This document shows, in pieces, positions 1-50,460 of a stretch of DNA of 50,460 nt. The position numbers and the translations under genes are program-made. A model generated the notes under the pieces. It was not told where the DNA came from, made no database searches, and saw nothing but the letters and a program-made list of their open reading frames with translations. The stretch spans positions 1 through 50,460 of the forward strand of contig CASGBA010000014.1 of NCBI GenBank assembly GCA_949299755.1, written 5' to 3'. Each line of letters opens with the position of its first letter. Position 1 is the first letter of the stretch. The DNA is from an uncultured Treponema sp. (GTDB lineage Bacteria; Spirochaetota; Spirochaetia; Treponematales; Treponemataceae).

Positions 1-481
1 CGCCCAGGTTTATTTTAGCACACCGGATTCCGACGGAAACACCGGATATTTGTATTATGTGATGAATGCGGAAAAGTCCGATCCGCCCCGCCATTATATA
101 CAGTACGTCACCGGACAGGCTCCCGGCTGCTTTGACTTTAAATCCCCCGGCACACCGGTTTTTGATAATTTACCTGTTGTCCCCTGGCATGTTGATATCA
201 TTACAGACTCTGCGCGGACTCCGGTCTTACATTATATGCTTATCTCGGCAGTGAGGCATGGACAGGACAGAAAGCATTATTCATTGTACATTGCCCGGAG
301 TTCCGATTTGAAACACTGGACTTTTTGCGGCAGGGAAGTACTGTCCGGTTGTTACCGCTCTTCAGGATTTATTAAAGACGGAATACTGACCGTTTACTAT
401 TCGGAAAACAAACCTCGCATATTCAAATCATGGCGGATTGGTGTTTATAAAATAAAAATATCAGATTTTTTTGGAGATTGA
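1..481 (+). CDS. C-terminal fragment of a beta-propeller, glycosidase-like protein (partial at left edge)
   Basis: The reading frame is open from base 2 to the TGA at 479-481, so the gene starts outside the window and at least 159 residues are present. The visible part reads like a five-bladed beta-propeller of the GH43/GH32 type: short strands with aromatic-rich turns, such as YSLYIARSSDLKHW followed by a strand ending in VYYSENKPR. No catalytic residue can be assigned. It ends one base before the next gene's start region and is probably co-transcribed with the glycosyltransferase downstream, so a role in surface polysaccharide synthesis or modification is inferred from context. The exact family is uncertain. 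Confidence 0.55.
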   Translation, partial: AQVYFSTPDSDGNTGYLYYVMNAEKSDPPRHYIQYVTGQAPGCFDFKSPGTPVFDNLPVVPWHVDIITDSARTPVLHYMLISAVRHGQDRKHYSLYIARSSDLKHWTFCGREVLSGCYRSSGFIKDGILTVYYSENKPRIFKSWRIGVYKIKISDFFGD

Positions 482-482
482 A

Positions 483-1727
483 ATGAAAATTGGGATGATT
501 GTAAATTCTTTTCCGACCATTTCGGAAAAATTCATCATAAACAAAACGGTTATCTTAAAGAATAAAATAAAGGGGAAAGGCTCTTTTGTGATTTTTGCAT
601 CAGCGGAAGATGAAGCTGTTGATAAAGATGCAGTGAAAATCCACACACTTTTTACTGACTCAAAACTGGATGAGAATCTTGTCAAACTCAATATACCCCG
701 TAACATGAAGAAAAGAATGTTGCGTCTCATACCGGTTTTCTTTAAAATGCTTTTCACCCACCCCTTGGTATTATTTGATGCCCTTTCCGTCAGACGGTGG
801 AAAACAATGGCGCTCAATGGTAAAACCCTTTATTATGCCTGGGATTTTTATTCCCATAAACTCCATTTCGATGTCATACACTGCCAGTTCGGGCAGAACG
901 GTTTTGTGGGGGCATTCCTCAAACGGCACGGATTTTGCGACAGGCTCATTGTAACCTTCCACGGTTCCGATATAACGGTGTTTCCTAAAAAACATAAACC
1001 CGGGGTATATAAAACGGTTTTTAAATCCGCGGACAAAGTTATCTGTGGAACCGGATTTGTTAAGAATCAGTTGATGAAGAACGGTTGCCCGGAATATAAA
1101 ATCATCATCGTTCCGGTCGGGATTTTTCCGTCGGATTACAGGGTAAAAGATTACACTGAAAAAAAAGATGGTTTTGTCTTAGTGTCTGTTGGCAGGGTTG
1201 CCCCGCTAAAAGGTTTTGAATATTCCATACGGGCAGTGGCTTTGGTGAAAGACAAAATTCCGGGGTTGAAATATATTATCGCCGGCAGCGGGACTCCGGA
1301 GTACAGAAAATACTTGGAAAATCTGTGTGCATCACTGGGAATCCAGAATATAGTCGTGCTTGCCGGAAATAAGATTGATTTGGAAATAAAGGAGCTTTAT
1401 TGGCAGGGAGACCTTCTTCTTTTCCCCGGCATCAGGGCGGATAACGGTGCGGAAGAAGGGCAGGGGTTGGTGGTTCAGGAAGCGGAGGCAGCAGGGTTAC
1501 CCGTAATTGCGTCAAATATCGGCGGCATTCCCGAGGGTTTGCAGGACGGTGTTACAGGTTTCCTTGTTCCGGAAAAAAATCCGGAAGCCATTGCGGAATA
1601 TATTATGTACCTTTATAATAATAAGGAAACCTTTGCCGAATTCGGGAAGCAAGCCCATGCTTTCGCTGTCAAAAACTACGACATCGATGTTCTGGTAGAC
1701 AAAGTGATGCATGCGTATGAGGAGTGA
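483..1727 (+). CDS. GT4-family glycosyltransferase (colanic-acid/WcaL-like)
   Basis: A 414-residue GT-B retaining glycosyltransferase, expected to move a sugar from a nucleotide donor onto a lipid-linked or polysaccharide acceptor at the cytoplasmic face. The N-terminus MKIGMIVNSFPTISEKFI is typical of WcaL/AmsK-like enzymes, in which the 'FP..SE.F' segment is conserved. The C-terminal donor domain carries VSVGRVAPLKGFEY and the E-x7-E motif in EEGQGLVVQEAEAAG, followed by GG.PE and G..GFLV. The start is ATG 483, eight bases after GGAG (473-476); an in-frame TTG at 471 would sit on that ribosome site. It abuts the partial propeller gene and shares its orientation with the next transferase, which points to one glycan locus. 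The acceptor is unknown. Confidence 0.85.
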   Translation: MKIGMIVNSFPTISEKFIINKTVILKNKIKGKGSFVIFASAEDEAVDKDAVKIHTLFTDSKLDENLVKLNIPRNMKKRMLRLIPVFFKMLFTHPLVLFDALSVRRWKTMALNGKTLYYAWDFYSHKLHFDVIHCQFGQNGFVGAFLKRHGFCDRLIVTFHGSDITVFPKKHKPGVYKTVFKSADKVICGTGFVKNQLMKNGCPEYKIIIVPVGIFPSDYRVKDYTEKKDGFVLVSVGRVAPLKGFEYSIRAVALVKDKIPGLKYIIAGSGTPEYRKYLENLCASLGIQNIVVLAGNKIDLEIKELYWQGDLLLFPGIRADNGAEEGQGLVVQEAEAAGLPVIASNIGGIPEGLQDGVTGFLVPEKNPEAIAEYIMYLYNNKETFAEFGKQAHAFAVKNYDIDVLVDKVMHAYEE

Positions 1728-1838
1728 TAAACAAGGCGTTTGATTTTGCGTTCAGGAAACCCCGTTTATGCCGGACGGGACGCTCCTCAGCAGCCTGCTT
1801 TGAATATTTCATGTTTTGGAGAATGAGGAGGGATACGC

Positions 1839-2951
1839 ATGGAACGTAAGCCGCATGTGGCTATGGCTCCCATAGAGAGCAGTAACAACAAATATATTGA
1901 GATAACCGTTAACTGCATAAAAGAAGCGGGGGCGGATATCTGTGAATTCTATTCAATATTCAAATCTCCTGCGCGTTTTTTACGCACGGATATTGTTATT
2001 CTGAATTGGTTTGAGAGATTGGGGAAAAAGCCTGTAAAGAAGCTGGCAAAATATATTGTGAAATGCATGATTCTTTTTCTTCTTCACATTACCGGGAAAC
2101 GGATAGTGTATGTGTTCCACAACAGGATAAACCACGAGGAACACGGCAGTTTGTTGTCGCTTAACTTCATGAAAAAAATATGTAAATCCGTTGACAGGAT
2201 TATAATCCTCTGCAATGCGTCCAAACTATATCTTAAAGAATATCTTACAGAGCAGGAAATAGAAAAGAAATCGTTTTTAATTCCGCATCCTAACTATCTA
2301 ATATGTTATATGCATGGGGGAGGGGGGTATACTGAAAATGGCTCTAAATTTGCAAAACTGGATTTACATTTTCCAGAAGATAAAATTAACCTGCTTTTTG
2401 TAGGGGCTGTCCGGCCTTATAAAAACATAGAGTTGATTATTGAATTGGCAAAACAATATCCGGACGGTCCGTTCAGGTTTATTATTACCGGCAGGCCGAG
2501 AACCGGGGAATATAAAGAACAGCTGGAAGCACAGGCTGCAGGATTAAAAAATATTTCATTGCTGCTGGAATTTATCCCGGATGATGTCATTGCGACATTG
2601 ATACAGAAATCCGATGCGTTGATTCTGCCTTATGATATGACAAGCAGCTTGAATTCAGGAACCATGATTCTGGCTTTTTCAAATGCACGGACTGTCATCT
2701 GCCCGGAAATAGGGACAGTACAGGAATATCCTCCTGAAATTTGTTTTTCTTATAACTACCACAATAAAGAAGAACATTTTGAACAGTTGAAAAAAATTAT
2801 GAATAAAATGCTTTCAGTCGATATTCAGACGCTGAAAAAACAATTTAAGGAAAAAGGAGAATCCGCTTATCATCTGGTGGAGCGAAACAATTCCCAAAAG
2901 TCAACGACGGCTCTTTACAGCCAATTGTTTTCAACGATGATAAAAGGTTGA
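1839..2951 (+). CDS. GT4-like glycosyltransferase
   Basis: A 370-residue GT-B protein. The C-terminal half has the group 1 pattern: LLFVGAVRPYKNIELIIELAK, then FRFIITGRPR, and a degenerate donor loop around 'LILPYDMTSSLNSGTMILAFSNARTV' (given in part: LPYDMTSSLNSG). The usual E-x7-E is not clear, as in some plant- and GumK-like relatives. GAATGAGGAGGG sits just upstream of ATG 1839 as a strong ribosome site. It lies 111 bases after the previous glycosyltransferase on the same strand; that gap holds no recognisable signal. It probably adds a further sugar in the same polysaccharide. Acceptor and donor cannot be read from sequence. Confidence 0.75.
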   Translation: MERKPHVAMAPIESSNNKYIEITVNCIKEAGADICEFYSIFKSPARFLRTDIVILNWFERLGKKPVKKLAKYIVKCMILFLLHITGKRIVYVFHNRINHEEHGSLLSLNFMKKICKSVDRIIILCNASKLYLKEYLTEQEIEKKSFLIPHPNYLICYMHGGGGYTENGSKFAKLDLHFPEDKINLLFVGAVRPYKNIELIIELAKQYPDGPFRFIITGRPRTGEYKEQLEAQAAGLKNISLLLEFIPDDVIATLIQKSDALILPYDMTSSLNSGTMILAFSNARTVICPEIGTVQEYPPEICFSYNYHNKEEHFEQLKKIMNKMLSVDIQTLKKQFKEKGESAYHLVERNNSQKSTTALYSQLFSTMIKG

Positions 2952-3078
2952 CACTTTTTAGGATTACACAGAAAAATGATTCGAGCCGCCAAGGATTATA
3001 AATTAAAAGACAAAAATAAACTGGACGAATAAACCATTGTGATGGTATTATTGCTCATATTATCACACAGGAGATATT

Positions 3079-4893
3079 ATGCAGGCATTGATTCTGGCAG
3101 CAGGAATGGGTAAACGGCTGGGGCAGTATACAAAAGACGCCACAAAATGTATGGTCCCGGTTAACGGAAAGACTCTGATTGAATACAGCATTGAGGCCCT
3201 CATCGGGGCCGGTATAAAAAAACTCATACTGGTCATCGGCTACCGGGGGGGGAAACTCAGGTCTTTTTTGGATGGACGTTACCCTGAAATCGCCATTGAA
3301 TACATCGAAAATCCTGTATATGATAAGACGAATAATATTTACTCCCTGTATCTTGCATCTGGGGAGCTTGCCAAGGATGATACCCTCCTTTTGGAAAGCG
3401 ACCTGATTTTCGACTCTGCGATTCTGAAAGAGCTGCTTGAGGACAGTGAGCCGAATCTGGCTGTTGTCTCCCATTTTGAAAGCTGGATGGACGGAACCGT
3501 TACGCTGGTGAATTCCCACCGGGAAATCGAAGGCATCATCGGGAAAGTCCAGTTCAATTGGAGCGATATCGATTCCTACTATAAGACAGTCAACATTTAC
3601 AAATTCTCAAAGAACTTCTCCGAGTCCTATTATGTCCCTTTCCTACGTGCATACCAGCAGGCTTTCGGCAAAAATGAATATTACGAACAGGTGCTGAAGG
3701 TGCTGTCCTTTTTAGACTCCACCACCTTGAAAGCGTACACCGTTTCCGGTGACCGCTGGTACGAAATAGACGATCCAGCGGATCTGGCTATTGCGGAAAC
3801 CCGGTTCGCCGATGCGGCCAGGAAAACGACGTTGATGCAGAACCGTTACGGCGGTTACTGGCGTTTCCCCGGTATGCTGGATTTCTGTTATCTGGTTAAT
3901 CCCTATTTCCCGCCGAAACAGATGGTGCGGGAGCTTCAGTCCAGCTTTGAATCACTTTTAACCCAGTATCCTTCCGGAGACAGCCAGCAGAGTCTCCTGG
4001 CAGGAAAAATATTCGGCATAGATCCGTCCCACGTGGCGGTGGGGAACGGTGCGGCAGAGCTGATTTCCGCCCTGGGCGAAAGAATTTCCGGCACAGTCGC
4101 CATTCCCTATCCTACATTTAACGAATATCCCGAACGCTTTGTGAACGCCAAAACAGTTCCTGTGCCGGTGAAAGATGACTTCTCGTACACCGTGGATGAC
4201 ATCCTGGCAACTGTGGACGGGCACCGGGCGGACAATGTGCTGCTGATAAATCCCGATAACCCCACCGGCCATTTCCTTCCCAAGGAAGAGGTTCTCCGGC
4301 TTCTTGACGGTCTCAAACAAAGGAACGCGGCCCTTTATTTTGATGAATCCTTCATTGATTTCGCCGCACCGGAAAAACGCTACACGTTGCTTGACGACTG
4401 CATTCTTTCCAAGTATCCGGATCTTGTGGTCATAAAGTCAATCAGCAAAAGCTACGGGGTTCCCGGATTGAGGCTGGGCATCCTGGCCTGTTCCCGAGGC
4501 GATTACATCCGCTCCATACAGAAAAAGACCGCCATCTGGAACATCAATTCCTTCGGTGAATATTTTCTCCAGATTTATGACAAATACAAAAGCTCCTATA
4601 AGGACGCCTGCAATGCGATTGCGTCCGAACGCGCAAGGTTTATAAAAGCCCTTTCGGAAATTCCTGGTTTATGCCCCTGTCCCAGCGAGGCAAATTATGT
4701 CCTGTGCAACATAACCGACCCGTCCTATACCTCCCAGCGGTTAACCCGTGAGCTTTTGTCAGAGGAAAACATCTTCATAAAAGACCTGTCGTCCAAGAAG
4801 GGTTTTTCCCACGGCCAGTTTATCAGGCTTGCGGTCAGAACCGCCGGCGACAACGGAATGCTTCTGGATGCGTTGAAGAAAAGGTTGGAATAG
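3079..4893 (+). CDS. Fused nucleotidyltransferase (LicC/PntC-like) and class I/II aminotransferase
   Basis: A 604-residue two-domain protein. Residues 1 to about 245 are an NTP-transferase: LILAAGMGKRL signature, K.MVPVNGK, 'NPVYDKTNNIYSLYLA' (a hallmark of LicC- and PntC-type cytidylyltransferases) and ESDLIF metal site. Residues about 255-604 are a PLP enzyme of the HisC/CobD branch: YGGYWRFPGML...NPYFPP, NPDNPTG, and Schiff-base Lys457 in SISKSYGVPGLRLG. Known precedent: CTP-dependent activation of phosphocholine (LicC) and of 2-aminoethylphosphonate (treponemal PntC). I infer that the transaminase makes an amine that the N-terminal domain activates as a CMP derivative for surface glycan decoration. 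No phosphonate mutase gene is in the window. ATG 3079 follows an AGGAG site (3070-3074). Confidence 0.8.
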   Translation: MQALILAAGMGKRLGQYTKDATKCMVPVNGKTLIEYSIEALIGAGIKKLILVIGYRGGKLRSFLDGRYPEIAIEYIENPVYDKTNNIYSLYLASGELAKDDTLLLESDLIFDSAILKELLEDSEPNLAVVSHFESWMDGTVTLVNSHREIEGIIGKVQFNWSDIDSYYKTVNIYKFSKNFSESYYVPFLRAYQQAFGKNEYYEQVLKVLSFLDSTTLKAYTVSGDRWYEIDDPADLAIAETRFADAARKTTLMQNRYGGYWRFPGMLDFCYLVNPYFPPKQMVRELQSSFESLLTQYPSGDSQQSLLAGKIFGIDPSHVAVGNGAAELISALGERISGTVAIPYPTFNEYPERFVNAKTVPVPVKDDFSYTVDDILATVDGHRADNVLLINPDNPTGHFLPKEEVLRLLDGLKQRNAALYFDESFIDFAAPEKRYTLLDDCILSKYPDLVVIKSISKSYGVPGLRLGILACSRGDYIRSIQKKTAIWNINSFGEYFLQIYDKYKSSYKDACNAIASERARFIKALSEIPGLCPCPSEANYVLCNITDPSYTSQRLTRELLSEENIFIKDLSSKKGFSHGQFIRLAVRTAGDNGMLLDALKKRLE

Positions 4894-4899
4894 CGGCCG

Positions 4900-6048
4900 T
4901 CAGCCTGGACTGCCGCCCATGATGAAGCACTTGAATAGAATCATCAGGACCATGAAAACCACATTGAAAAGGGTGAATACGCCTAAAAAATAAAGTGGAC
5001 GTGCCTGCGGTGTTTTCATGTAAAGCTTGAAGGAAATCAGGCTGGCCAGGGATGCCACCAGTGTTCCCAGTCCTCCGGTATTCACGCCGAGAAGGAGTTC
5101 CCTGCCGCTTCCTGAAAAGGGATGGAGCATCAGGGTGGCGGGCACATTGCTGATAATCTGGCTGACCGCCACACCAGCCCAGAATTCCGCCCCCTGGATT
5201 TTAGCCTGCAAGAAATTCCTTACGCTTTCAATGGCCGCAATGTTTCCTGTAAAAATAAAGAAGCAGACAAAAGTCAGCAAAAGCATAAAGTCAACCCGGG
5301 CAAGACTTTCCCGGTCAAAGATAAAGGCATAAACAAAAATAACAACCGCCGCGGCATAGGATGGTATTACATGGACAACGGCGCTCAACGAGAGGATGAA
5401 TAGAACCGTATAAACCGAGGCCCTTTTTACCGGAATGGAAAAGGCCGCGGGGGTCGCTCTGCCAGTGGGAGCGTTTTCCGTGGCAGTGTTCGGAACAAAG
5501 ATGAAAATCACCGCCGCCAGCAGTAAGCCTGAACATACAGTCAGGGGCAGCATTGTCATTATGAATGAGCCGAGGGAAAAGCCTTCCTGGGAAAACAGGA
5601 ACAGGTTCTGGGGATTTCCAATGGGTGTCAACATGCTGCCGGTGTTCGCCGCAATGGTCTGGAGCACTATTACAAAAACCAGATACTCTTGTTTCTCTTT
5701 CCTTAACAGCGTGATTGCAAATGGTACAAAGGTTAATAAAGCCACGTCATTTGTGATCAGCATGGCGGTGAAAAAACACAGGAACACAAGGACAACCGCA
5801 AGGGTTCTTTCCGTTTTTACGGATTTGCACACCAGAGCGCCCAGACAGGTGAAAATCCCGCAGGAAGAAAAACCCGCCACAACCGTCATCAGTGAAAAAA
5901 GTATGAATAAGGTATCAAAATTGATATTTGAAACATATGCGGTGGAAGGAGGCACGAACCACAGGGAAAGGACTGTAAGACAAAAGATGACTGTAAAAAT
6001 AATTTCCTTTTTAGCCCACGCCGCCGCTTTTTTTAAATAAGAAGACAT
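4900..6048 (-). CDS. SLC13/ArsB-type anion permease
   Basis: A 382-residue inner-membrane protein with about ten hydrophobic helices. The IT-superfamily marks are present twice: ANTGSMLTPIGNPQNLFLF in the first half and QIISNVPATLML in the second half, the two re-entrant loops that form the substrate and sodium sites of SLC13/CitMHS/NhaD-like carriers. The family moves anions such as dicarboxylates, sulfate or arsenite; the substrate here is unknown. It converges on the aminotransferase fusion with only six bases between the stops. The ATG at 6048 is preceded on its own strand by AGGAAAAAAC and a promoter about 20 bases further upstream. Confidence 0.8.
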   Translation of the reverse strand: MSSYLKKAAAWAKKEIIFTVIFCLTVLSLWFVPPSTAYVSNINFDTLFILFSLMTVVAGFSSCGIFTCLGALVCKSVKTERTLAVVLVFLCFFTAMLITNDVALLTFVPFAITLLRKEKQEYLVFVIVLQTIAANTGSMLTPIGNPQNLFLFSQEGFSLGSFIMTMLPLTVCSGLLLAAVIFIFVPNTATENAPTGRATPAAFSIPVKRASVYTVLFILSLSAVVHVIPSYAAAVVIFVYAFIFDRESLARVDFMLLLTFVCFFIFTGNIAAIESVRNFLQAKIQGAEFWAGVAVSQIISNVPATLMLHPFSGSGRELLLGVNTGGLGTLVASLASLISFKLYMKTPQARPLYFLGVFTLFNVVFMVLMILFKCFIMGGSPG

Positions 6049-6068
6049 TGTTTTTTCCTGTTCCCGCC

Positions 6069-6098
6069 ATTATAAAGAAAAAAAATGTTCCTCGGCAA
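6069..6098 (-). promoter_or_regulatory. Sigma-70-type promoter of the SLC13-like permease
   Basis: On the minus strand, TTGCCG (6098-6093), an 18-base spacer and TATAAT (6074-6069) precede the permease ATG at 6048. The -35 box lies in a GC-rich imperfect inverted repeat (about 6089-6114), so a regulator could act there. Confidence 0.55.
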
Positions 6099-6142
6099 CC
6101 GGGTTTCCCTGAGGTCATTCTTCAAATCGGGGTAAAAAAAAG

Positions 6143-6171
6143 TTGCATTTGCCGGTATCGTGATATATCAT
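6143..6171 (+). promoter_or_regulatory. Sigma-70-type promoter of the split GGDEF gene
   Basis: TTGCAT (6143-6148), 17-base spacer, TATCAT (6166-6171), about 55 bases upstream of the start codon at 6226. The leader contains a 12-base palindrome and a strong ribosome site (GGGGAGGGG). Confidence 0.5.
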
Positions 6172-6183
6172 TTTAACTTTGGG

Positions 6184-6195
6184 AAGTTTAAACTT
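6184..6195. promoter_or_regulatory. 12-base palindrome AAGTTTAAACTT near the predicted transcription start
   Basis: A perfect palindrome just downstream of the predicted start of transcription of the GGDEF gene, flanked by TTTTAA on one side and TTAAAA on the other. Its position suits a repressor operator or an mRNA hairpin. No cognate regulator can be named. Confidence 0.35.
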
Positions 6196-6225
6196 CATTT
6201 TTAAAACGGGGAGGGGACGGACCTT

Positions 6226-7670
6226 ATGACTGAAATATTAAATGAGTTGTCAGAACTTGTTTATATTTCCGATTTGGAAACTTACGATTTGCTGTTTATG
6301 AATACTGCCGGGAAAAAGAATTTCGGTGTGTCCGAAAAGCAGGATCTTTGCGGAAAAAAATGTTATGAGGTTTTACAAAGAAGGACTAAACCCTGCCCCT
6401 TTTGTACTAATTCAAAATTATCCTTCAATGGCGTTTACGAGTGGAATTTCTTTAACCCTGTGACGAAACGGAATTATATGTTGAAGGATAAGCTTATCCC
6501 GTGGAAGGACGGAAGACCCGTCCGTATGGAAATCGCCCTGGATATTTCGGATATTATGCTCAAACACCGGGAGCTGGAAAAATCCTTCACCATGGAGCAT
6601 TTTATAAATAAATGTCTTAGGATCCTGCACCGTTCATGTCCCATGGACAGGAATATACAGGATATCCTGTCCGCTACCGGTGAGTTTTTCCAATCGATAA
6701 AGGCATAATCAATATTGAGGGCGAAGCTGGCCTGGATATCCTGTCCGCTACCGGTGAGTTTTTCCAATCCCAGCGTTCATGTATATTTGACATCGATTTT
6801 GAAGATGAAACCGTAACAAATACCTATGAATGGTGCGCCGCAGGGGTTGAATCTGAAATTGACAGTTTGAAAAATGTTCCGTTGAGGATTATGGTGCGAT
6901 GGATCACATCTTTAAGACATAATGAATGTGTCTATATTGAAGATATCGAAAATATAAAATACAGTAATATCGAAGAATATGGATTCCTTGTTGCCCATGG
7001 AATAAAAAGCCTGTTACGTGTACCCCTTATGACAGAAAATGCAGAGTTATTGGGATTTATCGGTGTGGATAACCCGGTTCCGAATGTGCCTGTTTCCTCA
7101 ATTGATTTCGGCCTAAAAGCCATTTCGTATTTTCTTGTCTCCGTTTTGACAAAAGATAAGCTTGAAAAACAACTGGAGGATATGAGTTTCAAGGATATGC
7201 TTACAGGGCTTCAGAACAGAAATAAATTTATTAACGATATTGACACGGTTCAGAACATACAGAACCGTCATGTGGGCATTGCTTATGTGGATATGAATGG
7301 GCTGAAGGCTGTCAACGATTCTTTAGGGCATGAGAAGGGAAATGAAGCTCTCCAGGCCATTGCCAGCCGACTTCTGTCTTTGTTTAGGCGGAACAATTTG
7401 TACCGGATCGGCGGGGATGAGTTTGTGGTTCTTTGTCCCGAGATTCCCAAAGACGTGTTTGAAAAAAAAGTTAAGGAATTGAAGGAGAAAAGTTCCGGAG
7501 AGGATGGCGGTAAATACTGTGTGGCTGTGGGACATTTATGGTTTGAACAGGTAATTGATTTAAAAAAACACGTCAGGGAAACCGACCGGCTCATGTATGA
7601 GAACAAAAAGGCTTTTTACGCTGCCGGCGCTCCCAGAAAAATGCCGGGTGAAACATCTTCCGAAATTTAA
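6226..7670 (+). pseudogene. PAS-GAF-GGDEF diguanylate cyclase, split by a frameshifting repeat
   Basis: Two open frames make up one protein. The first (6226-6708) encodes a PAS-like sensor with a Cys-rich strand (CYEVLQRR.KPCPFCTN) and ends at a TAA shortly after the first copy of a 36-bp repeat. The second frame, open from about 6697 to 7670, encodes a GAF-type domain (TYEWCAAGV, LRVPLMTENAELLGFIGVDN) and a GGDEF domain with RIGGDEFVVL, expected to make cyclic di-GMP from two GTP. Removing 74 bases, one repeat plus spacer, joins them into one frame of 456 residues. As read, the product stops before the catalytic domain unless translation restarts. The gene has its own promoter and a GGGGAGGGG ribosome site. 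It could be a pseudogene, a phase-variable locus or an assembly error. Confidence 0.8.
6660..6769 (+). repeat. 36-bp perfect direct repeat (6660-6695 and 6734-6769) inside the GGDEF gene
   Basis: The two copies are identical over 36 bases and offset by 74 bases, which is not a multiple of three, so the duplication breaks the reading frame. The 38-base spacer (6696-6733) is not found next to either copy. In the downstream frame it reads DKGIINIEGEAGL, and 'DKGIIN' resembles the equivalent strand in related GAF domains, which hints that the extra DNA came from a paralogous gene rather than from simple slippage. Confidence 0.9.
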
Positions 7671-7693
7671 ATACAACTTACTCTAAAAAACAC

Positions 7694-7722
7694 TTGACAT
7701 CCATAAAGAAAGGATTTAATAT
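7694..7722 (+). promoter_or_regulatory. Sigma-70-type promoter of the chvE-gguAB-xylB operon
   Basis: TTGACA (7694-7699), exactly 17 bases, then TAATAT (7717-7722). This is the closest match to the consensus in the window. The predicted start of transcription (about 7729-7730) lies directly against the palindrome at 7731-7742. Confidence 0.8.
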
Positions 7723-7730
7723 ATATATGT

Positions 7731-7742
7731 GTGCTCGAGCAC
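7731..7742. promoter_or_regulatory. Operator-like palindrome GTGCTCGAGCAC
   Basis: A perfect 12-base palindrome with a central CG, placed right after the predicted transcription start of the sugar-uptake operon. Size, symmetry and central CpG are like LacI/GalR-family operators, so repression by a sugar-responsive regulator is inferred. No such regulator is encoded in this window. Confidence 0.55.
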
Positions 7743-7789
7743 GGGAAAAATGATATTATCCCGTGAATTATCACAAATGGAGGAAGAAA

Positions 7790-8863
7790 ATGAAAAAAAT
7801 TCTCGCTGTTTTAGCCGGATTGATAATTTGTACGGCTGTTTTTGCCGGCGGTGCAAAGGATGGTTCTGCCATAAAGGTCGGGGTTTCCATGCCTACACAG
7901 AGCCTGCAGCGTTGGAACCAGGATGGAAGCAACATGAAAGCCCAGCTCGAAAAAGCAGGGTATCAGGTTGACCTCCAGTATGCAGGTGACAACGATATTC
8001 CCACCCAGGTTGCCCAGATTGAAAACATGATTATGGGTAACTGCAAGGTTATCGTTATAGCTGCCATTGACGGCTCTTCCCTTACGGAAGCCCTCAAAGG
8101 GGCAAAGGACCGTGGTATAACTGTTATCGCCTATGACCGCCTTATCATGAACAGTGACGCTGTTTCCTACTATGCTACCTTCGACAACTACAAGGTCGGT
8201 GTAACCCAGGGATCATTTATCCGTGACGCCCTTGATCTTGATAATGCCGCCGGCCCCTTCTATATGGAAATCTTCACGGGTCCCACCGATGACAACAATA
8301 CCAATTTCTTCTTCGGCGGCGCCATGGATATTCTGAAGCCTTATATGGACAGCGGCAAACTGGTGGTTCGTTCCAGCCAGACAACCCTTGCCCAGTGCGC
8401 CACTTTGAACTGGTCAATGGAAGAAGCCCAAAAACGCATGGAAAACATCATCTCCGCCAACCGCTACGGCCCTGAAGGAACACGGCTGGACGCTGTTCTG
8501 TGCTCCAACGATTCCACCGCCAACGGCGCTACCAACGGATTGTTGTCAGTGGGTTATACCGCGGAAAATATGCCTATTATCACCGGCCAGGACTGTGACA
8601 AGCCTTCTGTGAAGAACATGATCAGGGGATATCAGGCCATGTCCGTTTTCAAGGACACAAGGACACTTGCCGCCAAGGTTGTGGAAATGGTTAATGCGAT
8701 TGTAAAAGGAACAACTGTTTCCGTTAATGATACAACAACTTATGATAACGGACTCGGCGTTGTGCCTTCTTTCCTCTGTGAACCTGTTGCGGTCACAGTC
8801 GACAATTATAAAGAGATGTTGATTGACAGCGGTTACTATACTGAAGCTGATATCGCGCTTTAA
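7790..8863 (+). CDS. chvE: ChvE-like periplasmic monosaccharide-binding protein
   Basis: A 357-residue type I periplasmic binding protein that captures monosaccharides for the ABC transporter encoded next to it. It starts with a signal peptide (MKKILAVLAGLIICTAVFAG, likely cleaved after VFA). The mature protein has the IKVGVSMPTQSLQRWNQDG start, IDGSSLTEAL and YDRLIMNSDAVSYYATFDN, all close to ChvE/GbpR-family sugar binders that accept xylose, glucose, galactose or arabinose. The chosen start is ATG 7790 because GGAGGAAG lies just upstream; an in-frame ATG at 7763 would add nine charged residues before the signal peptide. First gene of a four-gene operon with xylulokinase, so xylose is a plausible substrate. 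Confidence 0.88.
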   Translation: MKKILAVLAGLIICTAVFAGGAKDGSAIKVGVSMPTQSLQRWNQDGSNMKAQLEKAGYQVDLQYAGDNDIPTQVAQIENMIMGNCKVIVIAAIDGSSLTEALKGAKDRGITVIAYDRLIMNSDAVSYYATFDNYKVGVTQGSFIRDALDLDNAAGPFYMEIFTGPTDDNNTNFFFGGAMDILKPYMDSGKLVVRSSQTTLAQCATLNWSMEEAQKRMENIISANRYGPEGTRLDAVLCSNDSTANGATNGLLSVGYTAENMPIITGQDCDKPSVKNMIRGYQAMSVFKDTRTLAAKVVEMVNAIVKGTTVSVNDTTTYDNGLGVVPSFLCEPVAVTVDNYKEMLIDSGYYTEADIAL

Positions 8864-8879
8864 TTCATACTGAACCTGG

Positions 8880-8904
8880 AAGGGGACAGCAAATCTGTCC
8901 CCTT
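8880..8904 (+). terminator. Intercistronic hairpin between chvE and gguA
   Basis: A perfect 10-bp stem (AAGGGGACAG / CTGTCCCCTT) with a five-base loop, 17 bases after the chvE stop and 49 bases before gguA. There is no long U-tract. Such hairpins usually stabilise the upstream message or terminate part of the transcripts so that the binding protein is made in excess over the membrane parts. Confidence 0.75.
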
Positions 8905-8953
8905 CTTCGTTACTTGCTGCCGGAATACTGAAACGGCACAGGAGGAGACATCG

Positions 8954-10537
8954 ATGGCAAAAACGTTGTTGGAGATGCGTAATATCACAAAGATATTTCC
9001 AGGTGTCAAAGCTCTCGACAATGTTAACCTGCAGGTTGAGGAAGGCGAAATTCATGCCATTGTCGGTGAGAATGGTGCCGGTAAATCCACATTGATGAAT
9101 GTTCTTAGCGGTATTTATCCGTTCGGCACCTATACCGGAGACATTCTGTATGATGGCGAAGAATGCAGGTTCAATAATATCAGGGACAGCGAAAGTAAGG
9201 GCATTGTTATTATCCACCAGGAACTGGCTTTGGTGCCTTATCTTTCTATTGGTGAAAATATTTTTCTTGGTAATGAACGTAAAACATGGAGCGGGATTGA
9301 TTGGGATGAAACTGCCGGTATGGCGGCTTCACTGCTTGATTTGGTTGGTTTGCACGAATCCCCCCTGACTCTTATTAAAGATATTGGTGTCGGTAAGCAG
9401 CAGCTTGTGGAAATCGCCAAGGCAATTGCAAAAAATGTCAAACTGCTGATTCTGGACGAACCGACGGCTGCCCTGAACGAAACCGATTCAAAGCAGCTTC
9501 TTGATTTGCTGCTCCGTTTTAAAGCTGACGGGATGACCTCCATAATTATATCCCATAAACTCAACGAGGTGTCTTATGTGGCGGACAGAATTACAGTTAT
9601 CCGGGATGGACAAACAATCCGCACATTGGACAAAAAAACCGAATCTTTTGACGAAAATGTAATTATAAGCGCCATGGTAGGCCGCAGTTTGACGGACAGA
9701 TTTCCGAAAAGGGAAAGCGCCGTCGGCGATGTGGCCTTGGAAATAAGGAATTGGACAGTGTTCCATCCTTTGTATGAGGGGCGCAAAGTCTGCGATGATG
9801 TAAATTTGAATGTGCGCCGGGGTGAGGTTGTCGGTGTGGCCGGTCTTATTGGTGCGGGCCGGACGGAAATGGCGATGAGCGTGTTCGGCAGGAGTTACGG
9901 CAGGGACATTAAAGGCCGCATTTTCCTGAATGGCAAGGAAGTCCATCTTCATTCTATCCGTTCCGCCATTGACCATCATTTAGCATATGTAACAGAAGAC
10001 CGAAAAGGGAACGGATTGATCCTCGCTTCTTCAATTGCGGAAAACACTACTCTGGCTAAATTGGATAAGGTAAGCCATCATCAGGTTCTCGATCCTGATT
10101 TGGAAAGGCAGATCGCCGAAGAATATAAAGAAAAACTGCACACGAAATGTTCCGGTATAGAACAGCTTGTGGGAAACCTTTCCGGAGGTAACCAGCAGAA
10201 AGTTCTTTTAAGTAAATGGATGTTCGCTGATCCTGATATTCTCATATTGGATGAACCAACAAGAGGTATTGATGTCGGCGCGAAATATGAAATTTATTGC
10301 ATTATCAATAATCTTGTGGCGGAGGGTAAAAGCGTCCTGTTGATTTCATCGGAAATGCCTGAACTGTTGGGTATGTGCGATCGCATTTATGTTATGAATG
10401 AGGGACGCATTGTCGGGGAATTGTCCCGGGACGAAGCCACCCAGGAATCAATTATGGGCTGTATCCTGAAAGGCAGTCCCAATTCCGTTGTTCCGGAAAA
10501 GGAACCTGAATCTGTGAAAGAAGGAGAACTTGTATGA
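8954..10537 (+). CDS. gguA: Sugar ABC transporter ATPase, two fused nucleotide-binding domains (GguA/MmsA)
   Basis: A 527-residue protein of the RbsA/MglA/XylG class, with two ATPase domains in one chain that power monosaccharide import. Domain 1 has Walker [10 protein letters not shown], an atypical signature [14 protein letters not shown] and Walker [12 protein letters not shown]. Domain 2 has the usual degenerate P-loop GLIGAGRTE, signature [14 protein letters not shown] and Walker [21 protein letters not shown]. The family typically shows this asymmetry. AGGAGGAG precedes ATG 8954. The stop overlaps the permease start by four bases (ATGA), implying translational coupling. Confidence 0.93.
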
Positions 10538-11712
10538 TAGGGGCACATGCAATAAAAAAGGGTTTGCAGAAAAACAGTATGTTGATAGCGCTTGTCGTGC
10601 TTATGCTGCTGTTCCAAACATTGATATTGACAACAGGCCGGGGATCCCTTTTTGACCCTCTGAATATTTCCAACATAATAAGTCAGAACGCTTATGTTGT
10701 TATTCTGGCGACAGGTATGTTGTTGTGCATATTAACCGGCGGTAATATCGATTTGTCTGTGGGTTCCGTGGTGGCCATGGTTGGCGCCTTGGCTGGAACC
10801 CTGATTGTAAACTTGAATCTGAATGTATATTTTTCAATTCTTTTGTGTCTTCTTACAGGAATTCTGATCGGTGCCTGGCAGGGATTTTGGATTGCTTTTA
10901 TCCGTATCCCCGCCTTTATCGTCACTCTTACGGGAATGCTCCTTTGGCGCGGTGTCGCCCTTTTGATTTTGAATGGGCTTACCATTTCTCCCTTCCCGGA
11001 TGAATATCTGCGATATTTCACAAGTTTTGTTCCCGCGCTGGATGACAAAGAGGCTGTAATGGCTGTCACCCTGATTATTGGCGTGATTGTATGCGCGGTT
11101 TTCATCTTTTTGTCTGTTTTTGGCCGGATAAAAAAGATGAAAAAAAATTACACCGTGGAATCTTTCGCATTGTTTTTCAGCCGTATCATCATTATTTCGG
11201 CTATAGTAATGTTCCTTACCTGGCTTTTGAGTATGAATAAGGGGTTCCCCGTTGTATTGATTTTACTTGCGGTTATCGTTCTCGGGTATAGTTACTACAC
11301 GCAAAAGACGGTTCCGGGACGCTATCTGTATGCCATGGGCGGTAACGAAAAGGCGGCCAGACTTTCCGGTATCAATACTGACAAAGTCCTGTTTTTCGCT
11401 TACACAAACATGGGTTTCCTTTCCGCTGTTGCGGCTCTTGCCTGTGTGGGTCGCTTTAATTCCGCTTCCCCCACTGCCGGAACAAACTATGAGATGGATG
11501 CCATCGGTGCCTGTTATATAGGCGGCGCTTCCGCATACGGAGGTACCGGTACGGTCGGAGGTGCGGTTATAGGTGCTATCTTTATGGGTGTTCTTAATAA
11601 TGGAATGTCCATTATGGGCATTGACGCAAACTGGCAACGTGTTGTAAAAGGTCTTGTGCTTCTTTTTGCGGTGGTTTTTGATGTTCTGTCAAAGAAGAGG
11701 TCAAAAAGCTGA
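10534..11712 (+). CDS. gguB: Sugar ABC transporter permease (GguB/MmsB)
   Basis: A 392-residue inner-membrane permease of the BPD_transp_2 family with about ten helices. It carries the [16 protein letters not shown] motif typical of RbsC/XylH/GguB permeases and the [19 protein letters not shown] coupling helix region that contacts the ATPase. Length and the extended hydrophilic loop after residue 190 fit the longer MmsB/GguB/XylH subgroup rather than RbsC. The start overlaps the ATPase stop by four bases. Together with ChvE and GguA it forms a complete importer. Confidence 0.92.
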
Positions 11713-11764
11713 GCAAATCCGGGTTTCACCGTATTTGCTCCAGACATAAATTACGGAGGAATGG

Positions 11765-13252
11765 ATGCGTATTGTTGCTGGAATTGACATGGGAACCCAG
11801 AGTATTAAAACGGTTCTCTATGACTGGGAGTCAAAGAAGATTGTCGCCAAATCCCAGGTGCCTGTTGATATCATAGCTGAGAACGACGGTACCAGGGAGC
11901 AGAAAACGGAATGGTACGACAAGGCCCTCGCGGAATGTTTCGCCGCCTTTACGCCGGAGCAGAAAGCCTGTGTGTCCGCGGTCGGAGTTTCCGGTCACCA
12001 GCACGGGTTTGTCCCTCTGGATGAAAACGGAAAGGCTCTCTACAACGTGAAGCTCTGGAATGACACCACAACGGCGGAGGAATGCCGCCTCATAACGGAA
12101 GCCGCCGGCGGGGAAGACGCTGTCATTGCTGAAACCTGCAACCTGATGCTGCCCGGTTTCACTGCGCCTAAAATCCTGTGGCTTAAACGGCATAAAAAGG
12201 AAGCCTTTGATAAACTCCGCTATATTATGCTCCCCCATAATTACCTGAATTACCTTTTGTGCGGTGCTTACAATACAGAAAGTGGAGATGCTTCCGGAAT
12301 GGCTGTATATAATGGTGCCAAAAAACAATGGTCGGAGAAAATATGCGGATGTATCGATTCCCGGCTTTACAGCTTGTTGCCTCCAGTGATAGATTCGGAC
12401 GCTCCCTGCGGCTATGTTACGGAAAAAGCCGCCGCCACTTTCGGTATTCCCAAGGGGATACCGGTTTCCTCAGGCGGTGGAGACAACATGATGAGCGCCA
12501 TTGGGACGGGGACGGTCCGGGACGGATTTTTAACTATCAGTCTTGGCACTTCCGGAACGCTTTTCGGTTACAGCGATTCCCCTGTGGCTGATCCCAGACG
12601 CGGGGTTTCCGGCTTTAATTCTTCCACAGGCGGATATCTGCCGTTACTGTGTACAATGAACTGCACTGTAGCTACAGAGGAAACAAGAACCTTGTTCGAT
12701 CTTGGTGTAAAGGATTTTGACAGCCTCGCCGCCGGGGCGGCGCCTGGTGCGGATGGTATTGTGTTCCTGCCTTTTTTTAACGGTGAGCGTACTCCGAATC
12801 TGCCCAAAGGAAGGGCTTGTATTTGCGGGGTTTCCGCGGCCAATTGTTCCCGGGGGAACATCGCCAGGGCAGCCATGGAATCCGCCATATTCGGGATGCG
12901 GCAGGCGCTGGATGTTTTCAGGGAACTGGGATTTTCTCCCCGGGAAATACGGCTTACGGGTGGCGGAAGCAAAAGCCCTCTGTGGCGTCAGATAACAGCT
13001 GATATTATGCAACTACCGGTAAAACTTCCCGACAACGATGAAGCTGCGGCCATGGGAGGGGCTATTCAAGCCCTGTGGTGTCTCAAAAAGCTTGAGGGTT
13101 CTCCTGCCGCCATTTCGGATTTGGTGGCGGAGCATATCAGTGTGAAGGAAAATGAAACTGTAATGCCTGATACCGCCGCCGGAAAAGCTTATGACAAAGC
13201 ATTTGAAATTTACACGTCTTATTTGAATTCTCTTTCCCCCATGTGGGTATAA
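11765..13252 (+). CDS. xylB: Xylulokinase
   Basis: A 495-residue FGGY carbohydrate kinase that phosphorylates D-xylulose to xylulose 5-phosphate, feeding the pentose phosphate pathway. It has the ATPase-fold start (IVAGIDMGTQSIKTVLYD), VSGHQHGFVPLD and KLWNDTTT of xylulokinases, a catalytic Asp in the SGGGDNMMSAIGTG region, and the C-terminal LTGGGSKSPLWRQITADI adenine-binding motif. It starts 52 bases after gguB behind TTACGGAGGA and is followed by a strong terminator, so it closes the sugar operon. No xylose isomerase is present in the window. Confidence 0.9.
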   Translation: MRIVAGIDMGTQSIKTVLYDWESKKIVAKSQVPVDIIAENDGTREQKTEWYDKALAECFAAFTPEQKACVSAVGVSGHQHGFVPLDENGKALYNVKLWNDTTTAEECRLITEAAGGEDAVIAETCNLMLPGFTAPKILWLKRHKKEAFDKLRYIMLPHNYLNYLLCGAYNTESGDASGMAVYNGAKKQWSEKICGCIDSRLYSLLPPVIDSDAPCGYVTEKAAATFGIPKGIPVSSGGGDNMMSAIGTGTVRDGFLTISLGTSGTLFGYSDSPVADPRRGVSGFNSSTGGYLPLLCTMNCTVATEETRTLFDLGVKDFDSLAAGAAPGADGIVFLPFFNGERTPNLPKGRACICGVSAANCSRGNIARAAMESAIFGMRQALDVFRELGFSPREIRLTGGGSKSPLWRQITADIMQLPVKLPDNDEAAAMGGAIQALWCLKKLEGSPAAISDLVAEHISVKENETVMPDTAAGKAYDKAFEIYTSYLNSLSPMWV

Positions 13253-13261
13253 TCCTCCATC

Positions 13262-13328
13262 CCCGCATCCCGTTTATACTTCCGGCTGCTATAAGATCCG
13301 GTTGTTTACGGGGTGCGGGAATATTTTT
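13262..13328 (+). terminator. Rho-independent terminator of the sugar operon
   Basis: A 12-bp stem (13262-13273 paired with 13308-13319, one G-U pair) with a 34-base loop that itself contains a CCGG...CCGG pairing, followed directly by ATATTTTT. It lies just after the xylB stop and before the ilvN promoter. Confidence 0.75.
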
Positions 13329-13340
13329 CCTGTTGTGTTA

Positions 13341-13369
13341 TTGCGCATGGTTTCCTAAACTGCTAGAAT
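13341..13369 (+). promoter_or_regulatory. Promoter of ilvN, start codon at the transcription start
   Basis: TTGCGC (13341-13346), 17-base spacer, TAGAAT (13364-13369), then six bases and ATG 13376. No Shine-Dalgarno sequence can fit, so a leaderless message is predicted. Confidence 0.6.
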
Positions 13370-13375
13370 ACCGGA

Positions 13376-13903
13376 ATGGAACGGTACGTAATTTCTGTCT
13401 TGGTGGAAAACCATTCCGGAGTGTTAAGCCGTATTTCCGGTTTGTTCAGCCGCCGGGGTTATAATATCGACAGTCTCACCGTCGGTGTCACCAAGGATCC
13501 TGATTTTTCCCGAATGACAATAGTTGCCTGCGGTGATGAATCCATCATAGGGCAGATAAAAAAACAGCTCGCCAAGCTTGTGGAAGTCGTGGCGATAGAA
13601 ATTTGCCCTCCCTCAGAAACAGTTATAAGGGAACTGGCCCTCATAAAAGTGCAGGCAGGGGAGGAGAGCCGTGCCGGAATCATTGGAGTCGCAAATATTT
13701 TCCGGGCGCGTATTGTGGATGTGGCTCCCGATTCTCTTGTAATTGAAGCCACTGGAAGTGAGGATAAAATCGCCGGGCTTATAAGGCTTCTTGAGCCTTT
13801 CGGTATCCGGGAGCTGGAACGTACCGGTTTAACAGCCATGGGCAGAGGTGCAAAAATCCTTGCCCCGTCAGGTAAAGAAAATAATTCTTCCGGGGATACT
13901 TGA
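13376..13903 (+). CDS. ilvN: Acetolactate synthase small (regulatory) subunit
   Basis: A 175-residue regulatory subunit of acetohydroxyacid synthase, which confers valine feedback control on the catalytic subunit IlvB. The N-terminal ACT domain is clear (YVISVLVENHSGVLSRISGLFSRRGYNIDSL, shown in part: NHSGVLSRISGLFSRRGYNI), followed by PSETVIRELALIKV and the C-terminal ALS_ss_C domain with RAGIIGVANIFRARIVDV. The usual partner ilvB is not adjacent, so here ilvN is an orphan in its locus. It is followed closely by a phosphoribosyltransferase that seems to have its own -10 box. Confidence 0.9.
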   Translation: MERYVISVLVENHSGVLSRISGLFSRRGYNIDSLTVGVTKDPDFSRMTIVACGDESIIGQIKKQLAKLVEVVAIEICPPSETVIRELALIKVQAGEESRAGIIGVANIFRARIVDVAPDSLVIEATGSEDKIAGLIRLLEPFGIRELERTGLTAMGRGAKILAPSGKENNSSGDT

Positions 13904-13936
13904 GAAATTGACTGAAAGGGTATAATATACCTCACT

Positions 13937-14563
13937 ATGCGAAAGGAATTTTTACAGTACACAATTGTCAGAAACAATGCCCTTAAAATGGCCCACAGGA
14001 TTTATAACGAAGGCTTCATCCCTGATATAATTTACTGTTCATTGCGTGGTGGAGCTTATGTTGCCAATGTTATAAGTGAGTATTTCAAAATCATAAAGCG
14101 CAATGAGAAAAACTCCCGTCCCGTTTTATTCGCCGCCGTCGTTGCCCGCTCTTATACGGACATCCGTGAACACAGCAGGGTTATGATTGACGGATGGACA
14201 TATTCTCCCGATTATCTGCGTCCCGGCGATAAAATACTTCTTGTTGATGATATCTTTGATTCCGGCCGAACCATTAATTTCCTTGTTGAAACCCTTTTGG
14301 AAAAAGGCGTGCCCCGCCGGGATGTGAAGGTAGCCGTACATGATTACAAGCACTTTTCCTGTTTTGACGAACAGCTTCCTATCCAGCCTGACTATTGGTG
14401 CCGGAAACATGAAATAACGCATCCTGATGAGGATTTATGGATTCATTATATGAGCCATGAACTTATTGGACTTACGGAAAGCGAGCTTGAGGAATTCTAT
14501 TACAAGGAAGATCCTGAACTCCGGGAAGTTTTGTCCGTCCTCACGGAAAAGCCAGGTGAATGA
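13937..14563 (+). CDS. Phosphoribosyltransferase (hypoxanthine/xanthine type)
   Basis: A 208-residue type I PRTase. The PRPP loop is ILLVDDIFDSGRTINF and the substrate hood region includes YWCRKHEITHPDEDLWIHYMSHE. The family transfers phosphoribose from PRPP to a purine base in salvage; the exact base is uncertain. The message may lack a leader: TATAAT (13921-13926) ends ten bases before ATG 13937 and there is no Shine-Dalgarno. The 3' end overlaps rnhB by four bases (ATGA), so the two genes are coupled. Confidence 0.8.
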   Translation: MRKEFLQYTIVRNNALKMAHRIYNEGFIPDIIYCSLRGGAYVANVISEYFKIIKRNEKNSRPVLFAAVVARSYTDIREHSRVMIDGWTYSPDYLRPGDKILLVDDIFDSGRTINFLVETLLEKGVPRRDVKVAVHDYKHFSCFDEQLPIQPDYWCRKHEITHPDEDLWIHYMSHELIGLTESELEEFYYKEDPELREVLSVLTEKPGE

Positions 14564-15180
14564 CCGGTTTTGCTGGACGGGAAAGGCATTTCCTTTGCGG
14601 TATTGATGAAGCGGGGAGGGGACCCATTGCAGGTCCTGTTTTTGCCGCCGCGGTTATACTGCCGGAAGATTTTAATTTTTCCATTTTAAACGATTCGAAA
14701 AAGATGTCTGAAAAAAGACGCTTTGCCGCCATGAGGGAAATTTACATTTCCGCTGAAACCTGGGGGACCGGCTCCGCTTCTTCCTTTGAAATTGACAGCA
14801 TGAACATCCTGCAAGCTTCCCTGGCGGCGATGGGCCGTGCCTATGGGAATGCGGTCAACAGACTGGCCCTGCGCTTGGATATTCCTGTGCCTGAACTTGA
14901 AAATCGTATTGATGTGGTTGTGGACGGGACTTTTACGCCTTTGCTGGGCTGTGCTTCCTGCAAAGCTGTTGTCAAAGCTGATTCAAAAATATATGCGGTG
15001 ATGGCCGCCTCAATCCTCGCTAAAACAGCCCGGGATAAAATGATGGTACGTTACAGCTGGCTCTATCCCGGTTACGGATATGAAAAGCACAAGGGATATC
15101 CCACTTCCGCCCATTGCGAAGCGTTAAAAAAACTGGGGCCTTCTCCAATCCAACGCCATTCTTTTAAATTGAAGGGTTGA
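14560..15180 (+). CDS. rnhB: Ribonuclease HII
   Basis: A 206-residue type 2 RNase H that cuts RNA in RNA-DNA hybrids and at single ribonucleotides in DNA. The catalytic carboxylates are present: CGIDEAGRGPIAGPV (Asp, Glu), VVVDGTF (Asp), and KADSKIYAVMAASILAKTARD (the family's 'DxK/DS...AASI.AK..RD' block). The tail has GYEKHKGYPTSAHCEALKKLGPSPIQRHSF, the standard ending (GYPT.H..A...GP...HR.SF). The start overlaps the previous stop, so translation is coupled. It converges with the PUR-domain gene. Confidence 0.95.
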   Translation: MTGFAGRERHFLCGIDEAGRGPIAGPVFAAAVILPEDFNFSILNDSKKMSEKRRFAAMREIYISAETWGTGSASSFEIDSMNILQASLAAMGRAYGNAVNRLALRLDIPVPELENRIDVVVDGTFTPLLGCASCKAVVKADSKIYAVMAASILAKTARDKMMVRYSWLYPGYGYEKHKGYPTSAHCEALKKLGPSPIQRHSFKLKG

Positions 15181-15242
15181 ATTCCTGGAAAATATTTTGC
15201 CCTTACGGAAGGGAATAAATAACTTTCATCAATCCTTCCGGT

Positions 15243-15632
15243 TTACCCATCCCTTTTTTTTGTGATTATTTTAACGGCCTTGGGTTTCGCCGGTTTTTTA
15301 CCGGAATGTCTGTTCCCGGAATCTTCCGGCTGATAATTCCTGGATTGGCTCTTATCCGCTTGGACTGCGTTCCTTTTTTCCGCTTTCTCTTTTTGTCTGT
15401 TTTTCCTGGCTTTTTCTATGAATGACAGGCTTGAATCAAAGCCACGGAGAAATTTACGCATATCTTCTTCGAATATGACAATTGTGCGCCGTTCATAATC
15501 AGAACCTTCCACGCTTTTTGTTTCCACAATCTGAAGAAAAACATCTCCTGTTCTGTTTTCCTTTACATTGAAAAAGTACGTCCTGTTTTTAAGCTGGACA
15601 TCCGTCGTAAAAAGTTCTCCGCGTATTCCCAT
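15243..15632 (-). CDS. PUR-domain nucleic-acid-binding protein (DUF3276; BpuR-like)
   Basis: A 129-residue protein. Residues 1 to about 70 form a PUR repeat (MGIRGELFTTDVQLKNRTYFF, then DVFLQIVETKSVEGSDYERRTIVIFEEDM), and the tail is Lys/Arg-rich and disordered (KARKNRQKEKAEKRN, KPAKPKAVKIITKK). The family is widespread in spirochaetes and Bacteroidetes. The Borrelia member BpuR binds DNA and RNA and acts as a co-regulator, so a nucleic-acid-binding regulatory role is likely here. GGGAG lies ten bases upstream of the ATG. It is transcribed alone. Confidence 0.85.
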   Translation of the reverse strand: MGIRGELFTTDVQLKNRTYFFNVKENRTGDVFLQIVETKSVEGSDYERRTIVIFEEDMRKFLRGFDSSLSFIEKARKNRQKEKAEKRNAVQADKSQSRNYQPEDSGNRHSGKKPAKPKAVKIITKKRDG

Positions 15633-15689
15633 AATTTATCTCCCTGTCCGAACTAGGAAAACCAATAATAATATATTTTTCTTTCCGCC

Positions 15690-17537
15690 TCAAGTGTCGG
15701 CTTTTTGCAGCATATAGGATAACCATCCGGACAGTTCCTTCTCAAAGGGGTTGTCCCTGCCTTCCGCATCCGCAAGTATTCTGAATACCGGTTCCGTTCC
15801 TGAACCCCTCATCCATATAAAGGCTTTGTTTTTTCCCGCTGCATCCTTGAATATGATTTTCAATCCGCCTTTCCCTGATTCACCGAAGTCCTGGATGTTT
15901 TCTTTTTGATGTATTCCATTGTTGCAGACTGCAGTCCAAGTTGTTATGCCTTTTTCGTGAAATTCATTTTTTTTCTTTTCCCATTCTGAAAGAAAGATTT
16001 TCTGGAAATGTCTTTTCAAGTCGCTGTGATTTTTTGTTTTAACCTTTATCCTGGCTTCTTCCTCAAAAACAGAGGTTGTGGTAAACGGTGGAATGGTTTC
16101 AATAACGTCCGCCAGTGTGAAATTTTCCCGGTACAGGTTTTCTTTTCCAAGGCAGTCCAGCCAAATGTGAAAAACCCCCTTTTTTCCGTTGTTGTCCTTA
16201 ATCATCAGGAGTTTCAGCAAGGCAAAAACCGTGTTTAATGGATCCCTCACCGCCGATGGGTGGGTTATATTGCCTCCATTGGAGCCTTCTCCTAGGATGC
16301 GCACAATGCGTCCTTCTTCCCGGAGTTTTCTGGCAAGGTTAACCACATTCGCTTCCCCGACCTCAGCCCTGGCCACAGTGGCGTTAAATGCTTCCGCAAC
16401 AGCCTCAATACGCATTGATGTGGGATCGTTCACAACTATAGTGTGGTTTTTACAATCCCCTCCGGTGATGTATTCTGTATAAGCGAGCTCGGCGATAACA
16501 GCCAGGGCAAAAACCTGCTGGGCTTCAAGGGCTTCCATGGCATTATTTTTTTCGTTCCAAAAAATTATGTTTCCCCGGTCCCCGTCACAGTCAGGCACAT
16601 AACCCAGGGTCACCGCTCTCTGTTGCGGGGTTTCACCCTGGTTCCTCAGTCTCAGCATTTCCTGTGCCCCGTAATCAAGGCTTTTGCCCTCCGGTACAAT
16701 CCTGTGGGCTATTTCCCCGGGACGCTCATGGATTGAAAAAAAAGAAATCCCTGTGCTTTCGATAAATTTCCTGTCGATGGAAACACTGCGGGCGCTTCCG
16801 TTGAAATCCGCAAAAAGGGATACGGGATTTCCTTTTTTTGTGGATTTTTCCACTTCATCTTTCAGTTCAATGAAAAATTTTTCCTGTTTCCCCAGATTCT
16901 CCGCGGAACATGAATCAAAGGATGAGATGACTTCCCGTGTGAAATTCTCATAGCAGGAAAGCATTTTTTCCTTTTCCTCTGGATCCGGGAAAATATCCGT
17001 TTTTTTGGATAAGGCATATTCCGCGGCCCGTGTAATTCTCCGCTGGTCCCCCGCCGCTTTTTTGAATTCCTCTATCAAAAATGATGAGTCCTCGGCTCCC
17101 AGTACTCCGCCATCGGAAAGCCCGAATTTAATTCCGTTGTGGCCTATGGGGTTATGGCTGGCGGAAATATAGGCGAACCCGTCTTTTGTCCTGCTGTAAG
17201 CCATAATTTCCGGTGCGGCGGCGACACCTGGATAAAGTAAATTCATCCCCGCCCTTTTGAAAGCTTCCGCAGCCACCTCCGCAATTACCCTGCCTGTGGG
17301 CCGGGTGTCCGTACCGAGAACAAGGGTAGGGCTGTTTTTACCGGTTTTATCTTTTAGGAAAAACGCAAAAGTTTCCGCCGCCAAGGCTGTAAGAACCGCA
17401 TCCTCCGGCCTTATCTCCGGGGTGGCGCTTTCTTCATCCCCGTCCCTGGCAAAAACCTTCCGCCAGCCGGAGGCGGAAAGAATAAAATTATCGAGAACAG
17501 ATTTTATTTCATTTACATATGGAATTTCCATCAACAT
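15690..17537 (-). CDS. Phosphoglucomutase/phosphomannomutase, long form
   Basis: A 615-residue alpha-D-phosphohexomutase that interconverts hexose 1- and 6-phosphates, supplying sugar nucleotides and glycolysis. All four signature loops are visible: phosphoserine loop YISASHNPIGHNG, metal loop DCDGDRGNI, sugar loop LGEGSNGGN and phosphate loop RGSGTEPVFRI. It is longer than the usual 450-580 residues through insertions between domains 2 and 3. Start codon ATG 17537 is followed by a second ATG two codons on; neither has a Shine-Dalgarno. The promoter's -10 box ends six bases before the first ATG. Confidence 0.88.
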   Translation of the reverse strand: MLMEIPYVNEIKSVLDNFILSASGWRKVFARDGDEESATPEIRPEDAVLTALAAETFAFFLKDKTGKNSPTLVLGTDTRPTGRVIAEVAAEAFKRAGMNLLYPGVAAAPEIMAYSRTKDGFAYISASHNPIGHNGIKFGLSDGGVLGAEDSSFLIEEFKKAAGDQRRITRAAEYALSKKTDIFPDPEEKEKMLSCYENFTREVISSFDSCSAENLGKQEKFFIELKDEVEKSTKKGNPVSLFADFNGSARSVSIDRKFIESTGISFFSIHERPGEIAHRIVPEGKSLDYGAQEMLRLRNQGETPQQRAVTLGYVPDCDGDRGNIIFWNEKNNAMEALEAQQVFALAVIAELAYTEYITGGDCKNHTIVVNDPTSMRIEAVAEAFNATVARAEVGEANVVNLARKLREEGRIVRILGEGSNGGNITHPSAVRDPLNTVFALLKLLMIKDNNGKKGVFHIWLDCLGKENLYRENFTLADVIETIPPFTTTSVFEEEARIKVKTKNHSDLKRHFQKIFLSEWEKKKNEFHEKGITTWTAVCNNGIHQKENIQDFGESGKGGLKIIFKDAAGKNKAFIWMRGSGTEPVFRILADAEGRDNPFEKELSGWLSYMLQKADT

Positions 17538-17543
17538 ATTTTT

Positions 17544-17572
17544 AACCTATCATGCTGTCTGTGATTTTTCAA
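17544..17572 (-). promoter_or_regulatory. Promoter of the phosphohexomutase, leaderless arrangement
   Basis: On the minus strand, TTGAAA (17572-17567), 17-base spacer, TAGGTT (17549-17544), six bases, then ATG at 17537. No ribosome site is possible between them. Confidence 0.5.
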
Positions 17573-17656
17573 GCGGGAAGGATGCTTGCCTGAGCTTCCA
17601 TTTATCACTTATTTTGAGTATATTATAAACGTAGATACCTTATTTAGGAGCTGTAT

Positions 17657-18868
17657 GTGAATAGGATTTATCTTGATTATAATGCAACCACACCTCTTGA
17701 TCCCCAGGTGAAAGAAGTTTTGGTTTCGGCTCTTGATATGTATGCAAATGCCTCCAGTATGCATGAGGATGGAAGAAATGTCGCCCGGCTTATGGAAAAA
17801 GCCAGAAAACAGGTGGCTTCCCTTATCAATGCCCAGTCAAACGAAATTATTTTTACGTCCGGCGGATCAGAATCCAACAACACTGTGTTCAATATTATGA
17901 CCGACAAAAAGGCCTTTGCCCCGAAACTACTGGAAAAGAATTACGGCGGTAGAAAAAGCGTTATTACGACCGCAATCGAGCATCCCTGTGTTATGGAAAG
18001 CGCCCGCAGGCTTTCACGTCTGGGATTTAAAGTGTTTTTCCTGCCGGTGGATGGCGAGGGCCGTGTGGTTGAATCAGAGTACAGGAAAATAATAGACAAA
18101 TCTCTTGAAAGCGGAAAGGAAGAGGATAAACCCCTTCTTGTCTCCATAATGACCGCCAACAACGAGATAGGCACTGTGCAGAACATAAAGGAATTCACCG
18201 CCATCGCCCACAAGGCAGGCGCCCTTTTCCACACGGACGCTGTGCAGGCGGCCGGGAAAATCCCTGTGGATGTAAAAGATTTGGATGTGGATTACCTGAC
18301 CCTTTCCTGTCATAAAATCTACGGACCCAAGGGAATAGGAGCGCTTTTTATAAAGACCGGGGCGCCGGTTTTACCCTTTGTCCGGGGCGGCCACCAGGAA
18401 AACGGATTGCGCGCCGGAACCTACAATTCCCCTTCCATAATCGCTTTCGGAGCCGCCGCGGAACTGGCGGAAAAGGAATTGCCCGCTTATGCGGCCCACA
18501 CTTCTGCCTTGAAGGCTATGTTGCGGGACGGTTTGTTGAGAGATATTCCCGGCATTAAAATAAACGGCGATTTGGAAAATTCCCTGCCTAATACTCTCAA
18601 TGTCTCCTTTCCCGGTGCGGAGGGAGAGTCAATATTGCTTATGATGGATTTGCAGGGTATTTCAGCTTCAACCGGTTCGGCCTGTGCCTCCGGAAACCTG
18701 GAGCCTTCCCACGTTTTGATGGCCACTGGAATCGGGCCGGAGCTTGCCCACGGGTCCATCCGTTTCAGTCTTGGAAAATACACGACAGAAGAAGATATCC
18801 GCCATACTGTGGAAGTTCTGCCTTCTATCATAACTAAACTGCGGGCTTATTCAACCGTAAAAAATTAA
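17657..18868 (+). CDS. nifS: Cysteine desulfurase (NifS/IscS family)
   Basis: A 403-residue PLP enzyme that removes sulfur from cysteine as a persulfide for Fe-S cluster assembly. It shows IYLDYNATTPLDP at the start, the PLP lysine in LSCHKIYGPKGIGALF, and the catalytic cysteine in STGSACASGNLEPSHVL. The short active-site loop places it in group I (NifS/IscS). The start is GTG 17657 after TTTAGGAGCTGT; the overlapping ATG at 17655 leads straight to a stop. The nifU scaffold gene follows 31 bases later, so they form one operon. Confidence 0.93.
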   Translation: MNRIYLDYNATTPLDPQVKEVLVSALDMYANASSMHEDGRNVARLMEKARKQVASLINAQSNEIIFTSGGSESNNTVFNIMTDKKAFAPKLLEKNYGGRKSVITTAIEHPCVMESARRLSRLGFKVFFLPVDGEGRVVESEYRKIIDKSLESGKEEDKPLLVSIMTANNEIGTVQNIKEFTAIAHKAGALFHTDAVQAAGKIPVDVKDLDVDYLTLSCHKIYGPKGIGALFIKTGAPVLPFVRGGHQENGLRAGTYNSPSIIAFGAAAELAEKELPAYAAHTSALKAMLRDGLLRDIPGIKINGDLENSLPNTLNVSFPGAEGESILLMMDLQGISASTGSACASGNLEPSHVLMATGIGPELAHGSIRFSLGKYTTEEDIRHTVEVLPSIITKLRAYSTVKN

Positions 18869-18899
18869 TGCGGATTTTATGAAATCTGAGGGAGGAAAT

Positions 18900-19490
18900 A
18901 TGGATTGGCTTTATTCAAATACTGTGAAAGAACATTTTATGAATCCCAAAAATGTCTTGGAATCAGATGAAAGTTCCTGGCCCTGTGACGGCCGGGGGAT
19001 TGTCGGAAATATAAAATGCGGGGATCAGATGTTGATTCTTCTCCGTATTTCGGACGGAGTTATTACTGACTGCCGCTGGAAAACCTACGGCTGTGCCAGT
19101 GCGATTGCTTCCACGTCCATCCTTTCTGAAGCTGTAAAGGGTATGAAAATCGAAGACGCTTATGTTCTGAAACCCCAGGACATTGTGGCACGGTTGGGCG
19201 GTTTGCCCGAAAACAAGATTCATTGTTCTGTTTTGGGGGATAAAGCCCTCAGGGCCGCCATTGACGACTATCTTGAAAAACACAATCTGCCGCCGTTAAA
19301 GGGGAAAGAAACCTGCGAAGTCATCTGCAACTGTTTGAATGTCACCGACAAAGATATTGAAAACGCTTTCAAGGACGGCGCCAGGGATTGGGAAGGTTTG
19401 CAAGAGAGGACAAAGATAGGCACAGTGTGCGGTTCCTGCAAAGACCGGGCTTTGGAACTTCTTCACCAGTACGAGCACCTTTACGGCTGA
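18900..19490 (+). CDS. nifU: NifU-like Fe-S scaffold with a BFD-type [2Fe-2S] domain
   Basis: A 196-residue protein. The N-terminal IscU-like scaffold (about 1-125) has the three cysteine positions: IKCGDQMLI, TYGCASAIASTS and KIHCSVLGDKALRAAI. The C-terminal BFD/Fer2 domain has CNCLNV...GTVCGSC, binding a permanent [2Fe-2S] cluster. The third, Nfu-like domain of classical Azotobacter NifU is absent, as is common in clostridia and treponemes. The start is ATG 18900 with GGGAGGAAAT in front; an in-frame ATG at 18879 would lie upstream of that ribosome site. It takes sulfur from the nifS product directly upstream. Confidence 0.9.
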   Translation: MDWLYSNTVKEHFMNPKNVLESDESSWPCDGRGIVGNIKCGDQMLILLRISDGVITDCRWKTYGCASAIASTSILSEAVKGMKIEDAYVLKPQDIVARLGGLPENKIHCSVLGDKALRAAIDDYLEKHNLPPLKGKETCEVICNCLNVTDKDIENAFKDGARDWEGLQERTKIGTVCGSCKDRALELLHQYEHLYG

Positions 19491-19577
19491 GTTTTGTTTA
19501 CCGGCTTGTGTGCGGTTTCCCCCGTCTTTCGCCGCCGGTTTGGTTTTGCCCCGGCTTGCAACTGAAAGGATTGCCTT

Positions 19578-20468
19578 TCAGTCAATCTGGAGCATGAATA
19601 CGGCGGCTCTTTCATTTCCCGTAAAATCCCTGGCGGACACAGTGATCTCTGTTTTTCCACGGGTAAGGGAAATGTTTCCGGCGTATATAAAACCTTCGTC
19701 ATTATACAAGGGAAGACTTCCGTCCAGGTATTCCGGGGAAACATTTGGTACGAGGATTCCGGCTTTTTCGTGTAGGGTTTCAAAAGGAACCGAGATACTT
19801 TCTATGCCGTTTATAATGATGCTTATCCTGAATGGAGCCAATTCAACCGGGTTCCCGGGATAAGTGTCAGTTATCAGTGTATAAATTTTGTAGTTTCCGC
19901 TTTTAAGGCGTCTTAAATTTGACGCCTGGAAAGTTTGCCCCGAATCCGATTCAAAAAAAACGTTTTTTATAACCGGTCCCCGGTTGTCATCTTTTGGCGG
20001 AAGCAGAAGCAGGGGATTTAAAAATACTTCCTGCTTTTGATCCATGATCTGGAAAATGCACATATTTTCTTCATTACCCCAGGATGTTTCCCCTGTGTTT
20101 GATATGACCGTGTTTTTTTCGATTTGTATCCTGCCGGAAATTCTGTCGGTGCTTTCCAGGTTGCCATAAATACTAACCAATCCGTCATCATGGGATATCA
20201 AAACTGCGTTTCCCAGGGTTGAAGGAAAACCATTCATGTTTTCATTTTCGGAAATAATGGTTAAAAGAACCCCGTCACCGGCGGTACGTACCGCAGCTTC
20301 TCCCTCCAGAATCATTCCTCTTTCAATGGAATAACTGCTTTTCTGCCCGAAAATACTTTTAATTTCCGGGTTCACCACGGGCCATTCCAAGGCTTCCGGT
20401 TGTACCAACGGAAAAATCGCAGCCGCCACAGACAAAATAAAAATAGGTTTCAGTATGTTTATTTTCAT
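19578..20468 (-). CDS. Secreted LytM/M23-like protein without zinc ligands, with C-terminal Ig-like domain
   Basis: A 296-residue exported protein with an N-terminal signal or anchor helix (ILSVAAAIFPLVQPEA). Residues about 28-158 follow the LytM fold pattern: AGDGVLLTI, GNAVLISHDDG (86-96), then SIYGNLES where active enzymes have YAHL, and NMCIFQI (135-141) in place of HLHFE. The zinc-binding His/Asp and HxH residues are therefore missing. The rest looks like a beta-sandwich. Known catalytically dead LytM proteins such as EnvC and NlpD activate amidases, so a similar role in cell-wall splitting is inferred. It lies nine bases after the beta-propeller gene in the same operon. A CTGAAAGG hairpin (19562-19581) overlaps its stop. 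Confidence 0.65.
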   Translation of the reverse strand: MKINILKPIFILSVAAAIFPLVQPEALEWPVVNPEIKSIFGQKSSYSIERGMILEGEAAVRTAGDGVLLTIISENENMNGFPSTLGNAVLISHDDGLVSIYGNLESTDRISGRIQIEKNTVISNTGETSWGNEENMCIFQIMDQKQEVFLNPLLLLPPKDDNRGPVIKNVFFESDSGQTFQASNLRRLKSGNYKIYTLITDTYPGNPVELAPFRISIIINGIESISVPFETLHEKAGILVPNVSPEYLDGSLPLYNDEGFIYAGNISLTRGKTEITVSARDFTGNERAAVFMLQID

Positions 20469-20477
20469 TTAGATGTT

Positions 20478-21569
20478 TTATCTCAATCCTTTTATATTGA
20501 TACGTGAAATATTGTCATCACTGCCGAGATAAATACCCCCGTTCTTTAAAATTAAAAAGGCGTTTTTGGCATTGAATTCCGTGGACGCTATCTTATGCTC
20601 AGGTTCTTCCACTATGGAAAGTATATGACTTGTATCCGTTTTTACAAGGATTATAAAAAAATTTGTTTCCGGGTATTCTCCCGCATTCAAAATTTGTCCG
20701 TTGAAGGGAACCTCACTGAATTTCATAGTCTTTATATCCAGGATTCCCAGTCCGGTGTTTGTCTCAAAAAACACCCTGTCCCCTGATTCCCCAAAGGATG
20801 CAAAAAGCTGTCTCCTCATACTTACGTCAAAACTGTGGTGAAAAATTATTTTATGCTGGTTCCCGTCTATTTTAATCAGTATAAACCGCTGTGGGTTTAT
20901 ACCTGAAACACAGGCGGCGTATTTCCCATCATCGGAAATAGCGGCGGCAAGGACAACCGGCAGATCGCTTCCTCCCGGATAAAATGAGAAAATTTCCTTT
21001 CCTGTTTTGTCGATGGCTGTAAGGAGTCCGTTCCCGTATCCGATAACAGCTGCGGATTTTGATTCGGAAAAGGCTGTTATCGGGGAAGCTTCATCCCTGG
21101 TCCAAGCCTTTGTTCCGTCATCATTGTACATACTGACAGCGCCTCCGCCAGGATGGAACAAATAGACGGAGTTTTTAGTAAGATGGACAAAACCCGGTTC
21201 TTTCACCGTCATTTTGAGGGCTCCGTTGGAATAATATACCGGTGTTTCCCTGGCATTCCTGGGATATATGCACCAACTGTCCGCTCCCGCTGAAAACCTC
21301 ATCCCCTTTGGATCCATCCTGGTGATATTCCCGTCTTCGGTAAAAAACCCGAATTTGTCCGCCAGCATGAAGGCTTCTTTTCCTGTGTTTACCTCGGGGG
21401 GAGTTTCCTCTGCGCCGGGAACGATAATTTCCGCAGCGGACACTGTTTTTGTCCAGTCAGGTTGGAAATAAAAATCGTTTTCCAGAGGTTCCGCCGCCAC
21501 AAAAAGATAGATAATTATAAAAATTAAGGAACCTGCCAATGCATATTTTATTTTTTTTCTGATTGTCAT
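20478..21569 (-). CDS. Membrane-anchored PQQ/WD-like beta-propeller protein
   Basis: A 363-residue protein with an N-terminal membrane anchor (ALAGSLIFIIIYLFVAAEP) and a repeated beta pattern of about 40 residues: VHLTKNSVYLFHPGGGAVSMYNDDG, SESKSAAVIGYGNGLLTAIDKTGKEIFSFYPGG, AISDDGKYAACVSGINPQRFILIKID (given in parts). This is typical of PQQ- or WD-like propellers used for protein contacts outside the cytoplasm. ATG 21569 has AGGAG almost touching it; alternative upstream starts at 21599 and 21659 run into the divergent cdd gene and its promoter. It is in an operon with the LytM-like gene. The function is unknown. Confidence 0.6.
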   Translation of the reverse strand: MTIRKKIKYALAGSLIFIIIYLFVAAEPLENDFYFQPDWTKTVSAAEIIVPGAEETPPEVNTGKEAFMLADKFGFFTEDGNITRMDPKGMRFSAGADSWCIYPRNARETPVYYSNGALKMTVKEPGFVHLTKNSVYLFHPGGGAVSMYNDDGTKAWTRDEASPITAFSESKSAAVIGYGNGLLTAIDKTGKEIFSFYPGGSDLPVVLAAAISDDGKYAACVSGINPQRFILIKIDGNQHKIIFHHSFDVSMRRQLFASFGESGDRVFFETNTGLGILDIKTMKFSEVPFNGQILNAGEYPETNFFIILVKTDTSHILSIVEEPEHKIASTEFNAKNAFLILKNGGIYLGSDDNISRINIKGLR

Positions 21570-21594
21570 ACTCCTTTTATGGTATAATAGGTAC

Positions 21595-22047
21595 ATGGAA
21601 AATTCAATACAGGACAAGAATTCCGTTGGTACCGGCGGAATTTCAAAGGAAATTCTCAAAGATTTGTATTCAAAAGCTGAAAAAGCAGTTGTGAATGCCT
21701 ATGTTCCCTATTCACATTTCCGGGTAGGCGCCGCCCTGTTGACTGGAGACGGGGAGGTGTTCGTCGGGGTGAATGTGGAAAACCGTTCCTTCGGGGCGAC
21801 CAATTGTGCCGAAAGGACGGCGGTTTTCTCAGCCGTTGCCGCCGGAAAAAAAGATTTTACCGCCCTGGCTGTCTGTGCTCCCGATGCGGATTACCCGGTG
21901 CCTCCTTGCGGTATATGCCGGCAGGTTATTTCTGAATTTATGGACAAGGATGTGCCTGTTGTCTTCGGGCCCGTATGGGAAAAAACTGTATTTTCCTCCG
22001 TTTCCGGGCTTTATCCGGAAGACTCTTTGCATGAATTAGCTAAATAA
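21595..22047 (+). CDS. cdd: Cytidine deaminase
   Basis: A 150-residue zinc enzyme that converts cytidine and deoxycytidine to uridine forms in pyrimidine salvage. The active site is complete: NCAERTAVF (Cys ligand and the catalytic Glu) and PCGICRQVISEF (two Cys ligands). The length fits the homotetrameric type. ATG 21595 has no ribosome site; TATAAT (21583-21588) ends exactly six bases before it, so the message is probably leaderless. The same bases serve as the upstream region of the divergent propeller gene. Confidence 0.93.
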   Translation: MENSIQDKNSVGTGGISKEILKDLYSKAEKAVVNAYVPYSHFRVGAALLTGDGEVFVGVNVENRSFGATNCAERTAVFSAVAAGKKDFTALAVCAPDADYPVPPCGICRQVISEFMDKDVPVVFGPVWEKTVFSSVSGLYPEDSLHELAK

Positions 22048-22067
22048 ATGATTTGCTTTGCCGATAG
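22041..22067 (+). promoter_or_regulatory. Sigma-28 (FliA) type promoter upstream of the HTH-EIIA gene
   Basis: TAAA (22041-22044), exactly 15 bases, then GCCGATAG (22060-22067), which matches the flagellar sigma-28 consensus TAAA-N15-GCCGATAA at all but the last base. It overlaps the cdd stop codon and lies 70 bases before the start of the HTH-EIIA gene. Confidence 0.6.
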
Positions 22068-22076
22068 TGAGAATAC

Positions 22077-22105
22077 TTGACATTTTGTGCGGTTTTTTGC
22101 AATAT
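22077..22105 (+). promoter_or_regulatory. Second, sigma-70-type promoter of the HTH-EIIA gene
   Basis: TTGACA (22077-22082), 17-base spacer, CAATAT (22100-22105), with AGGAG about 20 bases further downstream and the TTG start at 22137. The -35 is perfect; the -10 has one mismatch. Confidence 0.55.
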
Positions 22106-22136
22106 ATCTTTATATTTAGACGTTTAGGAGATTATT

Positions 22137-22787
22137 TTGGCGGACGACATCCTTACAATAGAAGAAGTTGCAAAATACCTGAGAGTTTCGGAACGAACAG
22201 TTTATGATTGGGCGCAAAAGGGTGAAATCCCTGCCGGAAAAATAGGAACTGTATGGCGCTTTAAGAAAAACGAAATTGAAAAATGGGTTGATGACCGTCT
22301 TTCCAATTCTTCAAAATCCCTGCCGGAAAACACCGCTGTCCGGGTTCAGAATATCCTTTCACCGGACAGGATTGTATTTATTGAGCATTCTTCAAGACGG
22401 GATGCCCTTGTGGAGCTTTCCGAGGTTCTCGGAACAGCCCCACAGATTAAGAATCTGAATGAATTGACAGTGGAAATCCTCAAAAGGGAGGAGCTTATGT
22501 CCACTGCAATCGGCCGTGGGATTGCCATCCCCCATGTCAGGCTTTCCTCCGTTACGGATCTTGTTATGGCGGTGGGAATTTGCCGCCACGACATTCTCGA
22601 CTTTCAGAGCATAGACGATCTTCCCGTCCGTCTCCTGTTTATGGTTGCGGCGGCTTATAACCAACATGCCTATTATCTGCAAACCCTTTCGTTTTTCAGT
22701 TCCAAACTGAAAAACGCCGGCTTGCGGGAGGGCTTGATAAACGCACCGACAGCCCAGGACGCTTATAATTTGTTGGCTGAAAGCTGA
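22137..22787 (+). CDS. HTH (excisionase/MerR-type) plus PTS EIIA-type (PtsN) regulator
   Basis: A 216-residue two-domain protein. Residues about 3-55 are a helix-turn-helix of the excisionase/HTH_17 type (LTIEEVAKYLRVSERTVYDWAQKGEIPAGKIG). Residues about 75-216 are a PTS_EIIA_2 domain with the phosphorylatable histidine in GRGIAIPHVRLSSV, as in PtsN (EIIA-Ntr). The fusion suggests a DNA-binding protein switched by HPr or NPr phosphorylation; no EIIB or EIIC is nearby, so it is regulatory rather than transport. The start is TTG 22137 after TTTAGGAG. Two promoters, one of sigma-28 type, lie upstream. Confidence 0.85.
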   Translation: MADDILTIEEVAKYLRVSERTVYDWAQKGEIPAGKIGTVWRFKKNEIEKWVDDRLSNSSKSLPENTAVRVQNILSPDRIVFIEHSSRRDALVELSEVLGTAPQIKNLNELTVEILKREELMSTAIGRGIAIPHVRLSSVTDLVMAVGICRHDILDFQSIDDLPVRLLFMVAAAYNQHAYYLQTLSFFSSKLKNAGLREGLINAPTAQDAYNLLAES

Positions 22788-22801
22788 TTCCGCCCCATCT
22801 C

Positions 22802-23983
22802 TTAAAAGGTGACGGCGAACCATTTTGCCGGGTCGTCCATTTCCTCAACCAGTTTTCCTCCGGTTTTACTTGAGTTTAAATCCACAACGGCGTATTTTTT
22901 TCCGTTTATCTGGAAATATGTTCCATCCCTGTCTATTGCTATGGCGGCCACGCTGTGACCGAATTCTGGTGAAATTAAAAGGACCCCGTCTGTTCCGGTT
23001 TGTTTCATCAGGAGCACAAGCAAAAGGCTTCTGGTGTCACAGTCTCCCCGGCGGTCCGTAAAAGCTTCCGGCAAATTCAGGAAATCGCTTCCCTGGAAAT
23101 TCCTTTCATAAGTGAAATCAAAAAGCCACTGAATGAGTTCTTCCGCCCGCTCCCTGGGGTTTTCCGGCAGGTGGTTGTCAAGGATAAATGCCGCTTTTTC
23201 CAGTCTTTCCCAGGAATCCCGGTAAATCATTCTGTAATATCTTTTCCAGGCATCTGTCATATATTCATTACCCATATATTTTGTGAGTATTTTGAATTCC
23301 CTTTCAATTAAGTATTGGCTTGCTTCCTGGTCTGATTTATCGAATGGAACGGGGATTTTAGTCTTTGCGGTTTCAAAGGTTGAATGGATTTCCCCTTCCT
23401 TAGGAAAACAGAAAGTTGTGACCAGACCGGCGGAATATCCTGTTCCCATATCTGTGGAAAAGGAATCCAGCACTGAAAGGTGGAAAAGCTCGATTTCCTC
23501 TTCTGAGATTTCCACCGGGGATTTTTTCAGGGAATCCGAATAATTGTAGGAAATAACCGTTATCCAGCCCTTTCCAAGGGGAAGTTCCGCGGCGGCACCC
23601 CATCCGCTTCCTCCGGGTATATCCGGGGCAGGATTTTGTCCTTGGGGAAAAACCAGTTTTGCAATGGCTGCCTTTCTGTGCCGCCAAGTGAATTCGGATA
23701 CAGGCTCCCCGGAACCTATTTGTCCGGTGATGTGGTCAAGGGCTTCTTTCCCGGTGTTGAAATTTTCCGCAGGATAAACGGCGATTTGCATTTCCGCCGG
23801 GAAGACAAGGTTTTGGAATCTGTACCGGTCGTTCCCTCTTTTTTCTGTAAGTAGAAATCCCTCCGGGATATCCATGAAAAAACCGAATTCCGGTGATTGA
23901 AGTTCAAGGCAGTAAACCGGTACAAAAATTAAAAGACTGAAAATAAAAAACATGGCGGGGAGAAGATTTTTTTTCGGTTTCAT
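22802..23983 (-). CDS. Exported transglutaminase-like cysteine protein
   Basis: A 393-residue protein with a signal peptide (LLPAMFFIFSLLIFVPVYC, possibly cleaved near residue 25 or lipid-modified in the relaxed spirochaetal manner). The C-terminal third matches the transglutaminase-like fold with a full triad: Cys315 in DRRGDCDTRSLLLVLL, His343 in EFGHSVAAIAI and Asp368 in YAVVDLNSS. The N-terminal 200 residues are a separate beta-rich domain. Such proteins act as proteases or cross-linkers in the periplasm, but the substrate is unknown. GGAGG lies ten bases upstream of ATG 23983. It is divergent from the rluA gene with only 14 bases between the starts. Confidence 0.75.
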   Translation of the reverse strand: MKPKKNLLPAMFFIFSLLIFVPVYCLELQSPEFGFFMDIPEGFLLTEKRGNDRYRFQNLVFPAEMQIAVYPAENFNTGKEALDHITGQIGSGEPVSEFTWRHRKAAIAKLVFPQGQNPAPDIPGGSGWGAAAELPLGKGWITVISYNYSDSLKKSPVEISEEEIELFHLSVLDSFSTDMGTGYSAGLVTTFCFPKEGEIHSTFETAKTKIPVPFDKSDQEASQYLIEREFKILTKYMGNEYMTDAWKRYYRMIYRDSWERLEKAAFILDNHLPENPRERAEELIQWLFDFTYERNFQGSDFLNLPEAFTDRRGDCDTRSLLLVLLMKQTGTDGVLLISPEFGHSVAAIAIDRDGTYFQINGKKYAVVDLNSSKTGGKLVEEMDDPAKWFAVTF

Positions 23984-23997
23984 TGTAATATCCTCCG

Positions 23998-24699
23998 GTG
24001 GATAAAATTGATTCCAACAGGAAAAAAAACAGGGATTTGAATATCCTCTACCAGGATGAAAATATCGCCGTCATAGAAAAACCGTCCGGACTGGCAGTCC
24101 AGGGAGGGGAGGGTGTCGGCATTTGTGTTATCGGCATATTGTCATCCCAACTGAATCGCAGGATTTTTCCCGTTCACCGTCTTGATAAGGATACAACTGG
24201 TATTCTGGTTACAGCCCTTTCAAAAGAAGCCGCCGCCATCTATTCCGCTTTTTTCAGCCGGAAAAAAATAGTGAAACAGTATCAGGCTGTGTGTTTGAAT
24301 TGTCCCCGCCGGCCGTCCGGGGAAATCAGGCTTCCTTTGGAGAAGAAAAAAAAGGACGGCGCCCCCTCGGATGTTCAGGAAGCTGTTACGTTTTACCGTG
24401 TGGAAAAATCAAGTCCGGACGGTTCCTTTTGTTTTGTCTCCCTCCGAATAGAAACCGGACGGATGCACCAAATACGCAGGCATCTGGCGCTATCCGGTTT
24501 TCCTGTAGCTGCCGACGATAAATACGGTGATTTCGCAAAAAACAGGGAAATTCGCCGCCTTTACGGTATAAAAAAGCTCCAGCTGGCGGCCACTTCCCTG
24601 ATTCTTCCTGTCCTGGACGGCGGAAAAGAACGGATGCTGGAGATTTCCTGTCCGCTGCCTTCCCATATGGAAGTATGTATCGCCACTTTATTTCCGTAA
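23998..24699 (+). CDS. RluA-family 23S rRNA/tRNA pseudouridine synthase
   Basis: A 233-residue enzyme that isomerises uridine in structured RNA. The catalytic aspartate is in VHRLDKDTTGILV, followed by KQYQAVC and the RMHQIRRHLALSGFPVAADDKYGD block of the RluA family. The N-terminal S4 domain of RluC/RluD is missing, so it is closer to RluA or TruC. Start GTG 23998 has no Shine-Dalgarno; TAATAT (23986-23991) ends six bases before it, suggesting a leaderless message whose promoter overlaps the start of the divergent gene. Confidence 0.88.
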   Translation: MDKIDSNRKKNRDLNILYQDENIAVIEKPSGLAVQGGEGVGICVIGILSSQLNRRIFPVHRLDKDTTGILVTALSKEAAAIYSAFFSRKKIVKQYQAVCLNCPRRPSGEIRLPLEKKKKDGAPSDVQEAVTFYRVEKSSPDGSFCFVSLRIETGRMHQIRRHLALSGFPVAADDKYGDFAKNREIRRLYGIKKLQLAATSLILPVLDGGKERMLEISCPLPSHMEVCIATLFP

Positions 24700-24754
24700 T
24701 TAAAACTTGCGCTTGACATTATTTTGCGTTTTCTTCATCATACGGAAGTGACTT

Positions 24755-25417
24755 ATGGATCATATTTCTCTGAACCGCGCGTATCTTGAGACACTTACAA
24801 CCGAAGCTTTGGTTCGTCTTGGAGATGAATTCGGGGTGGACATCCCTCCTGCGCTTAACCGGCGTTTGATTATAGGGGAATTATTGGAAGTCCAGGATGA
24901 GTTTTATTCAAATGCCCCTGCTTCTTCAAGTTTTGCCGATGCGCTGCCGCAAGGTTCCACGGATACTGTTCCAGAATCCTATAATGAAACCCAGATAAAC
25001 ATCTTATTGAGGGATCCGGGGTGGATTTTCGTTTATTGGGATTTCCGGAGTGTTGAATTTTCTGCGTGTACTTCACAACGCGGATTTGAATCCTTCGGTT
25101 TGAGGGTTTCTTTTTTTGAAGACAAAAATTTATCGCAGTTAAAGGATTCTTATAATATTGCAGTTTCCCCTTCGGATCGTAAGTGGTATGTACATCTTTC
25201 TGAGCACTGTTGTTTTTGTCGCGTGGATTTACTGTCTATGTGTTCTCTTAACCGTGATACGGTTTTAGCCCAATCCAATATAGTGGGTGTTCCTCCCGTA
25301 GCCGGAATTGAAATTCCCAAGAGTGGATCTGTCAGGGAAGCCCCTCTTCTCAGTTTGTCCGGCATAAACGATTTGAGGAAAAAACATTGGCGGAATCATC
25401 GGCAGTCTTTTCTTTAG
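24755..25417 (+). CDS. DUF4912 domain protein
   Basis: A 220-residue protein. Residues about 8-50 resemble a Rho-N/SAP-type helical module (LTTEALVRLGDEFGVDIPP). The DUF4912 core starts near residue 85 with NILLRDPGWIFVYWDF, the family hallmark ('L..DP.W.fvYW'), and runs to VDLLSMCS. The domain is described as unknown; in several phyla it is found next to GH57-type proteins, as here (13 bases separate the genes). A glycogen or cell-envelope link is therefore only an inference. TTGACA (24713-24718) lies upstream and GGAAG precedes ATG 24755. Confidence 0.8.
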   Translation: MDHISLNRAYLETLTTEALVRLGDEFGVDIPPALNRRLIIGELLEVQDEFYSNAPASSSFADALPQGSTDTVPESYNETQINILLRDPGWIFVYWDFRSVEFSACTSQRGFESFGLRVSFFEDKNLSQLKDSYNIAVSPSDRKWYVHLSEHCCFCRVDLLSMCSLNRDTVLAQSNIVGVPPVAGIEIPKSGSVREAPLLSLSGINDLRKKHWRNHRQSFL

Positions 25418-25429
25418 GATGGACTTACT

Positions 25430-27037
25430 ATGAATGAAAAAAAAATCGTGTTCGTTCTCGACGCGCATCTTCCTTATGTCCGTGATCCGGATTTACCCTG
25501 TTCAGTGGAAGAATCATGGTTGTTCAATGTTTTGTCATTCACTTATCTCCCGCTTCTCAGGAGTTTCACATCCCTTGAAACGGAGGGCATCCCTTTTTAT
25601 GTGGGCATCGCTTTTTCCCCTGAATTGTCGGAAATGTTGTCGGATCCTCTCCTTCAAAACCGCTACACCGCCCATTTGGAACGTTCCATCGATTATGCCG
25701 GGCATACCATCGAAAACAATCTTTTGGATGAAACAAGAACAGCTTTGTTGAAGGACTATCTCGAGCTTCTCAAAAAAAATAAACATGATTTTGTTGATAT
25801 TTATGAAAAAAACATTCTGAAAAAATTCGATTATTTTTCCGAGCGCGGGTATCTTGAAATCCTTGCGACTTCCGCCACGGCTTGTTTCTTTCCACTGTAT
25901 GAGGATATCCCCGAGGCCATCAATGCCCAGATTGAAACCGGTTTGATGTCCCATCGGGCTCATTTTGATTCAATACCGGATGGTTTCTGGTTGCCTGCTT
26001 TGGGCTGGTTCCAGGATGCGGAAAAAACCCTGAAGGCTTATGGATTCCGGTACAGCATTGTTGAAAACATTGCCCTTTTGTTTTCTGATAAACCGCCTTC
26101 TTCCGGGGTTTTTTCTCCCGTTTGTTGCGAGAACGGATTCAACCTGTTTCCCCGGGATTCTTTTGCTTCCGCGGAACTTTCCGGGGAAGGAAAGGGATAT
26201 AGTTTGAATCCGGTTTATCTTGACGTGGACAATGATATCGGTTTTGAAATGGATGATGCGGATTTGGCTCCTCTTTTTGACGCAAAAACAGGGAGGCGTA
26301 TAACCGGTTTCCGGTATACAGCCCGTGCGTCCAGGGAAACAAAGGATGCTGTTTTATACGATTCTGCCGCCGCCGCCGCCCAGATAGATAAGGATGCCAC
26401 GGATTTCCTTGACTCGTGCAGTGCCCTGTTGTCTAAGGCTTCGGATTTTCTTGAAGGAGAATCAGTATGCCGTACCTGCGCTTTCCGGGCATCTTTTTTC
26501 GGTCAGGAATGGTTTGAAGGTGTTGCATGGCTTGAGAAGGTTTTCCGGCTTGCAGCTTCCAGAGATGACATTTCCTTCTCTACACCTTCCTCTTTTTTGA
26601 AGAAAAAGTATGCGGATAAAAACATAAGTCCGGGAATTGTTTATCCGGTTTTTTCATCCTGGTTTGAAAACGGATATGCGGATGAATTGTTGAATAGTTC
26701 CAACGATTGGATTTACCAGTACATTAAAAAGGCAACGGAAAGAATGGTGGATTTGGCTGAGCGGTTCCCCAACGACAGCGGATTAAAAGAACGGGTTCTT
26801 AACACGGCGGCTAAAGAAATTCTGTTGGCCCAGTCCATTGATTGGCCCGTTTTAATGAATGATCCTATGAATAGCGAATATGCCCGGTACAGGTTTGAAG
26901 AAAGTATAAAAGCCTTTACCACCGTGTATGAATCCCTGGGATCCAATTTTGTCAGTACAGAATGGCTTACGGAAATGGAGCGGAAACATCACTTTTTCCC
27001 CTTTATGAATTACAGGGTTTTTTCCCGCCGCAAATAA
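25430..27037 (+). CDS. GH57 alpha-glucan branching-enzyme homologue lacking catalytic residues
   Basis: A 535-residue protein that aligns end to end with GH57 (DUF1957) branching enzymes: VLDAHLPYVRDP at the start, ATSATACFFPLY, DGFWLPALGWF, FFGQEWFEGVAWLEKVFR, and the C-terminal ILLAQSIDWPVLM segment. In active enzymes these read HAHLPYVR, NATHGY, GFWLPE and YDAELFGHWW. Here the first His is Asp11, the ATH His is Ala, the nucleophile Glu is Ala190 and the acid/base Asp is Arg353. The fold is intact with no stop or frameshift, so it is a pseudoenzyme rather than a pseudogene. It forms an operon with DUF4912 and ends at a strong bidirectional terminator. AGGATGGAC precedes ATG 25430. Confidence 0.85.
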   Translation: MNEKKIVFVLDAHLPYVRDPDLPCSVEESWLFNVLSFTYLPLLRSFTSLETEGIPFYVGIAFSPELSEMLSDPLLQNRYTAHLERSIDYAGHTIENNLLDETRTALLKDYLELLKKNKHDFVDIYEKNILKKFDYFSERGYLEILATSATACFFPLYEDIPEAINAQIETGLMSHRAHFDSIPDGFWLPALGWFQDAEKTLKAYGFRYSIVENIALLFSDKPPSSGVFSPVCCENGFNLFPRDSFASAELSGEGKGYSLNPVYLDVDNDIGFEMDDADLAPLFDAKTGRRITGFRYTARASRETKDAVLYDSAAAAAQIDKDATDFLDSCSALLSKASDFLEGESVCRTCAFRASFFGQEWFEGVAWLEKVFRLAASRDDISFSTPSSFLKKKYADKNISPGIVYPVFSSWFENGYADELLNSSNDWIYQYIKKATERMVDLAERFPNDSGLKERVLNTAAKEILLAQSIDWPVLMNDPMNSEYARYRFEESIKAFTTVYESLGSNFVSTEWLTEMERKHHFFPFMNYRVFSRRK

Positions 27038-27042
27038 CAAAG

Positions 27043-27081
27043 AAAACCCTATTAAAATAACATTTATTTTAACAGGGTTTT
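27043..27081. terminator. Bidirectional rho-independent terminator
   Basis: AAAACCCT-A-TTAAAATAA, loop CAT, TTATTTTAA-C-AGGGTTTT: a 17-bp stem with one mismatch, with T-runs on both strands. It separates the GH57-like gene (+) from the convergent membrane-protein gene, whose stop codon (27064-27066) lies inside the stem. Confidence 0.9.
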
Positions 27082-28512
27082 TACTGTTATATTTCCTGAA
27101 AATTTTCTTTCATCTGTGTGGGCTGAAATTTTGCAGGAAAGATCTGTTTTAAGTCTGCCTGCGGAGATTCTCTCTGTAAAAAAAGCGGATACCGTATATG
27201 AGGTTCCTTTTTCGCTGAGCCTTTCCGCTCCGATTCCTATGGATCTGTAAATGGTTGAACGGAATGTCACGGAACCGGTTGTTTTATTTTGTTCCGGAAT
27301 TTTATTTCCACCGGTAAAAACTGTTTTTGTTGAAACTTCAAACACCAGTCGCCTGGACATAAGGGCGGCGGATTTGAAGGAGCTTTCGATTTGCAGCCGG
27401 TTTCTTCTGATACTATCCATATCCTTTTTCAGTTTAAATGTGCCGCCGGATGTTAATGTGGCGGCGTTTATGTACCCGCCTGCATAAAAACTTTCACTGT
27501 CCCCGCTGTCTTCTTTCACGCCTTTTTCCATGGCTTTGTAAAAGATTGATCCGGCGGAAAAACGTGTCCATTTTTTTCTGTTAAAGGTGAATACAATATA
27601 TGGCGAAAAGCCCGCCCTTTCCAGCATTTTGGCTCTGTTACCGCTGAGTGCAGTATAATCCCTGTCAGTTTTGCTGTAAAAAACAGATAGCCTCCCGTGC
27701 TTTCCATATAAGGATGCATCCGTCCGTATCATGGTACCGTCCGGTCTCAGAGTACCGTCTGTACCTGAAACCATCACGGATGCGCTGAAGCGCTTTGTTT
27801 TGAATGATATTTCAGATCCGGCGCATAAACTTTCTGATTCATTTTCCCGGTGGTATGAGTGATACCAGGAGTCGTCGTTTTTTTTCCCCAGTATGTTTTT
27901 GCCGCCGAAAAACAAAACTGACAGGTTTGCTGAAGGCAAAAAGACAGGTTTGCCGGTCCAACCGCCGGAAGCCCATGAAGGGCTTGAAGCACATCCCTTT
28001 GTGTCTCCGTACAAAGCGACCCGCCAGTTCCCGAAAAGCATATCCACCGCCATATTTGTTTTCCCGCTTGCGGTACCTTGGCTGAAAAACTGGGATTTTG
28101 TAGGAATTACCGGGTAGTAAACTACGGAAGTTGTTTTTTCCGGTGGATTCCGCATTCTTGAGGCGAACCCATTGAAACCGATTGAACCGTAAAAGAAATT
28201 AAACATTATTCTGTTGTCTTGGAAAGGGAAAAAACCTGTTTTGAAAGACGTGAACTCTGATGTTTCTCCGTCTTTTTTCTTTCCGTACACTGAAATTTGA
28301 AGAGCTTCAGTGCCGGCCTTTACCCTGAATAAATCCGGCTCCGCTTTTTTATTTCCTGTTATGAAATTTTTTTTGTATCGGCTTTCGATGAATGGTTTTG
28401 AAAAAAGGGCAGGACTTCCCGTTTCGCCTTTTTCCCGGCAAAAAACCTCTGCTTCCGGGACTTGGAGCAAGGTAATAAAAAAAATAAAAGGCATGATTTT
28501 CACTGTATTCAT
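27064..28512 (-). CDS. Exported protein, probable outer-membrane beta-barrel; family not recognised
   Basis: A 482-residue protein with a signal peptide (KIMPFIFFITLLQVPEAEVF). The rest has no long hydrophobic helix but many alternating polar/hydrophobic strands rich in Tyr, Phe, Gly and Ser (MFNFFYGSIGFNGFASRM, RFSASVMVSGTDGTL, RLSVFYSKTDRDYTALSG, SGGTFKLKKDMDS), like an outer-membrane beta-barrel. The last residue is Lys rather than the usual Phe, which weakens that call. It is the last gene of a minus-strand group with the SPOR protein, 63 bases away, and its stop is inside a terminator. No enzyme motif was found. Confidence 0.6.
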   Translation of the reverse strand: MNTVKIMPFIFFITLLQVPEAEVFCREKGETGSPALFSKPFIESRYKKNFITGNKKAEPDLFRVKAGTEALQISVYGKKKDGETSEFTSFKTGFFPFQDNRIMFNFFYGSIGFNGFASRMRNPPEKTTSVVYYPVIPTKSQFFSQGTASGKTNMAVDMLFGNWRVALYGDTKGCASSPSWASGGWTGKPVFLPSANLSVLFFGGKNILGKKNDDSWYHSYHRENESESLCAGSEISFKTKRFSASVMVSGTDGTLRPDGTMIRTDASLYGKHGRLSVFYSKTDRDYTALSGNRAKMLERAGFSPYIVFTFNRKKWTRFSAGSIFYKAMEKGVKEDSGDSESFYAGGYINAATLTSGGTFKLKKDMDSIRRNRLQIESSFKSAALMSRRLVFEVSTKTVFTGGNKIPEQNKTTGSVTFRSTIYRSIGIGAERLSEKGTSYTVSAFFTERISAGRLKTDLSCKISAHTDERKFSGNITVKTLLK

Positions 28513-28575
28513 GCCTTTTATATACGTGTTTTTTATTTTTCCGGCTTGTATGCTTCCGCAAAAAGGATGTTTTAT

Positions 28576-29382
28576 TTACCTTTTTGTTTTCACTTGGGAA
28601 ATATAGCTGCCTGAGAATTCAGACATTTGGGCTATGGTTCCCAGCCAATATTCAGCTTCCTTTTTATCCTCATAAGGGCCTACCCGTACCCGGTATGTCT
28701 GCGCTCCGTTTGTTTCCTTCGTAAAAATCTCCGCATTCAAATACCGGTCTGTCAGGGTTTTTCTGGAATTTTCCGCATTAAGCTTGTTGGAAAAGGAACC
28801 GGTTTGAATCCAATATTCTGTGACGGTTACCGGTGTACTCTTTTTTACAGGTTCGGACACCTGCTTTTTGGTTCCCGTTGAATCCGTCTTTTTTTCCGTT
28901 ACAGCCTTGGCTGTTTGCGTGGAAGTTGTTTTTTCAGGCTGACTGATTGCCTCTGTTTTTCCCGCGGATGTTGTACTTGCGGCTGTTTTGTTTGGTTCCC
29001 TGGGGGTTTCTGTTTTGGTGGTTAAATTCCTCACATCTATTGTGTCCGGGTTTCCTCCATTCACGGGAGGAACGCCGTCTTCCCTGTTGGTATTTAAATC
29101 CGTTAGGGAACCTCCCCCGGCAGGAACAATCTCAGTATTAAGTCCGGGGGTTTTGTCCGGATTCTTAACCCATGAATCCGGATCCACATTTGCCGAACCG
29201 TCTTCCGATGTTATGTTTTCCCGGCCTATGGTAGTTGCGGTACCGGGTGTATAGGCGGATGCGAACTGCCTTCCCTGTTCCACAGTTTTGGACGGTGAAT
29301 TCATCACCAGCGCAAAACCAAAAATGACAAGAATGAAAACACTGACAGCTGCCACAATCCAAAGTATTTTTTTCTGCTCCAT
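28576..29382 (-). CDS. SPOR-domain membrane protein
   Basis: A 268-residue bitopic protein: a single N-terminal membrane helix (ILWIVAAVSVFILVIFGFALV), a low-complexity Thr/Pro/Lys-rich linker, and a C-terminal SPOR domain (about 190-265) with EYWIQTGSFSNKLNAEN and YRVRVGPYEDKKEAEYWL. SPOR domains bind denuded glycan strands of peptidoglycan at division sites, so a role in septation or envelope maintenance is expected. ATG 29382 has AGGGGTGG in front; a GTG three codons upstream is less likely. It lies downstream of coaE on the same strand. Confidence 0.85.
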   Translation of the reverse strand: MEQKKILWIVAAVSVFILVIFGFALVMNSPSKTVEQGRQFASAYTPGTATTIGRENITSEDGSANVDPDSWVKNPDKTPGLNTEIVPAGGGSLTDLNTNREDGVPPVNGGNPDTIDVRNLTTKTETPREPNKTAASTTSAGKTEAISQPEKTTSTQTAKAVTEKKTDSTGTKKQVSEPVKKSTPVTVTEYWIQTGSFSNKLNAENSRKTLTDRYLNAEIFTKETNGAQTYRVRVGPYEDKKEAEYWLGTIAQMSEFSGSYISQVKTKR

Positions 29383-29414
29383 AAAAACCACCCCTGTTGA
29401 TATTTCGCCATATG

Positions 29415-30110
29415 TTAAAAGTCCGGGCCGGCGGCGTTTCCGATTCTCACACCCTTTCCGGCAAGAACAGACAAAAGCTTTTGTTCAAGGGATTTTTTCC
29501 CCCCGCAATTGTCCACTTTAACAATATCGGTATTTCCTGCGGGTTTTTGAGCAAAGAGAGTCTTTTGGGATGAAAATCTTCGTAAAATTTGAGTAATTCC
29601 AAGTTTATCTCTTTTTGAAGCCCTGAAAAACCTCTGTATTGCAGGGGCATGGATAATAATAATGAAATCGCATAAGTCTGCGGCATCGGATTTAAATAGG
29701 AGTGGTGCATTTATCACCACATTTTTACCTTTGTTTTTCCTGATGAATTCTTTAAGTATTCCGTTTATTCTGGGATACAAAATACTCTCATGGGCATCCA
29801 GCAGTTCTTTTTTTGAGAAAAGAAGCTTCCCCAGTTCCTTCCTGTTTATGCTTCCATCCGGATTTTCTATTTCCAGCCCTTGTTTTTCCGCTTCAAGAGA
29901 AAAAGCCTCCAAAACCCTTTCCCTGCATTCTTCAAGGGCATTGTGGGCCGCTTTGTCCGCATCAATGACGGCAAACCCGTATTTTTCCAGAATTTCCGCC
30001 GCCACGTTTTTTCCCGAGCACATTTTCCCGGTTAGTCCGATGACGAAGTGTCCGTTTTTAGTCCAACCGTTTTCCGGTCCGCCGGTTTCTTTGAGATTTT
30101 CAGTTGTCAA
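29415..30110 (-). CDS. coaE: Dephospho-CoA kinase
   Basis: A 231-residue P-loop kinase that adds the 3'-phosphate in the last step of coenzyme A synthesis. Walker A is a slightly unusual GLTGKMCSGKN (usually GLTGGI.SGKS). Other marks are VIDADKAAHNAL and VINAPLLFKSDAADLCDFIIII (in part: INAPLLFKS). There is an N-terminal extension of about 20 residues. The start is TTG 30110, overlapping the polA stop by four bases (TTGA), so it is translated with polA. The C-terminal lid is conventional. Confidence 0.85.
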   Translation of the reverse strand: MTTENLKETGGPENGWTKNGHFVIGLTGKMCSGKNVAAEILEKYGFAVIDADKAAHNALEECRERVLEAFSLEAEKQGLEIENPDGSINRKELGKLLFSKKELLDAHESILYPRINGILKEFIRKNKGKNVVINAPLLFKSDAADLCDFIIIIHAPAIQRFFRASKRDKLGITQILRRFSSQKTLFAQKPAGNTDIVKVDNCGGKKSLEQKLLSVLAGKGVRIGNAAGPDF

Positions 30111-32935
30111 TGGAAATCACCCCAGCATTTTCCTGTTTCGACGCTTACCTTCAGCGGCACATTCAGTTTTACAACCGATTCCATGATTTCCTTGACAAGT
30201 TTTCCGGTTTTTTCAGCTTCCTTTTCCGGGGCTTCAAAAATAAGTTCATCGTGAACCTGAAGGAGCATCACTGCCCCGGATTTTTCCCTGGTTAAAGCTT
30301 CCTGGGTTCTTATCATCGCTGTCTTCACTATATCTGCGGCGGATCCCTGTATGGGGGTATTTACGGCTATGCGTTCAGCCGAGCTTCTTTCTATACGGTT
30401 CTGGCTTTTTATTCCCCGTATGTACCGTCGCCGCCCCATTATTGTTTCCACCCATCCCGTTTCAGCCGCTTTTTCCTTGGAATCCGTGATGAATCGGGAA
30501 ACTCCGGAATAGGTGGCAAAGTACGAGTTAATGAACACCGCCGCCTGTTTCCGGGGTATGCGCAACTGGTTCGCCAGCCTGAAAGCGCTCATGCCGTACA
30601 TTACTCCGAAGTTAATTGTCTTTGCGGTTCTCCGCATCTCCGGAGTGACCATTTCCGGAGGAACCCCGAAAATCAAGCCTGCTGTGCGGCTGTGGACATC
30701 CACGCCCTCATTAAAGGCCTTCACCAGATTTTCGTCCCTGGAAAAATGGGCCAGCAGTGTAAGCTCTATTTGGGAGTAGTCAGCGGAAACCAACATTTTT
30801 CCTTCCGGAGCGTTGAACGCTTTCCGTATTCGCCGGCCGTTTTCTTCCCTCACAGGAATATTCTGCAAATTCGGGTCACGGCTGGAAAGTCTTCCTGTGG
30901 CGGTTCCAGTCTGAATGAAACTGGTGTGTATCCTTCCCTGGGGATCTATAAGTTCCGGAAGGGCATCCGCATAACCGGATTTTAGTTTTGTAAGGGCCCT
31001 GTAATCCAGGATTTTTCCCGGCAACGGGTCTTCCGAGGCTAAATCTTCCAGAACACTCGTGTCCGTTGAATAACCGGTTTTTGTTTTCTTTCCGGGTGGG
31101 AGTTTTCTCTCATCAAAGAGAACTTCCTGAAGTTGCTTCGGCGAAGATATGTTGAACTCATGCCCCGCCAGGGAATAAATTTCCCCGGCGGTTTTTTCAA
31201 TATCTTCTCCCAATTGGGAAGAAAATATTTCAAGCTGGCTTTTATCCAGGGCAATGCCCTTCATTTCCATCCCTGCCAGGATGGGAACCAATGGCATTTC
31301 AATGTCCCTGAAGATTCTTTCCGCATTCCCCGTTTTCAGTCTGGGCTTTAAAAAATTATAAAGCTGGAGGGTGAAATCCGCATCCTCTGAGGCATAAGGG
31401 ACAGCCTTTTCCAACGGTACATCCGCAAAGGAACCGTTTTTTGGTACAATATCTGAATATTCCGTCCCCTTTAATCCGAGCAAACTTTCCGCCAGGGTTT
31501 CCAGGGCAAAGGACTTGTAATCGGGATCTATAACCCATGCCGCAATCATTGTGTCAAAAAGTTTGCATACGGGTTCCGCCGTCCCGGAGGCTTTCATAAC
31601 CTGTAAATCGAATTTACCGTTGTGGGTTATCAGGAGGAAATCCGGATTCAGGAACATCCTTTCAATCTGCATCATAACCCTTTCCCTGGGAATTGGGGTT
31701 ATACCTTCCGATTCCGGACATTTCAACGGAATATAAAAAGCTTCTCCGGTTTTAACTGAAAGGGATAAACCCACCAGTTTTCTTTCCAGTATATCCAGGC
31801 CGGTGGTTTCGCAGTCAAAGGCCGCATATCCGTTTTCCAGGGCGCCGTCTACTATTTCAGATAAGTCGTCCTCTGAGATTACAGCCCTGTATTTCCCTTT
31901 GTTTTCTTTCAGTTCTTCAGGCTGAAAAACAATATTGGAAAAAGGAGGTTGTTCGAAAGCCCCTTCGTCAATTTGATCCCATAATTCTGGCTCCCTTTTT
32001 TTTGCGGCGGATCCGGCGGATTGGGGTTTGTTTTTTTCCGGCAGGGATTTTTTCAAGTCGGTGAAATTTTTTTCGTCCGTATACAATTTTGCCACATTGG
32101 GCAAGCCTTTTTTTATCAATGCTTCCGCCGCGGCCTCTCCATTCAATGAAGAACATTCAAATAAAGAAAAATCCGGGGGCAGGGGAACCTCCGTGGAAAG
32201 GGTTATAAGCCTTTTTGAAAAATAAGCGCTTTCCTTTCCCTCCCGGATTTTTTTCCCTGCGGCACCCTGTATTTCCTCCGCCGCCGCGTAAATGCCGTCA
32301 AGGGATCCGTATAAACCTAAAAGCTTTGCCGCGGTGACTTCCCCGATTCCGGAGACACCAGGAACATTGTCGGATCTGTCTCCGGTAAGCGACAGAAAGT
32401 CCAGGATTTGGGCCGGGGAAATATTCCATTTTTTCCTGACGGTTTCCCCTGTAACCTCCTCCCATCCCCCTGTTTTCCCCGGTTCAAGGATTGAAACGAA
32501 TTCGCCCTCAAGCTGCACCAAGTCCTTGTCCCCCGACAGGATAACGCAGCCCCGTTTTTCGGCGGAACATTTCGCCGCTATCGAGGCAATCACGTCATCG
32601 GCCTCAAACCCGTCCTGCCGGATGCAGTGGATACCCAGGATTGAAAGAATTTCCTCTATCACCGGAATCTGGGCGTGCAAGTCATCCGGGGTTTTTTGCC
32701 TGGTGGCCTTGTACTCGGGGTACAGTTCGTGCCGGAAAGTGGGAACACGGGAATCAAAGGCGGCGGCGAAAAAACGGGGCTTCTTTTTTTGCAATATGGC
32801 ATTCAAACTGCGGAAAAACCCGAAAACAGCGGAAACATTTTCACCGTCACTGTTTATAAGGGGTTTTGATCCGAAGGCATAATATGAGCGGTAAATCAAA
32901 CCGTAAGCGTCAAGGACAAAGACAGAATCTTTCAT
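30107..32935 (-). CDS. polA: DNA polymerase I
   Basis: A 942-residue repair and Okazaki-fragment polymerase with three domains. The 5' nuclease (about 1-280) has SVFVLDAYGLIYRSYYAF and LSGDKDLVQL...SDNVPGVSGIG. The 3'-5' proofreading domain is intact: AAFDCETTGLD, LITHNGKFDLQVMK and YASEDADFTLQLY. The polymerase domain has the DYSQIELTLLAH metal site, RRTAKTINFGVMYGMS and LLQVHDELIFEAP. ATG 32935 is chosen over 32971 because a promoter occupies 32942-32971. The -10 box ends six bases before this ATG, implying a leaderless message. coaE overlaps its stop. Confidence 0.95.
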   Translation of the reverse strand: MKDSVFVLDAYGLIYRSYYAFGSKPLINSDGENVSAVFGFFRSLNAILQKKKPRFFAAAFDSRVPTFRHELYPEYKATRQKTPDDLHAQIPVIEEILSILGIHCIRQDGFEADDVIASIAAKCSAEKRGCVILSGDKDLVQLEGEFVSILEPGKTGGWEEVTGETVRKKWNISPAQILDFLSLTGDRSDNVPGVSGIGEVTAAKLLGLYGSLDGIYAAAEEIQGAAGKKIREGKESAYFSKRLITLSTEVPLPPDFSLFECSSLNGEAAAEALIKKGLPNVAKLYTDEKNFTDLKKSLPEKNKPQSAGSAAKKREPELWDQIDEGAFEQPPFSNIVFQPEELKENKGKYRAVISEDDLSEIVDGALENGYAAFDCETTGLDILERKLVGLSLSVKTGEAFYIPLKCPESEGITPIPRERVMMQIERMFLNPDFLLITHNGKFDLQVMKASGTAEPVCKLFDTMIAAWVIDPDYKSFALETLAESLLGLKGTEYSDIVPKNGSFADVPLEKAVPYASEDADFTLQLYNFLKPRLKTGNAERIFRDIEMPLVPILAGMEMKGIALDKSQLEIFSSQLGEDIEKTAGEIYSLAGHEFNISSPKQLQEVLFDERKLPPGKKTKTGYSTDTSVLEDLASEDPLPGKILDYRALTKLKSGYADALPELIDPQGRIHTSFIQTGTATGRLSSRDPNLQNIPVREENGRRIRKAFNAPEGKMLVSADYSQIELTLLAHFSRDENLVKAFNEGVDVHSRTAGLIFGVPPEMVTPEMRRTAKTINFGVMYGMSAFRLANQLRIPRKQAAVFINSYFATYSGVSRFITDSKEKAAETGWVETIMGRRRYIRGIKSQNRIERSSAERIAVNTPIQGSAADIVKTAMIRTQEALTREKSGAVMLLQVHDELIFEAPEKEAEKTGKLVKEIMESVVKLNVPLKVSVETGKCWGDFH

Positions 32936-32941
32936 TGGAAA

Positions 32942-32971
32942 AGTATAACACGGATAAGAGTTTATCCGCAA
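32942..32971 (-). promoter_or_regulatory. Promoter of polA, leaderless arrangement
   Basis: On the minus strand, TTGCGG (32971-32966), 18-base spacer, TATACT (32947-32942), six bases, then ATG at 32935. There is no room for a ribosome site. Confidence 0.55.
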
Positions 32972-33016
32972 TGGAATGGTTTTCCGGCCGGAGAATTCTT
33001 TCAGGAAGATTTTCTT

Positions 33017-33520
33017 TCAGGTTTGGATATCGATTATGGAAGCATTCCCGCTTTCGGCGGCATACACATTTTTTTTCTGGAAGGGTTTTTTCAGACTGCT
33101 GATTTCCTTTCTCACTTCCGCCATCCCTGATTTCAGCAAATCCCGGTTTTTTTTGTTCTGCTCCATGATGTCGGCCTGGAGTTTTTCCAAATCCGCCTGG
33201 AGTTTTGGTATGAATTTTTCCTCCTCGGCTGTATTGGCTCCTCCCGGAACGTCTTTTTTCCGGTGAATCTCCCGGTACATTTCTTCTATCGGATCAATTA
33301 CCCTCTGGATTGTGTAAAGCTCGGAAACAATATAGTCTTCCAGGACGCTCTGGCGTTCAACCTGTTCCATATTGCCTTCCGAAATGGATTTTTCCTGTTG
33401 CTCCAAGGCGGCCAGATATTCACGGAATTTATTCCGTTTTTCTTCCAAAAGTTTTTTGAATCTTCTGAGTACAGCGGCCCTTTGGTCAATTTCCGCCTGG
33501 GTCAGTTCTTTCCCGCCCAT
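33017..33520 (-). CDS. flgN: FlgN-like flagellar chaperone
   Basis: A 167-residue, almost entirely helical and charged protein (AVLRRFKKLLEEKRNKFREYLAALEQQEKSI, shown in part: RRFKKLLEEKRNKFREYL) with a predicted coiled coil in residues about 10-145. This is the shape of FlgN chaperones, which hold hook-associated proteins FlgK and FlgL before export. It starts one base after the fliS stop, and the fliS-flgN pair is conserved in treponemes. The call rests mainly on size, helix content and this neighbourhood. Confidence 0.7.
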   Translation of the reverse strand: MGGKELTQAEIDQRAAVLRRFKKLLEEKRNKFREYLAALEQQEKSISEGNMEQVERQSVLEDYIVSELYTIQRVIDPIEEMYREIHRKKDVPGGANTAEEEKFIPKLQADLEKLQADIMEQNKKNRDLLKSGMAEVRKEISSLKKPFQKKNVYAAESGNASIIDIQT

Positions 33521-33521
33521 A

Positions 33522-33965
33522 TCAGCCCGCGATATTTATTCCGGCGGGAATTTGTCCCCGTTTTTCAGCTGCTGAAGGTGATGAAGCTATTTGTGTCCAT
33601 GCTGAAAGGAGTTGTTCCATCAGACTGCGTACAGAAACGAGTTTCTCCGGTTTTTTCTCAAAATTAGCTGAAGAAAGCTGGCCCAAAAAGAAGGTGTAAA
33701 TCGACATGAGGTTTTTGGCTATATCACCGCCTTCATCCATGTTCAGGCTGGCGGCCAGTTCCGTTACAATTTCCTGGGCTTTTAAAATATGGTTGTTGGT
33801 TTTTTCAATTCTTGAAGGATCCTTTTTAAGATTTTCATCCAAAAGGCTAACAGCGGCATCAATATGTTTGATTGCCTCCTCATAGAGCATTACAATGAGG
33901 GCACCCTGACTTGCGGTTTTTACCCGTGTTTCTTTGTAAACATTAAGAGCCTGGTTGTATCCCAT
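33522..33965 (-). CDS. fliS: Flagellin export chaperone FliS
   Basis: A 147-residue four-helix protein. The N-terminus NQALNVYKETRVKTASQGALIVMLYEEAIKHIDAA (in part: TASQGALIVMLYEEAI) is the FliS hallmark, with the Y and 'T.. .LI.MLY..' positions kept. It binds newly made flagellin and blocks early polymerisation; in spirochaetes the filaments are periplasmic. GGAGGAATAAAA precedes ATG 33965. A sigma-28-like promoter lies upstream and flgN follows directly. Confidence 0.93.
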   Translation of the reverse strand: MGYNQALNVYKETRVKTASQGALIVMLYEEAIKHIDAAVSLLDENLKKDPSRIEKTNNHILKAQEIVTELAASLNMDEGGDIAKNLMSIYTFFLGQLSSANFEKKPEKLVSVRSLMEQLLSAWTQIASSPSAAEKRGQIPAGINIAG

Positions 33966-33989
33966 TTTTATTCCTCCCGTTCCCCCTGT

Positions 33990-34017
33990 GTATCGGCTTT
34001 TTACCGGGAATTCTTTA
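33990..34017 (-). promoter_or_regulatory. Sigma-28 (FliA) type promoter of fliS-flgN
   Basis: On the minus strand, TAAAGAAT (34017-34010), 12 bases, GCCGATAC (33997-33990). The -10 matches GCCGATAA at seven of eight bases; the spacer is one base longer than the usual eleven. It lies 25 bases before the fliS ATG, as expected for a late flagellar operon. Confidence 0.65.
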
Positions 34018-34091
34018 ATATAATCTTTAAAATTATATAAAAATTTTCAAAAAATATCGACTATATTCTTTCAATTTAGTATCATTTAACC

Positions 34092-36113
34092 ATGAAGTTT
34101 CTTTTGAACTCCGATAATAATCAGGACGGTAACAACCCCGAGAAAAAAGACGGGGATGATTTTTTTTCTTTCTTCAAAATGTTTTCGGATGATGACGATA
34201 AAAAGAAATCCGGCAGGAAAAATTCCAAACCTCCAAGGGCTTTTTTGTGGATTCTTTTCGGGCTTTTTTTATTGATTCTTTTAAGTTCCAATTTTTATTC
34301 CTTTTTGAATAAAAGCAGTTTAATACCATTTTCCCAATTCAGAAAAATGGTGGAATCCGGCGAAATTGTGCGGGTGGAGCTTTCTTCCTCTTATTTCACC
34401 GGTTACAATACTCCTTCCGGTTCACCTTCGGTGGCGCCGGAGGATACCGGATTTTTGCCTTCCTTTTTGCCCGGTATGGCCCGTACTGGCGGGACTGTTT
34501 ACCGGACGGTGGGTTTGCTGTCTGAAAATTTCATTTCCCTCCTTGATTCAAAAAATATTGAATATTCTGTTGTTACCGAAGAAAGGAATTATATACTGGA
34601 TTTCCTTCTCCAATGGATACTGCCCTTCGCTATTTTCTTCCTCATGTGGCGGTACCTGATGAAACGCATGGGTGGCGGCCTGGGTGGCAGTATTTTTTCC
34701 ACCGGGCAGTCCCGTGCCGCTTCGGTGGAGGAGGGCCAGGTGACAACCCGTTTTTCCGATGTGGCCGGTGTTGACGAGGCGAAGGAAGAGCTGGTGGAGG
34801 TCGTTGACTTCCTGAAAAACCCGAAAAAATACACCGATATCGGTGGAAAAATTCCCAGGGGTGTTCTTTTAGTGGGGCCTCCAGGAACGGGTAAAACCCT
34901 CCTTGCCAGGGCAGTGGCCGGTGAAGCCGGGGTTCCGTTTTTCAGGATAAGCGGTTCCGACTTTGTGGAAATGTTTGTGGGTGTGGGTGCCAGCCGGGTA
35001 AGGGATCTTTTCAAGCAAGCCAGGGAAAAGGCTCCGTGCATTATTTTCATAGACGAATTGGACGCAATAGGAAAATCCCGCATAAATTCCATGACTTCCA
35101 ATGATGAAAGGGAACAAACCCTGAACCAGCTTTTGGTGGAAATGGACGGCTTCGACGGCTCTAAAGGCTTGATTCTTCTTGCGGCCACAAACCGTCCCGA
35201 TGTTCTTGATCCGGCTCTTCTGCGGCCCGGACGCTTTGACAGGCAGATTGTTGTGGATCGTCCCGATGTTAAGGGTCGTGAGGAAATACTTAAAATACAT
35301 TCCAAAGGCGTTAAAATCGGCAAGGATGTCAATCTGGCGGATGTGGCCAAGTCCACCAGCGGATCTTCCGGGGCTGATTTGGCGAACATAGTGAATGAGG
35401 CGGCTCTTCTGGCGGTCCGTGCCGGCAGAAAAGAGGTTTCCCAGGAGGACTTTAACGAAGCGGTGGAAAAAGCGGTGGCTGGCCTTCAGAAAAAAAGCCG
35501 TGTTATCAGGGAGGATGAGCGTAAAATTGTCGCTTATCATGAAACCGGTCATGCTATTGTCACCGCATTCACTCCCAAGCAGGATAAGGTTCATAAAATT
35601 TCAATAATTCCACGGGGACTTTCTGCCCTGGGTTACACAATGCAAATTCCAGAAGAAGACAAGTATTTGAGCAGTGAAGAGGAGCTTTTGGGCCGGGTTG
35701 ATGTGCTTCTTGGGGGAAGGGCTGCCGAGGAAGTTGTTTTCGGTTCAATTTCCACGGGGGCTGCCAACGATTTGTCCCGCGCCACTGACATCATCCGCCG
35801 GATGATAACCGATTACGGTATGAGCTCCCGATTCAGGAATGTGGCCCTGAGCCAGCACGGTGCGGGCTACGGAGGATATCCGGGGGAACCCCAGCTGGTG
35901 CGTGATTATGCGGAAAGCACCCAGCAGTATATCGATGAGGAAATAGCGAAAATCATCGGTGAAAGGTACGATGCTGTAAAGAATTTGCTTAAGTCCAAGC
36001 TGGAGCTTGTAAAATATGTGGCCGGCCGTCTCCTGGAAAAGGAGATAATTGACGGCAAGGAATTTGAAGAGATTATCAACGCGGAAAAAAACTTGTCCTC
36101 CCCGGAGGAATAA
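34092..36113 (+). CDS. ftsH: ATP-dependent zinc metalloprotease FtsH
   Basis: A 673-residue membrane AAA+ protease that extracts and degrades membrane and short-lived soluble proteins. It has two N-terminal helices ([21 protein letters not shown] and [19 protein letters not shown]) around a small periplasmic domain, Walker A GPPGTGKT (262-269), Walker [12 protein letters not shown], the second region of homology [15 protein letters not shown], and zinc site HETGH (483-487). The acidic Asp/Lys-rich stretch before the first helix is unusual. No Shine-Dalgarno precedes ATG 34092; TAGTAT (34077-34082) ends nine bases upstream, so the leader is very short. It is divergent from fliS. Confidence 0.95.
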
Positions 36114-36148
36114 CCGGGAAAGCCGCCGTTTTTTAGGGCGGCTCCCGG
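36114..36148 (+). terminator. Hairpin after ftsH
   Basis: CCGGGA-AA-GCCGCC, nine-base loop, GGCGGC-TCCCGG, starting right after the ftsH stop. The stem is long and GC-rich but there is no U-run behind it, so it may act as a 3' stabiliser or a rho-assisted terminator. Confidence 0.6.
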
Positions 36149-36209
36149 AATGCGCATTTAATCCCCCTTTAGTTTTAATCCCCATTTAAACAGATAATCG
36201 TGAATATAT

Positions 36210-36239
36210 TTGCAATTATTTCCTCTCCTGTGCTATAAT
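36210..36239 (+). promoter_or_regulatory. Sigma-70-type promoter of the GH5 gene
   Basis: TTGCAA (36210-36215), 18-base spacer, TATAAT (36234-36239), about 33 bases before the chosen ATG. Confidence 0.6.
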
Positions 36240-36272
36240 CTTTCAGGATTCCAAATGCAAATTGAGGAAAAA

Positions 36273-37313
36273 ATGAAAAAATGTTTTTGCGGGCTTCCCA
36301 AGGCTCTTTTTCTTTCCTTCACCCTTTTCCCGTTGTTTTTTTCCTGTGCCGCCAGGGACAGGGATTCAAGGCTGGCTGTGGAGGACGGTATCCCAGTCGC
36401 CGAAAGGTACGGGCAACTTCAGGTTATCGGAACGGATTTGTGTGACAAGACAGGAAATCCGGTTCAGCTGAGGGGGATGAGTTCCCACGGGCTTCAATGG
36501 CACGGGAAATATGCGAATGAAAAGGTTTTGCGGTGGCTGAGGGATGACTGGAATGTGCAGGTTTGGCGTGCCGCCATGTATTTAACCCAGGGCGGCTACA
36601 TTTCCAACCGGGCGCTGAAGTTTAAGGTCATCGATTCCATAGAGGCTGCGGCAAAGCTCGGTATGTACGTCATTGTGGACTGGCACGTGCTGGGGGACAG
36701 GAACCCCCAGGCTTACCAGGAGGATGCCGTCGAGTTCTTTTCGGAAATCGCCGGGAAGTACGGGGAGCTTCCCAATGTCATCTACGAAATTTGCAACGAG
36801 CCTAACGGGGAGGATGTTACCTGGAACGGATGCATAAGGCCCTATGCGGAAGCTGTCATCGCCGCCATAAGGGAACGCGACCCCGACAATATCATCATAG
36901 TCGGGACACCCACCTGGAGCCAGGATGTGGACAAGGCTGCGGAAAACCCTCTCCCGGGTAAAAATATCATGTATACCCTCCATTTTTATGCGGGCAGCCA
37001 CGGAAAGTCTTTGCAGAATAAAGTGTCCGCGGCCCTGGCGGCGGGACTGCCGGTTTTCGTGACGGAATGGGGAACCACCAAGGATACAGGCGACGGAGGC
37101 GTTTTTGAAAAAGAAACCCTCCAATGGCTGTCTTTTTTGAAGAAAAATAATATTTCCTGGGTAAACTGGTCCGTCAACAATAAAGGTGAGGATTCCGGTA
37201 TTTTAAAAGCTTATGCTGATAAAAACGGGGAGGGTGGATGGACGGAAGCGGATTTAAGCCAATCCGGAATTTTATTGCGTTCCATCCTTGTTAATGAAAA
37301 AAAAATAAAATAG
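36273..37313 (+). CDS. GH5 endoglucanase (cellulase), probable lipoprotein
   Basis: A 346-residue glycoside hydrolase of family 5, likely cutting beta-1,4-glucans. The signal peptide MKKCFCGLPKALFLSFTLF ends in PLFFSC, a spirochaetal-type lipobox with Cys25 as the lipid site. The catalytic domain starts after about residue 40: LRGMSSHGLQW, YVIVDWHVLGD, the acid/base Glu176 in EICNEPNG, MYTLHFYAGSHG, and the nucleophile Glu265 in FVTEWGTT. This resembles subfamily GH5_2. ATG 36273 follows GAGGAAAAA; an in-frame ATG at 36255 is possible. There is no carbohydrate-binding module. galE follows 36 bases later behind its own ribosome site. Confidence 0.9.
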   Translation: MKKCFCGLPKALFLSFTLFPLFFSCAARDRDSRLAVEDGIPVAERYGQLQVIGTDLCDKTGNPVQLRGMSSHGLQWHGKYANEKVLRWLRDDWNVQVWRAAMYLTQGGYISNRALKFKVIDSIEAAAKLGMYVIVDWHVLGDRNPQAYQEDAVEFFSEIAGKYGELPNVIYEICNEPNGEDVTWNGCIRPYAEAVIAAIRERDPDNIIIVGTPTWSQDVDKAAENPLPGKNIMYTLHFYAGSHGKSLQNKVSAALAAGLPVFVTEWGTTKDTGDGGVFEKETLQWLSFLKKNNISWVNWSVNNKGEDSGILKAYADKNGEGGWTEADLSQSGILLRSILVNEKKIK

Positions 37314-37349
37314 AATATAACTTCAGGAATGAGATTTTAAGGGGGTCTT

Positions 37350-38336
37350 ATGAAAGTTCTGGTTATCGGTGGAGCCGGATATATCGGCAGCCATGTGGCT
37401 AAAGCTTTTTTGAAGGCAGGACATAAGGTTACTGTTTTTGATAATCTTTCATCCGGTTTGTTGATGAATATTTTTGACGGCGAGGATTTTATTCCGGGGG
37501 ACATCCGCCATCCGGATGATCTTGAGCGGGCCTTCTCCCTGGGATTCGACGCCTGCGTCCATCTTGCGGCTTTTAAAGCTGTAGGTGAATCCATGGTTCA
37601 GCCTGAAAAATATTCCGTCAACAATATTTCAGGAACCCTGAATATTCTTAACGCCATGTGCGCCCACAATTGCCGCTACATTGTGTTCTCTTCTTCCGCG
37701 GCCACTTTCGGTTCCCCCCAGTATCTTCCGATAGATGAAAAGCATCCCCTCAACCCGGAAAGTTACTACGGCTTCACCAAGCTGGAAATAGAGCGTTTCC
37801 TGGGCTGGTACGACAAGATTAAGAATATCCGCTTCGCGGCTTTAAGATACTTTAATGCGGCCGGCTATGATCCCGAGGGCGAAATTATCGGCCTTGAAAG
37901 AAACCCCCAGAACCTTCTTCCCATAACGATGGAAGTTGCCAAGGGTTGGAGGAAAGAGCTTCAGATTTTCGGACAGGATTATGACACCAGGGATGGAACC
38001 TGTATCCGGGACTATGTACATGTGTCGGACTTGGCGGAAGCCCATGTGAATTCCCTGGCATACATTGACAGGGAAAACAAGAGCCTGGTTGTGAATCTGG
38101 GAAGCGAGGTCGGGATTTCCGTTACGGAAATGACCGAGGCGGCCAGAAGGGTTACCGGGAAGGAAATCCCTGCCCGCTATGTGGGACGCCGTGCCGGCGA
38201 CGCATCAGCCCTTTACGCCACCTCCGCTCTTGCCAAGGAACTCATCGGCTGGGCTCCGAAATATTCCGATGTGGATACCCTGATATCCTCCACATGGAAG
38301 GTGTACCAGAAATACGACAAAAATCCCTATGCCTGA
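37350..38336 (+). CDS. galE: UDP-glucose 4-epimerase
   Basis: A 328-residue short-chain dehydrogenase-like enzyme that interconverts UDP-glucose and UDP-galactose. NAD binding is in VIGGAGYIGSHVAKAF, the SSSAATFG strand supplies the catalytic Ser region, and YYGFTKLEIE holds the Tyr-x-x-x-Lys pair. RYFNAAGYDPEGEIG-type and DYDTRDGTCIRDYVHVSDLAEAH segments (DTRDGTCIRDYVHVSDL) are typical for GalE. GGGGGTCTT precedes ATG 37350. Its stop overlaps the M20 peptidase start by eight bases, so the two are coupled. It can use incoming galactose or supply glycan synthesis. Confidence 0.94.
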   Translation: MKVLVIGGAGYIGSHVAKAFLKAGHKVTVFDNLSSGLLMNIFDGEDFIPGDIRHPDDLERAFSLGFDACVHLAAFKAVGESMVQPEKYSVNNISGTLNILNAMCAHNCRYIVFSSSAATFGSPQYLPIDEKHPLNPESYYGFTKLEIERFLGWYDKIKNIRFAALRYFNAAGYDPEGEIIGLERNPQNLLPITMEVAKGWRKELQIFGQDYDTRDGTCIRDYVHVSDLAEAHVNSLAYIDRENKSLVVNLGSEVGISVTEMTEAARRVTGKEIPARYVGRRAGDASALYATSALAKELIGWAPKYSDVDTLISSTWKVYQKYDKNPYA

Positions 38337-39579
38337 TACCGGAAAAATCACGGCTTCTCTTATTTCCCGCTGGGTCGGGGAGCAGAAACCCCTTATTGTG
38401 GAGCTGGAAAGGCTTTTGACGTCCTTTCCGGCCCTGGCTCCGGAATCCGGCGGGGACGGGGAGCTGGAAAAATGCTGTGCCCTTGAAGAAAAACTCCGTT
38501 CCCTGGGTTTCCGGGATTTCGAGCGTTTTGATGCCCCTGACCCGAGGGTTCCCTCTGGAATCCGTCCCAACCTGGTTGTCACCGTCCCCGGAAAAAATGA
38601 CGGGGTGCGCCTTTGGGTTATGAGCCATTTGGATGTGGTTCCGCCTGGGGATCTTTCAAAATGGGAGACCGATCCTTGGACGGCTGTTGAAAAGGACGGG
38701 GCGGTTTACGGCCGTGGAGTTGAGGACAACCAGCAGGGGCTGGTTTCTTCGGTGATTGCAGCCTTGTTTTTCATCAAGAACGGGATTGTCCCTGAGTATA
38801 CCCTGAAGCTTCTTTTTATGGCCGATGAGGAAAACGGCTCCGTTTTCGGTATGCAGTATCTTCTGAAGGAATGCAGCCGGAATCCGCTTTTCAGCAAGTC
38901 CGATTTCATCATCATCCCCGACGGAGGGGATTCCCTGGGTGAAACCATAGAAGTGGCGGAAAAAAACATCCTCTGGCTCAATGTGATAATCCAGGGTAAA
39001 CAATCCCATGGTTCCCGGCCTGATTTGGGGATAAACGCCTACCACGCCGGTTGTGATCTTGCCCTGAAACTTCATGGCCTTGAAAGGAGGTTTTCAGCAC
39101 GGAACCCGCTTTTTGAGCCGGATTATTCCACCTTCCAGGCTACAAAAAAAGAAGCCAATGTGCCGAACATAAACACAATCCCCGGAGAAGACCTTTTTTG
39201 CATGGATTGCCGCATCCTTCCGGAGTATAAACTTGATGTGGTCAGGGCCGCGGTTAAGGAAGTTGTGGCGGAAATTGAAAGGGATTACGGTGTTTCTGTT
39301 TCCGTCAAGGAGGAACAGGCGGTGGAATCGGTTTCGGTCAGTCCGGAAGCCCCTGTGGTCAAGTTGATTCACTCTGCGGTGGAAACCGTTTTGGGAAGAA
39401 AATGCCGCCCTGTGGGTATCGGTGGAGGTACTGTGGCGGCTTACTTGAGGAATGCCGGTTATGATGCTGTGGTTTGGAGTATTATGGACGAAACAGCCCA
39501 CCAGCCCAATGAGTATTCCAAACTGGATAATATCATCGGGGAAGCCTCCGTTCTGGCGGCGGCGGCCTGTTTATGCTGA
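38329..39579 (+). CDS. M20-family metallopeptidase/deacylase
   Basis: A 416-residue zinc amidohydrolase of the ArgE/DapE/CPG2 type. The metal sites are visible: MSHLDVVPPGD (His-x-Asp), GRGVEDNQQGL (bridging Asp), MADEENGSVFGM (Glu-Glu, catalytic base and ligand), and a late His in MDETAHQPNEYS. The dimerisation domain with KQSHGSRPDLGINAYHA lies between. Substrate may be a dipeptide, acyl-amino acid or similar; nothing in the sequence decides. The start overlaps galE and its stop overlaps the radical SAM gene by seven bases, giving a tight three-gene unit. Confidence 0.85.
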   Translation: MPDTGKITASLISRWVGEQKPLIVELERLLTSFPALAPESGGDGELEKCCALEEKLRSLGFRDFERFDAPDPRVPSGIRPNLVVTVPGKNDGVRLWVMSHLDVVPPGDLSKWETDPWTAVEKDGAVYGRGVEDNQQGLVSSVIAALFFIKNGIVPEYTLKLLFMADEENGSVFGMQYLLKECSRNPLFSKSDFIIIPDGGDSLGETIEVAEKNILWLNVIIQGKQSHGSRPDLGINAYHAGCDLALKLHGLERRFSARNPLFEPDYSTFQATKKEANVPNINTIPGEDLFCMDCRILPEYKLDVVRAAVKEVVAEIERDYGVSVSVKEEQAVESVSVSPEAPVVKLIHSAVETVLGRKCRPVGIGGGTVAAYLRNAGYDAVVWSIMDETAHQPNEYSKLDNIIGEASVLAAAACLC

Positions 39580-40628
39580 CTCCCTGTCCCCTTCCGTCTT
39601 CCGGCCCGAATGGCAGAGACTGGCGTACGGAAAATCCAGGAAAGGTACAGTCATCCTTCCCTTGCCGGATTCCGCCGGCCTTTGCGTCCCTTATTGCCGC
39701 CGCCGAAAATTCCGGGGATGCCGGGGCAGCTGATGCCCTTAAAAGGCAGGTTTGTCCTTCCCCCGGGGAAGGTTTAATCACCGGCAATGAAAGGTCTGAC
39801 CCCTTGGGGGAAGCATCCCACTGTGTGTTCCCGCGCCTTGTCCATCAGTATAAAAACCGGGTTCTCCTTCTTTCCACAGGGCGCTGCATAGGCTATTGCA
39901 GATATTGTTTCCGCAGGAGTTTCGGGGCCGGAAATTACGGCTTCATTTCCGATGAGGAGACGGAGCAGGTTTGCGGGTATATCGCCGGGAATCCTGAAAT
40001 CGATGAAATCCTTGTTTCCGGAGGAGATCCGATGTCAGCGCCTTTTAGGAAATTGGAAGCTCTTTTTTCAAAAATAAGGGGTGCCAGACCGTCCCTTCTG
40101 ATACGGTTGTGTACCAGAGCCCCGGTTTTCGCCCCGGAAATTTTCACTCCGAAAAAGCTTAAAACCTTAAAATCTTTCCGTCCCCTTTGGATCATCCCTC
40201 ACATAAATCATCCGGAGGAACTGGGTAGTGCCCAGCGTAAATGTTTGTCCGCTTTCATTGACGCAGGTATTCCCGTCCAGTCCCAGACTGTTCTCTTGCA
40301 GGGGGTTAATGATGACAGTGGAATTCTTTGCCGGTTGTTCAAAGATCTGACATGTCTGGGGGTAAAGCCCGGGTATCTTTTCCAATGCGACCTGGCTCCT
40401 GGAACCTCATGTTTCCGTGTACCCTTGAAAAAGGGTTTATCCATATGGAAGGAGCTGCGTAAAGAGCTTTCAGGCCTTTCGCTTCCTTCTTTCGCTGTTG
40501 ATTTACCCGGTGGCGGAGGAAAATTCCCGCTGTCTGTGGCAGCGTTGGTGGAAAATATTGTTTCCTGTACCAATAATGAATTAATTATTCGCTGTGATGA
40601 TGGAAAAGTATACACTTATTTAATATAA
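39573..40628 (+). CDS. KamA/EpmB-family radical SAM aminomutase-like protein
   Basis: A 351-residue radical SAM enzyme. The [4Fe-4S] motif is GRCIGYCRYCFRR (CxxxCxxC), followed by ILVSGGDPMSAP, and the PLP lysine lies in VDLPGGGGKFPL, as in lysine 2,3-aminomutase. The length suits EpmB, which makes R-beta-lysine for elongation factor P, more than full KamA (over 400 residues with a zinc-binding tail). The N-terminal 70 residues are atypical. epmA and efp are not in the window, so the substrate is not settled. It overlaps the M20 gene by seven bases. An AT-rich spacer and the sigma factor gene follow. Confidence 0.8.
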   Translation: MLTPCPLPSSGPNGRDWRTENPGKVQSSFPCRIPPAFASLIAAAENSGDAGAADALKRQVCPSPGEGLITGNERSDPLGEASHCVFPRLVHQYKNRVLLLSTGRCIGYCRYCFRRSFGAGNYGFISDEETEQVCGYIAGNPEIDEILVSGGDPMSAPFRKLEALFSKIRGARPSLLIRLCTRAPVFAPEIFTPKKLKTLKSFRPLWIIPHINHPEELGSAQRKCLSAFIDAGIPVQSQTVLLQGVNDDSGILCRLFKDLTCLGVKPGYLFQCDLAPGTSCFRVPLKKGLSIWKELRKELSGLSLPSFAVDLPGGGGKFPLSVAALVENIVSCTNNELIIRCDDGKVYTYLI

Positions 40629-40697
40629 AATGTATAATAAATAATACAGAATGTAGTTTGTTTTTGTAGTCATATTTTAAGGATTTGTTAAATTTTC

Positions 40698-40727
40698 TAT
40701 TTTATTATAAATTAAAGAAATAAAATA
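40698..40727. repeat. AT-rich inverted repeat upstream of the sigma-54 promoter
   Basis: TATTTTAT (40698-40705) and ATAAAATA (40720-40727) with a 14-base spacer, centred about 80 bases upstream of the predicted start of transcription. The distance suits an enhancer-binding-protein site, but AT-rich DNA makes such repeats by chance. Confidence 0.25.
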
Positions 40728-40764
40728 AGACCAATCGCTTTTTACTGCAAGTTGATTAAACAAA

Positions 40765-40781
40765 TTGGCACGTTTTTTGCT
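40765..40781 (+). promoter_or_regulatory. Sigma-54 (RpoN) promoter of the sigma factor gene
   Basis: TTGGCACG (40765-40772), four Ts, then TTGCT (40777-40781). The GG and GC pairs are exactly ten bases apart, a near-perfect match to the -24/-12 consensus TTGGCACG-N4-TTGCT. The predicted start of transcription is about 40792, two bases before the ATG. A weak -10-like TAATAA (40782-40787) overlaps but has no matching -35. Confidence 0.8.
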
Positions 40782-40793
40782 TAATAATATGTC

Positions 40794-41621
40794 ATGGAAT
40801 ATGATGACAGCTTGTTGAAAAAATATCTTGCAGAAATCCAGCGTTATCCCCTGCTTTCCTTCGAGGAAGAGATGGATCTTTCCAGGAAGATAAAGGACGG
40901 GGACAGGGCTGCCTTTGAAAAACTTGTTAATTCAAACCTCAGGCTTTCTGTTGCTATCGCAAAAAGATACGTGGCCTTTGATCTTCCTCTTATTGATTTA
41001 ATACAGGAAGGAAACATAGGACTTCTTACTGCCGCGGAAAGATATTCATTTTCATATAGACTTAGGTTTTCCACCTATGCCTGCTGGTGGATTCGGCAAG
41101 CCATAACCAGGGCTATTGCGAAAAAATCCCGTCTTGTAAGACTTCCTGGACGCAAGGAAACTTTGGCCAGAAAAATCCGTCAGGTACGGGATGAACTTTC
41201 TTCCAAGTCTTACGGGCTTCCCACCTTCAAAGATATTGCGGATGAGCTTGGAATGGACGAGAAAAAGGTTGCTGAAATCTATTCTGTTTCCGAGCCTGCT
41301 TTCAGTTTGGAGGCGGAATACGATACCGAGCGGGGCACCTCATTCAAGGATGTGCTTGCAGATAATTCCTTTAATCCGGAAGAGCAATTTTTGAATAAAT
41401 GCAGGAAATCCCAGGTTTTAAAAATGCTTAAATCCCTCAAAAAGAATGAGTCATTCATAGTGTTTGAGCGTTTCGGTTTTAACGAGGACAGGAAAAAACG
41501 CACCTTCTCTTATCTCGGTAAATGTCTGGGGGTTTCTGCGGAAACAGTCCGCCAGACTGAAATCAGGGCTTTGAAAAAACTCCGGGCCAGCAAGGAAGAT
41601 TTTTTCGCCGTTTCGCCTTAG
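40794..41621 (+). CDS. Group 2 sigma-70 family factor (RpoS-like)
   Basis: A 275-residue RNA polymerase sigma factor. Region 1.2 begins at once (DSLLKKYLAEIQRYPLLSFEEE), region 2 has NLRLSVAIAKRY, LIDLIQEGNIGLLTAAERY and the -10-binding FSTYACWWIRQAITRAI, region 3 runs through LPTFKDIADELGMDEKKV, and region 4 ends with SYLGKCLGVSAETVRQTEIRALKKLR. Region 1.1 is absent and the region 4 linker is short, so it is an alternative rather than the housekeeping factor. There is no Shine-Dalgarno; the message from the sigma-54 promoter would start about two bases before ATG 40794. It converges with a membrane PP2C phosphatase gene. Confidence 0.92.
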   Translation: MEYDDSLLKKYLAEIQRYPLLSFEEEMDLSRKIKDGDRAAFEKLVNSNLRLSVAIAKRYVAFDLPLIDLIQEGNIGLLTAAERYSFSYRLRFSTYACWWIRQAITRAIAKKSRLVRLPGRKETLARKIRQVRDELSSKSYGLPTFKDIADELGMDEKKVAEIYSVSEPAFSLEAEYDTERGTSFKDVLADNSFNPEEQFLNKCRKSQVLKMLKSLKKNESFIVFERFGFNEDRKKRTFSYLGKCLGVSAETVRQTEIRALKKLRASKEDFFAVSP

Positions 41622-41659
41622 TGATAACCCGCTTTTTATCCTGCGCGCGGGGAATTCCT

Positions 41660-44314
41660 TCAGTTCTTTTTTATTCCCAGGATTGTAAGGTCATCGTATT
41701 GGGGGTCTTCTTTAAGGTTTTCATAATATAAATATTCCTCATATTCTGGATGCGGGTAATTCAGAGAACAATATTCGTCATATTGTTCAAAGCATTTTTG
41801 CAGGAAAGCGTCTATTTTTCTGTCCGCCTGTACCCTGTAAAAACCAGGTGAAGTCGTATCCTTGTATATCCTGAAGATTTTTTCAATGGAAACAAGGGCA
41901 ATGACTGCGTCCTCCACAGTTCCGTCGCAGTTTGAAAAATCAAAGGTATATTCCGTGTTTTCTCCTTCCGGATTGTGACATTTTTTCAGTGTGAATTTTT
42001 CTTTTTTGAATACGGCTTCGATTATTTCTTTAACCCTGTCGTAGGTGAATTCCTCATTGTCCTGGCCTATCCTGTGGTTTCCGTGAAAATTTTCATCCGT
42101 GGAGTTTTTTTCCGAACACACCGTTTGTTTGAAATCAGGTGTGCGGAAAAATCTTTTTGCCTCTTCTATTCCATCAGTGTAAAGAAAGAGGACGTCTCCG
42201 GGAGCAAGGTGGAGTTTTTCAACTTTATATCCTCCCTTTGCATTTATTTCCGAAGTGGGGAAAACACCTGCTGCGGAAACTTCCTGAAGTTTATGGGTTT
42301 TAAGCTTTTTTTCTGAAGCATCGTAAATATGCACGATGTTGTCACCGGCATTGCAGAAATATACGTCACCTGATTCGGAATCAAAAAGACACATGGTGAA
42401 AGCGGCAAACCTGCCTTTGAATCCCTTGGATTCCACAAGATCATTTATCCTGGATACTGCGGGGGAAATGTCGTAACGGTTTTTTACAAAATCCCAATCT
42501 TTGAAAAAATCCAAAAATATTGTGGCTATTTCAACCATAATGAGGGCTGCTGGAACCCCTTTCCCGGCCACATCACATTTTATTATTGCATAATGCCTTT
42601 CATCCAGTTTTTTGTAGTCAAAATAATCCCCTGAAACCCCTTCGGCTCCTTCGTAGTATCCGAAAAAGTCGGCATTTCCGTCTGAATATTCTCCGCTGGT
42701 AAGTTTTCTGCCGTTTTCATTTGTTTCCAAGGGAATGAACATTTTTTGAGTTTCTTTTCCCACCGTGAGCTCTTTGGCGGCTAATGCCGCTGATACCAGG
42801 GCATTGGTCATTTCGTTCACTGTTTCCCCGAGGAGACCTATTTCATCCCTGGAACGCAGTTTAATGCTTTTACCCTCCAACAGGGACTTGTCTTCCGTAT
42901 CTCTTATCATTGCCACATGGGCCGCCAGGTGTCTTATGGGGGATATGATTATATAAGCCAGGAACAGGGAACCGGTCATACCTATAAGAAGCGCTACCAG
43001 GGCAGTGTAAGCTGTTATCATTATTACAGCCTTGTATTCCTGGGCCAGGGCTGTGAACATTTCCTTGGTGGAAATTTCAACGATAACGTTGCCGTGGACG
43101 TAGGAACTGCTTCCTGCCTGCCTGTAAAGTACCGGTTTGTAGAAAATGTAGTGGGTTATATCCGGAGAAAGATTTTCCGGATCAAAATGTGGATAGGACT
43201 CTGTGGCCGAAAAAGAAATGCGTTTCAACCTGGTGGTGAGTTCCTCTTCCAACTGCAATATGATATTTTGGATTTCATTCTTTCTGGTAATTGAATCACT
43301 GTCTGTTTTAAGAGAAAGGGATTCCGCTTCCTTGGATAGGCGGGAAATATTCACGGATATATTTGAAACCAAAAAAAATGCGTGCTTGTTTATGTAAGCA
43401 TTTTTCTCTTCAATCTGTTTTGAAGCTTCGAACACAAGTCTTGATACACCTGGTATATATTCCGGAGTGTCTATTTTATTGACTATATCGGGATCATTGC
43501 ATGCCCACACAAAATTTGTTCCTTCCTCACTGCCATCAATTGAAGGTCCCGTTATGACGGCGCTCAATGCTTCCGGCACAGAGGAGCTTTGCCCCGGAAG
43601 AAAACTTAATTCCAGTAAGTCATGTCCTGGAAGATAGGCCTTAGCTCCTGAAGCCAAGCTTTCCAAAAGCACATTCAACCTGATTTGGAGGGCATTTACC
43701 AGGGTTTTTTCCTGGATTTTTGTAAACCGTAACCCAAGGGGTATTGAAACTAAAATTACGACAGAGAAAACCAATATACCCGTGAAGAATACAAATTTGA
43801 ATCTTAGTCCTGCGCCTTTCTTTTTTAGAACACTGTGATGCTTTTTTTTTCTTGAAGGCATAGTATCTCCTGATATAAGAGCCCGCACATCCCGGTGAAT
43901 ACGGGCAGAATCTGCTATTACGGAAAACAATCCGTAAATTGAAACCGCAAAGGCACAGAGCAGAAAGGCAATTAGGCTGTAAATCACAACTTTTTCCGGA
44001 AATAGGGGGATCAATCCTTCTTTTTTTGGATTGACTGCCACATCCGGGTTTGAACCTATATTGAAGTTTCCCGATTTTAGAGTGCCGTGAATTTCCACGT
44101 TACTGTAATCGACTGTTGTGTTTTTCGCTTCCTTTCCGTTCTGCCGGTTTGCGGTAAAGCTGCCGGGGTTTTCCTCCATGGCATCGGTAAAGCCTTCTGA
44201 GGAAATTTGCGAACTTCCGCTTTTTAGTGTTTGTTCCCCCTTTTCTGAGACATAAAACGGATAGAAAAAAAATGATGCCGAAAGACAGAGCAGGGCAACA
44301 GCCTTTCTTATCAC
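41660..44314 (-). CDS. Membrane sensor PP2C/SpoIIE-type serine phosphatase with HAMP domain
   Basis: A protein of 884 residues from GTG 44314, which has GGAGG six bases upstream; an ATG at 44362 would put that site inside the gene. Order: signal or first helix (IRKAVALLCLSASFFFYPF), a linker, helix VVIYSLIAFLLCAFAVSIYGLF, a Lys-rich stretch, helix FVFFTGILVFSVVILVSIPL, an extracytoplasmic sensor of about 280 residues, helix ITAYTALVALLIGMTGSLFL, a HAMP domain (SPIRHLAAHV...RSRDEIGLLGETVNEMTNAL), then a SpoIIE/RsbU-type phosphatase with GVSGDYFDYKKL and IKCDVAGKGVPAALIM, and a C-terminal domain of about 150 residues. Such proteins dephosphorylate anti-anti-sigma factors. Its convergence with a sigma factor gene suggests partner switching. 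Confidence 0.85.
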   Translation of the reverse strand: MIRKAVALLCLSASFFFYPFYVSEKGEQTLKSGSSQISSEGFTDAMEENPGSFTANRQNGKEAKNTTVDYSNVEIHGTLKSGNFNIGSNPDVAVNPKKEGLIPLFPEKVVIYSLIAFLLCAFAVSIYGLFSVIADSARIHRDVRALISGDTMPSRKKKHHSVLKKKGAGLRFKFVFFTGILVFSVVILVSIPLGLRFTKIQEKTLVNALQIRLNVLLESLASGAKAYLPGHDLLELSFLPGQSSSVPEALSAVITGPSIDGSEEGTNFVWACNDPDIVNKIDTPEYIPGVSRLVFEASKQIEEKNAYINKHAFFLVSNISVNISRLSKEAESLSLKTDSDSITRKNEIQNIILQLEEELTTRLKRISFSATESYPHFDPENLSPDITHYIFYKPVLYRQAGSSSYVHGNVIVEISTKEMFTALAQEYKAVIMITAYTALVALLIGMTGSLFLAYIIISPIRHLAAHVAMIRDTEDKSLLEGKSIKLRSRDEIGLLGETVNEMTNALVSAALAAKELTVGKETQKMFIPLETNENGRKLTSGEYSDGNADFFGYYEGAEGVSGDYFDYKKLDERHYAIIKCDVAGKGVPAALIMVEIATIFLDFFKDWDFVKNRYDISPAVSRINDLVESKGFKGRFAAFTMCLFDSESGDVYFCNAGDNIVHIYDASEKKLKTHKLQEVSAAGVFPTSEINAKGGYKVEKLHLAPGDVLFLYTDGIEEAKRFFRTPDFKQTVCSEKNSTDENFHGNHRIGQDNEEFTYDRVKEIIEAVFKKEKFTLKKCHNPEGENTEYTFDFSNCDGTVEDAVIALVSIEKIFRIYKDTTSPGFYRVQADRKIDAFLQKCFEQYDEYCSLNYPHPEYEEYLYYENLKEDPQYDDLTILGIKKN

Positions 44315-44470
44315 AAAAAACCTCCGGTGGGGTTTTAAGAATTCACTGCATATAGGAACCATGGGAGGACTGTATGCCTGTAATATTCTTAATCTTTGCT
44401 GATATTATATACCGTTATCGTTTTAAATTAAATATAAATATACTTACTTTGAATTAATTTAGAGGAATAT

Positions 44471-44530
44471 ATGCGGCGTACTGTTCATTGTTTATTTTGC
44501 GGCTCAAGTGTCTGTCTGCGGAGCCTTTAA
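44471..44530 (+). CDS. Possible 19-residue Cys-rich small ORF
   Basis: ATG 44471 follows AGAGGAATAT, and the frame encodes a 19-residue peptide with a CLFCGSSVC core before TAA, overlapping the 3' end of tsaD on the other strand by four bases. Upstream is an AT-rich stretch with several -10-like boxes. The good ribosome site is the main support; chance occurrence is quite possible. Confidence 0.2.
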   Translation: MRRTVHCLFCGSSVCLRSL

Positions 44531-45582
44531 TTCTGTCTTCCCAGCCGCCGGAAACCTTCCACTCTGGGACTTGCGGAAACCGTTTTTGGGCTTCTGTCTC
44601 CACGCAGAAGGTAATGATATCCGACTCCGGCGATCATCGCCCCATTGTCTGTGCATAATTTTAAAGGTGGAAAAATACATTCCAAATCCTTCCGTTCCGC
44701 TAAACGTGCCCTTAGAAGGGAATTTGCCGCGACCCCTCCTCCCGCGACTATCCTTGATATTCCTGTGTCTTTCACCGCCCTGAAAAGCCTGGAAAGCAGG
44801 ATGTTTACAGCTGTTTCCTGGAAAGCGGCCGCTATGTTTTCCGGCGTTTTTTCGTATTCCGGATTCCAGAATTTATCCAATTGATTGATGACGGCTGTTT
44901 TCAGTCCGGAATAGGAAACATCGTACCTGTGTAATGCACTTTCCCGGTGGGCTTTGCCTGAACTGTCGGCGCTTTTATCGATTTTCGGCATGGGGAATTT
45001 GGCTGAGGCGGAATTTCCATTAGCCGCCAGTTTATCAATCGCAACTCCTCCTGGATATCCGAATCCGTAAAACTTTGCCACTTTGTCAAAGGCTTCGCCC
45101 GCCGCATCATCCACAGTTGTCCCCAGAATTTCAATGGAGTCAAAGCCGGTTACCCTGCATATTATGGAATGGCCTCCGGAAACAAGGAGTCCAAGATAGG
45201 GATACTCTATATCCCTGTCCAGATGGGCTGCATAAAGATGTCCCAGCATATGGTTTACGACTATAAAGGGTTTGTCCTCAGCGGCGGCAAGGGTTTTACC
45301 GAAGGTTAAACCAACTAAAAGAGCCCCCACTAATCCCGGTCTGTTTGAAGCTGCAATTCCGTCTATGTCTGCCAAGGTAAGCCCCGCATCGGACACAGCC
45401 TTCATAACGACGGGCAGAATCCATTCTGTGTGTTTTCTGCTGGCAATTTCCGGAACCACGCCCCTGTATTCTTCATGGAATGGTATCTGGGTGGCAACCA
45501 CATTGCTGAGTATTTTTTTTCCGTCTTCGACAACAGCCGCCGCAGTTTCGTCACAGGAACTTTCTATGCCTAAAACCTTCAT
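44527..45582 (-). CDS. tsaD: tRNA threonylcarbamoyladenosine transferase TsaD
   Basis: A 351-residue ASKHA-fold protein that, with TsaB and TsaE, attaches threonylcarbamoyl to A37 of ANN-decoding tRNAs. VLGIESSCDETAAAVV at the start, the iron-binding NHMLGHLYAAH, SGGHSIICRV, and the C-terminal VAGGGVAANSLLR and LCTDNGAMIAGVGY are all family hallmarks. TATATA (45594-45589) ends six bases before ATG 45582 and there is no Shine-Dalgarno, although read-through from the upstream deacetylase gene, five bases away, is also possible. Confidence 0.95.
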   Translation of the reverse strand: MKVLGIESSCDETAAAVVEDGKKILSNVVATQIPFHEEYRGVVPEIASRKHTEWILPVVMKAVSDAGLTLADIDGIAASNRPGLVGALLVGLTFGKTLAAAEDKPFIVVNHMLGHLYAAHLDRDIEYPYLGLLVSGGHSIICRVTGFDSIEILGTTVDDAAGEAFDKVAKFYGFGYPGGVAIDKLAANGNSASAKFPMPKIDKSADSSGKAHRESALHRYDVSYSGLKTAVINQLDKFWNPEYEKTPENIAAAFQETAVNILLSRLFRAVKDTGISRIVAGGGVAANSLLRARLAERKDLECIFPPLKLCTDNGAMIAGVGYHYLLRGDRSPKTVSASPRVEGFRRLGRQN

Positions 45583-45587
45583 CTGGT

Positions 45588-46883
45588 TTATATATCCCCC
45601 GCTTTAATTTTAGTTTGGAGCCCGGAAATATCGCATAAGGAATATCCTGCCTCCGTTAATTCCGGGTATAAATCTGAAAGCAGTTGTGCCAGATCATCAG
45701 ACCAGACATGACCTATCATGATGGCATATCCTTTTTTAGAAGCTATTTCAAGGCCGTTCCTGACGGCTTTTTCAATTTCTTCTTTGTTCTGGCTGTTATC
45801 CAAAAATACAGCCCTTTCCCATATTTTTATTCCCCGTTCCCGGGCGATTTCCGGGGCTGTGGTTTGTGCGTTTGTCCTTGAGTCCAGGAAAAAAATGGAG
45901 TTTTCTTCTATTACATCGAAAACCGCTTCCATCGACTCTTTGTCCGCCGTTATCAGGGAACCTTCATGATTATTTAAGCCCGCCACAGGTCCTATTTCTT
46001 CCAGGTTTTTCTTGACAACAGCCCTGATTTCTTCCTGTGTCATATCCGGAAGCAAAGCATTGGGGCCGGGGTTCACATTCATATTAACCGCCTGCATGGG
46101 CTGGTGCAGGATAAGTTCCTTCCCCGCTTCCCGTATTTCATCCGCACATTCTACGGAATGGGGCAGGCCGGGCAATACGGCAATTGTGCATGGGAAGGGG
46201 AGATTCAGGAACGGTTCCAATTGGACAAGATTATGGCCAGCGTCATCGAAAACAAAACATAAAACGCCCGATCCGGCCGGCACCGTTATTTCTTTTTCAT
46301 CTCCGGACGGGAGTTTTTTTTGAGGTTCAGGTTTTTCATCCGTAACGGATGGAGCCGTCTTTTCCGGTTCTGCCCGGGGACTTTCAGGTTTTACGGAAGC
46401 CACGGGTTTCTCTGCGGTAACGTTCTTCACCTGGTTTTGTTCCGTCCCTGTTTCCTGCCGCATATTTACCTGCGTATCAGGAACGGATGGTTCCGTTTCC
46501 TGGCGGTTTGCGGTTTGCACTGCAATTTGTTCTTCAACAGTGGTTTTTCCCGTGAAGAAATTCACCTTGATGAATAATAAAACGGCTGACAACCCGAAAA
46601 ACAAGGCAAGCAATATGGAGGTTGTTTTTATCCTCGAAATTTGTTTGCTCCGTTTTTTCCTTTCCCTTTCTATTTTTGAAAGTTTCCGTGCGGTTTTATC
46701 CCTGGAAATATCGGCGACACCTCTAGTAAGAACTGTCCTGGAAGTTTTAGTTGTTTTTCTACGTGTTGTTTTTCTGGTTCCCGGACGTGCCGTTCCTGAT
46801 GAAGGTTTGGATGAACCTGTTCTTTTTGAACTGGCCGCCGTTTTTTTTCCGGCGGATTGTGTTTCGTTTTTTCTTCTAACCAT
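45588..46883 (-). CDS. Divergent polysaccharide deacetylase (YibQ/DUF610 family), membrane-anchored
   Basis: A 431-residue protein: a Lys/Arg/Ser/Thr-rich cytoplasmic head of about 75 residues, one membrane helix (TTSILLALFFGLSAVLLFIKV), a Glu/Pro/Lys-rich linker, and a C-terminal NodB-like barrel of the divergent polysaccharide deacetylase family (CFVFDDAGHNLVQLEPFLNLP, CTIAVLPGLPHSVECADEI, LNNHEGSLITADKE, DSRTNAQTTA and MIGHVWSD). The substrate is unknown, with peptidoglycan or an exported glycan the likely candidates. ATG 46883 is chosen because a TTGACA-N17-TATCCT promoter covers the region of the longer start at 46928. Confidence 0.8.
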   Translation of the reverse strand: MVRRKNETQSAGKKTAASSKRTGSSKPSSGTARPGTRKTTRRKTTKTSRTVLTRGVADISRDKTARKLSKIERERKKRSKQISRIKTTSILLALFFGLSAVLLFIKVNFFTGKTTVEEQIAVQTANRQETEPSVPDTQVNMRQETGTEQNQVKNVTAEKPVASVKPESPRAEPEKTAPSVTDEKPEPQKKLPSGDEKEITVPAGSGVLCFVFDDAGHNLVQLEPFLNLPFPCTIAVLPGLPHSVECADEIREAGKELILHQPMQAVNMNVNPGPNALLPDMTQEEIRAVVKKNLEEIGPVAGLNNHEGSLITADKESMEAVFDVIEENSIFFLDSRTNAQTTAPEIARERGIKIWERAVFLDNSQNKEEIEKAVRNGLEIASKKGYAIMIGHVWSDDLAQLLSDLYPELTEAGYSLCDISGLQTKIKAGDI

Positions 46884-46892
46884 TGTCTTGAA

Positions 46893-46921
46893 AGGATAAA
46901 TACGGGGGGAAAACTTGTCAA
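46893..46921 (-). promoter_or_regulatory. Promoter of the polysaccharide deacetylase
   Basis: On the minus strand, TTGACA (46921-46916), 17-base spacer, TATCCT (46898-46893), then nine bases to ATG 46883. Start of transcription would fall two or three bases before the ATG, so the leader is nearly absent. Confidence 0.6.
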
Positions 46922-46976
46922 CAGGCAAAAATATTGTTTTAACCTCTGTGTGTTAAATGTCTGAATATATGCTAGA

Positions 46977-48794
46977 ATGAATGAAGGATTCTGTGATCTT
47001 AAAAGGGTGGCAATATTTTTTATGGATAGGAAAATATGCAGGGATAAAATTGGGCGGAAAATTTTCACACTGCTTCCCAAGCGCCAAAAGCTGGGTTTTT
47101 TCTTTATTGTCCTGATATTGGCAGTATCCGCTTTTTTAAGTCAGTTGACACCTGTCGCTGTGGGGTATTTAACTGACCATGTTCTGAATGAACAGGAAAT
47201 AAGTTTTAAGTCTGTGATTCCTGTTCTTCTGGTAATTTTATGTGTAAACATATTCAACGAGGTGATCAAGGTTGTCCGCCGTCTGATTGTGGAAGACACT
47301 GCAACCCAGGCAGCAAAGGCGGCCAGATTCAAGGCTTCTTGTTCCCTTCTTTCTGCGCCTCTTTCTTATTTTAGAACCCATATGACAGGAAACATTCACG
47401 GTCGTCTGAACAGAAGCCTTGAAGGAACGGTAAAGCTTATTAAACTTATGTTCATGGATTTCGCTCCTGCTGTTACAACCGCTTTAGCCGCTGTCATAAC
47501 CATTTTTGTCAGCCTTCCTTTTTCTGTTGCCCTGTTGGTAATTCTTGTGATTCCGGTGGGGACTTTCATAGTATTCCGGCAAATCCACACCCAGAAAGGT
47601 ATCCGGGTGGATCTCATGGAAACAAAAGCCGATATGGACGGAACCGTGGTGGAACTACTCGGTGGAATTGAAACAATCCGGGCTTTGGACAGTGCGGAAA
47701 CTGAAAGCGGGAGAATACTGTCCCGTGCGGAACATATAAGAAAAAAGGAAATGCGCCATCACAGGGCAATGGCCTTTTATGATTGCCTTAAATTTATAAA
47801 TGAAGCGGTGTTCACCGTTGTAGTCATAGGTATTTCTGTTTATCTGGCTTCAAAAAAAATTATTTCGGTGGGTACCGTGTTAACCGCTTATTTGTGTTTT
47901 ATACAGCTTACCGGACCGCTCCGGGAACTGCACCGCATTTTGGATGAATTTTCCGAATGTCTTGTTTCTGCGGATGATTATTTCCGCTTGTCGGATCTTC
48001 CGCTGGATTTTTCTTATCAGATTCCTCAAGCAACCGAAAAATCCGTTCCCTTAAAAGACAACAGCATCGAAATCAAGAACCTGTCTTTTTCTTATCCGGA
48101 AAAACCGGGACAAAAAATTTTGCAGGATATAAATCTTTCAATCCGCGGCGGTGAATTTGTCGGAATCGCCGGTCCCAGCGGATGCGGTAAATCTTCTTTG
48201 ATAAAAATCGTTGACAAACTGGAGGAAGCCCGGGGTGAAATTTACTTGGGTGGGGTGGAATTATCATCTCTTTCCAGAAAGAAGCTGGCTGAAACTGTAG
48301 CCATAGTACCACAAAATCCTTTTTTAACCGCGGACACTGTTTTCAATAACATTTGTTACGGGTTGAATAAGGATGTATCCCTTGAAGAAGTCAAACTGGC
48401 GGCGGAAAAGGCTTGTATATCCCGTGACATTGAAAGGATGCCGGGCGCTTATCAGACCGTGCTGGCGGAAGGCGGCGCCAATTTGTCCGGAGGCCAACGT
48501 CAGCGTATCGCCTTGGCCCGCATCTTTTTGAAAAAGCCCGGGGTTTTAATTCTTGATGAGGCCACCTCCGCTCTGGACAATACAACGGAAAAACAAATCC
48601 AAAATGAAATTGAAACAATGAAAGATAAATACGGTATAACAGTGATTTCAATTGCCCACAGATTGTCCACCCTTCGGAACTGTGACGAAATCATAGTTAT
48701 GGATAAAGGCCGCATTGTCCAACGGGGTTCTTTCGCCGGATTGAAAGACGTTCCTGGTGTTTTTCAGGATATGATGCTCGGGATATTGAAGTAA
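46977..48794 (+). CDS. ABC exporter with fused membrane and ATPase domains
   Basis: A half-transporter of up to 605 residues. Six helices in residues about 40-330 (FFFIVLILAVSAFLSQL, VALLVILVIPVGTFIVF and others) are followed by the ATPase: Walker A GPSGCGKSS, Q-loop VPQNPF, signature LSGGQRQRIALARIF, Walker B VLILDEATSALD and His switch IAHRLST. The family exports lipids, peptides or drugs; no peptidase domain or substrate clue is present. The start is either ATG 46977, inside a TAGAAT-like -10 box, or more likely ATG 47022 (AAAGGGTGG upstream). It is divergent from the deacetylase gene. Confidence 0.9.
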   Translation: MNEGFCDLKRVAIFFMDRKICRDKIGRKIFTLLPKRQKLGFFFIVLILAVSAFLSQLTPVAVGYLTDHVLNEQEISFKSVIPVLLVILCVNIFNEVIKVVRRLIVEDTATQAAKAARFKASCSLLSAPLSYFRTHMTGNIHGRLNRSLEGTVKLIKLMFMDFAPAVTTALAAVITIFVSLPFSVALLVILVIPVGTFIVFRQIHTQKGIRVDLMETKADMDGTVVELLGGIETIRALDSAETESGRILSRAEHIRKKEMRHHRAMAFYDCLKFINEAVFTVVVIGISVYLASKKIISVGTVLTAYLCFIQLTGPLRELHRILDEFSECLVSADDYFRLSDLPLDFSYQIPQATEKSVPLKDNSIEIKNLSFSYPEKPGQKILQDINLSIRGGEFVGIAGPSGCGKSSLIKIVDKLEEARGEIYLGGVELSSLSRKKLAETVAIVPQNPFLTADTVFNNICYGLNKDVSLEEVKLAAEKACISRDIERMPGAYQTVLAEGGANLSGGQRQRIALARIFLKKPGVLILDEATSALDNTTEKQIQNEIETMKDKYGITVISIAHRLSTLRNCDEIIVMDKGRIVQRGSFAGLKDVPGVFQDMMLGILK

Positions 48795-48841
48795 TCCGGC
48801 GTCCCGTCCGCCGTTCATGTAGTTAGCTACATTACACGCCT

Positions 48842-48876
48842 CAAAAAAAATGCGGAAAGAGTGAATCTTTCCGCAT
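48842..48876 (-). terminator. Rho-independent terminator of the purine permease gene
   Basis: A perfect 11-bp stem (48876-48866 with 48860-48850), five-base loop, then eight Us on the minus strand (48850-48843). It lies about 25 bases after the permease stop. There is no U-run on the plus strand, so it does not serve the ABC gene. Confidence 0.92.
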
Positions 48877-48898
48877 CCGGTTCCGCTTAAAGCGTTTG

Positions 48899-50203
48899 CT
48901 ATTTCAATGCTTCAAAAACAATGTCGAACAGGAAGAACGCCGCAAGAATCCATGTGACAACCGGAATTTCCTTTCCTTTCCTTCCCGCAAGTTTGCAGAT
49001 TACGTAGGAAATTATTCCCCAGGATATACCCTTGGCCACTGAATATCCGAAGGGCATGACCATTATGGTGATGAAAGACGGAATACCTTCCGTTATTTCG
49101 GAGAAATTGATTGACGAGACGGATTTCATCATCAAGAACCCTACAAAAATAAGGGCAGGGGCTGTCGCTGCGGCGGGAATCAAGGCAAACAGCGGACTGA
49201 AGAACAGGGCAAGGATGAAGAAGACCGAGGTTACGACGGAAGTCAATCCTGTCCGTCCCCCCGCCGCCACACCGGAAGAGCTTTCTACGAAGCTTGTTAC
49301 AGTGGAGGTTCCCAATGCCGCGCCGGCAACCGTACCGATGGCGTCGGCCAGAAGGGCTCCTTTTGCGTTGGGGATGTTGCCTTCTTTGTCTGTGAGTCCT
49401 GCCTGCTCGGAAACCCCCATCAGGGTACCTATGGTGTCAAACATATCGGTGAACAGGAAAGTGAAGAATACAATGAAGAATTTCATTGTCAGGACATTTG
49501 TCCACTCAAACTGGAAGAAGTAAGGGGCTTCAGGCAGGGACACCGGTTTGAATGAATCGGGTATGGTTGTAATCCCGAAAGGAATCCCGATGATGGTTGT
49601 GACCACAATACCTATTAGGATTGATCCGGGCACATTCAGGATGTACAGGACAATGGTAACGATTAACCCCAGAACCGCAACAAGCGCGGTAGCGTTAGTT
49701 GCGTTAAGATTGACGAAACCGATGATTGTGCCTAACGAAGAAGAGACAATCCCCGCATTGCTTAATCCTATCAGCGCAATAAAAAGGCCGATACCTACCG
49801 CAACAGCTTTGCGCAGGCTTGCAGGGATTGACTTTATGATAACCTCCCTGATACCGACCAGTGAAAGTATGATGAACAGAATACCTTCAACCAATACCGC
49901 TGTAAGGGCAAATTGCCAGCTGCATCCCATTCCGATTACAACAGTATAGGTAAAAAAGGCATTAAGTCCCATTCCAGGCGCAAGGGCTACCGGTAAATTG
50001 GCACAAAAAGCCATAACAAGAGTGGCGATTGCAGAAGAAATAGCCGTAGCGGTAAAAACCGGACCGAATTTCATTCCGGCATCGGATAAAATACCCGGAT
50101 TTACTGCCAGAATGTAAGCCATTGCAAGAAAGGTTGTGATACCTGCGACAACCTCTTTGCTTACGGTTGTCCCCCTTTCCTGCAATTTAAAAAATTTTTC
50201 CAT
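48899..50203 (-). CDS. NCS2-family purine permease (AzgA/PbuG-like)
   Basis: A 434-residue inner-membrane symporter with about 12-14 helices, of the COG2252 branch that imports adenine, guanine or hypoxanthine. It has GITTFLAMAYILAVNPGIL at the start, FCANLPVALAPGMGLNAFFTYTVV, FLFTDMFDTIGTLMGVSEQAGL and GTSTVTSFVESSSGVAAGGRTGLT, the sodium/proton and base-binding helices of the family. AAAGGAGGT lies about ten bases upstream of ATG 50203. A purine riboswitch, which often controls this gene in other phyla, was looked for and not seen. Confidence 0.92.
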   Translation of the reverse strand: MEKFFKLQERGTTVSKEVVAGITTFLAMAYILAVNPGILSDAGMKFGPVFTATAISSAIATLVMAFCANLPVALAPGMGLNAFFTYTVVIGMGCSWQFALTAVLVEGILFIILSLVGIREVIIKSIPASLRKAVAVGIGLFIALIGLSNAGIVSSSLGTIIGFVNLNATNATALVAVLGLIVTIVLYILNVPGSILIGIVVTTIIGIPFGITTIPDSFKPVSLPEAPYFFQFEWTNVLTMKFFIVFFTFLFTDMFDTIGTLMGVSEQAGLTDKEGNIPNAKGALLADAIGTVAGAALGTSTVTSFVESSSGVAAGGRTGLTSVVTSVFFILALFFSPLFALIPAAATAPALIFVGFLMMKSVSSINFSEITEGIPSFITIMVMPFGYSVAKGISWGIISYVICKLAGRKGKEIPVVTWILAAFFLFDIVFEALK

Positions 50204-50254
50204 GGTCGTGGACCTCCTTTTAGGTATGGAGAAGATATCACATAATCCGATTGT

Positions 50255-50283
50255 TTTATAGTCACCGTCCGTCTTTTCTTGAA
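50255..50283 (-). promoter_or_regulatory. Promoter of the purine permease
   Basis: On the minus strand, TTCAAG (50283-50278), 17-base spacer, TATAAA (50260-50255), followed by a roughly 45-base leader that includes AAAGGAGGT. Confidence 0.45.
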
Positions 50284-50374
50284 AGAATATTTAGCCTTTC
50301 TGTGCTGTATTCTGTAAATCAATGAAAAACAATGAAAATTATTGAAAAAAAGGAAATATTTTGAATTTTGGTAG

Positions 50375-50403
50375 TTGACAGGGAGGCGGAAGTGTGGTAA
50401 AAA
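50375..50403 (+). promoter_or_regulatory. Promoter at the right edge
   Basis: TTGACA (50375-50380), 17-base spacer, TAAAAA (50398-50403). It points out of the window into a GC-rich foldable segment. The -35 is perfect; the -10 is weak. Confidence 0.45.
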
Positions 50404-50460
50404 GGATGACACCGAGCCGCCGGGAAGGCGGGGTCACGGTGGAAAAAAAGCGGAAAAGTT
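50394..50460 (+). other. Start of an unidentified gene or structured RNA cut by the window edge
   Basis: Two readings are possible. As protein, GTG 50394 (after GGGAGG) or ATG 50406 opens a basic frame (MTPSRREGGVTVEKKRKS) that runs off the edge. As RNA, the predicted transcript start near 50410 begins a nested hairpin: CACCG (50410-50414) with CGGTG (50437-50441) around CCGCC/GGCGG, followed by seven As. The bases do not match any riboswitch or stable RNA that I know. Confidence 0.3.

Follow-up and report, generated by a model that had tools for sequence, protein, structure and literature searches.

The RpoN-RpoS cascade is central to the biology of Lyme disease. For Borrelia, the start of rpoS transcription has been mapped to a sigma-54 promoter, and no enhancer for the activator Rrp2 was found upstream of it (PMC1976401). 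Rrp2 is the only activator of this organism (PMC11109971), and its enhancer-less mode of activation is an oddity. Here, a stretch of treponemal DNA of 50,460 nucleotides (the window) raises the question whether a sigma factor gene outside Borrelia is placed under sigma-54 control in the same manner and, if so, which activator would open its promoter. Three features of the window are needed for an answer:

40766-40781, forward strand: sigma-54 (-24/-12) promoter TGGCACG-N4-TTGCT, assigned from the sequence, its conservation in orthologues, shuffle and RpoD controls, and the joint change of promoter and RpoN box in genus g15
40791-40794, forward strand: predicted start of transcription, placed about 12 nt past the GC doublet and giving a leader of 0-3 nt, inferred from sigma-54 spacing
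40794-41621, forward strand: group 2 sigma-70 factor of 275 aa, belonging to clade A and orthologous to RpoS of Borrelia, assigned from Pfam, a tree and the region 4.2 signature VSAETVRQ

The letters at 40766-40781, TGGCACGTTTTTTGCT, form a textbook -24/-12 sigma-54 element and meet the TGGCAC-N5-TTGC criterion for such promoters exactly. Including the preceding base, 40765-40781 reads TTGGCACGTTTTTTGCT, with the GG doublet at 40767-40768, the GC doublet at 40779-40780 and ten bases between them; the letters thus bear out the near-perfect promoter with this spacing that the original prediction had described. The element ends 12 nt before the ATG of the sigma factor gene at 40794. Transcription from it by sigma-54 (RpoN) remains an inference, as no expression data are available.

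The open reading frame 40794-41621 contains the sigma-70 regions 1.2, 2, 3 and 4 according to Pfam and lacks a long N-terminal extension. It is therefore a group 2 factor, in agreement with its initial identification. Among the curated NCBIfam models listed for this protein none reached its cut-off, and the RpoS equivalog TIGR02394 scored 209.4 bits against a cut-off of 378.7, so that the criterion for a proteobacterial RpoS is not met. The protein shares the group 2 domain layout with proteobacterial RpoS but falls below the RpoS model cut-offs. Upstream, the neighboring gene ends at 40628 and encodes a radical SAM protein with a weak match to lysine 2,3-aminomutase. On the other side, a gene for a 900-aa HAMP/SpoIIE-type phosphatase (41660-44362, reverse strand) converges on the sigma factor gene.

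In a tree of 70 rows, the window protein and the Borrelia-type RpoS proteins form one clade, clade A (support 99/96), apart from a second group 2 clade, clade B (98/83), and from RpoD (100/99). Further group 2 factors separate from these, nearly all of them without a sigma-54 promoter. Here, the genomes of family f7 were taken as Borreliaceae from gene position and the presence of a single activator. Members of clade A including Borrelia have the region 4.2 signature S-x-E-T-V-R-Q in common, and clade B and RpoD carry (T/S)-(K/R)-E-R. Since the corresponding positions in E. coli sigma-70 contact the -35 element, clade A probably reads a different or a weak -35 element. By its place in the tree and by this signature, the window protein is truly orthologous to the RpoS of Borrelia, and the reading of this locus as a cascade therefore rests on homology and not on layout alone. 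E. coli RpoS groups with RpoD/SigA rather than with clade A; a tree uniting it with clade A was, however, not rejected (p-AU 0.094).

The genes of clade B, referred to as sigma B in distinction from sigma A of clade A, likewise have a sigma-54 promoter; the copy of the window genome lies on G000:C6. One carrier of clade B (G021) is presumably T. pallidum, and its sigma B promoter, TGGCATGATATTTGCT, is intact. A single origin of sigma-54 control for both clades was considered, and a tree constrained to one clade of all sigma-54-controlled rows was rejected (p-AU 0.0006). This suggests that sigma-54 control has been gained more than once or lost repeatedly.

How far can the promoter string itself be trusted? 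Within the window, TGGCACGNNNNTTGC has one exact match, and TGGCACNNNNNTTGCW has only two in the 2.35-Mb genome, the second of which sits inside a long reading frame. Allowing up to one mismatch, no genome-wide excess was observed (49 sites vs. 47 for the reversed pattern), and string counts were consequently not taken as evidence. Only three sites within one mismatch of TGGCACNNNNNTTGCW were found to be non-coding and followed by a clear gene start. One precedes the sigma factor gene of the window, one that of the second sigma factor, and the third an hsp20 gene.

The evidence for the promoter comes from its position and its conservation, not from the string alone. In 30 of 30 orthologues, from five families of the order, a sigma-54-type site (GG-N10-GC) lies close to the start codon; the doublets stay, and the spacer bases vary freely. 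Absence of this conservation would have spoken against the original prediction. With scoring weights set by us from the known consensus, a score of 14.4 was reached by about 0.1-0.2% of dinucleotide shuffles of the same upstream regions, compared to an observed median of about 15, and the highest score upstream of RpoD genes in 11 genomes was 12.9. A scan of genome contigs with the family alignment returned mostly RpoD/SigA proteins from other phyla, and the orthologues were therefore drawn from other genomes. Outside the order, clade A and clade B genes of other families in the class, and of some additional families in the phylum, are likewise preceded by sigma-54 sites, which several other group 2 lineages lack. 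As far as sequences alone can tell, a sigma-54 promoter on this sigma factor gene is a class-wide architecture.

A further line of evidence is provided by genus g15, called T. denticola-like here because we take one of its genomes to be T. denticola. Nine promoters of sigma A and sigma B genes were examined from this genus (L230, L231, L268-L274), and in every one of them TAGCA replaces TGGCA. The RpoN box reads AVRTVNKYR in both g15 genomes that were read (L286, L287) and ARRTVAKYR or ARRTVNKYR in 14 other treponemal RpoN proteins, which places the substitution specific for g15 at the first arginine. It is this box that contacts the -24 region, and alanine mutants of R455 or R456 lose -24 binding (PMC7175178). 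This co-change, although a single evolutionary event, is independent evidence, at the level of predicted sites and proteins, that sigma-54 reads these promoters.

The machinery required for such a cascade is present. The window genome carries one rpoN gene, whose absence would have refuted the prediction; it encodes all three sigma-54 domains (activator-interacting, core-binding and DNA-binding) and an intact box, ARRTVAKYR. Within the order, rpoN was detected in 46 of 46 high-quality genomes. Together with the common clade with Borrelia-type RpoS and the conserved GG/GC doublets, this supports the Borrelia-like RpoN-RpoS layout that had been proposed, the cascade itself remaining inferred. 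The proposed search for an enhancer-binding protein yielded two proteins with strong sigma-54 activator domains. One is a response-regulator/AAA+/Fis protein of the Rrp2-type (G000:C6:97681-99039), which adjoins a sensor kinase gene and is 55% identical to the Borrelia-type protein. The other is a GAF/AAA+/Fis protein encoded outside the window (G000:C3:194167-195678).

The Rrp2-type activator was found in 25 of 25 genomes tested. One of these, from family f10, has only a clade B sigma factor and a single strong activator, which is of the Rrp2-type. By elimination, the Rrp2-type activator was assigned to sigma B, an assignment that is inferred. In one Borrelia-type Rrp2 gene (L348, G215:C1:810030-811379), the aligned frame contains one TAA, and the open frame is given as 452 aa.

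The GAF activator, on the other hand, follows sigma A. In the 46 high-quality genomes of the order, 40 have both, six have neither (G013, G014, G021, G024, G031, and G039) and none is discordant; in all 40 genomes with sigma A, the activator is a full-length orthologue. A prediction of this co-occurrence, put down in advance of reading the results, was then tested out of sample on 19 further genomes of the family, and 18 agreed (14 with both, four with neither). The discordant one, G217, is the sole genome of the family with a GAF activator but no sigma A, for which an assembly gap is possible. In the rest of the class, seven genomes have both and 11 neither, and four Borrelia-type genomes as well as G126 have sigma A without the GAF activator. 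Going by genus codes, the absences are spread over at least five places (g12, g13, g20, part of g4, and g24). Here, genomes were grouped by taxonomy codes and not by a species tree, and since they are related, the counts do not represent independent events. Regulators other than the GAF activator could also have been lost together with sigma A. Nevertheless, the activator most likely used at the window promoter is the GAF-domain activator and not the Rrp2 orthologue, although binding data are lacking.

A candidate for a binding site at enhancer distance lies upstream of the promoter:

40631-40648, no strand: candidate upstream activating sequence (enhancer), TGTATAATAAATAATACA, which matches the TGTAT-N8-ATACA dyad perfectly, assigned from a palindrome search, shuffles and the congener G002

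The dyad closely follows the stop codon of the upstream gene. It was discovered when the regions upstream of clade A promoters were searched for palindromes without bias; GTAT-N8-ATAC occurred in 15 of 29 of them (0.3 expected). When presence was defined as TGTAT-N8-ATACA at nine of ten positions or better, 33 of 51 clade A upstream regions contained the dyad, compared to about one in shuffles. This holds within the order (26/40; shuffles 0.8) as well as outside of it (7/11; 0.2). The inner eight bases are A-rich, and the congener G002 retains nine of the ten positions. The dyad was absent from Borrelia (0/4) and from the deep families of clade A (0/8). In clade B, it was not above chance (2/33; 0.5 in shuffles), and no dyad stood out when the palindrome search was used to find an enhancer for this clade. 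The dyad at 40631-40648 is probably the enhancer site of the GAF activator, its binding being inferred without data.

Several observations count against this reading, namely the discordant genomes G217 and G126, the failure to find an enhancer for clade B, and the 18 of 51 clade A genes without a dyad at nine of ten positions. In addition, the GAF activator contains GAFTDA instead of GAFTGA. This holds for nearly all of 30 orthologues (L355-L384), and most Rrp2-type proteins have GAFTGA. For NorR, the G266D exchange gives GAFTDA, keeps sigma-54 activation and bypasses the repression by the GAF domain (PMC2941729), so that GAFTDA does not exclude activity. The spirochaete activator has the same domain order as the NorR-type GAF-AAA+-Fis proteins, and its motif equals that of the variant, orthology being untested. 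However, GAFTDA is a selected escape mutation in NorR and a near-invariant natural state here. By analogy, this suggests that the GAF domain of the spirochaete activator acts differently from that of NorR.

Combining these data, the following relay is proposed. The sigma-54 RNA polymerase would sit at 40766-40781. The GAF-AAA+-Fis activator would bind to the dyad at 40631-40648, loop over and open the promoter via ATP hydrolysis. The transcript would encode the group 2 sigma factor of the Borrelia RpoS type, which in turn may transcribe its own regulon. In parallel, sigma B would be switched on through a separate sigma-54 promoter, with the Rrp2-type regulator as the most likely activator. Borrelia would represent a reduced version, in which sigma A (RpoS) and Rrp2 have been kept and sigma B, the GAF activator and the dyad have been lost. 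We consider this relay as a whole likely.

Three other readings have to be weighed against this relay. In the first of these, sigma-54 drives the gene, but activation comes from the Rrp2-type NtrC regulator, which would act from solution as it does in Borrelia, and the dyad belongs to an unrelated regulator. Such a regulator is available, given the orthologue in every genome tested and its identity to the Borrelia protein, and Borrelia Rrp2 functions without an enhancer (PMC1976401). However, Rrp2-type genes are retained in genomes without sigma A, whereas the GAF activator disappears with sigma A. Furthermore, the dyad lies at enhancer distance, and its absence coincides exactly with that of the GAF activator (in Borrelia and the deep clade A families). 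We therefore regard action of Rrp2 at this promoter as unlikely, without dismissing it.

More doubtful still is a main transcription by sigma-70 from an upstream promoter, with the sigma-54 site being minor or condition-specific. A sigma-70-like pair, TATACA-18-TATAAT, is present at 40609-40638, and a longer sigma-70 transcript of rpoS is known from Borrelia (PMC11109971). Nevertheless, the AT-rich sequence here contains pairs of this kind at background frequency (three found, 1.9 expected), and conservation concentrates on the sigma-54 site and the dyad. That the motif matches merely by chance, the non-coding DNA being AT-rich, or that it is bound by some other protein, could draw on the near matches being no commoner than the reversed control pattern. 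It is hardly credible in view of the conservation of the site around variable spacers in all orthologues, the shuffle and RpoD controls and the co-variation with the RpoN box.

The proposed relay resembles the Rrp2-RpoN-RpoS cascade of B. burgdorferi in the orthologous group 2 sigma factor, the nearby sigma-54 promoter, rpoN and the orthologous Rrp2-type activator. In contrast to that cascade, the treponeme has one more sigma factor driven by sigma-54, as well as a GAF activator and an enhancer-like dyad, none of which is present in Borrelia-type genomes; its predicted sigma A leader is only about 2 nt long. The absence of dyad and GAF activator from Borrelia fits an enhancer-less Rrp2 and suggests a rewiring. 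Accepting the broadest form of the hypothesis would mean that sigma-54 largely serves to switch on sigma A (by the GAF activator with GAFTDA and the dyad) and sigma B (by the Rrp2-type activator) in an ancient two-armed relay of spirochaetes, that the Borrelia route is a secondary rewiring which followed when one activator and one sigma factor were lost, that RpoN box and promoters have changed together in T. denticola-like species and that the sigma A message is leaderless in the focal genus. This combination we believe only slightly more than we doubt it.

In the open-access literature, to which the search was limited, no reports of sigma-54 control of treponemal sigma factors were found. 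New are the sigma-54 promoter of clade B, the dyad of clade A, the co-occurrence of the GAF activator with sigma A and the TAG/AVRT co-change in g15. Judging by its predicted distribution, the Borrelia relay appears to be an ancient and general one. If it is ancestral and two-armed, the oddity in Borrelia would be explicable as a loss. Treponemes, including the hard-to-study T. pallidum, gain a predicted circuit for the control of alternative sigma factors, which is testable in the cultivable T. denticola, and the co-change of RpoN box and promoter represents a natural experiment on sigma-54 specificity.

The leader differs between genera. In the window (40781-40794) and in the congener G002 (L041), whose predicted leader is equally short (1-2 nt), no Shine-Dalgarno sequence fits into the leader. 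The simplest reading is that sigma A is translated from a leaderless sigma-54 transcript in the focal genus. Since the start is inferred from spacing, a shift by 1-2 nt or an extra upstream promoter would alter this reading. In other genera, leaders are up to about 70 nt long, most with a GGAGG-type site, and the window genome itself has such sites at its hsp20 gene and at the gene for sigma B. The TGTAT dyad was not found at the hsp20 promoter. Downstream of its near-perfect sigma-54 site (G000:C2:125855-125870, reverse strand, L010), this gene for a small heat-shock protein has a leader of 85 nt and a strong Shine-Dalgarno sequence.
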